Source: an uncultured Thiohalocapsa sp.
Lineage (GTDB): Bacteria; Pseudomonadota; Gammaproteobacteria; Chromatiales; Chromatiaceae
Assembly (NCBI RefSeq): GCF_913063425.1
Contig: NZ_CAJXYK010000003.1
Coordinates: 124,001-188,000, forward strand
Reading direction: 5' to 3'
Length of the DNA stretch: 64,000 nt
How positions within the stretch are numbered: position 1 is the first letter of the stretch; each line of letters starts with the position of its first letter. Shown here piece after piece: positions 1-64,000 of the stretch. The notes beneath the pieces were generated by a model, which worked only from the letters and a program-made list of their open reading frames with translations, had not been told where the DNA came from and did not search any database. A program made the translations under genes and the position numbers.

Positions 1-190
1 CGAGCACCGCCACCAGGCCCGCCGCGGCGAAGCCCGCCCGGGGCTTGGCCAGATGCTTGAGCCCCACCACCGCGCGCAGGTCCTGCATCTGCCTCAGCAC
101 GAAGGCCGCCGCGAGCAGGAACACGACATGCAGACCGAAGCGCAGCGGTCCCCAGGGGGCTGACTGGAAGAGGGTGTTCAGCAGGTCCAT
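1..190 (-). CDS. Membrane protein of unknown function, 5' part only (runs off the window edge)
   Basis: An ATG at 190 (minus strand) opens a frame that stays free of stops to the window edge, giving 63 residues. The product starts MDLLNTLFQ and holds a hydrophobic stretch at about residues 17-32, followed by a basic segment (KHLAKPR) and a second hydrophobic run, so it is probably an inner-membrane protein. No clear Shine-Dalgarno sequence precedes the ATG. The rest of the gene is outside the window and I do not recognise the family. Confidence 0.45.
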   Translation of the reverse strand, partial: MDLLNTLFQSAPWGPLRFGLHVVFLLAAAFVLRQMQDLRAVVGLKHLAKPRAGFAAAGLVAVL

Positions 191-205
191 GCGGGGGAGG
201 GCTGA

Positions 206-238
206 GGGCTGGGGGCTGGGGGCTGGGGGCTGGGGGCT
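206..238. repeat. Heptanucleotide tandem repeat (gggggct)n
   Basis: About four to five head-to-tail copies of a 7-bp unit sit just upstream of the partial gene at the window edge. A near-identical array occurs at 63891-63930. Confidence 0.8.
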
Positions 239-269
239 GATGAGCGGGAGTCGGCAGCGCGGCTGGGTC

Positions 270-336
270 GGTAGGGCGGATAAGCGCATCCGCCGTGTCG
301 GCCCGCGGTGGATGTGATTCGCTGATCTACCCTACG
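270..336. repeat. REP-like palindromic element
   Basis: The segment begins with gtagggcggataagcgcatc and ends with the inverted counterpart ctaccctacg, with an inner ggcggat/atccgcc palindrome. A related hairpin with a gcgcttcgcc loop lies downstream of rpsT at 7502-7526. This is a common style of gammaproteobacterial intergenic repeat. Confidence 0.55.
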
Positions 337-370
337 GCTGCGGACCGCCGTCCGCGTTGTGCATCGGGTC

Positions 371-1810
371 TCATGGCGCCGGTCGCCAGCAGCCATGGAA
401 GCTGAGCGGCACCACGTCCGGCAGCGTCAGCACGCAGGCCGGCCCGTCGGCGAGCGCGGCGGCATCGAAGATCCAGACCTCGCCGGCATCCGCGTTGCCG
501 TCGTAGATGACGCTGAGCAGCCAGAGCCGGTCCGGGTCCTCGGCGTCCGGCACCACCACGGGCTCCGATGGGTAGCGCCCGTCGCCCAGGTCCGCCTCGG
601 TGAGCCGGTCGGCGGCGTGGTCGTAGCAGGCGAGGGTGTCGTAGCGCTCGGCGGTGGTGTCGGTGCGGCTGCGGTGCGCGGCCATGTAGGTGCGCTGCCA
701 GGCACGGCCGACCTGCGCGGGCGGCACCATGGTGAACTCCACCGAGCGCGGACTCATCTGCGCATGCGCTTCGACGCGTGCTGTCTGCGGGTCCAGGGTC
801 ATGCGCCAGAGCGTCGCCTCGGCGGGCGTGGTGGTGCGGCCGCTGGCCACTTCCCGCAGGTGCTGGTTGGTGCTGAAGTCGGGGTAGCGCGCGTGGTCCA
901 GCACCACCCATCCGTTGTCCTCGCAGGCGCCGTTGCCGAAGTGCCATTGGTAAAAGGGCTCGGTCTCGTCCCGGGCCACCAGCTCCAGTGTGCGGCGATC
1001 GAAGACCAGGATCTGGGTGCCGAGCTCCGGGCGCCAGCGCATGGCCTCGGCATAGGGCTTGAGCCCGAGCAGCACCGGCAGCACCGAGATGCGCACCGGC
1101 GGCACCAGAAACACCAGATACGGGCCGGCCATGATCCAGTCGTGGATCAGCGGCACGCCGTCCAGGTCGTAACGTCCCTTGGTGAGCAGCCGGCCGCGGC
1201 GGTCACAGCGGTAGAGCATCAGCCGGGCCTTGGGGCCGGGGATCGCGACGCCGAAGTTGTAGAGCTCGCCCGTCGCCGGGTCCTGTTTGGGGTGCGCCGA
1301 GAAGGGTTCGCCGGATTCCAGCCGGCCGGCGGGACCCGCGAGGTCCGTGAGCCCCAGGGTGGCGAGCGTCTCCAGGTCCAGCGCATGCGGCCCGCCGCCC
1401 TCCCAAAGGGTCAGGAGCCGGTCCGTAAGCGCGATGACCGAGGTATTGGCGGCGTTCTTGAGCGGGCGGCGCCAATGGCTCCAGAGCGGACCGGGCGCGG
1501 TCATGCCGTAGTTGCCGTAGAGGAGCTTGTCCTGTGCGGCCTCGTGGCGGAAGCCGTCGGACTGGACGTAGCGATACGTCGCCTCCGCGGCGCCGTCGTC
1601 GAAGCGCACCCGCAGCACCGCGCCGTCACCATCGAACCAGTGCCCCACGCGCATGCCGCCCCGCTCCAGCCGTGCCGGCCCGTTGCGGTACAGGGTGCCG
1701 CGCAGCCCGGCGGGGACCGCGCCGTGGGAGGGGTCGAGCGGCGTCGTCGCAAACTCCCGCGCCGGGCGGGCGACGGAGCCGGACCAGAGGCGGCGTTGAT
1801 GAGTCGTCAT
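371..1810 (-). CDS. Carotenoid oxygenase (RPE65/CCD family), copy 1
   Basis: The 479-residue product belongs to the carotenoid cleavage dioxygenase family, non-haem Fe(II) enzymes that cut or oxidise polyene double bonds with O2. The four expected iron-ligand histidines are visible: H173 (FSAHPK), H223 (LIHDW), H290 (YQWHFGN) and H472 (SFHGCW, ten residues from the end). The family's RNGP segment is at about residues 42-45 and NAANTS at about 119-124. Length is normal and there is no signal peptide, so it is probably cytoplasmic. A divergent paralogue lies at 2879-4387 on the other strand, with the HNH gene between. The substrate cannot be read from sequence, but carotenoids of a phototroph would be logical targets. 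Confidence 0.9.
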   Translation of the reverse strand: MTTHQRRLWSGSVARPAREFATTPLDPSHGAVPAGLRGTLYRNGPARLERGGMRVGHWFDGDGAVLRVRFDDGAAEATYRYVQSDGFRHEAAQDKLLYGNYGMTAPGPLWSHWRRPLKNAANTSVIALTDRLLTLWEGGGPHALDLETLATLGLTDLAGPAGRLESGEPFSAHPKQDPATGELYNFGVAIPGPKARLMLYRCDRRGRLLTKGRYDLDGVPLIHDWIMAGPYLVFLVPPVRISVLPVLLGLKPYAEAMRWRPELGTQILVFDRRTLELVARDETEPFYQWHFGNGACEDNGWVVLDHARYPDFSTNQHLREVASGRTTTPAEATLWRMTLDPQTARVEAHAQMSPRSVEFTMVPPAQVGRAWQRTYMAAHRSRTDTTAERYDTLACYDHAADRLTEADLGDGRYPSEPVVVPDAEDPDRLWLLSVIYDGNADAGEVWIFDAAALADGPACVLTLPDVVPLSFHGCWRPAP

Positions 1811-1860
1811 GCTGGGTTGTGCGGTTCTGGGCTGGAACGAGCGCCCATCAGGATACCGGG

Positions 1861-2032
1861 AAGAAAGTTTGAAGTTTGAAGTGCGAAGCTTGATAAAGGG
1901 GGGCTGAGCGGGTTGCGCCCGGCGTCACGCGTGTTGCGGGAGCACAGGCTGACCAAGGGACGGACCTGTCACTGTCAGCGCGCGGGACGACTGCTGCGGT
2001 TGCGTCCTTCACACTTCAAACTTCACACTTCC
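1861..2032. repeat. Inverted pair of gaagttt-type short repeats
   Basis: The left arm (1861-1887) is a run of gaagttt units, and the right arm (about 2011-2032) carries the complementary cttcaaacttcacacttc. About 120 bp lie between them. The pair fills much of the gap between carotenoid oxygenase 1 and the HNH gene, and I see no gene in it. Confidence 0.55.
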
Positions 2033-2084
2033 CCAGGGCCGCGCAGCACAGTCAAGAGCCTCGATCACCTTGAGGGCCGTCCAA

Positions 2085-2516
2085 ATGAGCCAGAAAGACC
2101 CACCCCGCCACGGCCGCAGCGGCCGCGCCATCGACACCGCCAAGCTCGACCGTATTGTCGCCTCCGCCCGCCGCGCCAGCGACGCGCGCGCCGCGGGCTA
2201 CCGCGAGCAGGCACTGAAGCTCTACCCCTGGGTGTGCGGGCGCTGCGGGCGCAGCTTCGAGCGCAGCAACCTGCGCGAGCTCACCGTCCACCACAAGGAC
2301 ATGGACCACGACAACAACCCACCGGACGGCAGCAACTGGGAGCTCTTGTGCCTGTACTGTCACGACAACGAGCACCAGAAGTTCGAAGAGCGCATCGCCG
2401 CCATCGCCGCCGGTCGGGATCCGGATGCGAACGATACCGGCGGCTCGCAGTCGAAGGCCAGCAGTACCACGCACCGGCCCTTCGATGGGCTCGCGGACCT
2501 GCTGAAGAAGGACTGA
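2085..2516 (+). CDS. yajD: YajD-type HNH domain protein
   Basis: The 143-residue protein carries a compact HNH-type zinc/nuclease domain. CGRC (about residues 46-49) pairs with CLYC to bind zinc, and the catalytic-type core ELTVHHKDMDHDNNP is followed by DGSNWELLCLYCHDNEH. This layout, including the YPWVCGRC lead-in, matches Escherichia coli YajD, a small HNH protein of unclear cellular role. The C-terminus (FDGLADLLKKD) also resembles YajD. I chose the ATG at 2085 because a gagg motif lies about 9 bp upstream; a TTG at 2070 is also in frame. It stands alone between two carotenoid oxygenases. Confidence 0.85.
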   Translation: MSQKDPPRHGRSGRAIDTAKLDRIVASARRASDARAAGYREQALKLYPWVCGRCGRSFERSNLRELTVHHKDMDHDNNPPDGSNWELLCLYCHDNEHQKFEERIAAIAAGRDPDANDTGGSQSKASSTTHRPFDGLADLLKKD

Positions 2517-2587
2517 TGGGGTGCCTGCTGCTGCCGGTTGTTGCGGCGGGGCGCATGCGGTTGCGCGATGGGAGAGGCCAAGAGGAC

Positions 2588-2728
2588 TGGTTCACGCGAA
2601 GACGCTTAGGGCGACGCGAAGTGTAGAGGTTCACGCGAAGACGCTTAGGGCGACGCGAAGTTAGAGGTTCACGCGAAGACGCGAAGGGGCAGCGTCAGGT
2701 GAAGATGTGAAGACGCGAAGGGCGAGGC
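2588..2728. repeat. Tandem repeat of ttcacgcgaagacgc-type units
   Basis: Three copies of a roughly 20-35 bp unit (ggttcacgcgaagacgc with variable tails such as ttagggcgacgcgaag) follow each other and decay into further gaagacgcgaag copies. This is intergenic, between yajD and carotenoid oxygenase 2. Confidence 0.75.
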
Positions 2729-2878
2729 GCGGCCTTGGTTGGGGCGGGACGCGGTGATACTGGGCGTATCGGTCACTACGTTGCGCAAGCCCATCCTGGG
2801 CGATCGCCAACCCCTGGGTTTTGGGCATGCTACCCCCAAAAACCTCCGCAGATCTCAAACGCAGTGAAGGCAGCCGTC

Positions 2879-4387
2879 ATGCCCCAGGATCTCGCCGCTC
2901 CCATGGATCTCGCCAGCGCCGACATGCTGCGCGTGCTGGCGCAGGCCACCACCACGGTCGCCGAGGAGCACACCGACGTGCCGCTCCCGGTCACCGGCAC
3001 CCTGCCCGCGGCCATCGACGGGCTGCACTTGCGCAACGGTCCGGGCCGCTTCGAGCGCGGCGGGCAGCGCTACCGCCACCCCTTCGACGGTGACGGCCAC
3101 ATCACCAGGCTGGACATCCAGGGCGGTGCGGTGCGCTACACCAACCGCTTCGTGCGCACCCGCGAGTACCTGGAAGAAGAGCGCGCCGGGCGCATGCTGC
3201 ACCGCGCATTCGGCACCAACCTGCCGGGCGGGCTCTTCGGTAACTTCTTCCAGATGCGCTTCAAGAACGCCGCCAACACCAGCGTGCGCTGGCACGCGGG
3301 CCGCTTGCTCGCGCTCTGGGAGGGTGGACCGCCGCACCGGCTGGACCCGGACACCCTCGCCACCCTGGGGCTGGAGGACTTCGGTGGCCGGCTCGACAAC
3401 CCCTTCGGCGGCCTGTCCCGTCGGCTGGCGCCGCTGCTGCCCTTCTCCGCCCATCCGCACTGTGACGACGACACGGGCGACCTCTACAACTTCGGCCTCG
3501 TGTCCGGCTCCCCGAACCGGCTCATGCTGTACCGGGTGGACGCCGACGGCCGCATGGACGAGCCGCGCGAGCAGGGGCTCGAGCGCTTCAGCTTCGTCCA
3601 CGACTTCGCCGTCAGCCGCAAGTGGCTCTGCTTCCTGCTGCCGCATGCAGATTTCGACGTGCCGAAAGCGGTGTTCGGCCTGAAGACCGCCGTCGGCTCG
3701 CTCAAAATCGCCACCGAGCGCCCCATGCAGGCCCTGCTGCTGCCGCGGGAGCCGGGCGCCGGCCGACCGGCGGTGCTGACGGGGCCGCCCGGCTTCGTCT
3801 TCCACGTCGCCCAGGCCTTCGACGAGGATGACGGCAGGCTGGTGCTGGACGTGATCCGCTACGGGCTCTACCCGGACTTCGACGACTTCACGGACCTGTT
3901 CCGCGCTCCGCCGGACGGCGCCATGCCGCGCCTGGAGCGCCTGGTGCTGGACCCGGCCAGGCACAGCTGCGAGCGCCTGAGCCTGGGCGCCGATGGAGCG
4001 CCCCACGCCTTCGAGCTGCCCATCAGCGCCCCGGCGCCGCTGGGCACGCCGCGGCGCATCCTCTACGGCGTCGGCGCACCGCCCGAGCGCCGCGCGCCCT
4101 ACCTCACGTCCATCCATCGCCTGGACACGGAGACGGGCCAGCTCACCACTCGGGACTTCGGCCTCGATCTCACCGGCGAGCCCATACTGGTGCCGGGCCA
4201 CGGTGAGGACGAAGGCTGGCTGCTGTCGCTGGTGTTCCGCGCCGATCAGGGCCGAACCGACCTGGTGGTGCTGCGGGCTCAAGACCTGGAGATCCAGGCC
4301 ATGGCACCGCTGCCGCATGCGGTGCCCATCGGCTTCCATGGGTGCTGGGTGCCGCGGTCGGCGTTGGGTATGCCCCGGGGCGATTGA
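2879..4387 (+). CDS. Carotenoid oxygenase (RPE65/CCD family), copy 2
   Basis: The 502-residue Fe(II) dioxygenase-like protein has ligand histidines at H192 (FSAHPH), H241 (FVHDF), H309 (FHVAQAF) and H487 (GFHGCW). RNGPGRFERGG and FKNAANTS are conserved with copy 1, but the proteins differ over much of their length, so this is an old duplication or two separate acquisitions. The ATG at 2879 has a gaagg Shine-Dalgarno 9 bp upstream; the frame extends further 5' without family similarity. The gene is monocistronic. Substrate unknown. Confidence 0.9.
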   Translation: MPQDLAAPMDLASADMLRVLAQATTTVAEEHTDVPLPVTGTLPAAIDGLHLRNGPGRFERGGQRYRHPFDGDGHITRLDIQGGAVRYTNRFVRTREYLEEERAGRMLHRAFGTNLPGGLFGNFFQMRFKNAANTSVRWHAGRLLALWEGGPPHRLDPDTLATLGLEDFGGRLDNPFGGLSRRLAPLLPFSAHPHCDDDTGDLYNFGLVSGSPNRLMLYRVDADGRMDEPREQGLERFSFVHDFAVSRKWLCFLLPHADFDVPKAVFGLKTAVGSLKIATERPMQALLLPREPGAGRPAVLTGPPGFVFHVAQAFDEDDGRLVLDVIRYGLYPDFDDFTDLFRAPPDGAMPRLERLVLDPARHSCERLSLGADGAPHAFELPISAPAPLGTPRRILYGVGAPPERRAPYLTSIHRLDTETGQLTTRDFGLDLTGEPILVPGHGEDEGWLLSLVFRADQGRTDLVVLRAQDLEIQAMAPLPHAVPIGFHGCWVPRSALGMPRGD

Positions 4388-4514
4388 CCCAGCAGCCTAC
4401 GGCGGCACAGACTGCCCGCACGCGCGGCAGTGCACAGCTCGCCGCAACCGTACGCGGTCGGCGCACGCTGTCTGCTGGGTTAGTGGGGACAGCCATACAG
4501 CACCGGAGCTCACC

Positions 4515-4748
4515 ATGGAACTGCAACGATTGGACCGGATCACATTCGATCCGGCCGTGATGGGCGGCAAGCCCTGCATCCGCGGCATGCGGGTGACCGT
4601 CGGCATGATCGTCGGCATGGTGGCGAGCGGCCACGAGCGCGCGGAGATCCTTGCACTTTATCCGTATTTGGAGCCCGAGGACATCGACCAGGCGCTCAGC
4701 TACGCGGCTTGGCGCGCAGAGGAAACGGACGTCGCCATCGGTGGATGA
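4515..4748 (+). CDS. DUF433 antitoxin-like protein
   Basis: The 77-residue protein has the DUF433 signature: ITFDPAVMGGKPCIRGMRVTV near the N-terminus, followed by a helix-turn-helix-like region ending in YPYLEPEDIDQALSYAAWR. DUF433 proteins are VapB-like antitoxins, usually paired with a DUF5615 PIN-like protein. Its stop codon overlaps the ATG of the next gene (ATGA), so translation is coupled. The antitoxin appears intact. Confidence 0.85.
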   Translation: MELQRLDRITFDPAVMGGKPCIRGMRVTVGMIVGMVASGHERAEILALYPYLEPEDIDQALSYAAWRAEETDVAIGG

Positions 4749-5096
4749 AGCTGTTGCTGGACATGAACTTGTCACCGGCGTTGGCGCAGGCCTTGACCGC
4801 GGCGGGATGGGACGCGTTGCACTGGTCCTCAGTCGGCCCGGTCGATGCCAGCGACGCGGCGATCATGCTTTGGGCGCGCGCCAATCAACGTGTCGTGATC
4901 ACCAACGACCTGGACTTCAGCGCCATCCTGGCAGCAACCCGGGCGTCGGGTCCGAGCGTCGTGCAGATTTGGGCGCAAGACCTATCTCGCCAAGCTCAGC
5001 GCGTTGCTGTCGAGCCATGAGGCGCCGCTCATGGCGGGCGCCATCCTCACTTATGACGTCGCATCAGCACGCCTGCGCATGTTGCCAATCGATTGA
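4745..5096 (+). pseudogene. DUF5615 PIN-like toxin, frameshifted
   Basis: The reading frame from the ATG at 4745 gives MKLLLDMNLSP, an acidic PIN-like start, and VITNDLDFSAI, the second acidic motif. It then runs into a premature stop at 5018-5020 (91 residues). In the +1 frame the missing family C-terminus continues after about 4992: KLSALLSSHEAPLMAGAILT, then YDVASARLRMLPID, with a stop at 5094-5096. A single missing base near 4990-4995 explains both halves. The restored end would overlap the convergent acetyltransferase gene by about 45 bp. The RNase-like toxin is probably inactive, unless this is a sequencing error. Confidence 0.75.
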
Positions 5097-5734
5097 TCCG
5101 ACCCGATTGCCGGCAGAGCCGGCTTCAGCCAAAACACCATCGGCTTCGGCGTCTCTGCCGTCTCGCCGATCTCCTGCCAGCTGAATGTGGTGCGCAGCTG
5201 TGGGTGCCGGCTGTAGCCGCGGTGCTGCCAGAAGCGGTCCAGCGGCACATAGCCGGGCGGGCGGCGGGGGTGGTCGGCGGTGCGCTCCACGGCGCAGAAC
5301 GTGAGCCAGTCGAACGGCCCGAAGCCGCTCGCGGGGTCTGCGGCGAGCGCCCGGGCATGGTCTTCGCGCTCGTCGAAGAAGCGCACGCCGATGCCGCGGC
5401 CGCGGTACTCGGGCAAGAGCACGGATTCCCCCAGGTAGAACACCCGGGCCGGGTCGTAGCCGGCGGCGGTGAAGGGTGCCTGCACCTCGTCGGTTTCCTC
5501 CACCAGCGGCAGGGCGGTGGAGGCGCCCACGATGCGCTCGCCATCGCGCACCAGCACCACGACGCTGCCGCGGGCCTGCGCATAGGTGGCGAGGTATTTG
5601 GCCTCGTAGTCGGCGTCGCCGTCGTAGAGGTAGGGATAGTCGCGGAAGACGCGGATGCGCAGTGCCGCGAGGTCCGGGATCGCGTCGTCGAGCGCGGCAC
5701 CGCAGACGCGGCTGATCTGGAGGTCGTCTGTCAT
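5051..5734 (-). CDS. GNAT-family N-acetyltransferase
   Basis: The 227-residue protein has the GNAT layout: an N-terminal DLAALRIRVFRDYPYLYDGD segment, a central strand (SVVVLVRDGERIVGAST), and the acetyl-CoA-binding loop LLPEYRGRGIGVRFFDERE at about residues 109-127. The substrate is unknown. It ends the minus-strand run cupin - glycosyltransferase - acetyltransferase, with a 114-bp gap to the gene upstream. Its 3' end abuts the broken DUF5615 gene. Confidence 0.8.
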   Translation of the reverse strand: MTDDLQISRVCGAALDDAIPDLAALRIRVFRDYPYLYDGDADYEAKYLATYAQARGSVVVLVRDGERIVGASTALPLVEETDEVQAPFTAAGYDPARVFYLGESVLLPEYRGRGIGVRFFDEREDHARALAADPASGFGPFDWLTFCAVERTADHPRRPPGYVPLDRFWQHRGYSRHPQLRTTFSWQEIGETAETPKPMVFWLKPALPAIGSDQSIGNMRRRADATS

Positions 5735-5848
5735 GGGCTTGGGCTCGTGGGATCTGCGTCAGGGCAAGGGCTGTCCTGCGATGGTGGCATCGTCGCGCCA
5801 TTGCGCGGGACCCAGCCCTGACTGGGGCCGCGACAGCGCAGTCGCCGC

Positions 5849-6958
5849 TCAGGTGCCGCGCGACAGCCAGGGCCAGAGCAGCTCGACCGTCTCGTCCACG
5901 CCGGTGGCCGGCACCGGCGCCACCGGTCCCGCCGCGAGCAGCTCGGCGAGCGGCTCAGTGAGGCGGCCGGCGCTGAGGTCCGCCAGCGGCACACTGCGAA
6001 AGGGCACCTGCCGCGCGATCCACTGGTCCAGGTGCGGCTCCTCCGGCCAGTCGCCGCGGGGCACGGAGAGCACCGGCACGCCGTGGCAGGCGGCCTCGGC
6101 GAAGGTGCCGTAGCCGGGCTTGGTGATGACGGCGTCGCAGGACGCGAGCACGTCCGCCACCGCTGGCCCGTCCGGGCCCGCGGCGGGGCCGATGAGGCGT
6201 GCCCGCAGGCGCTCGGCGAGCTGCGGCACCGGGGTCAGCAGCAGCGTCTTCGGCGGCAGTGGCAGGTCCGCGGGGGGCTGAAGGGAGCCGGCGCCGCCGA
6301 ACTGCATCAGCACCAGCCGTGTGTCAGCAGCGACCCCCAGGCGCCGGCGCAGGCCGGCCGGGTCCCGCGGGCGCACCGCTGCGATGGGGCCGATGTCGTG
6401 GGCGTTCGGCAGCCAGGCCATGGGCATGGAGGGCGCCGGGCGCAGGAACAGCTCGGCGCCGGCGTAACCGTCGCGCATGTGCGCCGCCAGGGCCGCCGGC
6501 AGCCGGTCGCCGACGGGGCTCTCGGCGAGGATATCCAGCCAGTTGAGCGAGCAGAGCCCGACGGCGGGAATCCCGAGCCCGCGGGCCGCCGTCAGCGGCA
6601 GCCAGGGGATGTCCGCCAGCACCAGGTCCGGGCGCAGCTCGGCCAGCAGGGCGCGCTGTCGGGCCAGGTGCCGGTCATGGTCGGCGTCGAAGTCTGCGTA
6701 GGCCGCGAGGCCCTGCTCCCACAGCACCTTAAGCGGCCCGTCCATGGGCAAGGGCACGTCGAAGGCGAGGTCCAGCCGGGTGGTACCCGCCGGCATGCGC
6801 CCGCGCACGAAGCCTGGATCGACGCTGGCGCCGAGGGTGATGCGCAGCCCCGGATCGCGCCGGATCAGCCCATGTGCGACAGCGCTCACCTGCGCCACAT
6901 GGCCGTAGCCGTGGGCGGTGGCGGCGATGAACAGATGCGCCGGGCGAGCGCTGGACAT
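5849..6958 (-). CDS. Glycosyltransferase-like protein (MurG/GT28-type fold)
   Basis: The 369-residue protein begins with a Rossmann-type segment containing a glycine/histidine-rich loop (FIAATAHGYGHVAQ), as in GT-B enzymes of the MurG/UDP-glycosyltransferase group. The C-terminal half carries the usual acceptor-swap region: LASCDAVITKPGYGTFAEAA, then GVPVLSVPR, a nucleotide-sugar-binding pattern. It lacks membrane segments. Donor and acceptor are unknown. It starts 20 bp after the cupin gene and probably shares its transcript. Confidence 0.7.
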   Translation of the reverse strand: MSSARPAHLFIAATAHGYGHVAQVSAVAHGLIRRDPGLRITLGASVDPGFVRGRMPAGTTRLDLAFDVPLPMDGPLKVLWEQGLAAYADFDADHDRHLARQRALLAELRPDLVLADIPWLPLTAARGLGIPAVGLCSLNWLDILAESPVGDRLPAALAAHMRDGYAGAELFLRPAPSMPMAWLPNAHDIGPIAAVRPRDPAGLRRRLGVAADTRLVLMQFGGAGSLQPPADLPLPPKTLLLTPVPQLAERLRARLIGPAAGPDGPAVADVLASCDAVITKPGYGTFAEAACHGVPVLSVPRGDWPEEPHLDQWIARQVPFRSVPLADLSAGRLTEPLAELLAAGPVAPVPATGVDETVELLWPWLSRGT

Positions 6959-6977
6959 GGCGCGGCTTCGGCTTCGG

Positions 6978-7355
6978 CTAGGGGATTAGCGGGGGGGCTG
7001 GCGGGGTGGCCGGTGTTGGCTGGGCGGCGTGGATGTGCACCGCAAGCCAGACACAGCGTGGCGTGTCCGACGTGCTCAGCACCCGGTGAGGGCAGTGGGC
7101 GGGAATCAGCAGGTGATCCCCGGGGCCGAGGCGAACGGACTCACCGGCGACGTCGAGGGTGGCCTGCCCTTGCAGGAGCAACACCCATTCGTCGTGGGCC
7201 TGGTCGTAGCGGGTCGGCTCGGGCCGCGGGCTGCTGACGATGCGCTCGATGTGCACGCCGCCGCGATCGAGCAGGGTCTGGAAGTCCTCGCCGGTCTCGG
7301 GCTGCGGCAGGGCCGCGAGTAGGTTGGAGACGGTGGTGCGGGATGCCTGCGGCAC
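6978..7355 (-). CDS. Cupin-domain protein
   Basis: The 125-residue protein is a single cupin beta-barrel: YDQAHDEWVLLLQGQATLDV (motif 1), then LGPGDHLLIPAHCPHRV (motif 2), with histidines suited to metal binding. I chose a GTG at 7355 because a ggag Shine-Dalgarno stands 7 bp upstream; an ATG 48 bp further 5' would add a low-complexity basic tail. The C-terminus is Pro/Ala-rich. Function is not determined. It is first in a likely operon with the glycosyltransferase-like gene. Confidence 0.7.
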   Translation of the reverse strand: MPQASRTTVSNLLAALPQPETGEDFQTLLDRGGVHIERIVSSPRPEPTRYDQAHDEWVLLLQGQATLDVAGESVRLGPGDHLLIPAHCPHRVLSTSDTPRCVWLAVHIHAAQPTPATPPAPPLIP

Positions 7356-7501
7356 GCGTGGTCTCCGGTGGTCCTTCGCGGCTGCGGCGGGGCAGCAACG
7401 CACCCCTGCCGTCGATGGGTGACGGTCAACAAGCAGCCTGGGTGCCGGCCCTTCGCGGCGGCCCTGCCCAAATCGAGCGTACGGCGATGGCCCGGGTCTC
7501 T

Positions 7502-7526
7502 GGTGGATGCGCTTCGCCTATCCACC
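7502..7526. terminator. Hairpin downstream of rpsT (REP-like)
   Basis: The perfect inverted repeat ggtggat ... atccacc, with an 11-nt loop, lies 18 bp past the rpsT stop. There is no T-tract, so it may be a REP-type element or a weak or Rho-assisted 3' end rather than a classical terminator. Confidence 0.4.
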
Positions 7527-7544
7527 CTATGAGCCTGACCCCGT

Positions 7545-7808
7545 TCAGGCGAGCGCCTTGACGTGCTTGTTCAGCCGGCTCTTGTGGCGTGCAGCCTTGT
7601 TGGCGTGGATGAGGCCCTTGCCGGCGGCACGGTCGATGACCGGCACGGCGGCCTTGTAGGCCTCGGCGGCGGCGGTCTTGTCGCCGGCGCGGATGGCCTT
7701 CAGGACCTTCTTGACGGCGGTGCGCAGGGTGCTGCGCTGGGCGGCGTTGCGCTGGCGGTGCTTCTCCGCCTGGCGGGCACGCTTGCGGGCTTGTGCAGAG
7801 TTGGCCAT
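7545..7808 (-). CDS. rpsT: 30S ribosomal protein S20
   Basis: The 87-residue basic protein starts [20 protein letters not shown] and continues with the family's [11 protein letters not shown] and [14 protein letters not shown] segments. It binds 16S rRNA early in 30S assembly. Length and sequence are standard, and it is monocistronic here. Confidence 0.97.
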
Positions 7809-7868
7809 GGATGCTTCCTTGAGCTCCGGGTGGTCTGTTGGGGGGTGCAGGCTGTCGAATCGGCGACG

Positions 7869-7894
7869 GCGCCGGCGCCGGCGCCGGCGCCGGC
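7869..7894. repeat. Hexanucleotide repeat (gccggc)n
   Basis: Four copies of gccggc lie upstream of rpsT. Each unit is self-complementary, so the array could fold as a hairpin. Confidence 0.8.
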
Positions 7895-8180
7895 ATAAAC
7901 GGGGTCACGACGCAGGTCGGTCACCGCACGCGACTAAACCGCGCAGGATGTCGCAGATCCGCCGGGCTGTCAACGTCTTTCCGGTGTCGGTGGATGCTGT
8001 GCGGCGGCCGGTGGCTGTGGGGCCTGCCCATGAGCCGATGCCGGCGGGTGGGCCGCAGCAGCGTCAGCCCCGCGTCCGGCTGGCCAATCCCGCCCCAGGT
8101 ATGGTGTTGAGGCGGGGGGATGCTCCCTCAGTGTCGAGGTCAAGCGGCGACGACGCCCTACCACGCCTCATGGAGCAGCC

Positions 8181-9650
8181 ATGGACCTCGACCCGGTGAC
8201 CCTGTCGCGCGTGCAGTTCGCGTTCACGGTGTCCTTCCACATCATCTTTCCGGCCTTCACCATCGGCCTCGCCGCGTGGCTCGCGACCCTGGAGGGGCTG
8301 CACCTAGCCACGGGCAATGTGCTGTACCGGCGGCTCTTCGCGTTCTGGCTCAAGGTGTTCGCGGTGGCCTTCGGCATGGGCGTGGTGTCGGGCATCGTCA
8401 TGGCCTTCCAGTTCGGCACCAACTGGAGCGAGCTCGCCACCCGCACCGGGCCCATCCAGGGGCCGCTCTTGGCCTACGAGTCCTTCACCGCCTTTCTGCT
8501 GGAGGCGACCTTCTTCGGCGTGCTCCTGTTCGGGCGCGACCGGGTGCCGCGCTGGGCCTATTTCGCGTCCACGCTGATGGTGGCGCTGGGGACGACCTTC
8601 TCCGCCTTCTGGATCATGGCCAACAACACCTGGATGCAGGTGCCCGTGGCCTTCGAGCTCAACGGCAGCGGCGACACCGTGCCCACGGACTGGCGGGAGA
8701 TTCTGTTCAACGACGTGCTCTGGGTGCGCTTCCCGCACATGCTGCTGGGGGCCTATCTGACCACGGCCTTCTCGGTGGCCGCCACCGGTGCCTGGTACCT
8801 GCTGCGCCACCGCCACCTGCAGGCGGCGCGGACCATGCTGGCCATGGGGCTCGGGCTCGCGGCGGTGCTGACGCCGGCGCAGATGGTCGTCGGCCACTTC
8901 AACGGCGAGTACACCGCCGAGCATCAGCCCGCCAAGTTCACGGCCATGGAGGGTCGTTGGCAGACGGAGCAGCCGGCGCGGCTGCTGCTGCTCGCCTGGC
9001 CGGACGCCGAGGCCGAGCGCAACCTTTGGGAAATCGGCATCCCGTATCTCGGCAGCTTCGTCACCAAAGGCAACTTCAGCGCGGCGGAGCCCGGCATCGT
9101 CACCGTGCCCGCCGACGAGCGCCCGCCGTTCCTGATCCCCTTCTACGGCTTCCGGGTCATGGTCGGGCTCGGGGTGCTGATGCTGGCGCTGTCCTGGGGC
9201 GGCGTCCGGCTCATGGCCAAGCGCCGCTTCCGCGACCCGGAGCGCCTGCCGCGCTGGTTCCTGTGGGCGGTCTTCCTGCACTTCCCGAGCGGCTTCATCG
9301 CGGTGCTGGCGGGCTGGCTCACCGCTGAGGTGGGCCGCCAGCCCTGGGTGGTGCAGGGGCTGCTGCGCACCGCGGATGCCGTCACGCCGAGCCTCTCCGG
9401 CGCGGCGGTGCTGGTGTCACTGCTGGCTTATGTGACGGTGTATGCGCTGATCTTCTCCGCCGGCACGTTCTACATCTACCGGCTGCTGCGCGCGGGGCTG
9501 GACGAGACCGACCCGGAGCCCGGTGCACCCGCAGCCCCAGCGCCGCCGGCAGCAGACTCAGGTGCCACTCCCAGCCGGCCGCTCGGGGCCGCCGGCAGCG
9601 GCTTCCAGCCCGGTGCGGCGCCGTCCGCCCCGCGCCGCGATCCGCTCTGA
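8181..9650 (+). CDS. cydA: Cytochrome bd-type quinol oxidase subunit I (CIO-like)
   Basis: The 489-residue multi-pass membrane protein carries the haem ligands and quinol site of the bd oxidase, which reduces O2 with quinol electrons. The ligand His is at residue 20 (TVSFHIIFP), a second His is in FPHMLLGAYL, and the conserved GWLTAEVGRQPW loop is near the C-terminal third. The quinol loop is short, as in the cyanide-insensitive CioA type rather than E. coli CydA. The C-terminus is Pro/Ala-rich (PEPGAPAAPAPPA). cydB follows after 17 bp. No cydX-like small gene is visible. A high-affinity oxidase fits a microaerophilic or facultatively phototrophic lifestyle. Confidence 0.93.
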   Translation: MDLDPVTLSRVQFAFTVSFHIIFPAFTIGLAAWLATLEGLHLATGNVLYRRLFAFWLKVFAVAFGMGVVSGIVMAFQFGTNWSELATRTGPIQGPLLAYESFTAFLLEATFFGVLLFGRDRVPRWAYFASTLMVALGTTFSAFWIMANNTWMQVPVAFELNGSGDTVPTDWREILFNDVLWVRFPHMLLGAYLTTAFSVAATGAWYLLRHRHLQAARTMLAMGLGLAAVLTPAQMVVGHFNGEYTAEHQPAKFTAMEGRWQTEQPARLLLLAWPDAEAERNLWEIGIPYLGSFVTKGNFSAAEPGIVTVPADERPPFLIPFYGFRVMVGLGVLMLALSWGGVRLMAKRRFRDPERLPRWFLWAVFLHFPSGFIAVLAGWLTAEVGRQPWVVQGLLRTADAVTPSLSGAAVLVSLLAYVTVYALIFSAGTFYIYRLLRAGLDETDPEPGAPAAPAPPAADSGATPSRPLGAAGSGFQPGAAPSAPRRDPL

Positions 9651-9667
9651 CTCAACAGGCATCAGCC

Positions 9668-10669
9668 ATGCCCATGGATCTGCAACACTTCTGGGGCGCC
9701 GTGCTGGCGCTCTCCATCCTGATCTACGTGCTGCTGGACGGCTTCGACCTCGGCGTCGGCATCCTCTTCGGCCTGAACCGGGACGAAGCCCAGCGCCGGG
9801 ATATGATGGGCTCCATCGCCCCGGTCTGGGACGGCAACGAGACCTGGCTCATCGTCGTCGGCACCGTGCTCTTCGGCGCCTTTCCGGTGGTCTACTCGAT
9901 TTTTCTCTCCGCCTTCTACCTGCCGGTGGCGCTGCTCCTGGTGGCGCTGATCCTGCGCGGCGTCGCGTTCGAGTTCCGCTACAAGACCACCCGCGGGCGC
10001 TGGATCTGGGATGTCGGCTTCGTCGCCGGCTCCACGCTGGCGAGCTTCGTGCAGGGGGCAGCCATCGGCGCCATGGTCTCCGGGATCAGGGTGGACGGCC
10101 GCGACTTTGCCGGCGGCCCCTTCGACTGGATCTCGCCCTTCCCGCTGCTCTGCGGCATCGGGTTGGTGCTGGGTTATGCGCTGCTCGGCGCGGCTTGGCT
10201 GGTGCTGAAGACCGAGGGCGAGCTGCGCGACTGGGCCTTCGCCTGGCTGCCGCGGCTCATGACGGGTGTCATCGTCGTCGTCGCACTGGCGTTCCTGGGC
10301 ACGCTGCTGGGGGACTTCCGGGTCGTCGACCGCTGGCTGGCGCAGCCCTGGCTGGTCCTGCTGCCGCTCATCGCGAGCCTCGCCGCCTGGCAGCTGTACC
10401 GCGTCGCCGCGGAGCGTCGGTCGGACTGGCAGCCCTATGCCCTGGCAGCGCTGCTGTTCCTGACGGCCTACCTGATGCTCGCCGGCAGCTTCTGGCCCTG
10501 GCTGGTGCCCTATCACCTGACCCTGGGCGACGCGGCGGCGCCCGAGGCGTCGCTTCAGTTTCTGTTCTGGGGCGCCGGCGTCGTGGTGCTGCCGGTGATC
10601 CTGGTCTACACCGTCGTCGTCTACTGGGTGTTCCGGGGCAAGGTGGACCCCGGCCGGCAATATCATTGA
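9668..10669 (+). CDS. cydB: Cytochrome bd-type quinol oxidase subunit II
   Basis: The 333-residue membrane protein starts MPMDLQHFWGAVLALSILIY, followed by VLLDGFDLGVGIL, the hallmark of CydB. WDGNETWLIVVG, FRYKTTRGRWIWD and several more membrane helices follow. It forms the heterodimer with CydA, 17 bp upstream in the same operon. It ends 79 bp before the exported DsrE-like gene. Confidence 0.93.
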   Translation: MPMDLQHFWGAVLALSILIYVLLDGFDLGVGILFGLNRDEAQRRDMMGSIAPVWDGNETWLIVVGTVLFGAFPVVYSIFLSAFYLPVALLLVALILRGVAFEFRYKTTRGRWIWDVGFVAGSTLASFVQGAAIGAMVSGIRVDGRDFAGGPFDWISPFPLLCGIGLVLGYALLGAAWLVLKTEGELRDWAFAWLPRLMTGVIVVVALAFLGTLLGDFRVVDRWLAQPWLVLLPLIASLAAWQLYRVAAERRSDWQPYALAALLFLTAYLMLAGSFWPWLVPYHLTLGDAAAPEASLQFLFWGAGVVVLPVILVYTVVVYWVFRGKVDPGRQYH

Positions 10670-10748
10670 CTCAGGCGGGCTGTGCCGATGGTTGCACAGG
10701 GCCGGCTTGCGTAACATGCCGGGGCTTCACCACAGCAGGAGACATGCG

Positions 10749-11354
10749 ATGACCACACAGCCGACGCAGGCCACCAACCAACCGGAGCGCACCCGATCCA
10801 CCCGCGGCCCGGCGGTGTTTCCCACCACCGTTCTGACCGCTGCCCTGGCCCTGCTGCTCGGCGTCGCAGCGTTCCCGGCGCTCGCCGAGGAGGCGGGGGA
10901 TGCAACAGACGCTGCGGGGAGCGCGCCCGCCATCGACGACTCGGCGGCCCTCGCCGGCGTCAAGGCCACCGAGAGCGTCTTCCTCATCGACTTCACCAAC
11001 CCCAAGAAGACCGCCTTCTACCTGGACATCATCCGCGGCACCCACGCCGGCCTGGTGCGCCAGGGCGTTACACCCAACATGGTGCTGGTGTTCATCGGCC
11101 CGACGGTGCAGTACCTGAGCACCGAGCCCACGGACGAGCTCGCCATGGAGTACGGCGACGAGCTCGCCTCCATCGCCGAGTCCGTCAAGAAGCTGGACGA
11201 GAGCGGCGTGCGCATGGAGGTGTGCGCCGTCGCGACGGATGTCTTCGACATCGACAACGCCAGCATCCTGCCCGAGATGGACGTCGTGGCCGACGGCTTC
11301 ATCTCGCTCATCGGCTGGCAGACGCAGGGGCACAAGCTGGTGCCTATCTTCTAG
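10749..11354 (+). CDS. Exported DsrE-like protein
   Basis: The 201-residue protein has an N-terminal signal-type segment (hydrophobic TTVLTAALALLLGVAAFPALA, probable cleavage after ALA). A DsrE/DsrF-like domain follows, with NPKKTAFYLDIIRGTHAGLV, MVLVFIGPTVQYL and VRMEVCAVATDVFDID. The single Cys in MEVCAVA stands where DsrE relatives carry their sulfur-binding Cys. DsrE proteins take part in sulfur transfer, but this copy is periplasmic, so a cytoplasmic Dsr role is unlikely. The ATG at 10749 has an aggaga site. It lies downstream of cydAB. Confidence 0.75.
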   Translation: MTTQPTQATNQPERTRSTRGPAVFPTTVLTAALALLLGVAAFPALAEEAGDATDAAGSAPAIDDSAALAGVKATESVFLIDFTNPKKTAFYLDIIRGTHAGLVRQGVTPNMVLVFIGPTVQYLSTEPTDELAMEYGDELASIAESVKKLDESGVRMEVCAVATDVFDIDNASILPEMDVVADGFISLIGWQTQGHKLVPIF

Positions 11355-11375
11355 TGGCCAGTGGCCAGTGGCCAG
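11353..11375. repeat. Heptanucleotide tandem repeat (gtggcca)3
   Basis: Three copies of a 7-bp unit begin at the stop codon of the DsrE-like gene. Confidence 0.75.
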
Positions 11376-11564
11376 TAATCAGCGTCGTCGCATGGGTAGA
11401 GCGAAGCGAGCCCCAGCCTGCTCGGCTGCGTTTCGGTCGCTCTGCCTGTTGCGTTTGCTCCCAGAAACCCACATCGACACGGCTTTCTTGCACCGTCCCA
11501 GCACGCCCGCTCCCGCAGGGCGTTGTGCCGGCGGCCTCGGAGAAACGACAGGAGAGCGCGCAAC

Positions 11565-11951
11565 ATGGCGAGACTTATGGCCGTCCTGCTGGACAACATC
11601 GCCCAGATCGAATTCGACCGCAGCAAGCAGCTGCCGGACTACCAGGGCGCCTACCTGGACAAGATGGACCAGCGCATGGACACGGAGGGCATCGACCTGG
11701 ACGGCGCGCGCGTGCAGGCGCCCTCCCAGGCGCAGAAGGCCCAGTTCATCGCCGCCAACCTCGCCAACGCCATCGTCGCCGACAACGAGAGCCAGGCGGC
11801 GGCCTTCACGACCTACCTCGCCGTGCGCCTGCCGGAGCTGAAGCAGGTCAAGATCCGCCGCGAAGGCGACGACGGCTTCGCCATCGAGCTCGACTTCGAG
11901 CACGACTACATCCAGCAGCAACCGGTGCAGTTCATGCCGCTGAAGCACTGA
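11565..11951 (+). CDS. Conserved-looking hypothetical protein, 128 aa
   Basis: The ATG at 11565 has a strong aggag site 9 bp upstream, and codon use is ordinary for the window. The product is soluble, without signal peptide or membrane segments: an N-terminal amphipathic part (LLDNIAQIEFDRSKQLPDYQ), a Gln/Ala-rich middle, and a beta-type C-terminus (VKIRREGDDGFAIELDFEHD). I do not recognise the family. It is 210 bp downstream of the exported DsrE-like gene and may share its transcript. Confidence 0.6.
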   Translation: MARLMAVLLDNIAQIEFDRSKQLPDYQGAYLDKMDQRMDTEGIDLDGARVQAPSQAQKAQFIAANLANAIVADNESQAAAFTTYLAVRLPELKQVKIRREGDDGFAIELDFEHDYIQQQPVQFMPLKH

Positions 11952-12181
11952 CGCGGTATCGCGGAGTTGTGGAAATGGATCAAGAACAGGCACCGCCCGA
12001 CTGGCCGCTGTATTCGAGCATCGACCCTTCAACGGAGCCGCGGTCTGCTCCACCGTGCACTTGCGCGACATCGGCGACGCTTGCGCGCATGACCACAAGA
12101 TCATGCTCTGTGGAGCATCAGCCACGGCGGTGGCTGGCGACCCGGCGCTAGCGCGAGTCCTGACGCGACGGATTGACTGCG

Positions 12182-12518
12182 TCAGGCAAAGCCCAGGAAC
12201 AACGCCAGCGCGCGATTAACCGCCAGCATTTCGGAGTCCGACAAGCCGCCGATGTGCTTGCCGGTTCTTGGCGCGCGGCGCCGCCTGCGGCTTGTCAACC
12301 ATGACCTGGGAGGGGGCCCGGAGCCCGTTCTCCCCGCTCGGCGCAATGTCGATGCGAAACGGCGGGGTGGGCCGCAAGTCAGTGGTGAGGGGTAGCACGG
12401 TCACCGAGGGGTGCTCGTCGAACAGGTCCGACTGGATGACCAGCGCCGGCAACGGCTTGCCGTAATTCCGGGGCAGCACCACGGTCACGCATCGCCGCGC
12501 CGCGGCGCGGCGGCGCAT
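12182..12518 (-). pseudogene. PemK/MazF-type toxin with two frameshifts
   Basis: The longest open frame (12216-12518) shows the MazF core: VTVVLPRNYGKPLPALVIQS, LFDEHPSVTVLPLTTD, then PSGENGLRAPSQVMVDKPQA. The usual start RRGDA is found only in another frame just before VTVVLP, so one base is lost there. The usual end is also in another frame: GKHIGGLSDSEM, then LAVNRALALFLGFA, with a stop at 12182-12184. Two independent frame lesions make a sequencing artefact less likely and a decayed mRNA-interferase toxin more likely. Confidence 0.75.
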
Positions 12519-12605
12519 CAGCTCCAGCCATCGCGATCGGCGGCCTCGTCAAGCCATTCCAGCGTGTCGGCCTCCGCCGGGGAGCGGAACGGCTGGCAGG
12601 GACAG
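12518..12605 (-). pseudogene. MazE-like antitoxin, C-terminal remnant
   Basis: Directly upstream of the broken toxin, a short minus-strand frame reads EADTLEWLDEAADRDGWS and then a stop that overlaps the toxin ATG (TGATG). This matches the C-terminus of DUF3018-type MazE antitoxins, and the overlap is the usual antitoxin-toxin arrangement. The N-terminal part is gone: beyond about 12605 the sequence becomes an unrelated adhesin-like fragment. Confidence 0.45.
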
Positions 12606-13040
12606 ATTCTCAACTCAGGTCAGATTACGGCGACCGACGACCTGTTCATCAGCGACGCGACATTAACGCTCGACCCAGGCACCTACAGCGTCGCGGATCG
12701 CGTGTATGCCGACGATGGCTCAATCGTCACATTCGATGCCGCGTTTTCGGCTCAGAGCTTGACCGTAGCGGGCGGCAGCACAGTGAACCTGGTCGCAACG
12801 TCCAACCTCAGTGCCGATGTCGATGTCGCCGGTGCAGGCAGCACGCTGAATCTCGCAGACGACCTCACGCTGACGGACGACCTATACGTCTACGGCTCCA
12901 ACACCGAAGCTGCCATTGTGAACGCGGACGGCCATGACATTACGGCAGACCAAGTTGTTGTCGGCTTTGTCGGTGATCTCGGGGCGCTCCTGGATGTCGG
13001 CAAACGTCGGATACGGCGACGTTCCGGCAACAAACGCCGC
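12592..13040 (+). pseudogene. Adhesin/autotransporter-like beta-helix fragment
   Basis: The plus-strand frame reads as a run of short beta-helix rungs: ATDDLFISDATLTLDPGTYS, GGSTVNLVATSNLSADVDV and LNLADDLTLTDDLYVYGSN. This Asp/Thr/Ser/Gly-rich style is typical of autotransporter passengers and large surface proteins. There is no start signal, no signal peptide and no beta-barrel. After about 12995 the frame breaks (the VGYGDVPATNA continuation lies in another frame) and similarity stops. It is a stranded fragment of a much larger gene, with lower GC than its neighbours. Confidence 0.55.
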
Positions 13041-13118
13041 GGACGCCCCGCGCTGCCAGCACTTCCTGTGGCCGTTCCGGCCATGCGGCGTCTGCCTGCT
13101 TGCTGTGGGCAGACGCGG

Positions 13119-13439
13119 CTACTTCTTCCCGTAGGTGCTGTCGTGATCGGGGGCGATGCTGAGCAATCGCAGGTAGTCGCCGTCGCGAAAGGCGGTTGCG
13201 CGTCCTGATCTCTTGATGCGCAAGGAATACAGCGCGCCGACGCCCGGCGGGGGCCTGACGCTCGCGATCTTCTCCCACTTCAGCCCGGCGTCGCGGTAGA
13301 CCTGATTCCAGGTGAGGCGCCTGAGCTTCTTCAAGGTCTCCAGGGCCGCAAGGCGTTCGGGCTTCTGTAAACCGAACAGGCCGTCTTGGAACACCGGGTT
13401 GTTGAGGTCGAGCCGAACCTTGCCGGCGTCCTCAGTCAT
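13119..13439 (-). CDS. Putative toxin of a two-gene module, 106 aa
   Basis: The 106-residue basic protein (LDLNNPVFQDGLFGLQKPER, then LKKLRRLTWNQVYRDAGLKW and YSLRIKRSGRATAFRDGDYL) has a RelE-like feel: short, basic, and ending in strands rich in Arg. I do not recognise it with certainty. It overlaps the 3' end of the AbrB-like gene by 8 bp and so is translationally coupled, as in type II toxin-antitoxin pairs with the antitoxin first. Both genes look intact, unlike the other modules in this window. Confidence 0.6.
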   Translation of the reverse strand: MTEDAGKVRLDLNNPVFQDGLFGLQKPERLAALETLKKLRRLTWNQVYRDAGLKWEKIASVRPPPGVGALYSLRIKRSGRATAFRDGDYLRLLSIAPDHDSTYGKK

Positions 13440-13713
13440 CCTCGTCGGCGAGTCGGGTCAGAACCGCATCGACATTGCCATCATCGGCCGCGTTGGCCTG
13501 CGCCCAGTCGAGGGCGCGCTGAAGTTCCGCAGCGGCCTCGGGTTGTAACAGCCAGCGCTCGTTGTCCGGCACCACGGTCGCGGTGCGCACCAGCCAAACG
13601 CCGGGCTCTTGTTCCTCGACGAGCACCTGCCGGCCGGCATACTGCTTTCCCAGCGAGATCTGCCCATTGCTGCCGATGACCTTCACCGCAGTCGATGCGG
13701 ACGTCGCGTTCAT
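13432..13713 (-). CDS. Putative AbrB/MazE-like antitoxin, 93 aa
   Basis: From the ATG at 13713 (gagg about 8 bp upstream) the product reads VKVIGSNGQISLGKQYAGRQ, then VLVEEQEPGVWLVRTATVVP. This resembles a swapped-hairpin (AbrB-type) DNA-binding domain that begins with a 'GSNGQISLGK' strand. An acidic, helical C-terminus (ALDWAQANAADDGNVDAVLT) could wrap the partner. The frame extends 5' to 13794 but without a better start. It is first of a two-gene module and probably autoregulates it. Confidence 0.65.
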   Translation of the reverse strand: MNATSASTAVKVIGSNGQISLGKQYAGRQVLVEEQEPGVWLVRTATVVPDNERWLLQPEAAAELQRALDWAQANAADDGNVDAVLTRLADEDD

Positions 13714-14128
13714 GGGGTGCCTCGATTTTCGTGCGGGATGAATGCACGATAGCACGATACTGGAGCGGGCACACAGACGTGATCGCCGATGCATGAGTAT
13801 GCAGTTCCTTCTCCCATGCTCGGCAACAGCGCCAAGTCACATGGTTCGGCATCGCACCTTAGGCCCTGCTCCGCGCGATGCTGCGCGCGCAGAACGCCTC
13901 CAACCACCGACGGGACTTCGCGTAGGGCTCGCGGCAACTCCGCCCGGCGGAGTGACCGGCCGGCATGGTCCGGCTCGGCGCGACGACAGGGCCTGCCCTG
14001 TTCGGCCAGCCCGGCGCTCTTTCCGTGTCGCCGTGAAGGGCGGCACTGCGGCCGCCGCAGGGGCGCGATCGCCGCCCCCCCGGCCGAGTGCCGAACACCG
14101 TGAGCGGGGGCTTGGGTGCCGTCAAGCC
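13714..14128. other. Intergenic stretch without a recognisable gene
   Basis: This 415-bp stretch separates the toxin-antitoxin-like pair from the CoA ligase. All six frames give only short Arg/Pro-rich translations without motifs. I see no RNA gene or clear terminator. Confidence 0.5.
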
Positions 14129-16063
14129 TCAGCCGGCGCGCGCATACCCCGCCGCAACCAGTGCTTCCTGGATCTCCTCCAGAATCGCCGGGTCGTCGAT
14201 GGTGGCCGGCATGCGGTACTCGGTGCCCTCGGCGATGTGCTTCATGGTGCCGCGCAGGATCTTGCCGGAGCGGGTCTTGGGCAGCCTTGGGACCACCAGC
14301 ACGGTCTTGAAGGCGGCGACGGGGCCGATCTCGTCCCGCACCTTCGCCACCAGCTCACGGGCGATGTCGGCCTTAGGCCGATCGACGCCGGTCTTCAGCA
14401 CCACCAGCCCCAGCGGCAGCTCACCCTTGAGCTGGTCCGCGACGCCGACGACGGCGCACTCGGCGACGTCCGGATGCGCGGCCAGCACCGCCTCCATGCC
14501 GCCGGTGGAGAGCCTGTGGCCGGCGACGTTGATGATGTCGTCGATGCGGCTCATGACGAACAGGTAGCCGTCCTCGTCCATGTAGCCGGCGTCGCCGCTT
14601 AGGTAAAAGCCGGGCTCGGCGGCGAGGTAGGACGCGCGGAAGCGCTCGTCGTTGCCCCAGAGCGTCGGCAGGCAGCCGGGCGGCAGCGGCAGCCTGATCA
14701 TGATCCGCCCGATGTTGCCCGGCGCCACGGGCACGCTGTCGTCGCCCAGCACCTGCACGTCGTAGCCGGGCACAGGCTTGGTCGGCGAGCCGGACTTGAT
14801 GGGGAGCGGCTCCAGGCCCAGACAGTTGGCGGCGATGGCCCAGCCGGTCTCGGTCTGCCACCAGTGGTCCACCACCGGCACGCCCAGGATCTCGCCGGCC
14901 CAGTCCAGGGTACTCGGGTCGCAGCGCTCGCCGGCGAGGAACAGCGCGCGCAGGCTGGAAGTGTCGTAGCGTCCCAGGTGCTCGGCATCGGGGTCGTCGC
15001 GCTTGATGGCCCGAAACGCCGTCGGGGCCGTGAACAAGACGGCCACGCGGTGCTGCTCGATGACCCGCCAGAAGGCGCCGGCGTCCGGCGTGCCCACGGG
15101 CTTGCCCTCGTAGAGCACGGTGGTGCAGCCGTGCAGCAGCGGGGCGTAGACGATATAGGAATGGCCGACGACCCAGCCGACGTCGGAGGCCGACCAGAAC
15201 ACCTCGCCGGGCTCGACGCCGTAGACGTGGCGCATGGACCAGGTCATGGCCACGGCGTGGCCGCCGTTGTCACGCACCACGCCCTTGGGCTGCCCGGTGG
15301 TGCCGGAGGTGTAGAGGATGTAGAGGGGATCGGTGGCCGCCACGGGCACGCAGTCGGCGGGCGACGCGGCGGCCGTGATCTCCTGCCAATCCAGATCGCG
15401 GCCGGGCAGCAGCTCCGCGGGCTGCTGCTCGCGCTGGAAGATCACGCAGTGCTCCGGCTGGTGCCGGGCCTGGGCGATGGCGTCGTCCAGCAGCGGCTTG
15501 TAGGGCACGATGCGGCTCGGCTCGATGCCGCAGGAGCCGGCGACGACCACCTTGGGCTTGGCGTCGTCGATGCGGGTGGCGAGCTCCCGCGCCGAGAAGC
15601 CGCCGAAGACCACCGAGTGCACGGCGCCGATGCGCGCACAGGCGAGCATGGCGATGGCCGCCTCCGGCACCATGGGCATGTAGACAATGACGCGGTCGCC
15701 CTTGGCCACACCCAGGTCCTGAAGCGCACCGGCGAAGCGGGCGACGCGGTCCTGCAGCTCGGCATAGCTGATGCTGGTGACGCGGCCCGTCACCGGGCTG
15801 TCGTGGATGATGGCGGCCTGATCGCCGCGGCCCTGGGCGACGTGCCGGTCCACGGCGTTGTGGCAGGTGTTCAGCTCGGCGCCGCTGAACCAACGGTAAG
15901 AAGGCGCCGTGCTGTCTTCCAGCACCTTGTTCCAGGGTCGGCTCCAGTCGATGGCGGCCGCCGCCTCGCCCCAAAAGCCCGCCGGGTCCTTGAGCGAGCG
16001 GTCGTGCGCCGCCTGCCAGGCGCCCGTGCGCGGACCTGCCCCAGTTGCAGATTGGCCCTGCAT
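14129..16063 (-). CDS. Acetyl/propionyl-CoA synthetase (AMP-forming)
   Basis: The 644-residue ANL-superfamily ligase activates a short-chain acid to its CoA thioester via an acyl-AMP. ACAS N-terminal motif: FWGEAAAAIDWSRPWNKVLE. P-loop: YTSGTTGQPKGVVRDNGGHA. WWQTETGW is followed by the hinge/ATP-binding region YLSGDAGYMDEDGYLFVMSR. The catalytic Lys lies in PRLPKTRSGKILRGTM near the C-terminus. The RDNGGHA and LPIKSGS patterns point to the PrpE/ACSS3 (propionate) branch rather than Acs, but substrate is not certain. The ATG at 16063 has ggaggtg just upstream, while the in-frame ATG at 16081 has none. It is monocistronic. Confidence 0.87.
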   Translation of the reverse strand: MQGQSATGAGPRTGAWQAAHDRSLKDPAGFWGEAAAAIDWSRPWNKVLEDSTAPSYRWFSGAELNTCHNAVDRHVAQGRGDQAAIIHDSPVTGRVTSISYAELQDRVARFAGALQDLGVAKGDRVIVYMPMVPEAAIAMLACARIGAVHSVVFGGFSARELATRIDDAKPKVVVAGSCGIEPSRIVPYKPLLDDAIAQARHQPEHCVIFQREQQPAELLPGRDLDWQEITAAASPADCVPVAATDPLYILYTSGTTGQPKGVVRDNGGHAVAMTWSMRHVYGVEPGEVFWSASDVGWVVGHSYIVYAPLLHGCTTVLYEGKPVGTPDAGAFWRVIEQHRVAVLFTAPTAFRAIKRDDPDAEHLGRYDTSSLRALFLAGERCDPSTLDWAGEILGVPVVDHWWQTETGWAIAANCLGLEPLPIKSGSPTKPVPGYDVQVLGDDSVPVAPGNIGRIMIRLPLPPGCLPTLWGNDERFRASYLAAEPGFYLSGDAGYMDEDGYLFVMSRIDDIINVAGHRLSTGGMEAVLAAHPDVAECAVVGVADQLKGELPLGLVVLKTGVDRPKADIARELVAKVRDEIGPVAAFKTVLVVPRLPKTRSGKILRGTMKHIAEGTEYRMPATIDDPAILEEIQEALVAAGYARAG

Positions 16064-16190
16064 GCTCACCTCCGATCTCATTGGTGGTTGGTATTCCGGC
16101 GCGCTCGTCGGGCGGCGCTGCCTTGTTATCCAGGCGGACGGTAGCGCAGCGCAAACGCCGCGGCAATCGCCCGGGCGTGGCGGCCCATCC

Positions 16191-16275
16191 GAAAAAAGGA
16201 CAAGTTCAGTATGCCGTCCCCGTTATTGAAAAAAGGACAAGTTCAATATACCGTCCCCGTTATTGTCCCCGTTAT
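16191..16275. repeat. Dispersed repeat with gtccccgttatt motif (two copies)
   Basis: Two direct copies of gaaaaaaggacaagttca(g/a)tat(g/a)ccgtccccgttatt occur back to back, and the second ends in an extra gtccccgttatt. It covers the 3' end of the DUF6064-like gene. Related copies in both orientations flank 62392-62674. It resembles REP-type sequences, but no transposase gene is present nearby. Confidence 0.7.
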
Positions 16276-16940
16276 TTGGTGTGGTGTTGTGCTCGCCGGC
16301 GGGCGAGGCTGACCGCAGTCAGTGCGAGTGCGGCCGGCGGCAGCCACCAGAGCGGGTCGGCGAAGACGGCCAGCAGCGTCGCGGACAGCAGGCACCACAG
16401 GGCCGGCGCCGCCAGCAGCAGCCAGGCGCGGTGGCCTGGGGCCATGGCGGCGAGGGCGAGGCTCGCGACGGCGGTGGGGTCCGGTGCGGTGCCGAGCCAG
16501 CCGAGGGCCTGCCAGGGCCGCCCGGCTGCGAAGCCCGCCAGCGGCAGCCCGAGCACGGCGATGGCCAGCAGCCACCAGGCCAGGGACAGGGGCCAGCGCT
16601 GCTCGACCACCTGCGCCATCGGCAGGAGCGCCGCGCCGAGCAGCAGCACGCCCTGCAAGGCGAAACCCCAGGCGAGCCAGTCCGCGGCCCAGAGCAGTGG
16701 GGTCAGGGCCTGATGGAAGAAGGCCCAGGCGATCCAGAGCCAGCAGGCGCCGAGCAAGCCCAATGCGAGACGCAGCCGGGCGGCGGTGGCGTGGGCCGTG
16801 ATGCCGAGCAGCAGCAGGCCCAGCGCCATGCCAAGCGCGACGATGGGGAGGTGCGCCTGGTTGTAGTCGGCCAGGAGCCGCAGCCAGGTCTCCCGCGAGA
16901 GGGGCACCAGGTCCGCCGGGCTGTAGCTGAGCCAGTCCAT
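16272..16940 (-). CDS. Multi-pass membrane protein, DUF6064-like
   Basis: The 222-residue protein has about six to seven hydrophobic segments (for example IVALGMALGLLLLG, LALGLLGACWLWIAWAFF and LAWWLLAIAVLGLPLAG). The N-terminal SRETWLRLLADYNQAHLP is typical of DUF6064 proteins, whose function is unknown. It starts 63 bp after the aldo/keto reductase gene and probably shares its transcript. Its stop codon lies within the dispersed repeat. Confidence 0.65.
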   Translation of the reverse strand: MDWLSYSPADLVPLSRETWLRLLADYNQAHLPIVALGMALGLLLLGITAHATAARLRLALGLLGACWLWIAWAFFHQALTPLLWAADWLAWGFALQGVLLLGAALLPMAQVVEQRWPLSLAWWLLAIAVLGLPLAGFAAGRPWQALGWLGTAPDPTAVASLALAAMAPGHRAWLLLAAPALWCLLSATLLAVFADPLWWLPPAALALTAVSLARRRAQHHTK

Positions 16941-17003
16941 GGGTCGGGGGCGTCCGGCAGCCCGGTTTGGTGCTCGAATGGGCGCTCAATTGGGCGCCCG
17001 GCA

Positions 17004-17942
17004 CTAGAGCTTGGCAAAGTCCGCGGCCATGCGCCGGCGCAGTGCTGCATCCGGCAGCGGCCCGCGGGCGGCGGCCATGTTCTCGCGCATGTGGTCCACG
17101 CGGCTGGTGGCCGGAATGGCACAGGTGACGGCGGGGTGCGCGACGATGAAGGTGAGCAGGGCCTGCGGCCAGGTGTCGCAGCCGATCTCCCGGCCCCAGC
17201 CCGGCAGCGGCTTGCCCGCCGCACGGTCCGGCAGCGCGCCGCGGCGGTACGGGCGGTTGGCGATGACGGCAATACCGCGCTCCCGCGCCAGCGGCAGCAG
17301 GCGCTCCTCGGCGGCACGGTCGACGATGTTGTAGGTGAGCTGCACGAAGTCGATGGGCTCGCGCGCCATGATCCGCTCCAGCTCCCGGTGGCGGCGGCCA
17401 TGCGAGGTCGTCATGCCGATCCAGCGCACCTCGCCCGCCGCACGCATGGCCTTCAGCGTCTCGATGTGCGCCTCCCAGGCCAGCAGGTTGTGCACCTGGA
17501 GCAGGTCGAAGCGCGGCAGGCCCCACAATGCGCGGGAGTGGGCGATCTCCCGGGCGCCGGCGTTGCCGTCGCTGGTCCAGACCTTGGTGGCGGCGATGAG
17601 CCCCCGTTGCGTTGCGTCCGTCGGCAGGGTCTTGCCGAGCACCGCCTCGGCGGAGCCGTACATGGGGGAGGCGTCGATCATGCCGCCGCCGGCTGCGAAG
17701 AAGGCTTCCAGGATCTCCCGGCGCACGGCAAGCGCCTGCGCGTCATCGCCGACGTTGAAGGTGATCCAGGTGCCCATGCCGATGGCGGGCAGCCGCTCGC
17801 CGCTGCCCGGGATGGGCTTGGTCAGGGCCGCGGGCGCGGTTGATCCGGCGACAGCCGGCGCAAGCCGGGGCAAGGCGCCGGCGGCGATGAGTCCGGTGGC
17901 AGCATGCAGCAGCCGCCGGCGGTCATGGTCGAAGCCCGGCAT
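17004..17942 (-). CDS. Exported aldo/keto reductase family protein
   Basis: The 312-residue protein has a Tat-type start (DHDRRRLLHAATGLIAAGAL, RRR then a hydrophobic stretch ending in AVAGSTAPA), then an aldo/keto reductase barrel. Cofactor/catalytic features: IGMGTWITF, the catalytic Asp-Tyr pair in MIDASPMYGSAEAVLG (D and Y), the Lys in AATKVWT, and His in LLQVHNLLAW. The ATG at 17942 has gggag 8 bp upstream. Substrate unknown. Exported members of this family are common in gammaproteobacteria. It sits upstream of the DUF6064-like gene. Confidence 0.85.
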   Translation of the reverse strand: MPGFDHDRRRLLHAATGLIAAGALPRLAPAVAGSTAPAALTKPIPGSGERLPAIGMGTWITFNVGDDAQALAVRREILEAFFAAGGGMIDASPMYGSAEAVLGKTLPTDATQRGLIAATKVWTSDGNAGAREIAHSRALWGLPRFDLLQVHNLLAWEAHIETLKAMRAAGEVRWIGMTTSHGRRHRELERIMAREPIDFVQLTYNIVDRAAEERLLPLARERGIAVIANRPYRRGALPDRAAGKPLPGWGREIGCDTWPQALLTFIVAHPAVTCAIPATSRVDHMRENMAAARGPLPDAALRRRMAADFAKL

Positions 17943-18093
17943 ACGCGGCTCCCGGCAGAGATTAGGCTCAACGTGCCCGGTTTGACCGACTGGTCCCCAT
18001 GCCTGTTCCCACACGCGCCCCAAGACCGGTCAGGTCCCGCACGCCTACTCCTGCACTCCCGCATTGCGTACTTCGCCCCTCGCCCCTCGGACT

Positions 18094-20892
18094 TTACCCA
18101 TGCGCCACCAGCCGCAGCGCATCCAACCGCAGATGTGCCCGAGACAGCACCTGCGCCAGACGCTCCCGGCGCAGCTGGAGCTGGGCGATCTCTTCGTCCC
18201 GGATGGCGGGATTGACCCGCGCCAGGGCCGTCAGGCGCTCGATCTCGGCGTCCAGCATCTGCTCCATGCGCGCCACCGCCGCCGCGCGCATGTCGGCCAC
18301 GGCGGTCTCGGCGCGGGTCTCGCCGGCGCTGAACATGCGCTCCAGCGCCGGCCCCTTGGCGGTGATGAGCGCGCTCGCAAGCTTGCGGTTGCCGGTGAGG
18401 CACTTGCCGCTCAGAGTCTCGGTGGGGATGGTCTCGGCGTGGTCGCGGCCGCGCTCGTCCAGCAGCAGCCGCAGCCCGAGCCGCGGCAGGAAGCGCTGCA
18501 CCTGGAGCGCGGGCGGCGCCGGGCACTCGGCGACGTAGAGCATCTCCAGCAGCAGGGCGCCGGCGCTGAAGCCCGGGTTGCGGGTGAGGATCACCGCCGC
18601 GCTGCCCAGATCCGAGCCCGTCAGCTGGTCCATGGCCGCAAGCGTGAGCGGGTGCTCCCAGGTGAGGAAGGCCCGGTCCTCGTGCGCCAGTGCGTGGTTG
18701 CGGTCGAAGGTGACCGTGAGGCCATCCTCGGGCAGGCCCGGGAACTGGTCCTGGAGCATGTGGCGCCCGGGGTGCAGCACCACGGAGCCGCCCGGGCCCG
18801 GCTCCTGGTCCACGCCGAAGGCGTCCCAGAAGGCGCTCAGGTACTCGAACAGCGCCGGGTCCCGATCCATGTCCTCCAGGCCCTGCACCAGCTCGGCGGA
18901 AACCTCGGGCCGGTGCGAGCCCAGCTCCAGCAGCCGGTCGCGCCCGGCGGCGAGCGCTGCGTTCAGGGTCTCGCGCAGCGCTGCGGCGGCCTGCACCAGC
19001 GCGCTCACGTCGGCGCCGGCGGGGTCCGCGCCCTGGGTCAGGGCCGTGCGCAGGCGCTCGCCCAGCTGCTCGTACACGGCCGCCGCGGCGGGGCAGTGCT
19101 GCGCCAGGGCATCCAGGCCCTCGGCATACCAGCGATACAGCGTTTCCATGGCGGTGCCGGCCAGGTAGGGCACATGGATCTCGATGTCGCTGCTTTGGCC
19201 GATGCGGTCGAGGCGGCCGATGCGCTGCTCCAGCAGCTCCGGGTCCAGCGGCAGGTCGAACAGCACCAGGTGATGGGCGAACTGGAAGTTGCGCCCCTCA
19301 CTGCCGATCTCGGAGCAGAGCAGCAGCCGCGTGCCCTCCTCCGGGTCCGCGAAGTAGGCGGCCGCCCGGTCGCGCTCGACGATCTCCATGCCCTCGTGGA
19401 ACACCGCCGCGTGCAGGCCATGGCGCTCATGCAGGTGGCTGCGCAGTGCCAGCACCGTCTCGGCGCGGGCGGCGATGAGCAGCACCTTGGCCGGCTGCAG
19501 CTCCCGCAGCAGGTCCACGAGCCAGGGTAGCCGCGGGTCCTCGGCGGGCCAGTCGTCGCCGGCGCCAACCTCGGGGTGAATGGACTCCGCGCCCCCGCTG
19601 CCGTAGCCGGCCGGCCGGGTCAGCGCATAGGCATGGGCATGGCGCTCCGGGAAGCCCGCCACCGCGGCGCGGGTGTTGCGGAACAGGAGTCGCGAGGTGC
19701 CGTGACGGTCCAGCAGGCGCTCGACGATGCTGTGCGTATCCAGGTCGCTCGTGTCCCCCAGCAGCTCGGCGAGCCGCGCCTGCTGGGCGTCGCTCGGCGC
19801 TTCGCCCTCCAGCAGCCGGGCGGCGATGTCGGCGACATCGGCGTAGGCATCCTCTTCGGCGACGAAGGCTTCATAGTCTGCGAAGCGCTCCGGGTCCAGC
19901 AGGCGCAGGCGGCCGAAATGGCCCATGCGCCCGAGCTGCTCCGGTGTCGCCGTCAGCAGCAGCACCGCCGGGGTCTGGTCGGCCAGCGCCTCCACCAGGT
20001 CGTAGTCCAGGCCGCTGTCCTCGGGCGTCCAGGCCAGGTGGTGGGCCTCGTCGACGATGAGCAGGTCCCAGTCCGCGCCGAGCACCGCGGCGGCATGGGC
20101 GGGGGTCTCGGTGAGCAGGTCCAGGGAGCAGAGCACGCGCTGCTCCGTCTCGAAGGCGTTGCCGACGCCACCGGCGGCGATGCGCTCGCGATCGAACAGC
20201 GCAAAGCGCAGGTTGAACCGGCGCAGCAGCTCCACCAGCCACTGGTGCAGCAGCGCCTCCGGCACCAGCACCAGCACCCGCCGGGCGCGCCCGTCCAGGA
20301 GCATGCGGTGCAGGATGAGCCCGGCCTCGATGGTCTTGCCGAGGCCCACCTCGTCCGCCAGCAGCACCCGCGGTGCGAAGCGGTCCGCCACCTCCGCGGC
20401 GATGTAGAGCTGGTGCGCAATGGGCGCGATGCGCGCACCCACCAGCCCGCGTACGGGCTCGCCGGGCCAGTCACCGCGGTGGCGCCAGGTGCGCTGGCGC
20501 AGCCGGAACCAGGTGTCGCGGTCGAGCCTGCCGGCGAGCAGCTTCTGCTGTGGGCGGTTCAGGTGCAGGTCCGCCGCCAGCAGCTGCTCCGGCAGCGTGT
20601 GGGTGGCGCCGTCGGCATCCTCGCCGGTGTAGACCATCAGCTGGGCCTGCTCGTCCACGGCGACGACGGTGACCTCCAGCCCATCGGTGTCGCGGATGAC
20701 ATCGCCGACGCCGAACACGGCGCGCCACAGGGGCGCGCTGCGCCGGGCGTAGAGCCGTTGCTCGCCGGTGGCGGGGAACTGGATGGTGACGGTGCGCGCG
20801 TCGCTGGCCTCGACGATGCCGAGACCGAGCTCGGCCTGGGTCTCGGACAGCCAGCGCTGGCCGGGTCTGAACTCGGGTGGGGCTTCGGGCAT
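18094..20892 (-). CDS. rapA: RNA polymerase-associated Swi2/Snf2 ATPase RapA
   Basis: The 932-residue protein binds RNA polymerase and recycles it after termination. The N-terminal Tudor-like module is visible in FRPGQRWLSETQAELGLGIV. The ATPase core has Walker A LLADEVGLGKTIEAGLILH at about residues 178-196, DEAH in LLIVDEAHHLAW and motif III in LLLTATPEQLG. In the second helicase lobe, LLCSEIGSEGRNFQFAHHLV is followed by DLPLDPELLEQRIGRLDRIG (motif VI). The C-terminal RapA-specific domain is present. E. coli RapA is 968 residues, so this is full length. It stands alone on the minus strand. Confidence 0.95.
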   Translation of the reverse strand: MPEAPPEFRPGQRWLSETQAELGLGIVEASDARTVTIQFPATGEQRLYARRSAPLWRAVFGVGDVIRDTDGLEVTVVAVDEQAQLMVYTGEDADGATHTLPEQLLAADLHLNRPQQKLLAGRLDRDTWFRLRQRTWRHRGDWPGEPVRGLVGARIAPIAHQLYIAAEVADRFAPRVLLADEVGLGKTIEAGLILHRMLLDGRARRVLVLVPEALLHQWLVELLRRFNLRFALFDRERIAAGGVGNAFETEQRVLCSLDLLTETPAHAAAVLGADWDLLIVDEAHHLAWTPEDSGLDYDLVEALADQTPAVLLLTATPEQLGRMGHFGRLRLLDPERFADYEAFVAEEDAYADVADIAARLLEGEAPSDAQQARLAELLGDTSDLDTHSIVERLLDRHGTSRLLFRNTRAAVAGFPERHAHAYALTRPAGYGSGGAESIHPEVGAGDDWPAEDPRLPWLVDLLRELQPAKVLLIAARAETVLALRSHLHERHGLHAAVFHEGMEIVERDRAAAYFADPEEGTRLLLCSEIGSEGRNFQFAHHLVLFDLPLDPELLEQRIGRLDRIGQSSDIEIHVPYLAGTAMETLYRWYAEGLDALAQHCPAAAAVYEQLGERLRTALTQGADPAGADVSALVQAAAALRETLNAALAAGRDRLLELGSHRPEVSAELVQGLEDMDRDPALFEYLSAFWDAFGVDQEPGPGGSVVLHPGRHMLQDQFPGLPEDGLTVTFDRNHALAHEDRAFLTWEHPLTLAAMDQLTGSDLGSAAVILTRNPGFSAGALLLEMLYVAECPAPPALQVQRFLPRLGLRLLLDERGRDHAETIPTETLSGKCLTGNRKLASALITAKGPALERMFSAGETRAETAVADMRAAAVARMEQMLDAEIERLTALARVNPAIRDEEIAQLQLRRERLAQVLSRAHLRLDALRLVAHG

Positions 20893-21005
20893 GGGGGCTC
20901 GCGGTTGCTGTTGGCGACGGGCCCGGACGGCGCCGGACCGGCTGTGCGTTGGCTGCTGGTGCCAGGGCCGCGCTCCGTCGCCGGCGCGGCACGGCGGCGT
21001 CTGCG

Positions 21006-21225
21006 TCAGCGCCCGGGCAGGCCGGCGGCAGCGCTGCGCAGGCGCAGGATCAGAAACGGCGGCTGCGCGGCTTCCACACCATCATTGAGCTGGGGCGCGA
21101 GGTGCAGTTGATTCATGGCGAGATAAAGCCAGTGCGGCTCGCCGAAGCTCAGCGCATCGGGCCCCAGCAGGCGCTCGTCCTGCACCTGGGTGCGCAGCGC
21201 GCGCAGCCCGTCTGCGGCGGGCCGA
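21006..21225 (-). pseudogene. C-terminal remnant of a major-royal-jelly-type protein
   Basis: A frame with no start codon lies between the cytochrome c stop and rapA. It reads DGLRALRTQVQDERLLGPDA, then LSFGEPHWLYLAMNQLHLAP, and ends PPFLILRLRSAAAGLPGR-stop at 21006-21008. This matches the closing blades of bacterial MRJP/yellow-type beta-propellers ('DERLLWPDTLSF...WLYVTSNQLH...PPYRLFR'). About 70 of the usual 350-400 residues remain. The frame continues directly after the cytochrome c stop codon without an intervening shift. Confidence 0.6.
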
Positions 21226-21227
21226 CC

Positions 21228-21938
21228 TCACTTGCCGACCTCCACGATGTGCGAGATCACCGCCTCCGCCTGCGCCGGGTCCAGCTCACCGCAGCGCCCG
21301 TCGGCGGGCAGCTTGCGCTCGTCGCGGGCGAAATCGCCGATCTGCTTCTTGAGATACGCCGGATACTGGATGATCAGCGGCGGCACCTTGCCGGTCTCGT
21401 CACCGCCGGCGTCGGCGCCGTGGCAGCTCGCGCAGGCCTCCGCGTAGAGGTCGGCGCCGGCGGCCGCGAAGGCGGCCTTGTCGTCGAAGGCGGCGAGTGC
21501 CTCAGGCGTCGGCTCATAGGGCCAGAGACTCAAGCGCGGCGGCGTGAAGTCCGCAACATGGCCGGCCACCAGGTCGATGACCTCGGCATCGAAGCGGTGA
21601 TGCTTGAAGATGGGCACCATGGGCTTGTTGACGCGCGTCTGCGACTTGAAGGCGTGCAGCTGGCGGTCGACGTAGGGCTGCGGCAGCCCCGCGATGCGCG
21701 GATAGGTGCCGTTCGCGCCGCCCTCGCCGCGCTTGCCGTGGCAGTCCACGCAGTAGGCGTAGACCTGTGCCCCGGTGACCTCGGCGCTCTCGTCTGCGCC
21801 CGCAGCCAGGGGGATGGCGCTGGAGATCAACAGGGACAGTGCGGCGGGGAACGGCAGCCGCCAAAGCCGGCGGCGGGTGGCGGGCCGCAGGCGGCTGCGT
21901 CTTGCGGAGTGCGATGGCGCGCTTGAATATCGGTCCAT
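21228..21938 (-). CDS. Periplasmic diheme cytochrome c (c4-like)
   Basis: The 236-residue protein has a basic N-terminus, a signal peptide (LPFPAALSLLISSAIPLAAG, then ADES) and two haem c sites, CVDCH and CASCH, about 110 residues apart. This gives a two-domain c4-like layout. Methionines in NKPMVPIFK and the PPLIIQYPAYLKKQ segment are candidates for axial ligation and family conservation. I chose the ATG at 21938 because it gives a proper signal peptide; the frame runs further 5' through a tandem repeat with no coding character. It probably shuttles electrons in the periplasm to an oxidase or reaction centre. Confidence 0.85.
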   Translation of the reverse strand: MDRYSSAPSHSARRSRLRPATRRRLWRLPFPAALSLLISSAIPLAAGADESAEVTGAQVYAYCVDCHGKRGEGGANGTYPRIAGLPQPYVDRQLHAFKSQTRVNKPMVPIFKHHRFDAEVIDLVAGHVADFTPPRLSLWPYEPTPEALAAFDDKAAFAAAGADLYAEACASCHGADAGGDETGKVPPLIIQYPAYLKKQIGDFARDERKLPADGRCGELDPAQAEAVISHIVEVGK

Positions 21939-21972
21939 GGGGCTCGTCCGAGCTGCGAAACGGGGGTCGAAA

Positions 21973-22063
21973 CCAGGGGTCGCAATAGGGGGTCGCAATA
22001 GGGGGTCGCAATAGGGGGTCGCAATAGGGGGTCGCAATAGGGGGTCGCAATAGGGGGTCGAAG
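21973..22063. repeat. 13-bp tandem repeat (gggggtcgcaata) upstream of cytochrome c
   Basis: Six to seven head-to-tail copies of a 13-bp unit lie in the 5' region of the cytochrome c gene, from about 35 bp before its ATG. Units are nearly identical, suggesting recent expansion. They are contiguous and unspaced, so this is not a CRISPR array. Confidence 0.9.
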
Positions 22064-22274
22064 ACGGCACGGCCGGCGGCGCGCACCGTCGCAACCACCA
22101 TGATAGCTGCCCAGGCCTGCTTCTGCCCGGCGCGTCCGCCTGCGCCGGTCTGGTCCGTGCCCGGGACCAGCGCCCGCCGGCGGCTGCGCCTTGACCTCCG
22201 ACATCGCCGCCGGCCATGGATGCTGCTTCAATGGCGCGCTGTGCTCAGCCCAAGCCACCGCCGGAGACCGCGAC

Positions 22275-22865
22275 ATGCCGTTCTTCAAGCTCAAGTATTG
22301 GATTCTCGCCGGCATGCTGCTGCCGCTGGTGCTGATTGTGCTGGCACTGGTGCGCCCGGCCGGGCCCGACTACAGGGTGCTGGAGCGCGCCGACGGCTTC
22401 GAGCTGCGGGAGTACGCGCCGCTGCGGGTTGCCGAGACCGAGGTGACGGGCGACTTCGCTGACGCCGATGACGCCGCCTATCCGCGCCTGCTCGACTACG
22501 TCCGCGGGCACAACAGCAGCGGGCGCAAGGTGCCCATGATGGCCCCGGCGACGCAGCAGCGGGCGGGCGACGACACCTGGCTGATGCAGTTCGCGCTGGC
22601 CAGGGAGTACCCGCTCGGGATGCTGCCGGGCGCCGCCGACCCGGCCGTCACCGTGCGCGAGATACCCGCGCGCCTGGTGGCGGCGCGGCGCTCCGGCGGC
22701 GGCTGGAGCGAGGCGCGCTGGCAGGAAGAGGCAGAGCGGCTCCGGGACGCCGTGGCCGCGGCGGGACTCACGCCCATCGGTGCGACCATCTTCGCGCGCT
22801 ACAATGCCGTCTTCGTCCCCGGGTTCCTGCGCCGCAACGAGGTGCTGCTGCCCGTGCGCCGCTGA
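22275..22865 (+). CDS. SOUL-family heme-binding protein, membrane anchored
   Basis: The 196-residue protein has an N-terminal membrane anchor (LAGMLLPLVLIVLALVR), then a SOUL/HBP domain: YRVLERADGFELREYAPLRV, then LLDYVRGHNSSGRKVPMMAP and MQFALAREYPLGMLP. SOUL proteins bind haem or tetrapyrroles with low specificity; the bacterial role is unclear. The ATG at 22275 follows ccggag. It is followed after 79 bp by the alpha/beta hydrolase gene. In a phototroph it could handle haem or bacteriochlorophyll intermediates, which is speculation. Confidence 0.85.
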   Translation: MPFFKLKYWILAGMLLPLVLIVLALVRPAGPDYRVLERADGFELREYAPLRVAETEVTGDFADADDAAYPRLLDYVRGHNSSGRKVPMMAPATQQRAGDDTWLMQFALAREYPLGMLPGAADPAVTVREIPARLVAARRSGGGWSEARWQEEAERLRDAVAAAGLTPIGATIFARYNAVFVPGFLRRNEVLLPVRR

Positions 22866-22944
22866 GCCACAGCGCGGCGCGCCCGCCGCGACCCGGGACC
22901 CGAATCCAGGCGACGCCCTCGCCGCCCACAGGAGCGCCCGATCC

Positions 22945-23931
22945 ATGCAAGCACCCGGAGTCCAGAGCGCTGCAATCGCAGGCCCCGCCGTCCAGCCGGC
23001 CGACCACCCGGCCGCAGCCGGCCGACAGCACAGTGAGCAGGTGCCACTGCCACCCGCGGTGGACGCCCCGCGGGAGGTCTATGCCACCCCCACGCTCAAA
23101 GAGATCAGCTGGTACGCAGACGGACCGGAGGGCACCCGCCCCCTGGTGCTGCTGCACAGCATCAACGCCGCCCCAAGCGTGTTCGAGATGAAGCCCCTGT
23201 TCGAGCACTATCGCGCCGAGCGGCGGGTCTACGCGCCGGATCTGCCGGGCTTCGGCTTCTCGGACCGCAGCGACCGGCCCTACTCGCCGGCGCTTTATGC
23301 GGAGGCCATCAACGCCTTCCTCGCAGACGTGGTCAAGGAGCCCGCGGACGTCGTGGCCTTCTCGCTCAGCTCGGAGTTTGCCGCCCGCGCCTGCCTGGCG
23401 GCGCCGCAGCGGTTCACGTCCCTGGCGCTTCTGTCGCCCACCGGCTTCAGCGATCGCAGGCTGCCGTCGGGCAGCGTCGGCAATGCCCTGCACCGGGTGT
23501 TCACGCTGCCGGGGCTCGGCTCCGGGCTGTACAGCCTGCTCACCAAGCGCGGCGGCATCCGGTTCTTCCTGCGCCAGAGCTATGTCGGCGAGCCGCCGGA
23601 CGAGCTCATCGACTATGCCTATGCCACCTCGCACCAGCCAGGGGCGATGCATGCACCCTATCGGTTCCTGTCCGGGCAGCTGTTCACCCGCAACGCCGTC
23701 GAAAGCCTGTATGCCAAATTGACGCTCCCGGTGCTGGTGATCTACGACAAGGACGCCAACGTCACCTTCGACCTGCTGCCCGGCGTGCTGGAGTCGCACG
23801 CCAACTGGCACGCCACCAAGGTGGAGCCGACGCTCGGCATCCCGCAGTGGGAGCGGCCGACGCGCACCATCGCCGCGCTGGACGAGTTCTGGCGCACCGT
23901 TGAGGCCCGGGCGGGCGCGGACGCGGGCTGA
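22945..23931 (+). CDS. Alpha/beta hydrolase family protein upstream of menFD
   Basis: The 328-residue protein has a disordered Pro/Ala-rich N-terminus (about 45 residues), then an alpha/beta hydrolase fold. LVLLHSINAAPSVFEMKPL contains the oxyanion strand and VVAFSLSSEFAARA replaces the usual GxSxG elbow. VLVIYDKDANVTFD carries the acid residue. Where relatives usually have LPHFE with the catalytic His, this protein reads GIPQWE, so the triad may be incomplete. It lies just upstream of menF and menD, where menH (SHCHC synthase) would be expected, but the motifs do not match canonical MenH closely. The ATG at 22945 has aggag 10 bp upstream. Confidence 0.75.
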   Translation: MQAPGVQSAAIAGPAVQPADHPAAAGRQHSEQVPLPPAVDAPREVYATPTLKEISWYADGPEGTRPLVLLHSINAAPSVFEMKPLFEHYRAERRVYAPDLPGFGFSDRSDRPYSPALYAEAINAFLADVVKEPADVVAFSLSSEFAARACLAAPQRFTSLALLSPTGFSDRRLPSGSVGNALHRVFTLPGLGSGLYSLLTKRGGIRFFLRQSYVGEPPDELIDYAYATSHQPGAMHAPYRFLSGQLFTRNAVESLYAKLTLPVLVIYDKDANVTFDLLPGVLESHANWHATKVEPTLGIPQWERPTRTIAALDEFWRTVEARAGADAG

Positions 23932-24172
23932 CCCCGGCGGCAGGGCCGGCGGCGCCCGGCCCGGCACAGCGCCGGGCTGCGCCGCCGGTGCCGCGGCGCG
24001 GCTGCGGCAATACGCCCGCAGCCGGCGCCGCCGGCCGCAGCAGCAGCGCCCGGTGCGGGTGCCGCCGCCCGTCGCAGCACTCGCCCCAGCTGCCCTCCAC
24101 CCCATCCCCGACGAATTGCCGCCGATCAAACCGACCGAATCGTCGCCGCCACCTGCGCCGTTGCCGCCCAAG

Positions 24173-25600
24173 ATGTCCGTTCCGTTGCCTGCCGTGGACA
24201 TGCTCGCCCCCGTTGCCATCCTGGAGCAGCTGGAGGCACGCCTGGTCGAGGCCGTCTCGCGGCTGCCGCTGGGCGCCGAGCGCGGGCTGCAATCCGTACT
24301 GCTGGCGTTGCCGCGGGCGCCGGCGGCGGCACCGCAGCCGGCCGGGCGGCAGTTCCAGTTCCGCCACCCCCGGCGGGGCGAGCTGCGGGCGGGCTACGGC
24401 GAGGCGGCGGCCTGGCCTGCGACCGGGCCGGAGCGTCTGGCGGCGCTGTCCACCATGCTCGCGAGCCCGCTGTGGCGGCGCATGGATCCGGACGCCACGG
24501 GCTTCGATGCCTTCGCCATGCTCGGCTTCGCCGCCGCGGATGCGCCGCTGACGGACGCGGCCGCCGCGCCCGCCGCCGGCAGCGACCACCTGCCCAACGC
24601 CCTGCTCTGGGTGCCGGAGGTGGGCCTGGTCTGTCGCGACCACGAGGCGGCCCTGGTGTTCTCCACGGCGCTGCCGGCGGCGCCGGATGCGGTGCTGGCG
24701 CGCTGGCGGGCCTGGCTGCGGCAGCTGGTGCCGGCGCTGTACGAGCCGCCCCCTGGTCCTAGGCCCACGGCCCACCTCAAGCGTACCCGGGAGCAGCCCG
24801 ACGCCGCCGCATGGGCACGGCTGGTGGAGCAGGCCCTCGCACGCATCGACGCCGGCCCCATCGCCAAGGTGGTGCTCTCGCGCCGGCTGTTGGTTGAGGG
24901 TCCCCGTGCGTTCGATGTCGCCCGGCTCCTGGACGCCCTGGGCTGCCTGTTCCCGGCCTGTCAGATCATCAATCTGCGCCGCAACGGGCGCAGCTTCGTC
25001 GCCGCCACGCCGGAGCGGCTCCTGTGCCTGCGCGATGGTCGCCTGGAGGTGGACGCCATCGCCGGCACCGCCGGCCGTGGCGAGTCCCTGGCGGCGGATG
25101 CGGCGCTGCGCTCGGGGCTGCTCGGCTGCGAGAAGAACCTGCGCGAGCATCGCTTCGTCATCGACGCGGTGCGGGCGGCACTCGCGGACTGTTGTGCCGG
25201 CTTCCACGTGCCGGAGCAGCCGAAGGTGCTGCAGCTCAGCAACGCCCAGCACCTGTGGAGCCCCATCAGCGCCCGGCCGCGGTCCTGCGTGAGCCTGTTC
25301 GAGCTCGCCGCCCGACTGCATCCGACGCCCGCCACCAACGGCCAGCCGCGCAGCCATGCCCAGGCCTGGCTGCGGCAGGCGGAGCCCTTCCCGCGGGGCT
25401 GGTACACGGGCGCCGCCGGCATCCTGCATCCGGACGGCGACGGCGAGCTCTGGGTGCTGCTGCGCTGTGCGCAGCTCGACGGTGCCCAGGCCGAGCTCTT
25501 CGCCGGCGCCGGCATCGTGGCGGGCTCGGACCCCGCCGCCGAGTGGTCCGAGACCGAGGCCAAGCTCGCCGCCATGCTCTCGGCGCTGCGCTATGCGTGA
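24173..25600 (+). CDS. menF: Isochorismate synthase MenF
   Basis: The enzyme converts chorismate to isochorismate, the entry step to menaquinone. The 475-residue product has the chorismate-binding fold. IAKVVLSRRL carries the catalytic Lys, and FVAATPERLL is followed by DAIAGTAGRG. LHPTPATNGQPR then WYTGAAGIL match isochorismate synthases rather than anthranilate synthases. The start is uncertain: the frame is open to 23900 with a low-complexity Pro/Arg-rich lead. I chose ATG 24173 as the first start near family similarity, and no good ribosome site is visible. menD follows after 59 bp. Confidence 0.88.
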   Translation: MSVPLPAVDMLAPVAILEQLEARLVEAVSRLPLGAERGLQSVLLALPRAPAAAPQPAGRQFQFRHPRRGELRAGYGEAAAWPATGPERLAALSTMLASPLWRRMDPDATGFDAFAMLGFAAADAPLTDAAAAPAAGSDHLPNALLWVPEVGLVCRDHEAALVFSTALPAAPDAVLARWRAWLRQLVPALYEPPPGPRPTAHLKRTREQPDAAAWARLVEQALARIDAGPIAKVVLSRRLLVEGPRAFDVARLLDALGCLFPACQIINLRRNGRSFVAATPERLLCLRDGRLEVDAIAGTAGRGESLAADAALRSGLLGCEKNLREHRFVIDAVRAALADCCAGFHVPEQPKVLQLSNAQHLWSPISARPRSCVSLFELAARLHPTPATNGQPRSHAQAWLRQAEPFPRGWYTGAAGILHPDGDGELWVLLRCAQLDGAQAELFAGAGIVAGSDPAAEWSETEAKLAAMLSALRYA

Positions 25601-25659
25601 CGTCCGACGGCGCGCGCCGCGCGCGCCCGGGGCCGGTGCCGGCGGTCAGCGTGGCTGCC

Positions 25660-27378
25660 ATGCCTGAGCCGGACCCGGCCTGCATCAGCCTGCGCTGGGC
25701 GCGGGCGCTGCTGACGGGGCTCGCCGCCGGCGGCCTGCGCACGCTGGTGCTCTCACCGGGCTCGCGCTCCACGCCCGTGGTGCTCGCCGCCCAGCGTACG
25801 CCGGAGCTGGAGCTGATCCCAATCCTCGACGAGCGCAGCGCCGGCTTTTTCGCCCTCGGCGCCGCGCGCGCCTCGGGCCGACCGGTGGCCCTGCTCGCCA
25901 CTTCCGGCTCGGCCCCGGCGCACTGGTATCCGGCCGTCATCGAGGCCAGCGAGACCGGCGTCCCGCTGGTGCTGCTCGCCGCGGACCGCCCGCCCACCCT
26001 GCGCGGCTTCGGCGCCAACCAGACCATCGACCAGACGCGGCTCTTCGGCGCCTTCGCGCGCGAGGCGCACGATCCGGGGCTCCCGCAGCCGGATGCCGCC
26101 GCGCTCGCGGCCGTCGCCGCGCTCGGCCGGCGCTGTGCGGCCGTCGCCCTGGGCCCCAGGCCGGGGCCGGTGCAGATCAATCTGCCGTTCCCGGAGCCGC
26201 TGGTGCCTGCGCCAGACTGCGATACGGCGTTGCCCGAGGCAGTCACGACATCGACCGCGGCGCGCGGCTGGCCGGAACAGTCGGCGCCTGACGCCGGCCC
26301 GTGCGCCGCAGCGCTGCCGCCCGGACGCGGGCTCGTGGTGGTCGGCCCCGGCCTGTTCCGCCCGGACTTCGCGCCGGCGCTGCGCGAGGCCGCGCGCAGG
26401 CTCGCGCTGCCGGTGCTGGCGGACCCGCTCTCGGGCCTGCGCTTCGGCGCCGCGGCGGACGGCGTGCTCACGCACTACGATGCCCTGCTGCGCAACGCCG
26501 CTGCGGCCCGGGCGCTGCGCCCGGACTGGGTGCTGCGCTTCGGCGGCGCCCCCGTGTCCAAGGTGCTCGGGCGCTGGCTCACCGGTGTACCGGCGCTGCT
26601 GGTGGACCCCGCCGGCGGCTGGCGGGACCCGGAGCATGGCGTGCTCAGGCGCCTGGTGGCGGACCCGGCGGCAGTCTGTGCGGCCCTGACGCCGGCGGGT
26701 GACCTGGACCCCGCCTGGGCGGCGCGATGGGAGGCGGCCGAGCACCGGGTCCAGGCGCTCGCCGCGGCGCGGCTCGCCGACGCGCCCTGGTGCGAGGCAC
26801 AGATGATCCGCACCCTGCTCGCGCACATCCCGCCCGGTGAGGCGCTCCTCTGCGCCAATTCCCTGCCCATCCGCCAGCTCGACACCTGGTCCGGCAGTCG
26901 CGCCGAGGCACTTACCGTGCACGGCAACCGCGGCGCCAGCGGCATCGACGGCCAGCTCTCCAGCCTCGCCGGGCTCTGCCACGGCGGGCCGCCCTGCTGG
27001 GGGCTGCTGGGGGATCTCTCCGCGGTGCACGACCTGAGCGGCTGGCTGCTGGCGGAGCACCTGCGCCGGCCGCTGATCGTCATCGACAACGGCGGCGGGC
27101 GCATCTTCGACTACCTGCCCCAGCACGGGTTGCCGGGCTTCGAGCCGCTGTGGCGCACGCCGGTGGCCCCGGGGTTCGCCGGCCTTGCGGCGGCCTTCGG
27201 CCTGGTGCATCAGCGTGTGACGGGCGCGGATGCGCTCAAGCGGGCGCTGGATGCGGCGACCCGCAACGGAGCGCCGGCGAGCGCGCGGCGTGCGCTGATC
27301 GAGCTGGGGATCGATGCCGATGCCTCCCGCAGCCTGCACCGGGCGTTCTGGGACGCCGTGGCCGCGGCGCAGCTGTGA
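25660..27378 (+). CDS. menD: 2-succinyl-5-enolpyruvyl-6-hydroxy-3-cyclohexene-1-carboxylate synthase MenD
   Basis: The 572-residue ThDP enzyme adds a succinyl-semialdehyde unit from 2-oxoglutarate to isochorismate in menaquinone synthesis. N-terminal pyrimidine-binding domain: TLVLSPGSRSTPVVLA, then PILDERSAGFFALGAARASG. ADRPPTLRGFGANQTIDQ is MenD-specific. C-terminal pyrophosphate domain: HGNRGASGIDGQLSS, GLLGDLSAVHD, then VIDNGGGRIFDYLPQ. Length is typical. ATG 25660 is the likely start; GTG 25651 is an alternative. menF is directly upstream, and later men genes are not in the window. Confidence 0.95.
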   Translation: MPEPDPACISLRWARALLTGLAAGGLRTLVLSPGSRSTPVVLAAQRTPELELIPILDERSAGFFALGAARASGRPVALLATSGSAPAHWYPAVIEASETGVPLVLLAADRPPTLRGFGANQTIDQTRLFGAFAREAHDPGLPQPDAAALAAVAALGRRCAAVALGPRPGPVQINLPFPEPLVPAPDCDTALPEAVTTSTAARGWPEQSAPDAGPCAAALPPGRGLVVVGPGLFRPDFAPALREAARRLALPVLADPLSGLRFGAAADGVLTHYDALLRNAAAARALRPDWVLRFGGAPVSKVLGRWLTGVPALLVDPAGGWRDPEHGVLRRLVADPAAVCAALTPAGDLDPAWAARWEAAEHRVQALAAARLADAPWCEAQMIRTLLAHIPPGEALLCANSLPIRQLDTWSGSRAEALTVHGNRGASGIDGQLSSLAGLCHGGPPCWGLLGDLSAVHDLSGWLLAEHLRRPLIVIDNGGGRIFDYLPQHGLPGFEPLWRTPVAPGFAGLAAAFGLVHQRVTGADALKRALDAATRNGAPASARRALIELGIDADASRSLHRAFWDAVAAAQL

Positions 27379-27642
27379 GCCGCATCGTCGCGGACCCCCT
27401 GCCGGGTCCGGCGGCCGCCCGCGGCAACCGGGCGCCATGATCTCGGTCAGGGTTCTGGGGTTCCCCCCAAGGCCCGACGCGGCATAATGCCCTGCCGCCG
27501 TCATGGCGCTGCGGATGGTGGCCTTGCCCTGGGCGTCCTGCCGTGCCCAAGGCTCGGTCGCTCACCACCGTGTCCCGGGCTGCGCCGTCGCTGAACGGGG
27601 CTGACCGGGGCGGCGCCGCGAAGCCAACCACTGGAGTTGCGC

Positions 27643-28428
27643 ATGCAATACGACAGTCACCTCTACCAGATTCTGGCCCCGAACCCGGCGCTGGTGGCCT
27701 CGCAGCTGGACGCGGAGGCCTTCGCCAAGCATTACACCTCCGGCTCCCTGCGCTATTACGCCGGCAAGGTGGTGTTTGCGGAAATCGACATCGCCTACCG
27801 GCACCCGTACTTCAAGATCGACGAGGCGCTCGCCGAGCTCAAGCCGCATGAGGACGGCCGCCCCAAGGCGACCAAGTTCATTTCTACCTACCGGGTGCTG
27901 GAGCACATCGACCTGAACGCCATCCAGCGCGTGATCCTGGGCACGCCCGAGGGCTATGTGCTGGAGCTCGAGGCGGCCCCCTACGACAAGACCCATGAGT
28001 CGGGCTTCCTGCGCATCTATGCGGAGATCGCGCCGCTGCGGATGCTGATCATGTCGCGGCTGGACTTCCCGGCCTTCGGCAAGTACGTCACCGATCCGGA
28101 CTTCCCGAAGGGCGCACCCAAGCAGTTCTACACCCAGATCGAGCTGGACATCGAGCACTTCCTGCAGGAGTTCGAGAATCGCCCCACCATGCACCCGCCG
28201 ATCCCGGGTCTGCACCCGTCGAACCTGCGGGCGGCGATCATGGAGCTGCGCGAGCATCCGGAGAAGGACACCAAGGGGCTGCGCCTCGACAGCGGCTTCG
28301 ACAGCATCCCGTACAAGCTCATCCGCCACGGGTTCATGTTCGCCTCGCAGGACACCACCCGCTTCTTCCCCATGCCCACCATGGCGGAGATCGAAGCGAG
28401 CAATTACCACTTCTGGCGTGCCATGTGA
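27643..28428 (+). CDS. Conserved-looking protein of unknown function, 261 aa
   Basis: The start is well defined: ggag 6 bp before the ATG at 27643. The product is soluble, with no signal peptide or membrane segment, and has many aromatic and charged residues (YDSHLYQILAPNP, GSLRYYAGKVVFAEIDIAYR, then HEDGRPKATKFISTYRVLEH). Later segments include IELDIEHFLQEFENRPTMHP and FGFDS-like DSGFDSIPYKLIRHGFMFAS. Composition and codon use match the chromosome. I do not recognise the family. It stands between menD and hppA with separate gaps on both sides. Confidence 0.65.
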   Translation: MQYDSHLYQILAPNPALVASQLDAEAFAKHYTSGSLRYYAGKVVFAEIDIAYRHPYFKIDEALAELKPHEDGRPKATKFISTYRVLEHIDLNAIQRVILGTPEGYVLELEAAPYDKTHESGFLRIYAEIAPLRMLIMSRLDFPAFGKYVTDPDFPKGAPKQFYTQIELDIEHFLQEFENRPTMHPPIPGLHPSNLRAAIMELREHPEKDTKGLRLDSGFDSIPYKLIRHGFMFASQDTTRFFPMPTMAEIEASNYHFWRAM

Positions 28429-28619
28429 CGGCCGGGCATGGTGCCGGCCGCCATCACGTCGCCCGCGGGCGGCGCGGTGACGCGTTGCGTGCCGCACGCC
28501 GGCCGCCACGGTGCCTGCACCGACCGCAAGGCCCGCCAAGGGGCCCGACAACGAGCGGACGGACACCGCCGCGGGAAACCAACACAACAACAGTGAGCAC
28601 CACGGGGAGTCATTGACCC

Positions 28620-30641
<2,022 letters not shown>

Positions 30642-30650
30642 GCCATGGAG

Positions 30651-30915
30651 CGCCGAGTTGCACTCGGCCCGCCTGGGGCCGCCGACTTCCAGTCGGCGCT
30701 CCCCGGGGCGATCAGGAAGCGCCGGGTTCGCGACAGGTTCGACCCGCTCGCCGGGGGGAGGTGTTGCCCGGCGTTGGGACGCGTCGGCAGTGCGCCGAGT
30801 GAAACTCGGCGTCGGCAGTGCGCCGAGTGAAACTCGGCGCCCCCAGGGCCGAGTGAAACTCGGCGCCCCCAGGGCCGAGTGAAGCTCGGCGGCCCCGGGG
30901 CCGAGTGAAACTCGG
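30651..30915. repeat. Array of ccgagtgaaactcgg palindromes between hppA and topB
   Basis: Seven imperfect palindromes are seen. Two are upstream (30652-30668 and 30679-30699, the second with a different core). Five follow in a row with cgccgagtgaaactcggcg cores at 30793, 30821, 30849, 30875 and 30901, about 26-28 bp apart. Each can form a short hairpin with a 5-nt loop. This is a REP/BIME-like cluster that could serve as a transcript 3'-end or gyrase/IHF-type site. Confidence 0.85.
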
Positions 30916-30957
30916 CGCTCCAGGCGCAGCGCAGCCCATCTCGGCTAAGCTCCCGGC

Positions 30958-33567
30958 ATGACCACCGTCGTCGTCGCCGAGAAGCCGAGCGTCGCCCGCG
31001 ACATCGCCGCGGTGCTGGGTGCCTCCACCCGCGGCGAGGGCTGCCTGCGCGGCAACGGCTGGTGCATCACCTGGGCGCTCGGGCACCTGGTGCACTTCGC
31101 CGAGCCGGACGACTACGGCGCGGACTGGGCCGGGCGCTGGTCCCTGGGCCAGCTGCCGATGATCCCGGCGCGCTGGCGGCTGCGCACCGACAAGAAGACC
31201 AGCGCGCAGTTCAAGATCGTCAAGGCCCTGCTTACGGCTGCGGACACCGAGCGCGTGGTCTGTGCCACGGATGCGGGCCGGGAGGGCGAGCTGATCTTCC
31301 GCCTCATCGTCGAGCACGCCCGTTGCCGCAAGCCCATGGAGCGGCTCTGGATCTCCAGCCTGACGCCGGAGGCCATCCGCGCCGGCTTCCAGGCCCTGCG
31401 ACCCGGCGACGACTATGCGCCGCTCGCCGCCGCCGCCCGCGCCCGCGCCCAGTCGGACTGGCTGGTGGGCATGAACCTGACCCGCGCCTACACGGTGCAC
31501 AACCGGGTGCTCTGCACCATCGGCCGGGTGCAGACGCCGACGCTTGCGATGATCGTCGCCCGGGATGCGGCCATCGCCAACTTCACCAAGGCCTATTTCT
31601 ACGAGCTCGTCGCGCGGCTCGCGGAGGGCTTCGAGGCCAAGTACAGCCGGGACGGCGAGACGCGCATCGACCAGAAGTCCCACGCCGAGCGGCTCAAGAC
31701 CCGGATCGATGCCGCCATCGAGCCGCACCGCACCGGCACGGTGACCAGCGTCGACAAGCAGGTCCGCCACAACCGCCCACCGCCGCTCTACGACCTCACC
31801 ACGCTCCAGCGCGACGCCAACCGCCGCTTCGGCTTCACCGCGGCCAAGGTGCTGGAGCTGGCGCAGACGCTGTATGAGACCCACAAGCTCATCAGCTATC
31901 CGCGCACCGAGAGCCGCCACATCGGCGAGGACATGCTGCCGGAGCTGCCGGGGATTCTGGACCACCTGGACCATCCGCTGGCCGCCGAGGCCCGCGCGCG
32001 GCTGGATGCCGGGCACAGGCTGGGCAAGGCCTACGTGGACAGGACCAAGCTCACGGACCACCACGCCATCCTGCCCACGGCGCGACGCGCGCCGGCCAAC
32101 CTGCCGGAGGCGCTGCGGAAGATCTACGATCTGGTGACGGCCCGCTTCGTCGCCGTGTTCCTGCCGGATCAGCGCGTGGAGGAGACGCGGGTGACCCTCG
32201 ACATCGGCGGCGAGACCTTCGTCGCCAAGGGCAGCGTCGAGCTCGCTCCGGGCTGGAAGCGGGTGGAGCCGCGCCGGCGCGCGGTCGCCGGGCAAGCCGC
32301 CGGGATCGGCGGCGAACAGGGCTCGGGCAGCGACGGCGAGCAGGCGCAGGCCGAGTCTGCCGCCTCCGAGCACCGCCCCCTGCCGCCGCTGCAGCAGGGC
32401 CAGACCGTGCACGTGGATGCGTTGGACGTGGTGGAGCGCGAGACCAAGCCGCCGCGTCCGTACGACGATGCCACGCTGCTGAACGCGATGAAGCACGCCG
32501 GACGGGAGATCGACGACGATGCCCTGGCGGCGGCCATGAAATCCTCCGGCCTCGGCACCCCCGCCACCCGCGCCGAGATCATCGAGAAGCTGCTGCGCAC
32601 CGGCTATATCGAGCGCCAGCGCAAGCAGTTGCGGGCCACCGACAAGGGCAAGGCGCTCATCGCGCTGGTGGCGGAGCCGCTGCGCAGCGTCGAGCTGACG
32701 GCCGCCTGGGAGCAGCGGCTCAAGGACATCGAGCAGGGCAGCGCCGACGCGGACGCCTTCTACCAGGACATCTGCGCGCAGGTGCGGGCGCTGATTCCGC
32801 AGGTCGCCGCAGGCCCCGCGATGACGGCGGAGCAGGTGGCCGCGGCAAGGGCCGCGGCGCCGCAGCGCGGCGGCGGCAAAGGGCGAGGCGCCAGGCACGG
32901 CGGCGCCCGCGCCGCCGGTGGTCGCCGGGCAGGTCGCGACCGGTCCGGCGCCAATCCGGGCCAGGGCGCCGCCGATGATGCCCAGGCGAAGGCCACCGGC
33001 CTCGGCACCTGCCCCGTCTGCAAAGCGGGCGAGATCGTCGAGAACAGCAAGGCCTTCGGCTGCGCACGCTGGCGGAATGGCTGCGGCTTCACCATCTGGA
33101 AGACCATCGCCGGCCACCGGCTCACCGAGCATGAGATCGCGCAGCTTATCGAGCAAGGCGTAACCGCGCAGATCGATGACTTGAAATCCAAGACCGGTAA
33201 GGTCTTTTCGGCGCGGCTGCGGCTCGATGATCGGGGCAAGGTGGGCCTCGACTTCGACACGCCATCATCGGCTGATGCAGCGCCGCGCGACCCTGATACC
33301 ACGGAGCCGCCAGGCGGAAGCGCAGACAAGCCCGCCAGCGCCGAGTCATTGCAAAGGCAACCACTCACCTGCCCCCGGTGCGGCCGGGGCCGCATCATCG
33401 AGGGCCGCCATGCGTTCGGCTGCAACCGCTGGCGCGAGGGCTGCGATTATCGGGTGCCGAAGGCAACCGACGGCCGGCGACTCTCCGATGCGCAGCTGCG
33501 TGCGCGGATTGCAGGAGATCGCCTGCGCGACGCGCCGGCCGGGGATGGCCGTTCGACGGTCGATTGA
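30958..33567 (+). CDS. topB: DNA topoisomerase III
   Basis: The 869-residue type IA topoisomerase decatenates DNA. N-terminal [25 protein letters not shown], then [16 protein letters not shown] (metal-binding acidic residues). The catalytic Tyr is Y314 in [31 protein letters not shown] and [20 protein letters not shown] are TopB-specific. Two C-terminal zinc modules follow ([11 protein letters not shown] with CGFT, and [11 protein letters not shown] with GCDYR), after a Gly/Arg/Ala-rich linker at about residues 635-675. E. coli TopB is about 650 residues; the extra length is the linker and zinc modules. Confidence 0.95.
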
Positions 33568-33894
33568 CTCCCGGTAGAGGCAGGCGCGCTCCCTGCGCCC
33601 GCTCAGGTCAGCGGCGCCGCAGCCCGCCACTTGCCGGTGCAGCTGCAGGCGTCTATGTTGTCCGGCGCAGCACGCGGCTCGCCGCCGGCACGTGGAAGAC
33701 GCTGACGCCGCGCTTGACGAATCATTGCCGGACGCGCCGGCAGGCTGGTGGAAGGGCTGAGCCGCGGCGGTGTCTCCATTTGTGGCCCACTGACGGCCCG
33801 ATTCACGGTGCCTGAGCTTGGGTAGGTGCCGCGCCGCCTGATGCCTCTGCTAAGCCTTTGACACCGCTCAAGACGCCCGTTCCAACTGCTGGAT
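33568..33894. other. Intergenic stretch, no clear gene
   Basis: This gap of 327 bp lies between topB and the nucleotidyltransferase. One plus-strand frame reads EDADAALDESLPDAPAGWWK and then a stop near 33760. It resembles the tail of a small acidic protein, but there is no start or upstream similarity, so I do not call it. Confidence 0.4.
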
Positions 33895-34188
33895 ATGCGC
33901 CTCACCGACGCCGACATCGCCATCATCCGCAGCGCCGTCGCAGCCCACTTCGGCGCGGGCAGCGCAGTCTGGCTGTTCGGCTCGCAGCTGGATGATGCGG
34001 CGCGCGGCGGTGACGTGGACCTCTACGTCGAGCCCGCCCAGGCGCTGCCGGCAAACCTCTTCCTGGCGCAGCAGGCACTGCGCGCCGAGCTTCAGCAGCG
34101 GCTGATGCGGCCCGTGGACCTGGTGGTGCGCCGCGACCTGCCCACGGCCTTCATGCGGCAGGCCCGTGCGGAGGGCCAGCGGCTGTGA
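33895..34188 (+). CDS. MNT-type nucleotidyltransferase (antitoxin-like)
   Basis: The 97-residue minimal nucleotidyltransferase domain has the GSx(9-10)DxD active site in WLFGSQLDDAARGGDVDLYV, and the third acidic residue in RPVDLVVRRD. MNT proteins pair with HEPN ribonucleases and act as antitoxins by AMPylating them. The stop codon overlaps the GTG start of the next gene by 4 bp (GTGA), as in such pairs. Confidence 0.8.
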   Translation: MRLTDADIAIIRSAVAAHFGAGSAVWLFGSQLDDAARGGDVDLYVEPAQALPANLFLAQQALRAELQQRLMRPVDLVVRRDLPTAFMRQARAEGQRL

Positions 34189-34478
34189 CGGATCGCGTCA
34201 CGGTACTCGCCGAGACGCTCGCGGCCCTGCAGCAGGCAGCGGCGCGGCTTGCGGCCACGCATCAGGGGGTCGCTCAGCATTTTCCACTCATGCCCGCGGC
34301 GCTGGCGGCAATGCCGCAGTCGGACCAGGAGCGCCTGGATGCTTACGCGATCCGCTATGCGCGCTGCCAGGACCTGCTGTTCCCGGCGCTGCGTGCGCTC
34401 GGACGGGCGCAATTGGAGCCCAAGGCGGATGCCGGGTTTCTGGCGCTGCACGCGGTCAGAACACCAGATTCAGCATGA
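34185..34478 (+). pseudogene. HEPN-like partner protein, apparently 3'-truncated
   Basis: The GTG start overlaps the stop of the MNT gene. The 97-residue product begins like a HEPN protein (VLAETLAALQQAAARLAATH, then QERLDAYAIRYARCQDLLFP, then ALRALGRAQLEP) but stops before the C-terminal helix that normally carries the Rx4-6H ribonuclease motif. Family members are about 130-145 residues. Its last 23 bp overlap the end of the convergent SLC13 gene, which probably marks the truncation junction. The toxin should be inactive. Confidence 0.55.
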
Positions 34479-36414
34479 GCAGGGAGACGATGAGGAAGAG
34501 CACGGTCATGATGCCGCCTGCCTTCATGTAATCCGGCACGCGATAACCGCCGGGACCCATGATGAGTGCGTTGACCTGGTGGGTGGGGATCAGGAAGGAG
34601 TTGGAGGTGGCGATGGCCACGGTGAGGGCGAAGACGGCCGGGTTGGCACCGGCGCCGAGGGCCATGTTGACGGCGAGCGGCACCAGCAGCACGGTGGCGC
34701 CGACGTTGGACATCACCAGTGTGAAGAAGGTCGCCAGCACCGCCAGGGCCGCCTGGATCACCCAGATGGGCACGTCGCCGAGGGCGGTCAGGGTCTGATC
34801 CGCGATCCAGGCCGCGGTGCCGGTGCTCTCCACGGCGAGCCCGAGCGGAATCAGGGAGGCGAGCAGGAAGACGGTCTTCCAGCTCACGGCCTCGTAGGCC
34901 TCGTCGATGGAGAGCACGCCGGTCAAGATCATGCCCACGGCGCCCGTGAGCAGGGCCACGGACAGCATCAGGTCCGTGAACAGCACCAGGCTCAGCGTGA
35001 TGGCGAAGAAGAGCAGCGCCATGGGCACCTTGTGCGGGCGCAGCTCCTCGTGCGGATACTCGGTGGTGACGACGACGAAGTCGCGGTCTTTCTCCAGCCG
35101 CGCGAGGTCCATCCAGGTGGTGTGCACCACCAAGGTGTAGCCGGGCTTGAAAGGCATGTCCCGCACGCCGCCCTTGTCGAAGGTCAGGGTGTCGTCGCCG
35201 CGGCGGATGGCGAGCACGGACAGACCATAGACCTTGCGCATCCAGACGTCCCGGGCGGACTTGCCGATGAGGCTGGAGCCGGGGGGGATGACGATCTCCG
35301 CGATGCCGGCCTTGGCGGGTGACAGGGCCTCGGCGAAGACCTCGGCCTCGGGCTTCGCCTCCACCCGCGTCTCCGCGACGAACGCATCGAACTGCTCCTG
35401 GCCGCCCAGCAGGCCGAGGAAGGTACCCGCCTCTATCCCCAAGCTGCGGTCCACGCCGGCGGAGCCCAGACGCACGCCGTCGCCTTTTTCCACCGCCGCC
35501 ACGCGCACGTGCCAGTGCCGCTCCATGTCGTCCACGCTGGTGCCCACCAGCGGGCTGTCGGTGGGCACGCGGACCTCGCGCACGGTGAAGTCGCTGAAGC
35601 CGTAGGTCTCGCCGTAGTACTGGCTCGGGTCCGTGGCCTGGATCAGGTCCGTACCGCGGGAGGGCAGCACCAGGCGCCCGAAGATGACGAAGTAGGCGAT
35701 GCCGGCGGCGAGCAGCGCGAGGCCGATGGGTGTGACATCGAAGAGCTGGAAGGTGGGCATGGGCGCCACGCCCTCCGGCAGCGTCTTGTTCGACGTGAGG
35801 ATCAGGTCGTTCAGCAAAATCAGCGGGCTGGAGCCCACCATGGTGATGGTGCCGCCCAGGATGGCGCAGAAGCCCATGGGCATCAGCAGGCGGCTCATGG
35901 GCAGGCGGGTGCGTGCGGAGATGCGGCTCACCACCGGCAGAAACAGCGCCGCGGCGCCGACATTCTGCATGAAGGACGAGATCACGCCCACGGTGCCGGA
36001 GATGAGCGGGATGATGCGCGTCTCCGTGCTGCCGCCGATGCGCATGATGAAGGCCGCCACCTGCGACATGATGCCGGTCTTGTCGAGCCCGGCGCCGATG
36101 ATCATCACGGCGATGATGGAGATGACGGCGTTCGACGCGAAGCCGTCGAACAGGTTGCTCACCGGCACCAGCCCGGCGTCGAGCCCCATTAGGGGTGCGA
36201 GCAGGGTGGTCAGCCCCAGCAGCACCATGACAGTGACGGCGGCCACGTCCACCCCCACCACCTCGAAGGCGAACAGGTAAATGGTCAGCGTCAGGATGGC
36301 CACCACCCAGGCGATCTCCACCGAGGGCACCTGGCCCGCCATCCAGATGGCGAACAGCGCGAAGGCGGCGGCGGCGACCTCCTGCACGGTCAGGTGGCGG
36401 AGGAGTGCGGACAT
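34456..36414 (-). CDS. SLC13-family permease with two RCK_C (TrkA-C) domains
   Basis: The 652-residue inner-membrane protein has membrane segments in both halves (from IAWVVAILTLTIYLFAFE and PLISGTVGVISSFMQNVGAA to TNSFLIPTHQVNALIMGPGG). A cytoplasmic middle at about residues 275-455 contains two TrkA-C-like domains (FTVREVRVPTDSPLVGTSVD, then AEIVIPPGSSLIGKSARDVW). This build is shared with CitT/SLC13-type anion transporters of the 'TrkA-C' class, whose known members move sulfate or dicarboxylates. Sulfate is plausible in a sulfur oxidiser but not shown. It is divergent from the globin gene. Confidence 0.85.
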   Translation of the reverse strand: MSALLRHLTVQEVAAAAFALFAIWMAGQVPSVEIAWVVAILTLTIYLFAFEVVGVDVAAVTVMVLLGLTTLLAPLMGLDAGLVPVSNLFDGFASNAVISIIAVMIIGAGLDKTGIMSQVAAFIMRIGGSTETRIIPLISGTVGVISSFMQNVGAAALFLPVVSRISARTRLPMSRLLMPMGFCAILGGTITMVGSSPLILLNDLILTSNKTLPEGVAPMPTFQLFDVTPIGLALLAAGIAYFVIFGRLVLPSRGTDLIQATDPSQYYGETYGFSDFTVREVRVPTDSPLVGTSVDDMERHWHVRVAAVEKGDGVRLGSAGVDRSLGIEAGTFLGLLGGQEQFDAFVAETRVEAKPEAEVFAEALSPAKAGIAEIVIPPGSSLIGKSARDVWMRKVYGLSVLAIRRGDDTLTFDKGGVRDMPFKPGYTLVVHTTWMDLARLEKDRDFVVVTTEYPHEELRPHKVPMALLFFAITLSLVLFTDLMLSVALLTGAVGMILTGVLSIDEAYEAVSWKTVFLLASLIPLGLAVESTGTAAWIADQTLTALGDVPIWVIQAALAVLATFFTLVMSNVGATVLLVPLAVNMALGAGANPAVFALTVAIATSNSFLIPTHQVNALIMGPGGYRVPDYMKAGGIMTVLFLIVSLLMLNLVF

Positions 36415-36618
36415 GGGCTGGCCTCGTTCGTCGTGCTGCGGACTTCTGATTGCTCGGGCCCGAGGTACGCGCGTGTCGCGCCCCGGCCACCGCAGCCCGC
36501 CATCTTAACTCAAGCACCGGCTGAGCATTCGCGGGGCCTGGCTCGAAAAGCCGCCGCCCAGGGCAGGGATGGCCCAGGATAGGGGGCCGCTGGGGGCTCG
36601 GCAGCGGTATTCCCGGCG

Positions 36619-36647
36619 TTGAACCCCTGCAAACCCTCGCCTAGTAT
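36619..36647 (+). promoter_or_regulatory. Sigma70-type promoter upstream of the globin gene
   Basis: A -35-like ttgaac (36619-36624), exactly 17 bp of spacer, and a -10-like tagtat (36642-36647) lie about 94 bp before the globin ATG. This is within the 326-bp divergent region shared with the SLC13 gene. Confidence 0.5.
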
Positions 36648-36740
36648 CGGGTCAGGGGCAGCGCCTGGCGCGCCGCAGCGGTTGCAGCCGCCGGCGGCGC
36701 CCGCCTGGCGCGGTCATAACCATCCACCGGTACGCACGCG

Positions 36741-37157
36741 ATGAATCCGCAAACCGCCGCGCTGGTGCGCGACTCCTGGGCCGAGATCGTCCCGATGCGC
36801 AAGGAGGTCTGCGCGAGCTTCTATCACCGGCTGTTCGTCCGTCACCCGGAGCTGCGCCCCTTGTTCAAGGGCGATCTCGAGCGCCAGACCTCGCTGTTCG
36901 TCACCATGCTGAACACCGTGGTGAGCGCGCTGGACAACCCCGAGCCGGTGGTGCCGCTCATCAAGACCGTCGGCGCCCGCCATGCCGACTATGGCGTGGA
37001 AGACGCGGATTACGAGAAGTTCGCCGCCGTGCTGCTGGACAGCTTCGCCGACGCTCTGGGGCCGCGTTTCACGCCCGAGGTCCGCAGCGCCTGGAAGGAT
37101 GCCTACGCCGAGCTCTCCGCCACCATGCGCCAGGGCGCTGAAGAGGCGGTGCACTGA
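36741..37157 (+). CDS. Single-domain globin (bacterial haemoglobin type)
   Basis: The 138-residue protein has the 3-over-3 globin fold of Vitreoscilla-type haemoglobin and flavohaemoglobin heads. The CD region is FYHRLFVRHPELRPLF and the distal helix is LERQTSLFVTMLNTVVSALD, with a Gln in the distal position. The proximal His lies in GARHADYGVED. No reductase domain follows, so electrons must come from a separate partner. Likely roles are O2 binding or NO detoxification. It is 163 bp upstream of feoA. Confidence 0.88.
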   Translation: MNPQTAALVRDSWAEIVPMRKEVCASFYHRLFVRHPELRPLFKGDLERQTSLFVTMLNTVVSALDNPEPVVPLIKTVGARHADYGVEDADYEKFAAVLLDSFADALGPRFTPEVRSAWKDAYAELSATMRQGAEEAVH

Positions 37158-37280
37158 CCGCTTCCCCGGCCACGGCCGCCGCGCTCCCTAGCATCCGGCC
37201 GCGCCGGCGCCCGATATTGACGCAGCGCAGCAAGCCGGCATTTGTCGTTTCCTGTGGGCCGGCGGCGTACTAGCATCAAA

Positions 37281-37300
37281 AAGAATCGTTCGCATTCATC
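37281..37300 (+). promoter_or_regulatory. Fur-box-like site upstream of feoA
   Basis: The 20-bp segment aagaatcgttcgcattcatc, 20 bp before the feoA ATG, matches gaatcgttcgcatt cores of known Fur boxes and has local AT enrichment in a GC-rich region. Fe(II)-Fur repression of feoAB would be expected. Confidence 0.5.
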
Positions 37301-37320
37301 CTCTGGAGCGTCAGTACGCG

Positions 37321-37629
37321 ATGCAGCAGCATCTTTCTCCTGACCAGCAGCCGGCCCCGCAGCAGGCGGACGCCATGGGTCTTGATCGTCTCGCGCCCGG
37401 CGTCACGGCGAGACTGGCGGCCATCCAGGGCGGCCGCCACCTCCGGCGTAAGCTGGGTGCCCTGGGCCTGCGCGTGGGCAGTGAGCTGCGGGTCGAGCAC
37501 CGCCGCGGGCGGGGTCTGGTGGTGGCCGCGGGTGCCAGCCGTGTGGCCCTCGGCGGCGGCATCGTCGACAAGCTGCTGGTGGTGCCGCTGCCACCCGCCG
37601 CCGGTGACGGCAGCCAGCCCATCGCCTGA
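37321..37629 (+). CDS. feoA: FeoA-domain protein
   Basis: The 102-residue protein has an SH3-like FeoA domain: GVTARLAAIQGGRHLRRKLG, then LGLRVGSELRVEHRRGRGLV and ASRVALGGGIVDKLLVV. A Gln/Pro-rich N-terminus of about 20 residues precedes it. FeoA is a small cytoplasmic partner needed for ferrous-iron uptake by FeoB. feoB follows after a 229-bp gap that holds a tandem repeat. Confidence 0.88.
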   Translation: MQQHLSPDQQPAPQQADAMGLDRLAPGVTARLAAIQGGRHLRRKLGALGLRVGSELRVEHRRGRGLVVAAGASRVALGGGIVDKLLVVPLPPAAGDGSQPIA

Positions 37630-37635
37630 TTCGGG

Positions 37636-37731
37636 CGCCGGACCCCAGCGCCGGACCCCAGCGTCGGACCCCAGTGCCCGAGCCCAGTGCCCGAGCCCAG
37701 CGCCCGACCCCAGCGCCCGACCTCAGCCAAT
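37636..37731. repeat. 13-bp tandem repeat (ccggaccccagcg-like) between feoA and feoB
   Basis: Seven imperfect copies of a 13-bp unit (variants ccggaccccagcg, gcccgagcccagt and gcccgaccccagc) sit in the feoA-feoB spacer. They may act on transcript stability or be neutral. Confidence 0.75.
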
Positions 37732-37858
37732 CCGAACGACTCACCCGCCCGGCTGACCCGGGCAGCGGCCGGCGGCCGTTCTCCGTCATTTCGAGTCAAC
37801 CCGGCGCCCGGCCGGCTCCACCCGAGCCTCGGGGCGCCCCAGCGTCGAGCCTGCAGTC

Positions 37859-40279
37859 ATGCCCGCAGACCCCGTCCCCCACCGCCCGAGCCGCCGCACC
37901 CCGGCGCGCCCGCTCACCTTCGCCATCGCCGGCAACCCCAACTGCGGCAAATCGGCGCTATTCAATGCGCTGACGGGCATCCGCCAGACCACCGGCAACT
38001 GGCCCGGCGTCACGGTGGAGCGCCGCGAGGGGCGCTCGGAGCTGGACGGGCGTCCGGTGCGGGTGGTGGACCTGCCGGGCATCTACTCCCTGGATGCAAG
38101 CTCGCTGGACGAGCGGGTCACCCGCGACTATCTGCTCTCCCGCGAGGCGGACCTCATCGTCAACGTGCTGGACGCCGCCAACCTGGAGCGCAACCTGTAC
38201 CTGTCGGTGCAGCTGCTGGAAATGGGCGTGCCCGTGGTGGTGGCGCTCAACATGATGGACGTGGCCGCCAAGCGCGGCATCGAAATCGACACGGCGCAGC
38301 TCGCCGAGCGCCTGGGCTGCCCGGTGGTGCCCGTGGTGGCGGTGACCAAGCAGGGCATTACGGAGCTGAGCGCCCGGGCGCTGGCGGTGGTGGACGGGCA
38401 TGAGCGCGGCGGCTTCCCGTTGGCGCACGAGGAAGTCGTCGACCAGGCCGTGACCGAGCTGGCGGCAGGCTATGCGCGCCAGGGCGCCAAGCCCGCTGCC
38501 GGGCACAGTGCCGCCGGCGCTGACCCCAATGCGCGCTGGCTGGCGCTCAAGCTGCTGGAGGACGACGCCGCCGCGCGCGCGCTCGCGGACGGCCAGCTGT
38601 TGGCCCAGGCCGCGCACTGGCGCGCCGCCATCGCCGAGCGCACCGGCGAGGACGCGGACCTCTACATCGCCGATGCCCGCTTCGGGCACGCCCATGCGCT
38701 GTCCCAGGGTGCGGTGCGCCAGCGCGGTCGCGTGGGCCGCAACATGACGGACGCCATCGACCGCGTGGTGCTGAGCCGCCGCTGGGGCATCCCGCTGTTC
38801 CTGGCGGTGATGTACCTGATGTTCGTCTTCACCATCAACATCGGCGGCGCCTTCATCGACTTCTTCGACGGCGCCGCCCAGGCGTTGTTCGTGGACGGCT
38901 TCGGTGCCCTGCTGACGGGCCTGGGCGCGCCGGAGCTGCTGCGCATCGCCCTCGCCGAGGGCATCGGCGGCGGTCTCACCGTGGTGGCGACCTTCATCCC
39001 CATCATCGCGAGCCTGTACATCTTCCTGTCCGCGCTGGAGGACTCCGGCTACATGGCGCGCGCTGCCTTCGTCATGGACCGGGCCATGCGCTCCATCGGC
39101 CTGCCCGGCAAGGCCTTCGTGCCGCTCATCGTCGGCTTCGGCTGCAATGTGCCGGCGGTCATGGCCACCCGTACCCTGGAGAGCGAGCGCGAGCGCAAGC
39201 TCACCATCCTGATGAACCCCTTCATGTCCTGCGGCGCCCGGCTGCCGGTGTACGTGCTGTTCGCGGCGGCCTTCTTTCCGCAGCAGGGCCAGAACGTGGT
39301 CTTCGCGCTCTATCTCACCGGCATCGCCGTTGCCCTGCTGACGGGGCTGGTGATGAAGCGCACCCTGCTGTCGGGCACCAGCACCGGCTTCATGATGGAG
39401 CTGCCGCCTTACCACAGGCCCACGCTGCGCGGCGTGCTGCTGCGCACCTGGGACCGGGTGAAGCTGTTTCTGCGCGACGCGGGCAAGGTCATCGTCGTCA
39501 TGGTGCTGGCGCTGAGCCTGCTCGGTTCCATCGGCACCGACGGCAGCATCGGTGAGACCGACAGCGACGAGTCCGTGCTGGCCGCCGTCAGCCGCGCGGC
39601 CACGCCGGTGTTTGCGCCCATGGGCATTGCAGCGGACAACTGGCCCGCGGTGCTCGGCATCTTCTCCGGCGTACTGGCCAAGGAGGTCATTGTCGGCACC
39701 CTGGATGCCATGTACGGGCGCATTGCCGCAGACGACGCCGCCGCCCGCAGCGCGCGCAGCGAGGCGGCGGCACCGGCGCCGTTCGATCTCCCCGCCGCCC
39801 TCACCGCCGCCGCGGCCACCATCCCGGCGAATCTCGCGCAGCTGGGCCGCAGCCTGGCGGACCCGCTCGGGCTCGGCGTCGGCGACCTCAGCGACCGCGC
39901 CGGCGTGGGCGCTGAGCAGGGCGTGCAGGCCGGTACCTTCGGCGCCATGGAGGCCCGCTTCGACGGCCGCGCCGGCGCCTTCGCCTATCTGCTCTTCGTG
40001 CTGCTGTACTTCCCCTGCGTGGCCACGGTGGCCGCCATCGTGCGCGAGGCCGGTGCCGCCTGGGCCACCTTCGTTTCCGTCTGGACCACCGGCATCGCCT
40101 TCATCACCGCCACGGTGTTCTACCAGGCCGCGACCTTCTCCCGTGACCCGACCACGGCATCGCTGTGGCTCGTCGGCATGCTCGCGGTGCTGGTGGCGGT
40201 GTTCATCGGGCTTCGCATCTGGGCGCGGCGCGGTGGGGAGGCCGGGCGTGGGGCTGCGGCGGCGGAGGCGGCGGGGTGA
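37859..40279 (+). CDS. feoB: Ferrous iron transporter FeoB
   Basis: The 806-residue protein imports Fe(II) across the inner membrane. N-terminal GTPase: G1 GNPNCGKS (residues 25-32), G2 in QTTGNWPGVTVE, G3 DLPG and G4 NMMD. The C-terminal membrane part has the two Gate motifs: YMARAAFVMDRAMRSIGLPG with GCNVPAVMATRTLESERER, and later VLGIFSGVLAKEVIVGTLDA. An extra stretch at about residues 620-690 is Ala-rich. No feoC is seen downstream. The ATG at 37859 gives a Pro/Arg-rich lead. Confidence 0.95.
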   Translation: MPADPVPHRPSRRTPARPLTFAIAGNPNCGKSALFNALTGIRQTTGNWPGVTVERREGRSELDGRPVRVVDLPGIYSLDASSLDERVTRDYLLSREADLIVNVLDAANLERNLYLSVQLLEMGVPVVVALNMMDVAAKRGIEIDTAQLAERLGCPVVPVVAVTKQGITELSARALAVVDGHERGGFPLAHEEVVDQAVTELAAGYARQGAKPAAGHSAAGADPNARWLALKLLEDDAAARALADGQLLAQAAHWRAAIAERTGEDADLYIADARFGHAHALSQGAVRQRGRVGRNMTDAIDRVVLSRRWGIPLFLAVMYLMFVFTINIGGAFIDFFDGAAQALFVDGFGALLTGLGAPELLRIALAEGIGGGLTVVATFIPIIASLYIFLSALEDSGYMARAAFVMDRAMRSIGLPGKAFVPLIVGFGCNVPAVMATRTLESERERKLTILMNPFMSCGARLPVYVLFAAAFFPQQGQNVVFALYLTGIAVALLTGLVMKRTLLSGTSTGFMMELPPYHRPTLRGVLLRTWDRVKLFLRDAGKVIVVMVLALSLLGSIGTDGSIGETDSDESVLAAVSRAATPVFAPMGIAADNWPAVLGIFSGVLAKEVIVGTLDAMYGRIAADDAAARSARSEAAAPAPFDLPAALTAAAATIPANLAQLGRSLADPLGLGVGDLSDRAGVGAEQGVQAGTFGAMEARFDGRAGAFAYLLFVLLYFPCVATVAAIVREAGAAWATFVSVWTTGIAFITATVFYQAATFSRDPTTASLWLVGMLAVLVAVFIGLRIWARRGGEAGRGAAAAEAAG

Positions 40280-40476
40280 GGCCGGCTGTCTCGGCCGCGG
40301 GATTCAGTTTCACGCAACGCAGCAATGGGCAACCACGCTTTCAGCGAGGCCGGGCATTTTGCCGCGTACCAGGGCGATCATGGTCGCGCTCGTCCCGATC
40401 ATCGAAGCCGAGCGGCTCGCTCGTTTCACGCGGCTATGCAGGCTGCACAACTCAGGGCTTGCCAGGATTGGCCCGA
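40280..40476. other. Intergenic stretch without a gene
   Basis: This gap of about 200 bp lies between feoB and the HEPN remnant. No frame has motifs, and no insertion sequence ends or RNA gene are visible. Confidence 0.4.
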
Positions 40477-40668
40477 CTACTGGGGCTCAGGTCCGCTTCC
40501 GACGAAGCCGCGGGCGCGCGCGATGAAGCGCTCAGCCTCAGCAAAGGCGCGGCCGGCGTCGCTCGCCCCGACAGGTGTCAGGGTGTAATCCGCCACCAAG
40601 CGCAGATGCTGAAGTCGGGCGAGCGTGCTACCAAGCTCCGGCGGCAGCTTTCCGGACTTGACGTTCAA
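40477..40668 (-). pseudogene. HEPN-domain remnant (C-terminal half)
   Basis: A short frame reads NVKSGKLPPELGSTLARLQH, then LRLVADYTLTPVGASDAGRAFAEAERF, which is the C-terminal part of HEPN proteins ('G.LPPEL...L..LR..ADY...A......A..F'). The N-terminal half (about 70 residues) is missing: only 3 bp separate it from the stop of the nucleotidyltransferase upstream. An internal deletion has removed the catalytic region. Confidence 0.6.
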
Positions 40669-40671
40669 TAC

Positions 40672-41019
40672 TCACTGAACGATGCCGTCCTGGCGAATCG
40701 CGGCGAGCAGCGGCGAATCCCCGTCGGTTGCTGTATCAAGCGGAGGCCCGGCGAACACCCACGGCTGCACCAGCACCCCGGTGTCGAGGAAGACCGCGTA
40801 GGCGTCGTCCGCAAGGTCCATCTGCTCGGCGACTGGATGGTCGACGTCGTCCAGGAACACCGCCACATCGGCATCGCTGTCGGGACGGTAGTCGCCACGG
40901 GCCCTGGACCCGAACAGGATCAATCCCACCAGGCGGCTGCCGTAGCGGTCCTGAAGTCTGGCGCGGAACGCCGAGATCGCGGAGGCGGTGATGCTGTCGG
41001 GTGGGTCAAAATCTGCCAT
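40672..41019 (-). CDS. MNT-type nucleotidyltransferase (antitoxin-like), second copy
   Basis: The 115-residue protein has the nucleotidyltransferase site LILFGSRARGDYRPDSDADV (GSx10DxD), then a third-acid region AYAVFLDTGV. It is the first gene of an MNT/HEPN pair whose HEPN half is reduced to a fragment just downstream. It looks intact, and it differs clearly from the copy at 33895, so the two loci were acquired separately. Confidence 0.8.
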   Translation of the reverse strand: MADFDPPDSITASAISAFRARLQDRYGSRLVGLILFGSRARGDYRPDSDADVAVFLDDVDHPVAEQMDLADDAYAVFLDTGVLVQPWVFAGPPLDTATDGDSPLLAAIRQDGIVQ

Positions 41020-41312
41020 GCTGGGGCTCCGAGCGACTGAAGCGAGCCATGCCTGCTGCCTCGCCAGAGTCTAGGCACCAGGGGGAGCATCGGCAATCGC
41101 GCTGGCGCGGGCGAACAGGCGGGACAGGTCGCCGTGCCCTGTTGCGCTCGTAGCCGCGCCGCGCTCGCTGCGCGATGGCTGTCCCGCGAGCCGACCCGCG
41201 ACCGTGAGCGGTATCGCCTCCCCGAAGCCCCGCCGACATCTCTGATATTCTTGAGCGTTTTCTGCCGGGCCTGAGCCGGCGGCAGCGGCCTGTGGCCCGA
41301 GGAAGTATCGCC

Positions 41313-44174
41313 GTGACCGACTACAAGCACACCCTGAACCTGCCGAAGACCGGCTTCCCGATGAAGGCCAATCTGGCCCAGCGGGAGCCGGAGATGCTCA
41401 AGCGCTGGGAGGCGGACGACGTCTACGGGCAAGTGCGCGCCGCCCGCGCCGGCGCCGGGCGCTTCGTGCTGCACGACGGCCCGCCCTATGCCAACGGCGA
41501 GATCCACATCGGCCACGCCGTGAACAAGGTGCTGAAGGACATCATCGTCAAGGCCCGCACCCTGGATGGGCTCGACGCCCCCTATGTGCCGGGCTGGGAC
41601 TGCCACGGCCTGCCCATCGAGCTCCAGGTGGAGAAGAAGAAGGGCAAGCCCGGGCAGAAGATCAGCGCGACCCAGTTCCGCCAGGCCTGCCGGGACTACG
41701 CCGCGCGCCAGGTGGACGGCCAGCGGGCGGACTTCAAGCGCCTGGGCGTGCTCGGCGACTGGGGCAAGCCCTATCTCACCATGGACTTCCGCTTCGAGGC
41801 GGACATCGTGCGGTCCCTGGCGCGCATCTTCGCGCGCGGCCACATCCACCAGGGCAGCAAGCCGGTGCACTGGTGTATCGACTGCGGCTCCGCGCTGGCC
41901 GAAGCCGAGGTGGAATACGCCGACAAGACCTCCATGGCCATCGACGTGCGCTTCCAGGTGCTGGACGAGGAGGCGCTGTTCGCCCGCTGCCACTCGGTGC
42001 CGGACGGCCATGGTGACGGCCCCATGTCCGTGGTCATCTGGACCACGACGCCATGGACCCTGCCCGCCAACCAGGCCGTGGCCCTGAACCCGGAGCTGGA
42101 ATATGCGCTGGTGCAGACGGACGGCCAGGGCGCGACGGAGCACGGCCCCGAGCGCCTGCTGGTCGCCGAGGGCCTGCTCCGGGACACCATGGATCGCTGG
42201 GGCATCGAGCACTACCGGGTCATCGCCTATGGCCGCGGCGATGCCTTCGAGGGGTTGAAGCTCCAGCATCCCTTCTACGACCGCGAGGTGCCCGTCATCC
42301 TTGGCGAGCACGTGACCCTGGAGGCCGGCACCGGTGCCGTGCACACCGCCCCCGGTCATGGCCTGGACGACTACATCGTCGGCAGCCGCTACAAGCTCGC
42401 AGTGGACAACCCGGTGGGCGGGGACGGGCGCTTCCTGCCGGGCACGCCGCTGTTCGCCGGCGAGTCCGTCTGGGATGCCAACGAGCAGGTGGTGGAGACG
42501 CTCAAGGCGCGCGGCGCCCTGCTGCTCGGCGCCCGCTTTCAGCACAGCTATCCGCACTGCTGGCGGCACAAGACCCCCATCATCTTCCGCGCCACGCCGC
42601 AGTGGTTCATCAGCATGGATCAGCAGGGACTGCGGGAGGCGGCCCTCGCGGAGATCGCCCGCGTGCGCTGGATGCCGGACTGGGGCGAGTCGCGCATCGA
42701 CGCCATGGTCCGCAACCGTCCGGACTGGTGCATCTCGCGCCAGCGCACCTGGGGCGTGCCCATCCCGCTCCTGGTGCACAAGCAGACGGGCGCGCTGCAC
42801 CCGCGCAGTGCGGAGCTGATGGCGGCCGTCGCCGAGCGCATCGAGCAGAAGGGCGTCGACGCCTGGTTCGAGCTGCATCCGGCGGACCTGCTGGGCCAGG
42901 CGGAGGGCGCCCTGTACGACAAGGTCCAGGACACCCTGGATGTCTGGTTCGATTCCGGCGTCACCCATGCCTGTGTGCTGGAGCGCAACGACCCCGAGGG
43001 CGGCTGGCCGGGCCTCTCGGCGCCCGCGGACCTGTACCTGGAGGGCTCCGACCAGCACCGCGGCTGGTTTCAGTCGAGTCTGCTCACCTCGGTGGCGATG
43101 CGCGAGCACGCACCCTACCGGCAGGTGCTGACCCACGGCTTCACCGTGGACCAGCAGGGACGCAAGATGTCCAAGTCCTTAGGCAACGTGGTCAAGCCCC
43201 AGGACGTCATGAAGACCCTGGGCGCCGACATCATCCGGCTCTGGGTCGCCGCCACGGACTACCGCGGCGAGATCGCCGTCTCCGACGAGATCCTGAAGCG
43301 CACCGCCGACGCCTACCGGCGCATCCGCAACACCGCGCGCTTCCTGCTCGCCAACCTGCATGGCTTCGACCCGGCGACGGACCTGGTGGCGCCCGCGGAC
43401 ATGCTGGCGCTGGACCGTTGGGCGGTGGACCGCGCCCTGAAGCTCCAGGGGCAGATCACCGCCGCCTACCAGGACTACCAGTTCCACCAGACCTACCACC
43501 GTCTGCACAACTTCTGCGTGGTGGACATGGGCGGTTTCTACCTCGACGTCATCAAGGACCGCCAGTACACCACCCAGCCCGACAGCCTGCCGCGGCGCTC
43601 CTGCCAGACGGCCATGTACCACATCGTCGAGGCCATGAGCCGCTGGCTGGCACCGGTGCTGAGCTTCACCGCGGACGAGGTCTGGCAGCACATCCCGGGC
43701 GAGCGTGACGCGCACGTCTTCACCGCAACCTGGTACGGCGGGCTGTTCGCGCTGGATGCGGACGACCCCTGCGACCGGGATTACTGGGCGCGGGTGCTCG
43801 CGGTGCGCACCGCTGTCGGCAAGCATCTGGAGACCGCCCGCAAGGACGGTCTCATCGGCGCCTCGCTGGATGCGGAGGTGGACCTCTACTGCTCCCCAGA
43901 GCTGGCGGAGACCCTGGCCCGGCTCGGGGAGGAGCTGCGCTTCGTGCTCATCACCTCGGCGGCGCGGGTGCAGCCGTTCGCGGCGCGCCCACCCACCGCC
44001 GCGGACACCGAGGTGGACGGCCTCGCCATCGGCGTGAGCGCCAGCCCGCACCCTAAGTGCACCCGCTGCTGGCACCACCGCGCCGATGTGGGCGCGAATG
44101 CGGACCATCCGGCCCTTTGCGGTCGCTGTGTGGACAATGTTGTCGGTGCCGGCGAAGACCGCCGCTATGCCTGA
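41313..44174 (+). CDS. ileS: Isoleucyl-tRNA synthetase
   Basis: The 953-residue class I enzyme charges tRNA-Ile. HIGH is at residues 65-68 ([13 protein letters not shown]) and KMSKS at 618-622 ([12 protein letters not shown]). The CP1 editing domain contains [15 protein letters not shown]-terminal zinc module is visible (CTRCWHHR, then CGRCVDNV), as in bacterial-type IleRS. I chose GTG 41313 because gaggaag precedes it; GTG 41292 is also in frame. No T-box-like leader is seen. It is monocistronic and followed by a palindromic element. Confidence 0.96.
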
Positions 44175-44192
44175 GCCGGCCGGACCGGGCTG

Positions 44193-44374
44193 AGAGGTTG
44201 TGAAGAAACCCACCGACCCGCTGCGGACGCCTCCGGACGCGCCATGCGGCGTTGCAGGGAGCCGAAAACCGGGTCACGTAGAACGACTACGCTCCCCGGT
44301 TTTCGGCTCCCTGCGCCTTGCCTGGCACGCCCGGAGACGCCCTCGCGACGGCCGGCAGATTTTTCACAACCTCT
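44193..44374. mobile_element. 182-bp near-perfect palindromic (MITE-like) element
   Basis: Perfect 12-bp terminal inverted repeats (agaggttgtgaa ... ttcacaacctct) enclose inner arms that also pair, with few mismatches. One pair is gcctccggacgcgcca against tggcacgcccggagac; another is gagccgaaaaccgg against ccggttttcggctc. The centre is cgtagaacgactacg. The whole element could fold as one long hairpin. It has no coding capacity and starts 18 bp after ileS. It may be a non-autonomous transposable unit or a large REP-type element. Confidence 0.75.
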
Positions 44375-44379
44375 GAGCG

Positions 44380-45377
44380 CAAGTCCGGCGACGGGCCCGG
44401 CCGCGTCGGATCGCCCGTGGTCCCGCGGCGCGGGCGGCCAAGGACAGCAGCAGCACCGGCCCAGTGCGCGCAACGCCGCAGCCGGCGACATCACCTCACC
44501 CGCCCGCGCCGTGGGCTGGATGCCTGCGAGCGCAGCCCCGTGTGCGCCCGCTGCTCGCCTTGAGCGGCGTGAACGCCATCGGCGATCGATAATCCTCCTC
44601 GCCCCTCGCCCCTCGCCCCTCGCCCCATAGATTCAGGGAGGCGGTGATTACACCGCTCGTCGGATGGATAAAATGTACTAATGAAGACAAACGGTATATT
44701 CGCAAACAGTGGAGCCATTGGGCATGTTATGGTTTTTGCGCATACATATGGCTTTTTTCCGTTAGCCCATTCTTGTGCTGACCTAGACCGGTCGCTGTTC
44801 GCCCAAGCCGAAGCATTCAGCATCCAACAGTGCATTAGTAGATGCCCATTTAATGGGAACGCCGAATAGGCGGAATGGATTGTCACGATAGGAAAAAATG
44901 CAGGGGCATCGCTTGACTCCCGCGGTGCTGTCTATATCCTCACGCCCTACGCACTTGGACAAATACCGACAATCACCGGCGTCAATGCATGGCTGGTCTG
45001 CTCGCAGCCTTAACGCTGAAGGCCCAAGCACCCTGCACGCTTAATCGACGCCATATCGACAAAACCTGTTCAGGTCGGCCCCTGTTCAAGTCGTCCAAGG
45101 AGCAGCCGTCGCCGAAGGCTTAGTTCGGCGCCCTCAGGCTGGGTAATGCCGGCTGGATAGTGTCGGGAGGCACTGTCGCTGCCCAGGCCTGAAGCGGTGA
45201 TGCGTCGCGCAGCCCAGCGCCCAGCGCCCGGACCACGACAGCAGAATGGATCGCAGCGCAGCGAGGCCGGTGCACGCCGGCCGCGGTGAGCCCGGCCGCG
45301 CCCCGGCCGCGGCTCATCAGCAAAAGGGCAGCGAGTAACGTCTGCCCAGAAGCCAAACCAAAGGTGGAGTGAAGCCA
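44380..45377. other. Gene-free stretch with AT-richer segment
   Basis: Nearly 1 kb without a convincing gene. It includes a (tcgcccc)4 heptamer array at 44599-44627 and, from about 44640 to 45060, a segment clearly richer in A/T than anything nearby. A 62-residue frame (44681-44869, starting MKTNGIFANSGAIGHVMVFA) and overlapping minus-strand frames are open there but show no motif or good ribosome site. Likely foreign DNA or decayed sequence. Confidence 0.45.
44599..44627. repeat. Heptanucleotide tandem repeat (tcgcccc)4
   Basis: Four head-to-tail copies of a 7-bp unit, just before the AT-richer segment. Confidence 0.75.
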
Positions 45378-46391
45378 ATGTCCGAAGTGAATCAGAGCAA
45401 GCGCGACTTCCTCGCGTTCAGCGGCAAGGCCGGCATGGCCACGCTGGTCGCACAGGCCGCCGGCATCAATCTCGGTATCGTGGATGTCGTCAGGGCCGAG
45501 GCCGGCGGCAAGGTGGACCCCTTCCGCTTCGCCATCATCAGCGACGCGCACCTGTACAGCATGGATGACCACAAGTTCGACCAGCAGCTCATCGACGCGG
45601 TGACCAAGGTCAACAACATGGAGCCCATGCCCGACTTCGTGCTGTTCGGTGGCGACGTGGCCCAGAACGGTACCGAAGACCAGCTGGTGAAGGGCAAGGA
45701 GATCCTCTCCAAGCTCAAGATGCCCATGAAGATCATCCCGGGCGAGCACGACTGGTACCTCGACATGGGCGAGGCCTGGCGCGGCCTGTTCGGTGACGAG
45801 ACCTGGTCCTTCGACCACAAGGGCGTGCACTTCATCGGCCTGAACTCGATCCTCGTAGAGGACTTCTGGACCGGTCCCGGCCTCACGCCGAAGGAGCGGA
45901 TGACCGTCATGGAGATGCTTGAGAGCCCGATCCCCGGCCCCTGGGGCGTGCATGAGCAGCAGCTCGAGTGGCTCGCCAAGGACGTCAAGGACCTGGCCCC
46001 GAGCACGCCCATCGTCATCTTCACCCACTCGCCGCTGTGGGACTACTACCCGCGCTGGAACTTCCAGACCTCCGATGCCCCGGAAATCCGCGAGATTCTC
46101 TCAAAGTTCGACAACGTCATGTCCTACCACGGGCACGTCCACCAGACGCTCTACAACAAGATCGGCAACATGTCGTCGGTGGCGGCCATGAGCACGTCCT
46201 GGCCCTGGCCCTACCCGCCGGTGGAGCTGGCCTACCCCGAGACCCGCATGAACCGCGCCGACCCGTCCATCGCCACCGACGGCCAGGGCGTGCAGATCAT
46301 CGACCTGAGCGGCGAATTCGAAGGCCTCGTGCAGTACAAGCCGTTCGAGGACTCCTTGACGCCGTTCATGCAGGACGGCTTCAAGGTCTGA
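45378..46391 (+). CDS. Calcineurin-like metallophosphoesterase
   Basis: The 337-residue protein has the five dimetal motifs: DAH (ISDAHL, D56 and H58), GGDVAQNG, GEHDW (a GEHD variant of GNHD), THSP and YHGHVHQ. The N-terminus (KRDFLAFSGKAGMATLVAQA) looks like a twin-arginine start with KR instead of RR, so export is possible. The ATG at 45378 has ggag about 9 bp upstream. Substrate unknown. It is not SoxB: SoxB belongs to the longer 5'-nucleotidase group, though both are dimetal esterase-like proteins. It opens the plus-strand run leading to the cytochrome and Sox genes. Confidence 0.82.
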   Translation: MSEVNQSKRDFLAFSGKAGMATLVAQAAGINLGIVDVVRAEAGGKVDPFRFAIISDAHLYSMDDHKFDQQLIDAVTKVNNMEPMPDFVLFGGDVAQNGTEDQLVKGKEILSKLKMPMKIIPGEHDWYLDMGEAWRGLFGDETWSFDHKGVHFIGLNSILVEDFWTGPGLTPKERMTVMEMLESPIPGPWGVHEQQLEWLAKDVKDLAPSTPIVIFTHSPLWDYYPRWNFQTSDAPEIREILSKFDNVMSYHGHVHQTLYNKIGNMSSVAAMSTSWPWPYPPVELAYPETRMNRADPSIATDGQGVQIIDLSGEFEGLVQYKPFEDSLTPFMQDGFKV

Positions 46392-46556
46392 CCCCGCGTC
46401 GTCACCCGCTGCCGGTCGCTGCGGCGGTCGGCGAAGCTTCCGGCGACGCCCCATGCACGAGAGCCATCGGACGCGCGCCACGACACGAAGCCGCTCCATG
46501 GGTCCACCACGCCCTGGCGGCGGCCAGCTTGATCGAACCTGGAGGAGTCACCCTCA

Positions 46557-47087
46557 ATGAAAACCCGCACCGCCATCCGTCGCGCCCTCGGCGTCGGCGG
46601 CATCGCCCTCGCCACCGTCGTTGCCGGCACCGTTTTTGCTCGCCCGCCTTTCACAGACGAGGAGCTCAAGCAGCAGATGGACAGCCTCTACGAGGCCATC
46701 CAGGTGGGCTACGACCTCTGGCACGGCAGCGAGCCCAGCATGACCAGCAACGGCCTCGCCTGTGCCAATTGTCATCCCGACACCGCCGCCTCGAACCCGC
46801 AGACCTTCCCGAAGTACATGACCATGTACGGCAAGGTGGTGCCCTGGCAGGAGATGGTGAACTGGTGCATCGAGAACCCGCAGCTCGGCGAGCGCCTGGA
46901 CGCGCAGTCTGACGAGATGACCGCCATCAAGGCGTACGCCATGTACCTGCACCGCGGCCTGCCCATCGAGCCCGGGCTGGCCTCTGAGCAGACGGCGGCC
47001 GTGCCGGTGGCCTTCGGCACCGGCTTCAAGCGCGAGCCCACGGGGCTCGGCGTCGACACCCGCGAGTACGTGCCGGAGCGGCGCTGA
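46557..47087 (+). CDS. Exported monoheme c-type cytochrome (SoxA/TsdA-like fold)
   Basis: The 176-residue protein has a signal peptide (basic KTRTAIRRALG, hydrophobic GGIALATVVAGTVFA) and one haem site, CANCH, in LACANCHPDTAAS. The region after it (PKYMTMYGKVVPWQEMVNWC, IENPQLGER, then EMTAIKAYAMYLHRGLPIEP) resembles SoxA/TsdA-type haem domains, with an NWCIEN helix bearing a free Cys. It has a strong ribosome site (ggaggag). Its place 154-684 bp before the DUF1566, SoxY and SoxZ genes suggests it receives electrons from sulfur-compound oxidation. It is not a full SoxA. Confidence 0.75.
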   Translation: MKTRTAIRRALGVGGIALATVVAGTVFARPPFTDEELKQQMDSLYEAIQVGYDLWHGSEPSMTSNGLACANCHPDTAASNPQTFPKYMTMYGKVVPWQEMVNWCIENPQLGERLDAQSDEMTAIKAYAMYLHRGLPIEPGLASEQTAAVPVAFGTGFKREPTGLGVDTREYVPERR

Positions 47088-47144
47088 CCGCGGGGGCGGC
47101 TCGGCGAGGCCACCACGGCCGGCCACCGGGGCGAGGGATCGCCC

Positions 47145-47170
47145 CGTCCCCCGTCCCCCGTCCCCCGTCC
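47145..47170. repeat. Heptanucleotide tandem repeat (gtccccc)3-4
   Basis: A short 7-bp array in the spacer between the cytochrome and the DUF1566 gene. Confidence 0.7.
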
Positions 47171-47240
47171 GGGACCAAAGCCCCGATCATTGCAAGGTCC
47201 ACCGAGCAAGCACCGGCGGGATGCCGCCCGGATAACTGCC

Positions 47241-47762
47241 ATGCGTATTCCCTTGACGATATTGCTGTTGTGCGTGCTGGCCACGGCGCAGGCAGAGCAG
47301 CGTTGCGACACCAGCCAGCATCCGCTCTCGGCGCCCACCGAGCGCTTCACCGACAACGGCGACGGCACCGTCACCGACACGGCCTCAGGGCTCATGTGGA
47401 TGCGCTGCGCGCTGGGTCAGGAGTGGACCGGCGACACCTGCGCCGGCGATGCCGAGACCTACGCCTGGCCATCGACGCAGCCGGCCGCCGATGCCGTCAA
47501 CGCCAGCGGCGAGCAGTTCTTCAGCGATTGGCGTGTGCCTGGGCTGCGGGATCTCGCCCTGATCGTCGAGCGCGAGTGCGTGAACCCGCGCATCAACCTG
47601 ACTGTGTTCCCGAACACGGCGGCCGACTTCTTCTGGACCAGCAGCGCGCGCGAGGATGATCCGGACGATCGGGTCTACGCGCTGAGCTTCGGACCCGAAG
47701 GCGTGGAGCCCCACGCCAGGAGCCTGGCCCACCACCTGCGCCTGGTGCGCACCGCGCAGTGA
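47241..47762 (+). CDS. Exported DUF1566 (Lcl-type) domain protein
   Basis: The 173-residue protein has a clear signal peptide (MRIPLTILLLCVLATAQA, then EQ) and a DUF1566 domain: FTDNGDGTVTDTASGLMWMR near the N-terminus, SDWRVPGLRDLALIVE in the middle, then DFFWTSSAREDDP and LRLVR at the end. Function is unknown; the fold is C-type-lectin-like. Its stop overlaps the GTG of the SoxY-like gene (GTGA), so it belongs to the sox transcript. Confidence 0.8.
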   Translation: MRIPLTILLLCVLATAQAEQRCDTSQHPLSAPTERFTDNGDGTVTDTASGLMWMRCALGQEWTGDTCAGDAETYAWPSTQPAADAVNASGEQFFSDWRVPGLRDLALIVERECVNPRINLTVFPNTAADFFWTSSAREDDPDDRVYALSFGPEGVEPHARSLAHHLRLVRTAQ

Positions 47763-48244
47763 GCCCGGCAGTGACCACCGCAAACAGCAGCGTCCCGCGG
47801 CCGGACCGGCGCCGTGCGCTGGCGGGCACAGCGGCGTGGCTCGCCTGTGCAGGCACGGGCATGCACGGCGTCGCCGCCGACATCCTGCCGGCGCGGGGGG
47901 CCGTCGATGCGGCGCTCGTGGCCCTGGGTGCAGACACGAAGCTGGGCGCGGTGGAGGCGCCCGAGCGGGTTCGGCTCACCCTGCCGGAGCGCATCGAGGA
48001 CGGCGCCATGGTGCCCGTGTCAGTGCGGAGCACCCTGTCCGGGGTGCGCGATGTCCTGGTGCTCGCGGACATGAACCCGGCCCCCATTGCCGCCCAATTC
48101 CGCCTTGGTCCGGGGCTGGCGGCGCGCATCTCGGTGCGCATCAAGCTCGCCGGCAGCGGGCGCGTCTACGCTGCGGTACGTACCGCAGACGGGCTTTACT
48201 GGACCGCCGCCGACGCCGAGGTCACCGTCGGCGGTTGCAGCTGA
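47759..48244 (+). CDS. soxY: SoxY-like sulfur-carrier protein
   Basis: The 161-residue protein has a Tat-type start (DRRRALAGTAAWLACAGTG). The SoxY domain (VRLTLPERIEDGAMVPVSVR, then FRLGPGLAARISVRIKLAGS) ends in VTVGGCS. The terminal Cys of SoxY carries thiosulfate-derived sulfur; here the swinging arm ends GGCS rather than the usual GGCGG, two residues short. The GTG at 47759 overlaps the previous stop; a GTG at 47771 is an alternative. soxZ follows after 29 bp. Confidence 0.85.
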   Translation: MSPAVTTANSSVPRPDRRRALAGTAAWLACAGTGMHGVAADILPARGAVDAALVALGADTKLGAVEAPERVRLTLPERIEDGAMVPVSVRSTLSGVRDVLVLADMNPAPIAAQFRLGPGLAARISVRIKLAGSGRVYAAVRTADGLYWTAADAEVTVGGCS

Positions 48245-48273
48245 CGGCGGCGACGGAGACCAGGCATCCAGCC

Positions 48274-48585
48274 ATGACGGAGCGTATCCGCATCCGCAGC
48301 AGACGCCGGGAAGGCGGCGTGGACGTGATGGTGCTGATGCTGCATCCCATGGAGTCGGGGCTGCGCACGGACGCGGACGGCCGCCGCATACCGGCCCATT
48401 ACATCACCGACGCGACCGTGACCGTGAATGAGCAAACGGTGCTGGAGGCCCAGCTCGGCATCGCCGTGGCCCGTGATCCGTTGTTGCAGTTCCGCCTGGA
48501 GGCGGCGCCCGCAGGGGCGCAGGTGCACGTGCGCTGGCGCGACAACCGCGGCGAGCGGCAGATGGCCACGGCAACCCTGGCCTGA
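48274..48585 (+). CDS. soxZ: SoxZ, partner of SoxY
   Basis: The 103-residue protein without signal peptide starts MTERIRIRSRRREGGVDVMV, then LMLHPMESGLRTDADGR, HYITDATVTVNEQTVLEAQL and VRWRDNRGERQ. SoxYZ is normally exported as a complex on the SoxY Tat signal, and carries sulfane intermediates of thiosulfate oxidation in the periplasm. No soxA, soxB or soxX is in the window. Confidence 0.9.
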   Translation: MTERIRIRSRRREGGVDVMVLMLHPMESGLRTDADGRRIPAHYITDATVTVNEQTVLEAQLGIAVARDPLLQFRLEAAPAGAQVHVRWRDNRGERQMATATLA

Positions 48586-48757
48586 ATCGGCGCTGAGAGA
48601 GCAGTTCCGTCGGCAAGGCAACGCTGACGTTCCCGGTGCGCCGCCCGCGAGCGGTGCCCCGAGCCACTGGGGTCTGAGGCCGGCCGTGGCCGCGACCACC
48701 CGGCATCACCCCAGACCACAACACCGACATCAAAAGCCAAAGCGAGGAGCTTACGCC

Positions 48758-49084
48758 ATGAACCCCATTGATCGCCGCAAATTCCTGTTCCAAGTCGCCG
48801 CCGGGGCCTCCGCACTGGCCATGGCGCGTTTCGTGGGCGCCGAAGAGGCCAAGCCGGATCTCGACCCCAACGATGCCTATGCCAAGGCCATGGGCTTCGT
48901 CACCGACACCGCCAACGCCGACGCCGAGAAGTTCCCCAAGCACAGCATGGATCAGTCTTGTGCCAAGTGTCAGCTGTTCCAGGCGCCCGAGGGGGCCGAG
49001 AAAGGGCCCTGCTCCTTCTTCGGCGGGCGCCAGGTGCCGGCCACCGGCTGGTGTCGGAACTTCAAGCCGAAGAACGCCGCCTAG
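48758..49084 (+). CDS. hip: High-potential iron-sulfur protein (HiPIP)
   Basis: The 108-residue precursor has a Tat signal (PIDRRKFLFQVAAGASALAM) and a mature domain with the four [4Fe-4S] cysteines: CAKC in DQSCAKCQLFQA, C in GPCSFFGGRQV and C in GWCRNFKP. HiPIPs are periplasmic one-electron carriers of purple sulfur bacteria, commonly the direct donor to the reaction-centre tetraheme cytochrome. It has a gaggag ribosome site. The next gene downstream encodes just such a tetraheme domain. Confidence 0.93.
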   Translation: MNPIDRRKFLFQVAAGASALAMARFVGAEEAKPDLDPNDAYAKAMGFVTDTANADAEKFPKHSMDQSCAKCQLFQAPEGAEKGPCSFFGGRQVPATGWCRNFKPKNAA

Positions 49085-49272
49085 TCCGCTTTCTGACGCC
49101 TTGGCCCCCGGCACAGCCTCGGGCCCGGTCCCGACTGCAAGGGCGCCGTGGCGTCGGCCGCGGCGCGCCGGGGTACCGGCGACACCGAAGCCGCTTGTGG
49201 CCGTCGCTGGTGCATGCCGGCGCCTGGACTGAACCGGCAAGGCTTGCCCAGCCCATTTGGGTGAGCCTGTAA

Positions 49273-49286
49273 TTGACATCGGTCAA
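49273..49286 (+). promoter_or_regulatory. FNR/FixK-type palindrome upstream of the tetraheme gene
   Basis: ttgacatcggtcaa is a perfect match to TTGA-N6-TCAA, and the inner bases also pair (ttgac ... gtcaa). It lies 110 bp before the ATG at 49396. The left half is also a perfect -35 hexamer (ttgaca), followed 16 bp later by a weak -10 (taggct), so a bound regulator could block or form part of a promoter. Redox control of the downstream gene is inferred. Confidence 0.5.
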
Positions 49287-49395
49287 TGTCGCGGTAGGCT
49301 GACCTGTAGGGCGTAGGCGGGCGCCCGGTCGGCACATCCAATACACCCGCCGAACGCGCGCCCAGCGGCGTGCATGACCATCGGAGGCATTCCCC

Positions 49396-52300
49396 ATGCG
49401 GCGTCCTGCAGGTTCGGCTGCCCGTCCAGCAGCCACCACCGGATTTCCCAGCTCCATCGCCGGCACTGCGGCGCGTCGCCACAGCGCGCCCGGCAGCCGG
49501 CATATGGCCCAGCGCCTGCTCACCGCCGGCGCCGCCTGCACCCTGGTGCTGCTCACCAGCTGCAAGCAGCCCACCGACAGCGTGCAATCGGGCTATCGCG
49601 GCAATTCCATGATCCAGGTCTACAACCCGGCGAACGTCGCTGCGCTTGAGGGCATCAACGCGATCCCGGAGGCCGAGCCGAGCGATCCCTACGACCCCAG
49701 CTTTCCCATGGCGAGCGAGCTGCACGAGAACGTCCAGGTCCTCACCGACCTGAACGCCCTGGAGCTGGCGCGACTCATGAACGCCATGACCACCTGGATC
49801 GCGCCGGAGGAGGGCTGCGCCTACTGCCACAACACGGAGAACCTCGCCGACGACAGCAAATACACCAAGGTCGTCTCCCGGCAGATGATCAAGATGACGC
49901 GGGACATCAACGCCAACTGGCAGTCCCACGTCAAACAGACCGGCGTCACCTGCTGGACCTGCCACCGCGGCCAGCCGGTCCCATCCGATATCTGGTTCGA
50001 GCAGGAAGACCCGCCACGCCCATCGGCGGGCATCAGCGGCTGGAAGGCCGGTCAGAACCTGGCGGGCGTCGCCAACAACGGCTTCTCGTCCCTGCCCTCT
50101 GACCCGCTGACGCCTTTCCTGTACCAGGACAACGACATCCGCATTCAGGGCACCGAGGTGCTCCCGCACGGGAACCGCCGCTCCATCAAGCAGGCGGAGT
50201 ACACCTATGCCCTGATGATGTACATGTCAGAGTCGCTCGGCGTGAACTGCACCTACTGCCATCAGACCCGCGCCATGGGCCTGTGGGAGGAGAGCACGCC
50301 GCAGCGCGTCACCGCCTGGCATGGCATCCGCATGGTGCGCAACCTCAACAACGAGCACCTCAGCCCGCTGCTCCCGCTGTATCCGGACACTCGGCTCGGC
50401 CCCACGGGTGACGCCCCGAAGGCCGCCTGCGACACCTGCCACAAGGGCACCTACAAGCCGCTCTACGGCGAGACCATGTTGGGAGACTATCCGTCCCTGA
50501 GCGGCATCCTGCCCGGGCGGCTGTCGCCCGACCCCACACAGGGCGGTGTCGTTCAGGTGGCCTATGCGCCCGAGGGCGCGGCGCCTGCCAGCCTGGAGCA
50601 ACGCCAGCAGTTCGTCGAGCAGCTGGCCGCGGCCGAAGCCGAGGCCGAGGCCGAAGCGGCGGCTGAAGCCGAAGCCGCGGCCGCCGAGCAGGTCGCGGTC
50701 GCCGAGGCGCCTGACGGCGATGCGCCTGCGGGCGACGCCGCGGGCGAGCCCAGGACCGCTGCGGCCGAGAAGACCGCCGCCGCGGTCGACGCAGACGACA
50801 GTGCCGCGCCGGCGGCGCCGAGCGAGGGCACCGCCTCCATGCTCGCCGTGCTCGGTGAGACCGACATGTTCGCGACGACCTTTGCCGGCACCACGGCGCC
50901 CACCGGGGAGGCCCCCGCCGATGCCGAGCTGCTGCCGAAATGGCAGGGTCTGTGGCGCTGGTGGCAGCCGCCGGCGGGTATGACGCCCGAGGAGGCGTTG
51001 GCGATGCGCGGTCCCGTCTCCCCCATCGACGCCACGCTGGGGGTCGATGGAGCCCTCGCATCGGTGTTCGCCGGCGCCGCGCGGCCGAGTGGCGATGCCG
51101 CATCGGCTGCGCCCAAGTGGCAGGGCTGGCGTCGCTGGCTGCGCTCGCAGGGGGCGGATGCCGACGCCGCCGCGGACGGCATGACGATCGCCGAGATCGA
51201 GCAGCGGCTCGTGGAGCTCACCGACACGCTCGAAGCTGTCCGCGCCGAGCTCCAAGCCGGCCGGACGGCGTCGGTGACCGTCGCCACCGCCGCGTCCACG
51301 GCCACGGCAGCGGCCCCCGCGCAATCCGCGCCTGCGCAGACCGAGACGGCGGCGCCCGCCGCGGCGCCCGAGTCCGCGGCAGCGCCTGATGACGAGCTCG
51401 CCACCGCAGCGACACCAGCAGACGACGGTGCTGAGGTCGCAGCCACCGAGACCGACGACGAGCCCCCAACAGACGCCGCGGCAGCGCCTGAGGCGACGGA
51501 CGACGGCATGGATGCAGAGACCGCGGCCGTGGCGCAGGACAGCGGCGCCGCCGAGGCCCATGCCGAGGCCCTGGCCGCCGAGGTCGACGCACTGCGGGCG
51601 GCGCTCGAGGCCGAGCGCGCCGAGGCCGCGGACGCGGGGGCGACGGCAGAAGCCCTGGACGACGCCGAAGCGCGCATCGTCGCCATGCAGGCCCGTCTCG
51701 ATCAGGAGACCACCGCGCTCGGGCAGCAGCTCGACGTGGTGCGCCAGCAGCGTGACGCGGTGGCCCAGGCCCTGCGGGACGAGCACGCCGACGCCATGGA
51801 CGCTGCGGCGGACCGCCTGACCGCCATGCAGGCCCGCATCGATCAGCAGCGCACCGCGCTCAACCAACAGCTGGACGTGGTGCGCGAGCAGCGTGACGAG
51901 GCCGAAGCCGAGGCCGCAGCGCGTGTGGCGGCGGCCGAGCATGCCGACGCCATTGCCGCCGCCGAGCGCCAGATCAGCGCCATCGAGGCCCGGCTCGACC
52001 AGCAGACGCATGCGCTGAGCCAGCAGCTGGACGTGGTCCGCGAACAGCGCGACGAGGCCGCGGACGCCATCCAGGCCCTGGTGCCGGCGGACGAGCACTA
52101 CGACGCCCTCGACGCCGCCGAGCGCATGATCCGGGCGCTGAACGCCCGCCTCGACCAGCAGGCCCATGCCCTCAAGCAGCAGCTGGCGGTGGTGCGCGAG
52201 CAGCGCGACACAGCCGAGGAAGCGGTCGCCGAGCGTGTGCCGCGGGACGAGCACTTCGATGCCCTGGACGCGGCCGAGCGCCAGCTCACCGCCATGGGTG

Positions 52301-53604
52301 CACGGCTCGACCAGCAGACCGAGGCCCTGCAACAGCAGCTGGAGGTGGTGCGCACCCAGCGCGACGCGGCCGCCGAGGCGGCGCTGGCGCAGGACGCGGC
52401 CGGCGAGCAGCCCGTCGCCGCCATCCCGAAGGACGAGTACTACGACGCGCTCGACGCCGCCGAGGAGCAGTTCATCGCCATGGGCGCCCGCCTGCGCCAG
52501 CAGACCCAGGCCCTGCATCAGCAGCTGGAGGTGGTCCGCGCCCAGCGCGATACCGCCGAGACGGCGCTTGCCGCACGCATCCCCGCGGATGCCTACTACG
52601 ACGCCCTGGATGCCGCCGAGCGCGACTTTACCGCCATGGGCGCGCGCCTTGCCCAGCAGACCCAGGCGCTGCACCAGCAGCTGGAGGTGGTGCGCGGCCA
52701 GCGTGATGCCGCGAAGGAGAGGCTCGCCGCCCGTGTTCCGGCGGACGAGCACTACGACGCCATCGATGCCCTGGAAGGACGCGTCGCCGCGATCCAGGCG
52801 CGCCTGGACCAGAACCGGCATGCGCTGGAGCAGCAGCTCGACGTGGTGCGGTCCCAGCGCGACGGCATGGCGGCGGCGGCCGAAGCGCGCCTCGCCGCCC
52901 TAGAGCGCGAGCACGCCGAGGCCCTGGAGGCACTTAAGACCCGCATCGCCGCCGGCGACGCCCGTCAGGAGCAGGAGCGCGAGGCCCTGCGCCAACAGCT
53001 GGAGGTGGTGCGCCGCCAGCGCGACGCGGCCCAGGCAAGAGCGGACGAGGAGATCGCGCGGCTGAACGCGCAGCTTGCGGAGACCGAGGCGCAGCTCGGC
53101 GCGGCCCGTGGCGAGGTGGCGGCCACCGAAGACGCCCTGGCTCAGGCCCGTGACAGCGCGGCACAGGCGCAGGCCCTGAACGAGACCGCTGCGGCACTCG
53201 GCGGCGAGGTGACGGAGGACGGCATCGTCGTCAACCTCGGCGGCGACCGGCTGCGGTTTGCGAGCGGCAGCGCGACGCTGCCTGAGGGGGACCTGCCGGC
53301 GCTCGACCGCGCCGCCGAGCTGCTCGCCGAGCGCCCGGAGCTGACGGTGCGCGTGGAGGGCCACACCGACAGCGTCGGCAGCCGTGACCTGAACCAGTCA
53401 CTGTCGCAGCAGCGCGCAGAGGCGGTGATGGCCGCCCTGGTGGAGCGCGGCGTGGACCCGGCGCGCCTCACCGCCGCGGGCGTTGGGCCTGACCGGCCCA
53501 TCGCCAGCAATGCCACGGCGGAAGGCCGCAGCCGCAACCGCCGCGTGGAACTCTACGTCACCGCCCGCGAGCAGGTGGCAACCGGCGCCGCCGGGGGGGA
53601 CTGA
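49396..53604 (+). CDS. PufC-family tetraheme cytochrome fused to coiled coil and OmpA domain
   Basis: The 1402-residue protein combines four parts. (1) N-terminus with a lipobox (LLTSC, Cys56), so probably a lipoprotein. (2) Residues about 75-375: reaction-centre cytochrome c (PufC) domain with four haem sites at CAYCH 141-145, CWTCH 186-190, CTYCH 285-289 and CDTCH 345-349, and Met-rich helices preceding them. (3) Residues about 375-750: Ala/Glu/Pro-rich linker with two Trp-rich motifs (PKWQGLWRWW, PKWQGWRRWL). (4) Residues about 755-1250: coiled coil of about nine repeats with QQLxVVRxQRD, often preceded by DEHYDALDAAER. The end (about 1268-1395) is an OmpA-like peptidoglycan-binding domain (EGHTDSVGS with D1325, NRRVEL with R1382-R1383). 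Usual PufC proteins are about 320-400 residues. A ggagg site supports the ATG at 49396; ATG 49504 is an alternative. HiPIP is the gene before it. Confidence 0.85.
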   Translation: MRRPAGSAARPAATTGFPSSIAGTAARRHSAPGSRHMAQRLLTAGAACTLVLLTSCKQPTDSVQSGYRGNSMIQVYNPANVAALEGINAIPEAEPSDPYDPSFPMASELHENVQVLTDLNALELARLMNAMTTWIAPEEGCAYCHNTENLADDSKYTKVVSRQMIKMTRDINANWQSHVKQTGVTCWTCHRGQPVPSDIWFEQEDPPRPSAGISGWKAGQNLAGVANNGFSSLPSDPLTPFLYQDNDIRIQGTEVLPHGNRRSIKQAEYTYALMMYMSESLGVNCTYCHQTRAMGLWEESTPQRVTAWHGIRMVRNLNNEHLSPLLPLYPDTRLGPTGDAPKAACDTCHKGTYKPLYGETMLGDYPSLSGILPGRLSPDPTQGGVVQVAYAPEGAAPASLEQRQQFVEQLAAAEAEAEAEAAAEAEAAAAEQVAVAEAPDGDAPAGDAAGEPRTAAAEKTAAAVDADDSAAPAAPSEGTASMLAVLGETDMFATTFAGTTAPTGEAPADAELLPKWQGLWRWWQPPAGMTPEEALAMRGPVSPIDATLGVDGALASVFAGAARPSGDAASAAPKWQGWRRWLRSQGADADAAADGMTIAEIEQRLVELTDTLEAVRAELQAGRTASVTVATAASTATAAAPAQSAPAQTETAAPAAAPESAAAPDDELATAATPADDGAEVAATETDDEPPTDAAAAPEATDDGMDAETAAVAQDSGAAEAHAEALAAEVDALRAALEAERAEAADAGATAEALDDAEARIVAMQARLDQETTALGQQLDVVRQQRDAVAQALRDEHADAMDAAADRLTAMQARIDQQRTALNQQLDVVREQRDEAEAEAAARVAAAEHADAIAAAERQISAIEARLDQQTHALSQQLDVVREQRDEAADAIQALVPADEHYDALDAAERMIRALNARLDQQAHALKQQLAVVREQRDTAEEAVAERVPRDEHFDALDAAERQLTAMGARLDQQTEALQQQLEVVRTQRDAAAEAALAQDAAGEQPVAAIPKDEYYDALDAAEEQFIAMGARLRQQTQALHQQLEVVRAQRDTAETALAARIPADAYYDALDAAERDFTAMGARLAQQTQALHQQLEVVRGQRDAAKERLAARVPADEHYDAIDALEGRVAAIQARLDQNRHALEQQLDVVRSQRDGMAAAAEARLAALEREHAEALEALKTRIAAGDARQEQEREALRQQLEVVRRQRDAAQARADEEIARLNAQLAETEAQLGAARGEVAATEDALAQARDSAAQAQALNETAAALGGEVTEDGIVVNLGGDRLRFASGSATLPEGDLPALDRAAELLAERPELTVRVEGHTDSVGSRDLNQSLSQQRAEAVMAALVERGVDPARLTAAGVGPDRPIASNATAEGRSRNRRVELYVTAREQVATGAAGGD

Positions 53605-53644
53605 CGCCGCTCGCGCCTGGGGTCCCTGGGGCCGAGCAAGCGCC

Positions 53645-53778
53645 CCGCGTAGGTCGGATCAGCGACAGCGTAACCCGACCATAGGGGGCGCGTGGGTCGG
53701 GTCAGCGACCGCATCACCCGGCTGTCAGGAGCGTACCTGGGCACGAAGTCCGCTCACACTGCGCTGACCCGACCTACC
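53645..53778. repeat. REP-like repeats of gtcggatcagcgacagcgtaac type
   Basis: Two related copies, gtaggtcggatcagcgacag (from 53649) and tgggtcgggtcagcgaccgc (from 53692), are followed by an inverted partner (gcgctgacccgacctaccc, to 53778). This is downstream of the tetraheme gene and upstream of the convergent pabB end. It may serve as a shared 3' end. Confidence 0.6.
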
Positions 53779-53820
53779 CTGCCGCCCGCGCCCCGGCGGG
53801 CGCAGGCGGGCGCAGGCGGG

Positions 53821-55329
53821 TCAGGCGGAGTCGCCGCGCAGCGAGACAGCGGGCCGGGTTTGCGCGGTCTCCGCGCCGGTGTCGGCACCAAGCTCGGCCA
53901 CCAACGCCAGCATGGCGCGCGCCTTGAGACCAATCTCTGCCCACTCCGCATCGCGGTCGGAGTCCGCCACCAGGCCACCGCCGGCGCGGAAGTCGAGGCG
54001 GCCATCCGCGACGGTCGCGGTGCGGATGGCGATGTTGTTGTCCATGGCGCCGTCGTAGCCGACATAGCCGATGCTGCCGCAATAGACACCACGGGGGGCG
54101 CCTTCCAGCGCGTCGATGATCTGCATGGTGCGGATCTTGGGCGCGCCGGTGATGGACCCGCCGGGGAAGCAGGCCCGCAGCAGGGAGGCGGCGTCGGCAT
54201 CCGCACGCAGACGCCCGGTGACGCTGCTCACCAGGTGATGCACGCCGGCATAGGACTCCACCTTGAAGAGCTCCGGCACCCGCACGCTGCCGGTCTCGCA
54301 GCAGCGCCCGAGATCGTTGCGCAGCAAGTCCACGATCATCAGGTTCTCGGCGCGATCCTTCTCGCTCGCGGCGAGCGCATCGGCGAGTGCGCGGTCCCGC
54401 GCAGGGTCCGGATGGCGTGCCGCCGTGCCCTTGATGGGCCGGGTCTCCACCTGTGCGTCGCGCAGCCACAGAAAGCGCTCCGGCGATGCGGAGAGCACCT
54501 GCATCCCCGGGGTGTTGAGATAAGCGGCGAAGGGCGCCGGGCTCAGCTGCCGCAGGCGGGCGTACGCGCTCCAGGGGTCGCCGGCGACGGGCGCGGACCA
54601 ACGCCGGGCGAGGTTGACCTGGTAGCAGTCGCCGGCGCGGATGTAGTCCTGCACTGCGGCGAAGCGCCGCGCGTAGCGGGCTTGGTCCAGGTCGCTCAGC
54701 AAAGGCCCCGTCACCCGCAAGCCCTGGCTTGGCACGGTTCCCCAGTCCCCGCTGGGGCCCTTGCTCCGCTGCTGGTCAGTCCGCTGCTGGGCGCGCCGCC
54801 CGGGCTGCCATTGGGCCAGCCGCCGCAGCCGCTGGCGGCGCGGGTCCGCCGGGTCGCCCCGGCCCACCAGCCAGCTGGTGCCACTGTGGTGGTCCACCAG
54901 CAGCGCCCAGTCGTAAATGCCCATGGCGAGCTGCGGTGCGCCGGGCGTGAGCGATGTGCGGAGCCCAAGCCGCTCGAACCGCCGGCCCAGATCATAGCCG
55001 AGCCAGCCCACGGCGCCGCCGACGAAGGGCAGCCCGAGCTCCGCCGCGGCGCCGGCGTCCACCCGCCGGCCCAAGGCCTCGCGCAGCAGATCCAGCGGGT
55101 CGTCCGGCGAGAGGCTGCGGCGATTGCCGCTGCGGACCTCCGTCAGCGCGCCGACGGTGCGCAGGGTCACCCTGGGGGCCAGCGTGATGATGTCCCAGCG
55201 CCCGCCCGCGGCACGCCCGGCGTTGCTGTCCAGGAGCATCGCCCAGGGCTCCGCGGCCACGGTGGCGAAGCGCGCGGGCGGATCGGCGCAATAGGCGAGC
55301 TGCTCGATGTGGATGGCGTCCGTCCTCAG
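53821..55329 (-). CDS. pabB: Aminodeoxychorismate synthase component I
   Basis: The enzyme aminates chorismate to aminodeoxychorismate in folate synthesis. The C-terminal chorismate-binding domain is clear: SASPERFLWLRDAQVETRPI, KGTAARHPD (the PIKGT Lys of PabB), DLLRNDLGRCC and GGSITGAPKIRTMQIIDALE. The N-terminal domain starts at DAIHIEQLAYCADPPARFAT. No ATG, GTG or TTG lies at the family-typical start. A CTG at 55329 overlaps the glgA stop (CTGA), giving 502 residues; an ATG at 55443 would overlap glgA by 118 bp. A low-complexity insert (about 190-220) contains QWQPGRRAQQRTDQQRS. The glutaminase subunit is not adjacent. Confidence 0.85.
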   Translation of the reverse strand: MRTDAIHIEQLAYCADPPARFATVAAEPWAMLLDSNAGRAAGGRWDIITLAPRVTLRTVGALTEVRSGNRRSLSPDDPLDLLREALGRRVDAGAAAELGLPFVGGAVGWLGYDLGRRFERLGLRTSLTPGAPQLAMGIYDWALLVDHHSGTSWLVGRGDPADPRRQRLRRLAQWQPGRRAQQRTDQQRSKGPSGDWGTVPSQGLRVTGPLLSDLDQARYARRFAAVQDYIRAGDCYQVNLARRWSAPVAGDPWSAYARLRQLSPAPFAAYLNTPGMQVLSASPERFLWLRDAQVETRPIKGTAARHPDPARDRALADALAASEKDRAENLMIVDLLRNDLGRCCETGSVRVPELFKVESYAGVHHLVSSVTGRLRADADAASLLRACFPGGSITGAPKIRTMQIIDALEGAPRGVYCGSIGYVGYDGAMDNNIAIRTATVADGRLDFRAGGGLVADSDRDAEWAEIGLKARAMLALVAELGADTGAETAQTRPAVSLRGDSA

Positions 55330-56792
55330 GCCCGAATGTAGTCGTAGATGTCGAGGTAGTGCTGCCCCGGGCCGTTCCAAGAGCGGTCCTGGCGCATACC
55401 GTTGACCCGCAGCTGGCGGAAATACTCCGGGAAGCGCTTCCACAGCCCGATGGCGCGCCCCAGCGCCGACTCCAGTCCGGCATAGGTGTAGTCGTCGAAG
55501 ACATAGCCGTTGCGCTCCTCGAACGGCCGGTCCGAGTAGTTGGCATCGAACACCGTGTCCGCGAGGCCGCCGACGCGCCGGGCGATGGGCACGCAGCCGT
55601 ATTTCATCGCGATCATCTGCGTCAGCCCGCAGGGCTCGTAGACGCTCGGGATCAGCATCATGTCGGCACCGGCGTAGATGAGGTGCGCCAGGTCCTCGTC
55701 GTAGCCGAGCTCGAGGTGGCAGTCAGGGCTCGCGTCCATCTCGTGCTTGATGCGCCAGAAGTCCGCGCTCACGTCCGGTGACGGTGCGCTGCCGAGCAGC
55801 ACGAACTGGCAGCCCTGCTCCAGCGCGTAGTAGATGCCGTGGCGGATCAGCTCAACGCCCTTTTGCCTGTCCAGCCGGCTCACCACTGCGACGATGGGCT
55901 TGAAGACGTCGCCGAGGCCCGTGCGGGCGCGCAGGGCCGCCTTGCACTTGGCCTTTTCGGGCAGGCTGTCCGGCCCGTAGTTGACCGGCAGGTGGGTGTC
56001 GAGCTCCGGGTTCCAGGTGTTGTAGTCGATGCCGTTCAGCACGCCGCCGAACTTGCGGTCGTGGGTCTGCAAGACGCCCTGAAGGCCCATGCCCTGCTCC
56101 GTGTGCTGGATCTCCCAGGCATAGCGCGGCGACACCGTGGTGACGAAGTTGGAGAAGACGATGCCGCCCTTCATCAGGTTCACCGCACCCGGGTTGCCCG
56201 GGTCCTGCAGGCGCTCCGGTGTCATGAGGCGGCCGGCGTCCAGGCCGTTCATGTGCAGCACGTGCGCACCGGTCCAGCCCTGGTGGCCCATGTTGTGCAG
56301 CGAGTAGCAGACGCGGATCTGGTCCATGCCGAGCCCGGCGTAGATCTCGTACAGCAGCACCGGCATCAACCCGGTGTGCCAGTCGTTGCAGTGGATGATG
56401 TCCGGGCGCTTGCCGGACTTGTACAGGAGCTCCATCGCCGCCCGCGAGAAGAAGGCGAAGCGGTCCGCGTCGTCGGCGTCGCCGTAGATCTTGCCGCGGT
56501 TGAAGAAGCCGTGCTCGGAGTGGGCGTCGATGAAAAAGCACTTGAGCCCGTCCACCTCGCCGCACTCGACGTCGCAATGGATGGCCTTGTCGTAGAAGGG
56601 CACCCAGAGGTCGGTGTGGCACTTGTGCAGGTCCTGGATACGGTCGAAGCGCAGGCTGTCGTACTTCGGCAGCACGATCTCCACGGCATTGCCGCGGATG
56701 GACAGCTCGCGGCCCAGCCCGTGGATGAAATCACCGAGCCCACCGGCCTTGGCGACGGGAGCACACTCGGGGCTGGCCATGACGATGAACAT
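55326..56792 (-). CDS. glgA: Glycogen synthase
   Basis: The 488-residue GT5 enzyme transfers glucose from ADP-glucose (bacterial type) to glycogen. The ADP-glucose-binding loop is KAGGLGD at residues 15-21 (KxGGL), then DIIHCNDWHTGLMPVLLYE, VVSRLDRQKGVELI and the catalytic/C-terminal motif SVYEPCGLTQMIAMKYGCVP. The ATG at 56792 has aagga 7 bp upstream; a GTG 21 bp further 5' is less likely. It belongs to the glycogen group with the DUF4912 gene upstream and glgX beyond, and its stop overlaps the probable pabB start. Confidence 0.93.
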   Translation of the reverse strand: MFIVMASPECAPVAKAGGLGDFIHGLGRELSIRGNAVEIVLPKYDSLRFDRIQDLHKCHTDLWVPFYDKAIHCDVECGEVDGLKCFFIDAHSEHGFFNRGKIYGDADDADRFAFFSRAAMELLYKSGKRPDIIHCNDWHTGLMPVLLYEIYAGLGMDQIRVCYSLHNMGHQGWTGAHVLHMNGLDAGRLMTPERLQDPGNPGAVNLMKGGIVFSNFVTTVSPRYAWEIQHTEQGMGLQGVLQTHDRKFGGVLNGIDYNTWNPELDTHLPVNYGPDSLPEKAKCKAALRARTGLGDVFKPIVAVVSRLDRQKGVELIRHGIYYALEQGCQFVLLGSAPSPDVSADFWRIKHEMDASPDCHLELGYDEDLAHLIYAGADMMLIPSVYEPCGLTQMIAMKYGCVPIARRVGGLADTVFDANYSDRPFEERNGYVFDDYTYAGLESALGRAIGLWKRFPEYFRQLRVNGMRQDRSWNGPGQHYLDIYDYIRA

Positions 56793-56970
56793 AGGGCGAT
56801 CCTTGGCTGGCACCGACGCCGGGCGGCCGGCTCGCGGCGCGGAGCGCTCGGGTGTCCACGGCGGAGCCCGGCGGGTACAGCGGCGGGCGGGGTTGGCGGG
56901 TGATCAGGGGCGGATTATACGCGCCGCAGCGGGTTGCCTGCCGGCGGGTGCGGCGGGGCTCGTGCGCGAC

Positions 56971-58200
56971 TCAGGTCATCCCGTCGTCGCGCGGCGCCAC
57001 CGGCAGCTGCGGCAGCGCCGCCAGCAGGCGCATGATGACCTGATGGTCGCCGATGGGGATGTGCAGCACGAAGCGCCCGCCCGGGCCGACCCGGTAGGGA
57101 TGGCCGCCCAGGTCCAGCAGGGTATTCGGGGGCGCGGTGCCGTGCACCACCAGCTCCGCGGCGAGCGTGGCCCCGTCCACCTGCGGGCGTAACGGTCCAC
57201 TGCCCGCCACGGGCTCAGCCGGTGCCGCTGTGGGCGGTGCCGTCGCCTGCGGTGGCGGGCGTGGCGTGAGCCTTGGAACCACCCCGCCGGGCGGCGGCTC
57301 CGGCCCGCGCAGGGTCCCCGGCAGCCCGGCCCCCGGGCCCGGCAGCTGCGTGACCGGCGCGGCGCGGCCGAGGCTCGGGTCGCTGCCTGAGCGCAGGGCC
57401 GGGTTGTCGGCCGCAGCGCGGTGGGGCGCCCGTGCCTCCGCCGCGGCAGGCTCGGTGACGCCGACACCAGCGTCCGGCTCCGGCTCCGGCTGCGTGGCGG
57501 GTGCCTGTGATGCTGCGCGTGCCCGCGCCGACAGCGGCGGCTCCACCAGCGGGAATTCGGGCGCCAGGGGCAGCGGCGGTGGCGCAGCCTCATCACCGTC
57601 ACCTGCTGCTGCATCCTCGGAGAATGCGGCGGAGGATGCGGCGGCGGATGAGCCGTCGGATGAGCCGGCGGGGGCGGGCGCTGCTGCCGCGGTGGCCTCG
57701 GGCGGCGTCGGCGACCGGCCGGGCTTCAGGAAGCGCGCGCCGACGGGCGCCGCCGCCGGCAGGCCATTGGAGCGGGCGATCAGCAGCCAGCCGCCGTCGT
57801 CGCCGGCGAGGCCGATCTCCGCCTGGAGCAGGCCGACGGCATTGCCGCCGGCGTAGTGGGCGTGGCCGTCCTCGGCATCGGCGTCGGCACCCAGGTCAGC
57901 ATCGGCCATGAGCTGGTCGTCGCCATGGCTGCCGACACGATGCAGCCGCAGCACCGGGTGCGCCGGGTGGTTGCCGAAGCCCGCGCGCGCATGGGCGATG
58001 TCCGCCGGATCGATATGCCAGCGCAGATCCACCGCGCCGTCCTCGGTCTGGTAGAGCACCAGATGGGTGCCGACGGCCGTGTCCGGAAACTCGCCGCCGG
58101 CGTCGCTGGCGGGGGCGGCCAGGGTCGGGTCCGATGGCAACTGCGTCGCTGTTGCGGACGGGTTGTTGGCGCTGTGGTCAGTGCTCACGGCGGCGTCCAC
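56971..58200 (-). CDS. DUF4912-domain protein of the glycogen gene group
   Basis: The 409-residue protein has an N-terminal DUF4912-like region (THLVLYQTEDGAVDLRWHID, then PVLRLHRVGS and GGWLLIARSN). A disordered middle of about 170 residues rich in Pro, Ala and Glu follows. A C-terminal beta domain reads AELVVHGTAPPNTLLDLGGH, then PYRVGPGGRFVLHIPIGDHQ. DUF4912 proteins are often found beside glycogen and GH57 genes; their biochemical role is not known. It is 178 bp upstream of glgA on the same strand. Confidence 0.7.
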   Translation of the reverse strand: MDAAVSTDHSANNPSATATQLPSDPTLAAPASDAGGEFPDTAVGTHLVLYQTEDGAVDLRWHIDPADIAHARAGFGNHPAHPVLRLHRVGSHGDDQLMADADLGADADAEDGHAHYAGGNAVGLLQAEIGLAGDDGGWLLIARSNGLPAAAPVGARFLKPGRSPTPPEATAAAAPAPAGSSDGSSAAASSAAFSEDAAAGDGDEAAPPPLPLAPEFPLVEPPLSARARAASQAPATQPEPEPDAGVGVTEPAAAEARAPHRAAADNPALRSGSDPSLGRAAPVTQLPGPGAGLPGTLRGPEPPPGGVVPRLTPRPPPQATAPPTAAPAEPVAGSGPLRPQVDGATLAAELVVHGTAPPNTLLDLGGHPYRVGPGGRFVLHIPIGDHQVIMRLLAALPQLPVAPRDDGMT

Positions 58201-58227
58201 TGCGACATGGAGAACGACCGCCCACGA

Positions 58228-58527
58228 TCAGCGTCGGCTCCCTGGTACCTGCTTCGGTACCTGCTGCGACGTGCGCCTGCCACCCGTCTCACCCTTGCTC
58301 GGTGCCGAGTCCCTGACTGCCACTTCGGCTGCGTCGTGCCGCGCTGCCCCAGCCGCTTGCCGGCCGGCTATGAGCGCCGCGGCAGGGGCCGGCTGGGCCA
58401 TGCCCGGGGCGGCCCCGCCTGCCTGTGTGGCGCCGATGGGGGCCTCGGCGCCGATCAGCAGGGCCGGGTTGCCCGGTGGCTGGTGCCGATGCAGGCCGAG
58501 GGCGTGGGAGATGTTGGTGTTGAGCAT
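58228..58527 (-). pseudogene. Possible 5' remnant of a GH57-like gene
   Basis: From the ATG at 58527 the frame reads NISHALGLHRHQPPGNPALL, close to the opening strand of GH57-type glucan enzymes ('HALVLHMHQPPGN'). After about 30 residues similarity is lost and the frame becomes Ala/Gly-rich. A full GH57 gene would be about 500 residues or more. The position beside DUF4912, glgA and glgX fits such a gene. The match is short, so this is tentative. Confidence 0.35.
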
Positions 58528-58743
58528 CGGTGCAGCGGATCGCGGGGATCAAGCCGGGAATTGTGCCCGATGCAACGGGGTATTGGCGAGTTTGCCGGCG
58601 TCCTGAGCCGACCCGGGCGCACTGTCACGTGCCCGCTGTGTGCGCATCCGGATCTGCTGACACCTGCCGGCAGGCGGCTCGCGGGACCTTGCTGCATGCG
58701 GGTGCTCGTTGGGGCGCCTGCGCCCGGCTTGGCGAGCCTGCGC

Positions 58744-60855
58744 TCAGCGCCGCGTGCTGCCGGGTCCGGTCAGCAGCCGCGAGCTGTCCGCTGGCTGCGC
58801 GGCAGCACCTTCCAGCACCAGCACGCTGTGGGCGCCGAGCCGCCAGCGCCGCGCACCGATGGTGCGCTGGTCCGCGGGAGCGATCAGGTCCCGCGGCGGG
58901 GCCGCGCCCGTGTCCACGGCAATGGCCCACTGCCGCTCGCCCGGGGGCTCGGGCAGGAGGCAGGTCCGCGCCCTGGGGCCGAAGTTCATCAGCACGTGCA
59001 GCGGCGGCTCGTCTGCGGTGCGGCCCCGCAGCGTGAAGGCCAGCTCCCGGCACTTGGCGTCGTCCCAGCCGGGCGGGCCGCCGTCGAGTGCTTGCCAGCG
59101 CACGTCGTCGTGCCCCAGGAAGTGGCGGCGGCGCAGGCTGCGGTGGCGCTTGCGAAGCGCAATGAGACCGGCGGTGAACCGCACCATGTCCGCGTTCTGC
59201 GTGGCCAGGGACCAGTCCAGCCAGCCGGTGGGGTTGTCCTGGCACCAGGTGTTGTTGTTGCCATCGGCGGTGCGCAGCAGCTCGTCCCCCGCCGTCAGCA
59301 TCGGAATGCCCTGGCTCAGCATCAGGATGGTCAGGAAATTCCTGGCCTGGCGGCGACGCAGGGCAAGGATCACCGCGTCGTCCGTGTCGCCTTCGGCGCC
59401 GCAGTTCCAGCTCAGGTTGTGGTCGCAGCCGTCGCGATTGCCCTCCCGGTTGGCTTCATTGTGCTTGCGCTCACAGCTCACCAGGTCCGCCAGCGTGAAG
59501 CCGTCGTGACAGGTGACGAAATTGATGCTGTTGATGGGGTGGCGCAGATTGCCCTGGTAGAGGTCGCTGCTGCCGGCGATGCGCGTCGCCAGCTCCGCCA
59601 CCTGGCCCGGGTCGCCGCGCACGGCAGCGCGCAGGTTGTCGCGGTAGCGGCCGTTCCATTCCATCCAGCGGTAGCCCGGGAAGCTGCCCACGTGATAGAG
59701 GCCCGCGGCGTCCCAGGCCTCGGCGATGATCTTGGTGCCCGCGAGCACGTCCGAGAGCTCGATCCCCCAGAGCACCGGCGGGTGCTCCATGGGCACGCCA
59801 TGGGCATCCCGCGCCAGGGCGCTGGCCAGGTCGAAGCGGAAGCCGTCCACGTGCATCTCCCGCACCCAGTACTCCAGGCAGTCGATGATGTATCGCGCGA
59901 CGAAGGGATGATTGGCATTGACCGTGTTGCCGCAGCCGGTGAAGTCCAGGTAACGGCTGCGGTCGGCGGCGTCCAGCATGTAGAAGGTCTCGTTGCCGAG
60001 GCCCTTGAAGTGGATGGCCGGGCCGCCCTGGCCGCCCTCGGCGGTGTGGTTGAACACCACGTCCAGCAGCACGCCGATGCCGGCGCGGTGCAGGGCCTTG
60101 ACCATGTCCCGGAATTCGCGCCGATGCTCCGTGGGCTCGCCGGTGCAGAAGCCCGGATGCGGCGCAAAGAACCCATGGGTGCTGTAGCCCCAGAAATTGG
60201 TGAGCCCGGCCGCGCCGGTGGCCGGCGGCACGTCCTGGGGGTCGAAGGCCATCACCGGCATCAGCTCCACGTGGGTGATGCCGAGGCGCTGCAAGTGATC
60301 GATCTTCTCCACCACGCCCTTGAAGCTGCCGGGGTGCGCCACGCCGGCGCTCGGATGCCGTGTGAAGCCGCCCACGTGCAGCTCGTAGATCACCATGTCC
60401 TGCGAGGGCATGGGCAGCGGCGCATCGCCCTCCCAGTCGTAGGGGTCCGCCAGCACCACGCCGCGGATGCTGTCGCCCGGCTTGGGGCCCTGTCCACAGC
60501 GCTTCGCACGGTCCCAGTGACTCACGTCCAGCGCCCGCGCCCAGGGGTCCAGCAGCTCCGCCCGCGGGTCGTACAGCCAGCCGTGGCCCTGGGGGTCCCA
60601 GGGCCCGTCCAGGCGCCAGGTGTAGCGGGTGCCGGGCGGCAGGTCGACCACCTCCACATGCCAGCTGAAGAAGCTGCGGTTCGCCACCGGGTCCAGCGCG
60701 ACGACCTGGAAGGGCGCGTCGGCATCCGGCGCATACAGCAGCAGCGTCGCGCCGGTGGCATGCCGGCTGTAGAGCGAAAAGTTGATGCCCTTGTCGCTGA
60801 TGCTCGCCCCGGGCGGATAGCGGCGGCCCGGGCGGACGGGGTAGGTCTGGGTCAT
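58744..60855 (-). CDS. glgX: Glycogen debranching enzyme, GH13
   Basis: The 703-residue enzyme hydrolyses alpha-1,6 branch links after phosphorylase trimming. An N-terminal CBM48-like domain (GASISDKGINFSLYSRHATG, then WHVEVVDLPPGTRYTWRLDG) precedes the GH13 barrel. Barrel motifs: DVVFNHTAEGG, nucleophile in DGFRFDLASAL, acid/base in IIAEAWDAAG and the third acid in NFVTCHDGFTLADLV. EFRDMVKALH and NNTWCQDNP are GlgX-like. The frame is open far upstream (to 62424), but similarity starts at ATG 60855. The C-terminus ends shortly after a typical domain of the family. It lies next to the MFS transporter with a repeat between. Confidence 0.93.
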   Translation of the reverse strand: MTQTYPVRPGRRYPPGASISDKGINFSLYSRHATGATLLLYAPDADAPFQVVALDPVANRSFFSWHVEVVDLPPGTRYTWRLDGPWDPQGHGWLYDPRAELLDPWARALDVSHWDRAKRCGQGPKPGDSIRGVVLADPYDWEGDAPLPMPSQDMVIYELHVGGFTRHPSAGVAHPGSFKGVVEKIDHLQRLGITHVELMPVMAFDPQDVPPATGAAGLTNFWGYSTHGFFAPHPGFCTGEPTEHRREFRDMVKALHRAGIGVLLDVVFNHTAEGGQGGPAIHFKGLGNETFYMLDAADRSRYLDFTGCGNTVNANHPFVARYIIDCLEYWVREMHVDGFRFDLASALARDAHGVPMEHPPVLWGIELSDVLAGTKIIAEAWDAAGLYHVGSFPGYRWMEWNGRYRDNLRAAVRGDPGQVAELATRIAGSSDLYQGNLRHPINSINFVTCHDGFTLADLVSCERKHNEANREGNRDGCDHNLSWNCGAEGDTDDAVILALRRRQARNFLTILMLSQGIPMLTAGDELLRTADGNNNTWCQDNPTGWLDWSLATQNADMVRFTAGLIALRKRHRSLRRRHFLGHDDVRWQALDGGPPGWDDAKCRELAFTLRGRTADEPPLHVLMNFGPRARTCLLPEPPGERQWAIAVDTGAAPPRDLIAPADQRTIGARRWRLGAHSVLVLEGAAAQPADSSRLLTGPGSTRR

Positions 60856-60982
60856 GGCGGCGAAGGGGGCTCGGCTTGGAGACGACTGCGCCCCGCCGAG
60901 CAGGGCGGCGCCGCGGCAAGCAACGCAGCGCGCCGTGCATTCTAGCGGACGAAAGCGCCGTTGCTGATGCCCGTGATCTTCG

Positions 60983-61055
60983 GAAGCCGAAGCCGAAGCC
61001 GAAGCCGAAGCCGAAGCCGAAGCCGAAGCCGAAGCCGAAGCTGAAGCCGAAGCCG
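60983..61055. repeat. Hexanucleotide repeat (gaagcc)12
   Basis: About twelve copies of a 6-bp unit, one with a single change (gaagct), lie upstream of glgX. Such length-variable tracts can alter expression by slippage. Confidence 0.9.
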
Positions 61056-61100
61056 GTAATGCAGGGCGGGGCTGTGGGCAGCACAGCATGAGCCTCGCCA

Positions 61101-62288
61101 TCAGTGGCGCCCGCCCCGATCCACCCGCAACGCCGCGATAAAGCCCAGCCCCCCGAGTCCGGACGCCACCGCAAAGGTGACCAGCGCCCCGGCCTGGGAC
61201 CACAGCGACCCGGCGATCAGGCTGCCCATGGCGCCGCCGACGCCGAAGCTGACGCTGTTGTAGAGCGCCTGGCCGCGGCCCTGGGTGGGTCCCGGAAAGT
61301 AGTGATGCGCCAGGTGGATGGCGGCGGCGTGGAAGGCGCCGAAGGTGGCGGCGTGCAGGCTCTGCGCGAGGAGCTGCACGGCGATGATGTCCACGAAGGC
61401 ACCGATCAGCAGCCAGCGCAGCACCGCCAGCGCCAGGCTCGCCAGCAGCAGCCGGCGGGCACCGAACCGCGTGAGCAGCCGGTGCATGTTGATGAACACC
61501 AGCACCTCGATGGCCACACCCAGCGCCCAGAGCGCACCGACGGCGGCATCGCTGTAGCCGTTGGCCTCCAGGTGGATGGAATAAAACGCGTAGTAGGCGC
61601 CGTGGCTCGCCTGCATCAAGAGGCAGGCGGCGAGGAAGGCCAGGATCTCCGGGCGCGCCAACAGGCGGCGCAATGACAGGTGCGCGTGCTCGGCCGGCGC
61701 CTGATCGCGGTCCGGGATCACCAGGCAGCTCGCCCAGACGCCGATGAAGAGCACCAGCACCGCCAGCGGCACCACGCCGCTGCCGGCCCATTCCTGCCAC
61801 CAGCCGAGCAGCAGCACCGTGACGATGAAGCCGACGCTGCCCCAGACGCGCACACTGGCATAGCGGCTCGCCCGCGCGCCGAGGTGGTTGAAGGTGACCG
61901 CCTCCATCAGCGGCAACGGCGCGTTCCAGAAGAAGCTGAAGGCCGCCATCACCAGGGCCATGGTCCAGAAGCCATCGGCCCAGAACACCGGCACCAGGCC
62001 CAGCACCGCGAGCAGCGCACCGAGCCGCACGCTCGGCATGCGCTCGCCGGCGCGGTCCGCGAGCCAGCCCCAGACATTGGGCGCCACGATCTTGGTTCCC
62101 ATGAGGATCGCCATCAGCGCGCCGATGGCGGCGGGTGCGAAGCCGCGCTCCAGCAGGTACGGCCCCCAGTAGGGCACCAAGGCCCCCAGGGCTGCAAAGT
62201 GGAAGAAGTAGAAGCTGGAGAGCCGCGTGTAGGGCATACCAAGACTCGGCTGGAGCGGCGCTGTCGCCGCCGGCTGCCGGTCCGTCAC
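61101..62288 (-). CDS. MFS transporter, PPP/LacY-like family
   Basis: The 395-residue protein has 12 predicted membrane helices (LSSFYFFHFAALGALVPYWG, then YLLERGFAPAAIGALMAILM; later HAATFGAFHAAAIHLAHHYF and ALYNSVSFGVGGAMGSLIAG). It resembles the HcaT-type group of the major facilitator superfamily, which are proton-coupled symporters. The substrate is unknown. The ATG at 62288 or an in-frame ATG at residue 18 could be the start. Confidence 0.82.
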   Translation of the reverse strand: MTDRQPAATAPLQPSLGMPYTRLSSFYFFHFAALGALVPYWGPYLLERGFAPAAIGALMAILMGTKIVAPNVWGWLADRAGERMPSVRLGALLAVLGLVPVFWADGFWTMALVMAAFSFFWNAPLPLMEAVTFNHLGARASRYASVRVWGSVGFIVTVLLLGWWQEWAGSGVVPLAVLVLFIGVWASCLVIPDRDQAPAEHAHLSLRRLLARPEILAFLAACLLMQASHGAYYAFYSIHLEANGYSDAAVGALWALGVAIEVLVFINMHRLLTRFGARRLLLASLALAVLRWLLIGAFVDIIAVQLLAQSLHAATFGAFHAAAIHLAHHYFPGPTQGRGQALYNSVSFGVGGAMGSLIAGSLWSQAGALVTFAVASGLGGLGFIAALRVDRGGRH

Positions 62289-62391
62289 GAGGGCAGCCCC
62301 GACGCCTGGCGCGAGCGGTCATGCGCACGGCAGGCAAGCGGCCACCGCGACCAACGCGGCAGGTTACCGGATCTACGTCCTGCACAAAAAA

Positions 62392-62674
62392 CGGTGACGG
62401 TATATTCAATCCTTGGTCGAGCACACACCGCGTACCAGAGGAGAATCACGCAGCAATTCACCAGAGCGGCGCTTGGACCGAGCCCCATCCATTGCGAGCA
62501 AGAACGTTCAACAGTTAACGATACCTTCCCTGCAATCGTGTTGCGCCCGTTGCCCGTTGCCCGTTGCCCGTTGCCCGTTGCCCGTTGCCCGTTGCCCGTT
62601 GTGGGAATGGCGTCGCCGGCCGCGCGTCCCGAGAGCAATTCAATATACCGTCCCCGTTATTGTCCCCGTTATTG
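62392..62674. repeat. Inverted dispersed repeats flanking a (cccgttg)8 array
   Basis: The left copy (62392-62418, acggtgacggtatattcaat) and the right copy (62638-62674, attcaatataccgtccccgt) are inverted relative to each other and match the repeats at 16191-16275. Between them lies a heptamer array (62546-62601, eight copies of cccgttg). The unit looks like a small bracketed REP-type element. The 432-bp gap between the MFS and aroC genes holds no gene. Confidence 0.65.
62546..62601. repeat. Heptanucleotide tandem repeat (cccgttg)8
   Basis: Eight exact head-to-tail copies of a 7-bp unit, the longest heptamer array in the window. Confidence 0.9.
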
Positions 62675-62715
62675 GGCTCCGTGATGGTCACGTGGTCGGG
62701 AGGCGAAGCTGGGGG

Positions 62716-63831
62716 CTAGCCCTGGCCCGCTGGGATCGGCGCGAGGGGCGGCGTGACCTGGGCGTTCTGGCCGCGGTGGCGGAGCAGGTGGTCGGCCAGC
62801 ACGATGGCGAGCATGGCCTCGGCGATGGGTGTGGCGCGGATGCCGACGCAGGGGTCGTGGCGGCCGGTGGTGACGACTTCGGTGGCCTGGCCTTCCAGGC
62901 TCACGGTGCGCCCGGGCAGGCGGATGCTGCTGGTGGCCTTCAGCGCCAGGCGGGCCACGATGTGCTGGCCGGTGGAAATGCCGCCGAGCACGCCGCCGGC
63001 GTTGTTGGACAGGAAGCCGTCGGGGGTGATCTCGTCGCGGTGCTCGGTGCCCTTCTGGGCCACGGCCGCGAAGCCGGCGCCGATCTCCACACCCTTGACG
63101 GCGTTGATGCCCATGAGCGCATGCGCGATGTCCGCGTCCAGGCGATCGAAGACGGGCTCGCCCAGGCCCGGCGGCAGGCCTTCGGCCACGACGGTGACCT
63201 CGGCGCCGATGGAGTCGCCGGACTTGCGCAGTGCGTCCATGTAGTCTTCGAGCGCCGGCACGCGGGCGGCGTCGGGGCAGAAAAAGGGGTTCTTATCGAC
63301 CTGCGCCCAGTCGAAGCCGGCGGCGCCGGGGGTGCTGGTGGCGATGGGGCCGAGCCGCGACAGGAAGCCGCGCACCCGCACGCCGGCGAGCTCACGCAGG
63401 CAGACCTTGGCGATGCCGCCGGCGGCCACGCGGATGGCGGTCTCCCGCGCCGATGAGCGCCCGCCGCCGCGGTAGTCGCGGAAGCCGTACTTCATGGTGT
63501 AGGTGTAGTCCGCGTGGCCCGGGCGGAACCTGGCGGCGATCTCGGAGTAGTCCTTGGAGCGCTGGTCCTGGTTCTCGATGAGCAGCCCGATGGGCGCCCC
63601 GGTGGTGCGGCCCTCGAAGACGCCGGAGAGGATGCGCACCTGATCCGGCTCGCGGCGCTGGGTGGTGTGCCGCGACTGACCCGGCCGGCGCCGGTCGAGG
63701 TCGTGCTGGAGATCGGCCTCCGACAGCGGCAGACCCGGCGGGCAGCCGTCGAGGATGCCGCCGATGGCCGGGCCATGACTCTCACCGAAGCTGGTGAGGA
63801 CGAAGGATTTGCCAATGGAGTTGCCTGACAT
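62716..63831 (-). CDS. aroC: Chorismate synthase
   Basis: The 371-residue FMN-dependent lyase makes chorismate from EPSP, the last shared step of aromatic amino acid, folate and quinone synthesis. Diagnostic motifs: [20 protein letters not shown], then [70 protein letters not shown]. It is the enzyme upstream of menF and pabB in this window. Length is normal and it is monocistronic. Confidence 0.97.
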
Positions 63832-63890
63832 GCGGGCGGCTGCTTATAGCGCGGGCGGGCTGTTTGTTGGGAGCGGGGCCGGTGATCGAG

Positions 63891-63930
63891 TGCTGGGGGC
63901 TGGGGGCTGGGGGCTGGGGGTTGGGGGCTT
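63891..63930. repeat. Heptanucleotide tandem repeat (gctgggg)n
   Basis: Five to six near-exact copies of a 7-bp unit lie upstream of aroC, closely similar to the array at 206-238. Confidence 0.85.
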
Positions 63931-64000
63931 GGAGCTGGGGATACCGGACCCGCGCGCCGCGCGCTGAGCAACCGCAGCTGCCTCCGCCCTCCGCGCTCAG

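Follow-up and report, generated by a model that had tools for sequence, protein, structure and literature searches.

The locus and its fusion gene

The window analysed here, a stretch of 64,000 nucleotides from an uncultured Thiohalocapsa sp., carries on its forward strand a frame of 1402 codons without interruption (49396..53604, ORF scan of the window), which codes for a lipoprotein tetrahaem cytochrome continued by a linker, a series of repeats and an OmpA domain. We call its product PufC2-OmpA, "PufC2" being the name coined in the present analysis for a separate clade of PufC. A GGAGG motif is visible by eye upstream of the ATG at 49396, and ATG 49504 (M37) is an alternative start. This GC-rich stretch also has an open frame of 864 aa on the antisense strand, so that openness alone would be weak proof of a gene. 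Third-position GC of the forward frame stays at 0.85-0.91 across head, linker, repeats and OmpA domain, and dN/dS in these same parts is 0.15-0.32 against T. halophila and 0.24-0.56 against Thiohalocapsa ML1; for the first 55 codons the corresponding values are 0.76 (GC) and 0.76-0.80 (dN/dS).

That an assembly or annotation artefact joined two genes in one frame, a doubt that PMC12650329 voiced in its text on its own Puf-OmpA fusions, found no support here and is vanishingly improbable: the coding signal runs through all four parts, and head and OmpA domain share a single frame in 13 of 16 copies from three genera, isolates included, among them T. halophila DSM 6210, T. marina 5811 and T. roseopersicina DSM 217. 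The assembly join, which the original prediction had itself raised as an objection, is ruled out by these orthologues, and PufC2-OmpA is confirmed as one genuine gene.

The cytochrome head occupies residues 59-368 (49570..50499, forward strand), where the CytoC_RC model PF02276 scores 438.8 bits (cut-off 22.4) and the NCBIfam PufC equivalog NF040706 440.5 bits (cut-off 150). The four CxxCH motifs start at residues 141, 186, 285 and 345, and a motif scan of the protein found none outside the head. Together with the candidate Met/Met/Met/His axial residues (M128, M164, H178 and M274, an assignment that we take over from B. viridis), they are invariant in 34/34 PufC2 and 52/52 comparison heads. 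The 25 PDB sequences matched by the head are, as listed, reaction-centre C subunits or related cytochromes. At 81 head positions PufC2 and comparison PufC are conserved (at least 90% in each set) and identical, and a single position switches type between them; the N-terminal VQxGxRG segment is retained in most PufC2, and at 25 positions the conservation seen in puf-operon PufC is relaxed in PufC2.

Ahead of the head lies a lipobox with its cysteine at Cys56 (LTSC-K; 49561..49563, forward strand); by pattern, a lipobox precedes the head in all 16 Chromatiaceae copies. The residue that follows the lipid cysteine is Asp in seven copies (all seven from Thiocapsa), Glu in five and Lys in four, the window included. 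In E. coli, Asp at this place is an inner-membrane retention signal, and by the rule established there Lys or Glu predicts the outer membrane. In betaproteobacterial PufC2, a hydrophobic stretch stands instead of a lipobox at the N-terminus of 13 of the 20 readable sequences, as would suit an inner-membrane anchor.

Linker, repeats and OmpA domain

Beyond the head, an Ala/Pro/Glu-rich linker that evolves faster (residues 371-739; 50506..51612) leads to a repeat region (residues 740-1230; 51613..53085), both on the forward strand and with borders drawn by eye. The latter holds nine copies of a repeat of about 52 residues, with the core ARLDQxxxALxQQLxVVRxQRD and a spacing of exactly 52 in five of the eight intervals; the spacing is mostly 47 in Thiocapsa and mostly 51-54 in Thiohalocapsa and Halochromatium. 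Hydrophobic periodicity peaks at 3.46 (3.5 for a two-stranded coiled coil), with a strength of 0.071; the highest value among 500 shuffles was 0.059. For residues 697-1402, AF2 predicts helices throughout at low confidence (mean pLDDT 65, pTM 0.31), two of them long (186 and 153 residues) and, in between, four of 48-50. Of the coiled-coil spacer of roughly 500 residues proposed at the outset, the repeats are borne out and a helical character is predicted, but the model does not show a single straight coiled-coil rod.

The OmpA domain (PF00691; residues 1287-1382; 53254..53541, forward strand) scores 78.3 bits against a cut-off of 27.2. D1325 and R1340, which we take to be the peptidoglycan-binding Asp/Arg pair of such domains, are invariant in all ten aligned rows (the window and nine orthologues). 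The closest solved relative is YiaD (2k1s), with Omp38, Pal and MotB also matched. From this layout a tether to both lipid and cell wall would follow, as the original prediction had it. The components that it listed (uninterrupted frame, lipobox, four CxxCH, Ala-rich linker, nine repeats, OmpA domain with its Asp and Arg) are all borne out by the ORF, motifs and orthologues and by Pfam, where both PF02276 and PF00691 exceed their cut-offs.

Distribution and relation to ordinary PufC

A survey of 194 Chromatiaceae genomes yielded 16 copies of PufC2 in 15 genomes of Thiohalocapsa, Thiocapsa and Halochromatium, isolates included. Thirteen copies keep the full domain order; of the other three, two run into contig ends and the third has no OmpA. 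Ordinary pufLMC is likewise present in each of the 15 genomes, with one pufL and one pufM match apiece. The original prediction had asked whether the genome has a separate pufC, and ordinary pufLMC is indeed present in it (pufLM on contig C93, PufC2 on C3), so that PufC2-OmpA has to be seen as a paralogue. Within the fetched Chromatiaceae PufC2 loci there is no pufLM except in one genome (G143), where a puf operon with its own pufC lies about 6.7 kb upstream of PufC2, the gene cluster described below standing in between.

In the tree the PufC2 heads form one clade (support 100/98), common to Chromatiaceae and Betaproteobacteria, the betaproteobacterial form being short and tail-less. Twenty betaproteobacterial loci combine the cluster with a short PufC2, none of them with pufLM inside the locus; pufLM is present in 18 of the 20 genomes, and the other two, of unstated completeness, gave no PF00124 match. 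In one Thiocapsa bin the PufC2 of the cluster is short and a copy with OmpA lies at another site, so that the tail is dispensable for the cluster. By eye, the stray OmpA copy of genome G192 adjoins apparent cytochrome c maturation genes. Five PufC outside the PufC2 clade have OmpA tails, so that the fusion recurs; four of these stand beside pufLM (L099, L101, L105, L116), and in two genomes (G629, G630) the OmpA-tailed puf-operon PufC is the only PF02276 match found. The fusion is nevertheless not the usual form of PufC, the other objection that had been raised.

The upstream gene cluster

In both groups a conserved set of genes leads to PufC2: a metallophosphoesterase, a monohaem SoxA-like cytochrome, an Lcl_C protein, often SoxYZ, and a HiPIP. 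Among the 16 Chromatiaceae copies the HiPIP is adjacent in 15, phosphoesterase, SoxA-like and Lcl genes accompany 14 and SoxYZ 12; no gene beyond these was found to be conserved across genera around PufC2 in the Chromatiaceae loci compared. Neither this HiPIP/Sox-like cluster nor the PufC2 clade, which is not visible from the sequence alone, figured in the original prediction.

All members in the window lie on the forward strand. The first codes for a Metallophos (calcineurin-like) phosphoesterase of 340 aa (45369..46391; PF00149, 54.1 bits; Tat-like KR signal by eye). Among the 194 Chromatiaceae genomes, the 15 with copies 83-100% identical to it are precisely the 15 that carry PufC2; its PDB relatives are solely the phosphohydrolases 2zo9 and 2dxl, not SoxB. 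The SoxA/TsdA-like cytochrome c follows (46557..47087; 176 aa; PF21342, 41.2 bits), with one CxxCH and a Cys104 invariant in 32/32 loci; phmmer relates it to SoxA (2c1d, E 1.8e-7; 1h31, E 1e-5), and it falls under the NCBIfam SoxA cut-off (39.1 against 110). The Lcl_C-domain protein (47277..47762, possible frame start 47190; PF07603, 87.7 bits) has four Cys conserved in 32/32 loci. Next come a SoxY-like carrier with a C-terminal GGC(S) arm (47759..48244; PF13501, 87.6 bits), its tail Cys kept in 23/23 loci and its score under the NCBIfam cut-off for true SoxY (86.7 against 125), and SoxZ (48274..48585; PF08770, 97.2 bits; TIGR04490, 99.6 bits, cut-off 76). The HiPIP (48758..49084), 108 aa long and with what by eye is a Tat-type signal, reaches 69.7 bits with PF01355 when 48764-49084 is scored; it is one of two in the genome, the second being on contig C58; the four cluster-ligating Cys are kept in 36/36 loci.

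Of the Sox-pathway set (SoxXA, SoxYZ and SoxB) the cluster has only SoxYZ and the monohaem SoxA-like protein, and the ordinary soxB of the genome is on contig C73. SoxYZ is absent from 4/16 Chromatiaceae loci and was not seen in 7/20 betaproteobacterial loci (one of them cut), so that a sulfur substrate is not certain. Some distant phosphoesterase/SoxA-like pairs neighbour a cbb3-like oxidase (L142, L145), others a MauG/MbnH-type dihaem protein (L143, L146, L150), which looks as though the pair served different cytochrome partners; an SCO1/SenC gene also occurs on the oxidase side.

A proposed donor-side relay and its alternatives

We favour, with a confidence standing about midway between doubt and belief, the view that PufC2 is an inner-membrane, wall-tethered relay on the donor side of the photosystem, fed by Sox-like oxidation. 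The lipidated tetrahaem head would be attached to the inner membrane on its periplasmic side and, in these purple sulfur bacteria, held on peptidoglycan through the linker, a helical spacer whose repeats vary in copy number, and the OmpA domain. Periplasmic Sox-like oxidation, involving the SoxA-like cytochrome, the metallophosphoesterase and often the SoxYZ carrier, would deliver electrons to the cluster HiPIP, which would exchange them with PufC2; their destination would be the photo-oxidised reaction centre, entered either directly or via its own PufC. In Rubrivivax gelatinosus the tetrahaem PufC subunit receives electrons from HiPIP (PMC10991045). We count in favour of the relay the domains and haem motifs, the conserved cluster, the single PufC2 clade, the co-occurrence of phosphoesterase and of pufLM, the betaproteobacterial hydrophobic N-termini, the Asp after the lipid Cys in 7/16 copies, the neighbours of the distant phosphoesterase/SoxA-like pairs and the HiPIP donor of R. 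gelatinosus; against it stand the gaps in SoxYZ, the sub-cut-off SoxA-like and SoxY scores, the non-SoxB relatives of the phosphoesterase, the soxB located elsewhere, Lys or Glu after the lipid Cys in 9/16, the tail-less Thiocapsa PufC2 and the 2/20 genomes without PF00124. The domains, the intact haem motifs with their candidate axial residues, the conserved cluster, the distinct clade and the company of pufLM are observed; membrane location, wall binding, HiPIP partnership, sulfur substrate and direction of electron flow are all, in this proposal, what we infer. Of the two roles originally suggested, positioning of an electron donor at the photosynthetic membrane is the one that we would retain.

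The second suggested role, carrying electrons from one membrane of the envelope to the other, is unsupported because there is no further CxxCH and the betaproteobacterial N-termini look like anchors. The same facts make it quite unlikely that PufC2-OmpA is an outer-membrane lipoprotein taking up electrons from outside or passing them across the periplasm, and no additional conserved partner was found around it, even if its combination of lipid and OmpA resembles YiaD-type and Pal lipoproteins, nine copies have the Lys or Glu just mentioned, and HiPIP belongs to photoferrotrophic and iron-oxidising chains (PMC10715153). Somewhat less improbable, yet still unlikely, is an alternative reaction-centre subunit replacing PufC and tying some photosystems to the wall via OmpA: the shared head positions with their lone switch, the VQxGxRG segment, the tails on puf-operon PufC, sole match in two genomes, and the PufM-OmpA fusions also mentioned in the text of PMC12650329 would suit it, while the relaxed positions, the retention of pufLM with ordinary PufC in all 15 genomes and the loci devoid of pufLM, save the one with its own pufC, do not. 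Finally, the cluster might be a maturation, metal-handling or stress system, with PufC2 as an accessory redox protein independent of light. The dihaem or oxidase and SCO1/SenC neighbours of the distant pairs, the place of the stray copy in G192 and the two genomes unmatched by PF00124 point that way; pufLM in 18/20 betaproteobacterial genomes, the completeness of the two exceptions being unstated, and in 15/15 Chromatiaceae genomes points away, and we consider this improbable.

Little is known of how reaction centres and their donors are placed with respect to intracytoplasmic membrane, periplasm and wall. The second cytochrome has a tail that should grip the wall and a likely electron carrier of its own, so that some purple sulfur bacteria may have part of their photosynthetic electron supply fastened to the wall through a helical-tailed protein; photosynthesis and cell wall would be physically linked if a tetrahaem cytochrome served by a HiPIP of its own were indeed anchored in the wall. 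It is a more speculative, rather doubtful generalization that several lineages independently fused PufC or a paralogue to a peptidoglycan-binding domain, fastening photosystems or donors to the wall, with a HiPIP-linked, light-driven Sox-like oxidation in Thiohalocapsa and Thiocapsa; were it true, this would be an unrecognized way of organizing the photosynthetic membrane. The conserved cluster points to an electron-donating pathway common to purple sulfur bacteria and phototrophic Betaproteobacteria, of which we found no description.

Comparison with known systems

The original prediction knew of no described protein with this layout. This holds for the repeat spacer, which, like the PufC2 clade and the cluster, we did not find described in the literature searched. 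It does not hold for the fusion itself: the text of PMC12650329 (2025), which drew on PufL/PufM sets from hot springs and UniProt, notes that PufC and PufM are in rare cases fused to OmpA, with the proviso that faulty gene models could not be excluded, the OmpA part of PufC-OmpA being N-terminal per text and C-terminal per legend. The PufC fusions share with PufC2-OmpA the joining of PufC to an OmpA-like domain; we found there no mention of a repeat spacer, of a PufC2 clade or of a cluster with HiPIP, and the main text does not mention Thiocapsa, Thiohalocapsa, Myxococc- or Burkholder-. Table 4 of PMC10892978 lists for Thiocapsa bogorovii BBS a second "photosynthetic reaction center cytochrome c subunit" with "no KO assigned" (LT988_21295), near SoxY and SoxZ at tags 21280 and 21285, as is PufC2-OmpA. 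Judging from the locus tags it is very likely the orthologue, which would add this strain to T. roseopersicina DSM 217, T. marina 5811 and T. halophila DSM 6210 as carriers, although it is a table row only and "OmpA" is nowhere in the main text.

With ordinary PufC (PF02276, NF040706) PufC2 shares the full head, the haem motifs, the candidate axial residues and the lipobox, to the point of passing the equivalog model; it differs in forming its own clade, outside the puf operon and alongside a HiPIP/Sox-like cluster, and in Chromatiaceae by some 1000 additional residues with repeats and OmpA. Its OmpA domain, best matched in the PDB by YiaD 2k1s, is common to the wall anchors YiaD, Pal and MotB, which are not known to carry haem and have short or different spacers. 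The cluster, in turn, resembles the Sox system (SoxA, SoxYZ, SoxB) in its SoxYZ-type carrier with a tail Cys, its SoxA-like domain and its Metallophos hydrolase, and departs from it in that the SoxA-like protein is monohaem, no SoxX or SoxB is recognized in it, and its neighbours are a HiPIP and PufC2.

One gene, not a join of two

The gene studied here is an open frame of 1402 codons on the forward strand (49396-53604). We use PufC2 for a separate clade of reaction-centre cytochrome paralogues, and PufC2-OmpA for the form that ends in an OmpA tail. The composite layout of the original prediction, a lipobox followed by a tetrahaem head, a linker, nine repeats and an OmpA domain, is borne out. 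Pfam places a full CytoC_RC domain on residues 59-368 (438.8 bits) and an OmpA domain on residues 1287-1382 (78.3 bits); with the PufC equivalog model of NCBIfam the protein scores 440.5 bits, where 150 is the cut-off. The lipobox cysteine is residue 56. Between head and repeats lies an Ala/Pro/Glu-rich linker (residues 371-739), and the nine repeats share the core ARLDQxxxALxQQLxVVRxQRD, with five of their eight spacings equal to 52 residues. A GGAGG, read by eye, lies ahead of the ATG at 49396; because the first 55 codons are fast-evolving (dN/dS 0.76-0.80), M37 is a possible alternative start. A scan for sigma-70 promoters and terminators turned up two promoter-like sites a long way upstream (44647 and 44913) plus two terminator-like sites; shuffled sequence had more.

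At the other end of the protein, the closest PDB relative of the OmpA domain is YiaD (2k1s), with Omp38, Pal and MotB matching too. Its residues D1325 and R1340, presumably the expected diaminopimelate-binding pair, are unchanged in 10 of 10 rows. The AlphaFold2 model of the tail, of low confidence (mean pLDDT 65, pTM 0.31), shows two long helices, separated by four of 48-50 residues each, and an end that resembles OmpA. A search of plasmids returned no record that matched over 80% of the query; the listed matches were partial and fell on either the head or the OmpA end.

A long open frame is weak evidence in this region, because a frame of 864 residues is also open on the other strand. That reverse-strand frame was rejected as a gene, since domain matches, orthologues and coding signal all go with the forward frame. 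Third-position GC in the latter is 0.85-0.91 in head, linker, repeats and OmpA domain, and across the same four parts dN/dS is 0.15-0.32 when T. halophila is the comparison and 0.24-0.56 when it is Thiohalocapsa ML1. Another alternative, which the original prediction had itself raised, is that assembly joined two genes, and here it is the relatives that decide. PF02276 is present in 76 of the 194 genomes of the family search (taken from a larger group), and again in 76 genomes of an order search (210 genomes). A second kind of PufC match occurs in 15 of the 76, making 16 copies altogether, and in 13 of these the fetched loci keep head and OmpA in a single frame. As for the other three, L034 and L041 run out of contig, and L042 is a form of 417 residues that lacks OmpA. 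With 13 of 16 copies in one frame the join is rejected: the window gene is one real gene, and the observation is confirmed. According to named records the copies belong to Thiohalocapsa (T. halophila DSM 6210, strain ML1), Thiocapsa (T. roseopersicina DSM 217, T. marina 5811, KS1) and a Halochromatium bin. The copy of Thiocapsa sp. KS1 (L045 9023-11458) has a stretch of unknown residues in its linker, directly before the repeats.

A paralogue in a clade of its own

It had also been proposed that a separate pufC be looked for in the same genome. An ordinary pufLMC was found there, on contig C93, so that the window gene is a paralogue and cannot be taken as the genome's only PufC. Every one of the 15 genomes gives a single match each for pufL and pufM, and its PufC matches include an ordinary one alongside PufC2. 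A tree was built from 92 PufC heads; in it the window type (14 rows) joins 25 betaproteobacterial rows with support 100/98, and the resulting PufC2 clade stands apart from the puf-operon PufC of Chromatiaceae and others. This tree omits L112, L119 and L131, takes in 35 of 38 puf-operon loci (the others failing the required haem spacing), has L123/L124 as a long, poorly placed branch, and counts in its PufC2-OmpA group two rows that end before the OmpA domain (L055, L057).

Without exception, 34/34 PufC2 and 52/52 comparison heads keep the four CxxCH motifs and the candidate axial residues M128, M164, H178 and M274; which of these four residues are ligands is an assumption taken over from Blastochloris viridis. 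At a threshold of 90%, the two sets share 81 conserved head positions with the same residue; one position switches, and conservation at another 25 is limited to the puf-operon set.

The upstream cluster and its distant relatives

Upstream of PufC2, on the same strand, Pfam identifies a metallophosphoesterase, a monohaem SoxA-like cytochrome, an Lcl_C protein, SoxY, SoxZ and a HiPIP. Among the 16 Chromatiaceae copies, the HiPIP adjoins PufC2 in 15, the phosphoesterase, SoxA-like and Lcl_C genes are present around 14, and SoxYZ around 12; the misses include a contig of 3.2 kb (L034) and a locus with none of the cluster genes (L043). At an identity of at least 83%, the phosphoesterase marks precisely the 15 PufC2 genomes of the 194, and of 397 other Pseudomonadota genomes drawn, two have a match with E no higher than 1e-60, both at 43%. 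In Betaproteobacteria, where the counts are lower bounds drawn from 80 of 147 relatives, the cluster accompanies a short PufC2 (365-436 residues) in at least 20 loci, with pufLM inside 0/20. Of the genomes concerned, 18 of 20 have pufLM with another PufC match beside it (coordinates read by eye), two in pieces, and the other two gave no PF00124 match and no second PufC. The tail cysteine of SoxY is kept in 23/23 loci, Cys104 of the SoxA-like protein in 32/32 and the four cysteines of the HiPIP in 36/36, the window included. Elsewhere in the window's genome there is an ordinary soxB (contig C73) and a second HiPIP (contig C58).

Two features upstream of the cluster, both read by eye, may be recorded: a candidate FeoB-like iron transporter (37859-40279) and a small nucleotidyltransferase-like frame on the opposite strand (40672-41019). 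A metagenome-bin record titled Klebsiella pneumoniae (L092) also has the cluster; its PufC2 groups with the betaproteobacterial rows, and its title looks wrong.

At 41-44% identity the phosphoesterases are more distant; a SoxA-like match adjoins them in seven of nine fetched loci, in which Pfam covered selected frames, and the other two loci (L144, L148) reach the contig end at that place. Beside five of these pairs there is either a cbb3-like oxidase (pair and oxidase at L142 5846-10682 and L145 5233-10871) or a dihaem protein of the MauG/MbnH type (L143 4806-7661, L150 5232-7891, and L146). We infer that the phosphoesterase/SoxA-like pair is an electron-donating unit that would be plugged into different cytochrome chains. 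We know of no name for this wider unit.

Probable membrane location and proposed wall anchoring

A lipobox is present in every one of the 16 Chromatiaceae copies. In E. coli the residue after the lipid cysteine bears on the membrane destination of lipoproteins, a rule that does not decide here because Asp (7), Glu (5) and Lys (4, the window among them) all occur. One Thiocapsa OmpA copy (L033) has Glu. The inner membrane is favoured because a hydrophobic N-terminal anchor is retained in betaproteobacterial PufC2: among the 20 N-termini readable in the 25 clade rows (the other five are without the search motif), 13 have a hydrophobic stretch without lipobox and seven a lipobox. The OmpA tail is modular: in a Thiocapsa bin (G192) the cluster holds a short PufC2, and a tailed copy is located elsewhere (L043 9472-12438), beside apparent cytochrome c maturation genes (by eye). 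Thiohalocapsa ML1 has a second, separate OmpA-domain match on the opposite strand, a short way downstream of PufC2 (L040 near 13183 (-); L058 near 13766 (-)).

Nor is the fusion confined to PufC2, an idea that was rejected. Pfam confirms OmpA tails on PufC of other kinds in three Betaproteobacteria bins (L099 7636-9618; L101 9755-11293; L116 2047-4056), a Myxococcota bin (L105 4847-6418) and a Sphingomonas bin (L131 3-1508). The first four adjoin pufLM, and the contig of L131 begins at the gene. These five are a minimum: a regular expression for the OmpA motif missed L105, which was caught by tblastn and Pfam. In two of the genomes (G629, G630) the fused PufC is the sole PF02276 match found, two more (G628, G631) have a second match elsewhere, and G627 has a weak partial one. 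The betaproteobacterial and Myxococcota fused rows fall outside PufC2 and separate from one another in the tree (L131 not included), which argues for several origins of the fusion. In the puf-operon fusions, the reaction centre's own cytochrome would bear the wall anchor.

Our preferred reading of PufC2-OmpA is an inner-membrane, wall-tethered relay on the donor side, with its own HiPIP and a Sox-like source of electrons, and to this we give even chances. A bolder proposal, which we consider rather unlikely, is that several lineages fasten reaction centres or their donors to the wall.

Comparison with known systems

The accessible part of PMC10991045 describes a HiPIP that gives electrons to the tetrahaem subunit in Rubrivivax gelatinosus, and in that of PMC8767323 Thiocapsa sp. 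LSW is noted to have pufC together with two HiPIPs. The distribution of PufC is the subject of PMC6920907, the accessible portion of which has nothing on a second clade; the fusion is not mentioned in the corresponding portions of PMC10715153 and PMC11762602. In searches of open-licence literature no description of the fusion, the clade or the cluster was found, apart from PMC12650329 (2025), which mentions rare Puf-OmpA fusions with a caveat about gene models. A table in the accessible part of PMC10892978 lists LT988_21295, of Thiocapsa bogorovii BBS, as an additional reaction-centre cytochrome, and this is very likely a gene of the type discussed here. The window protein varies a known subunit, PufC, and does not amount to a categorically new system.
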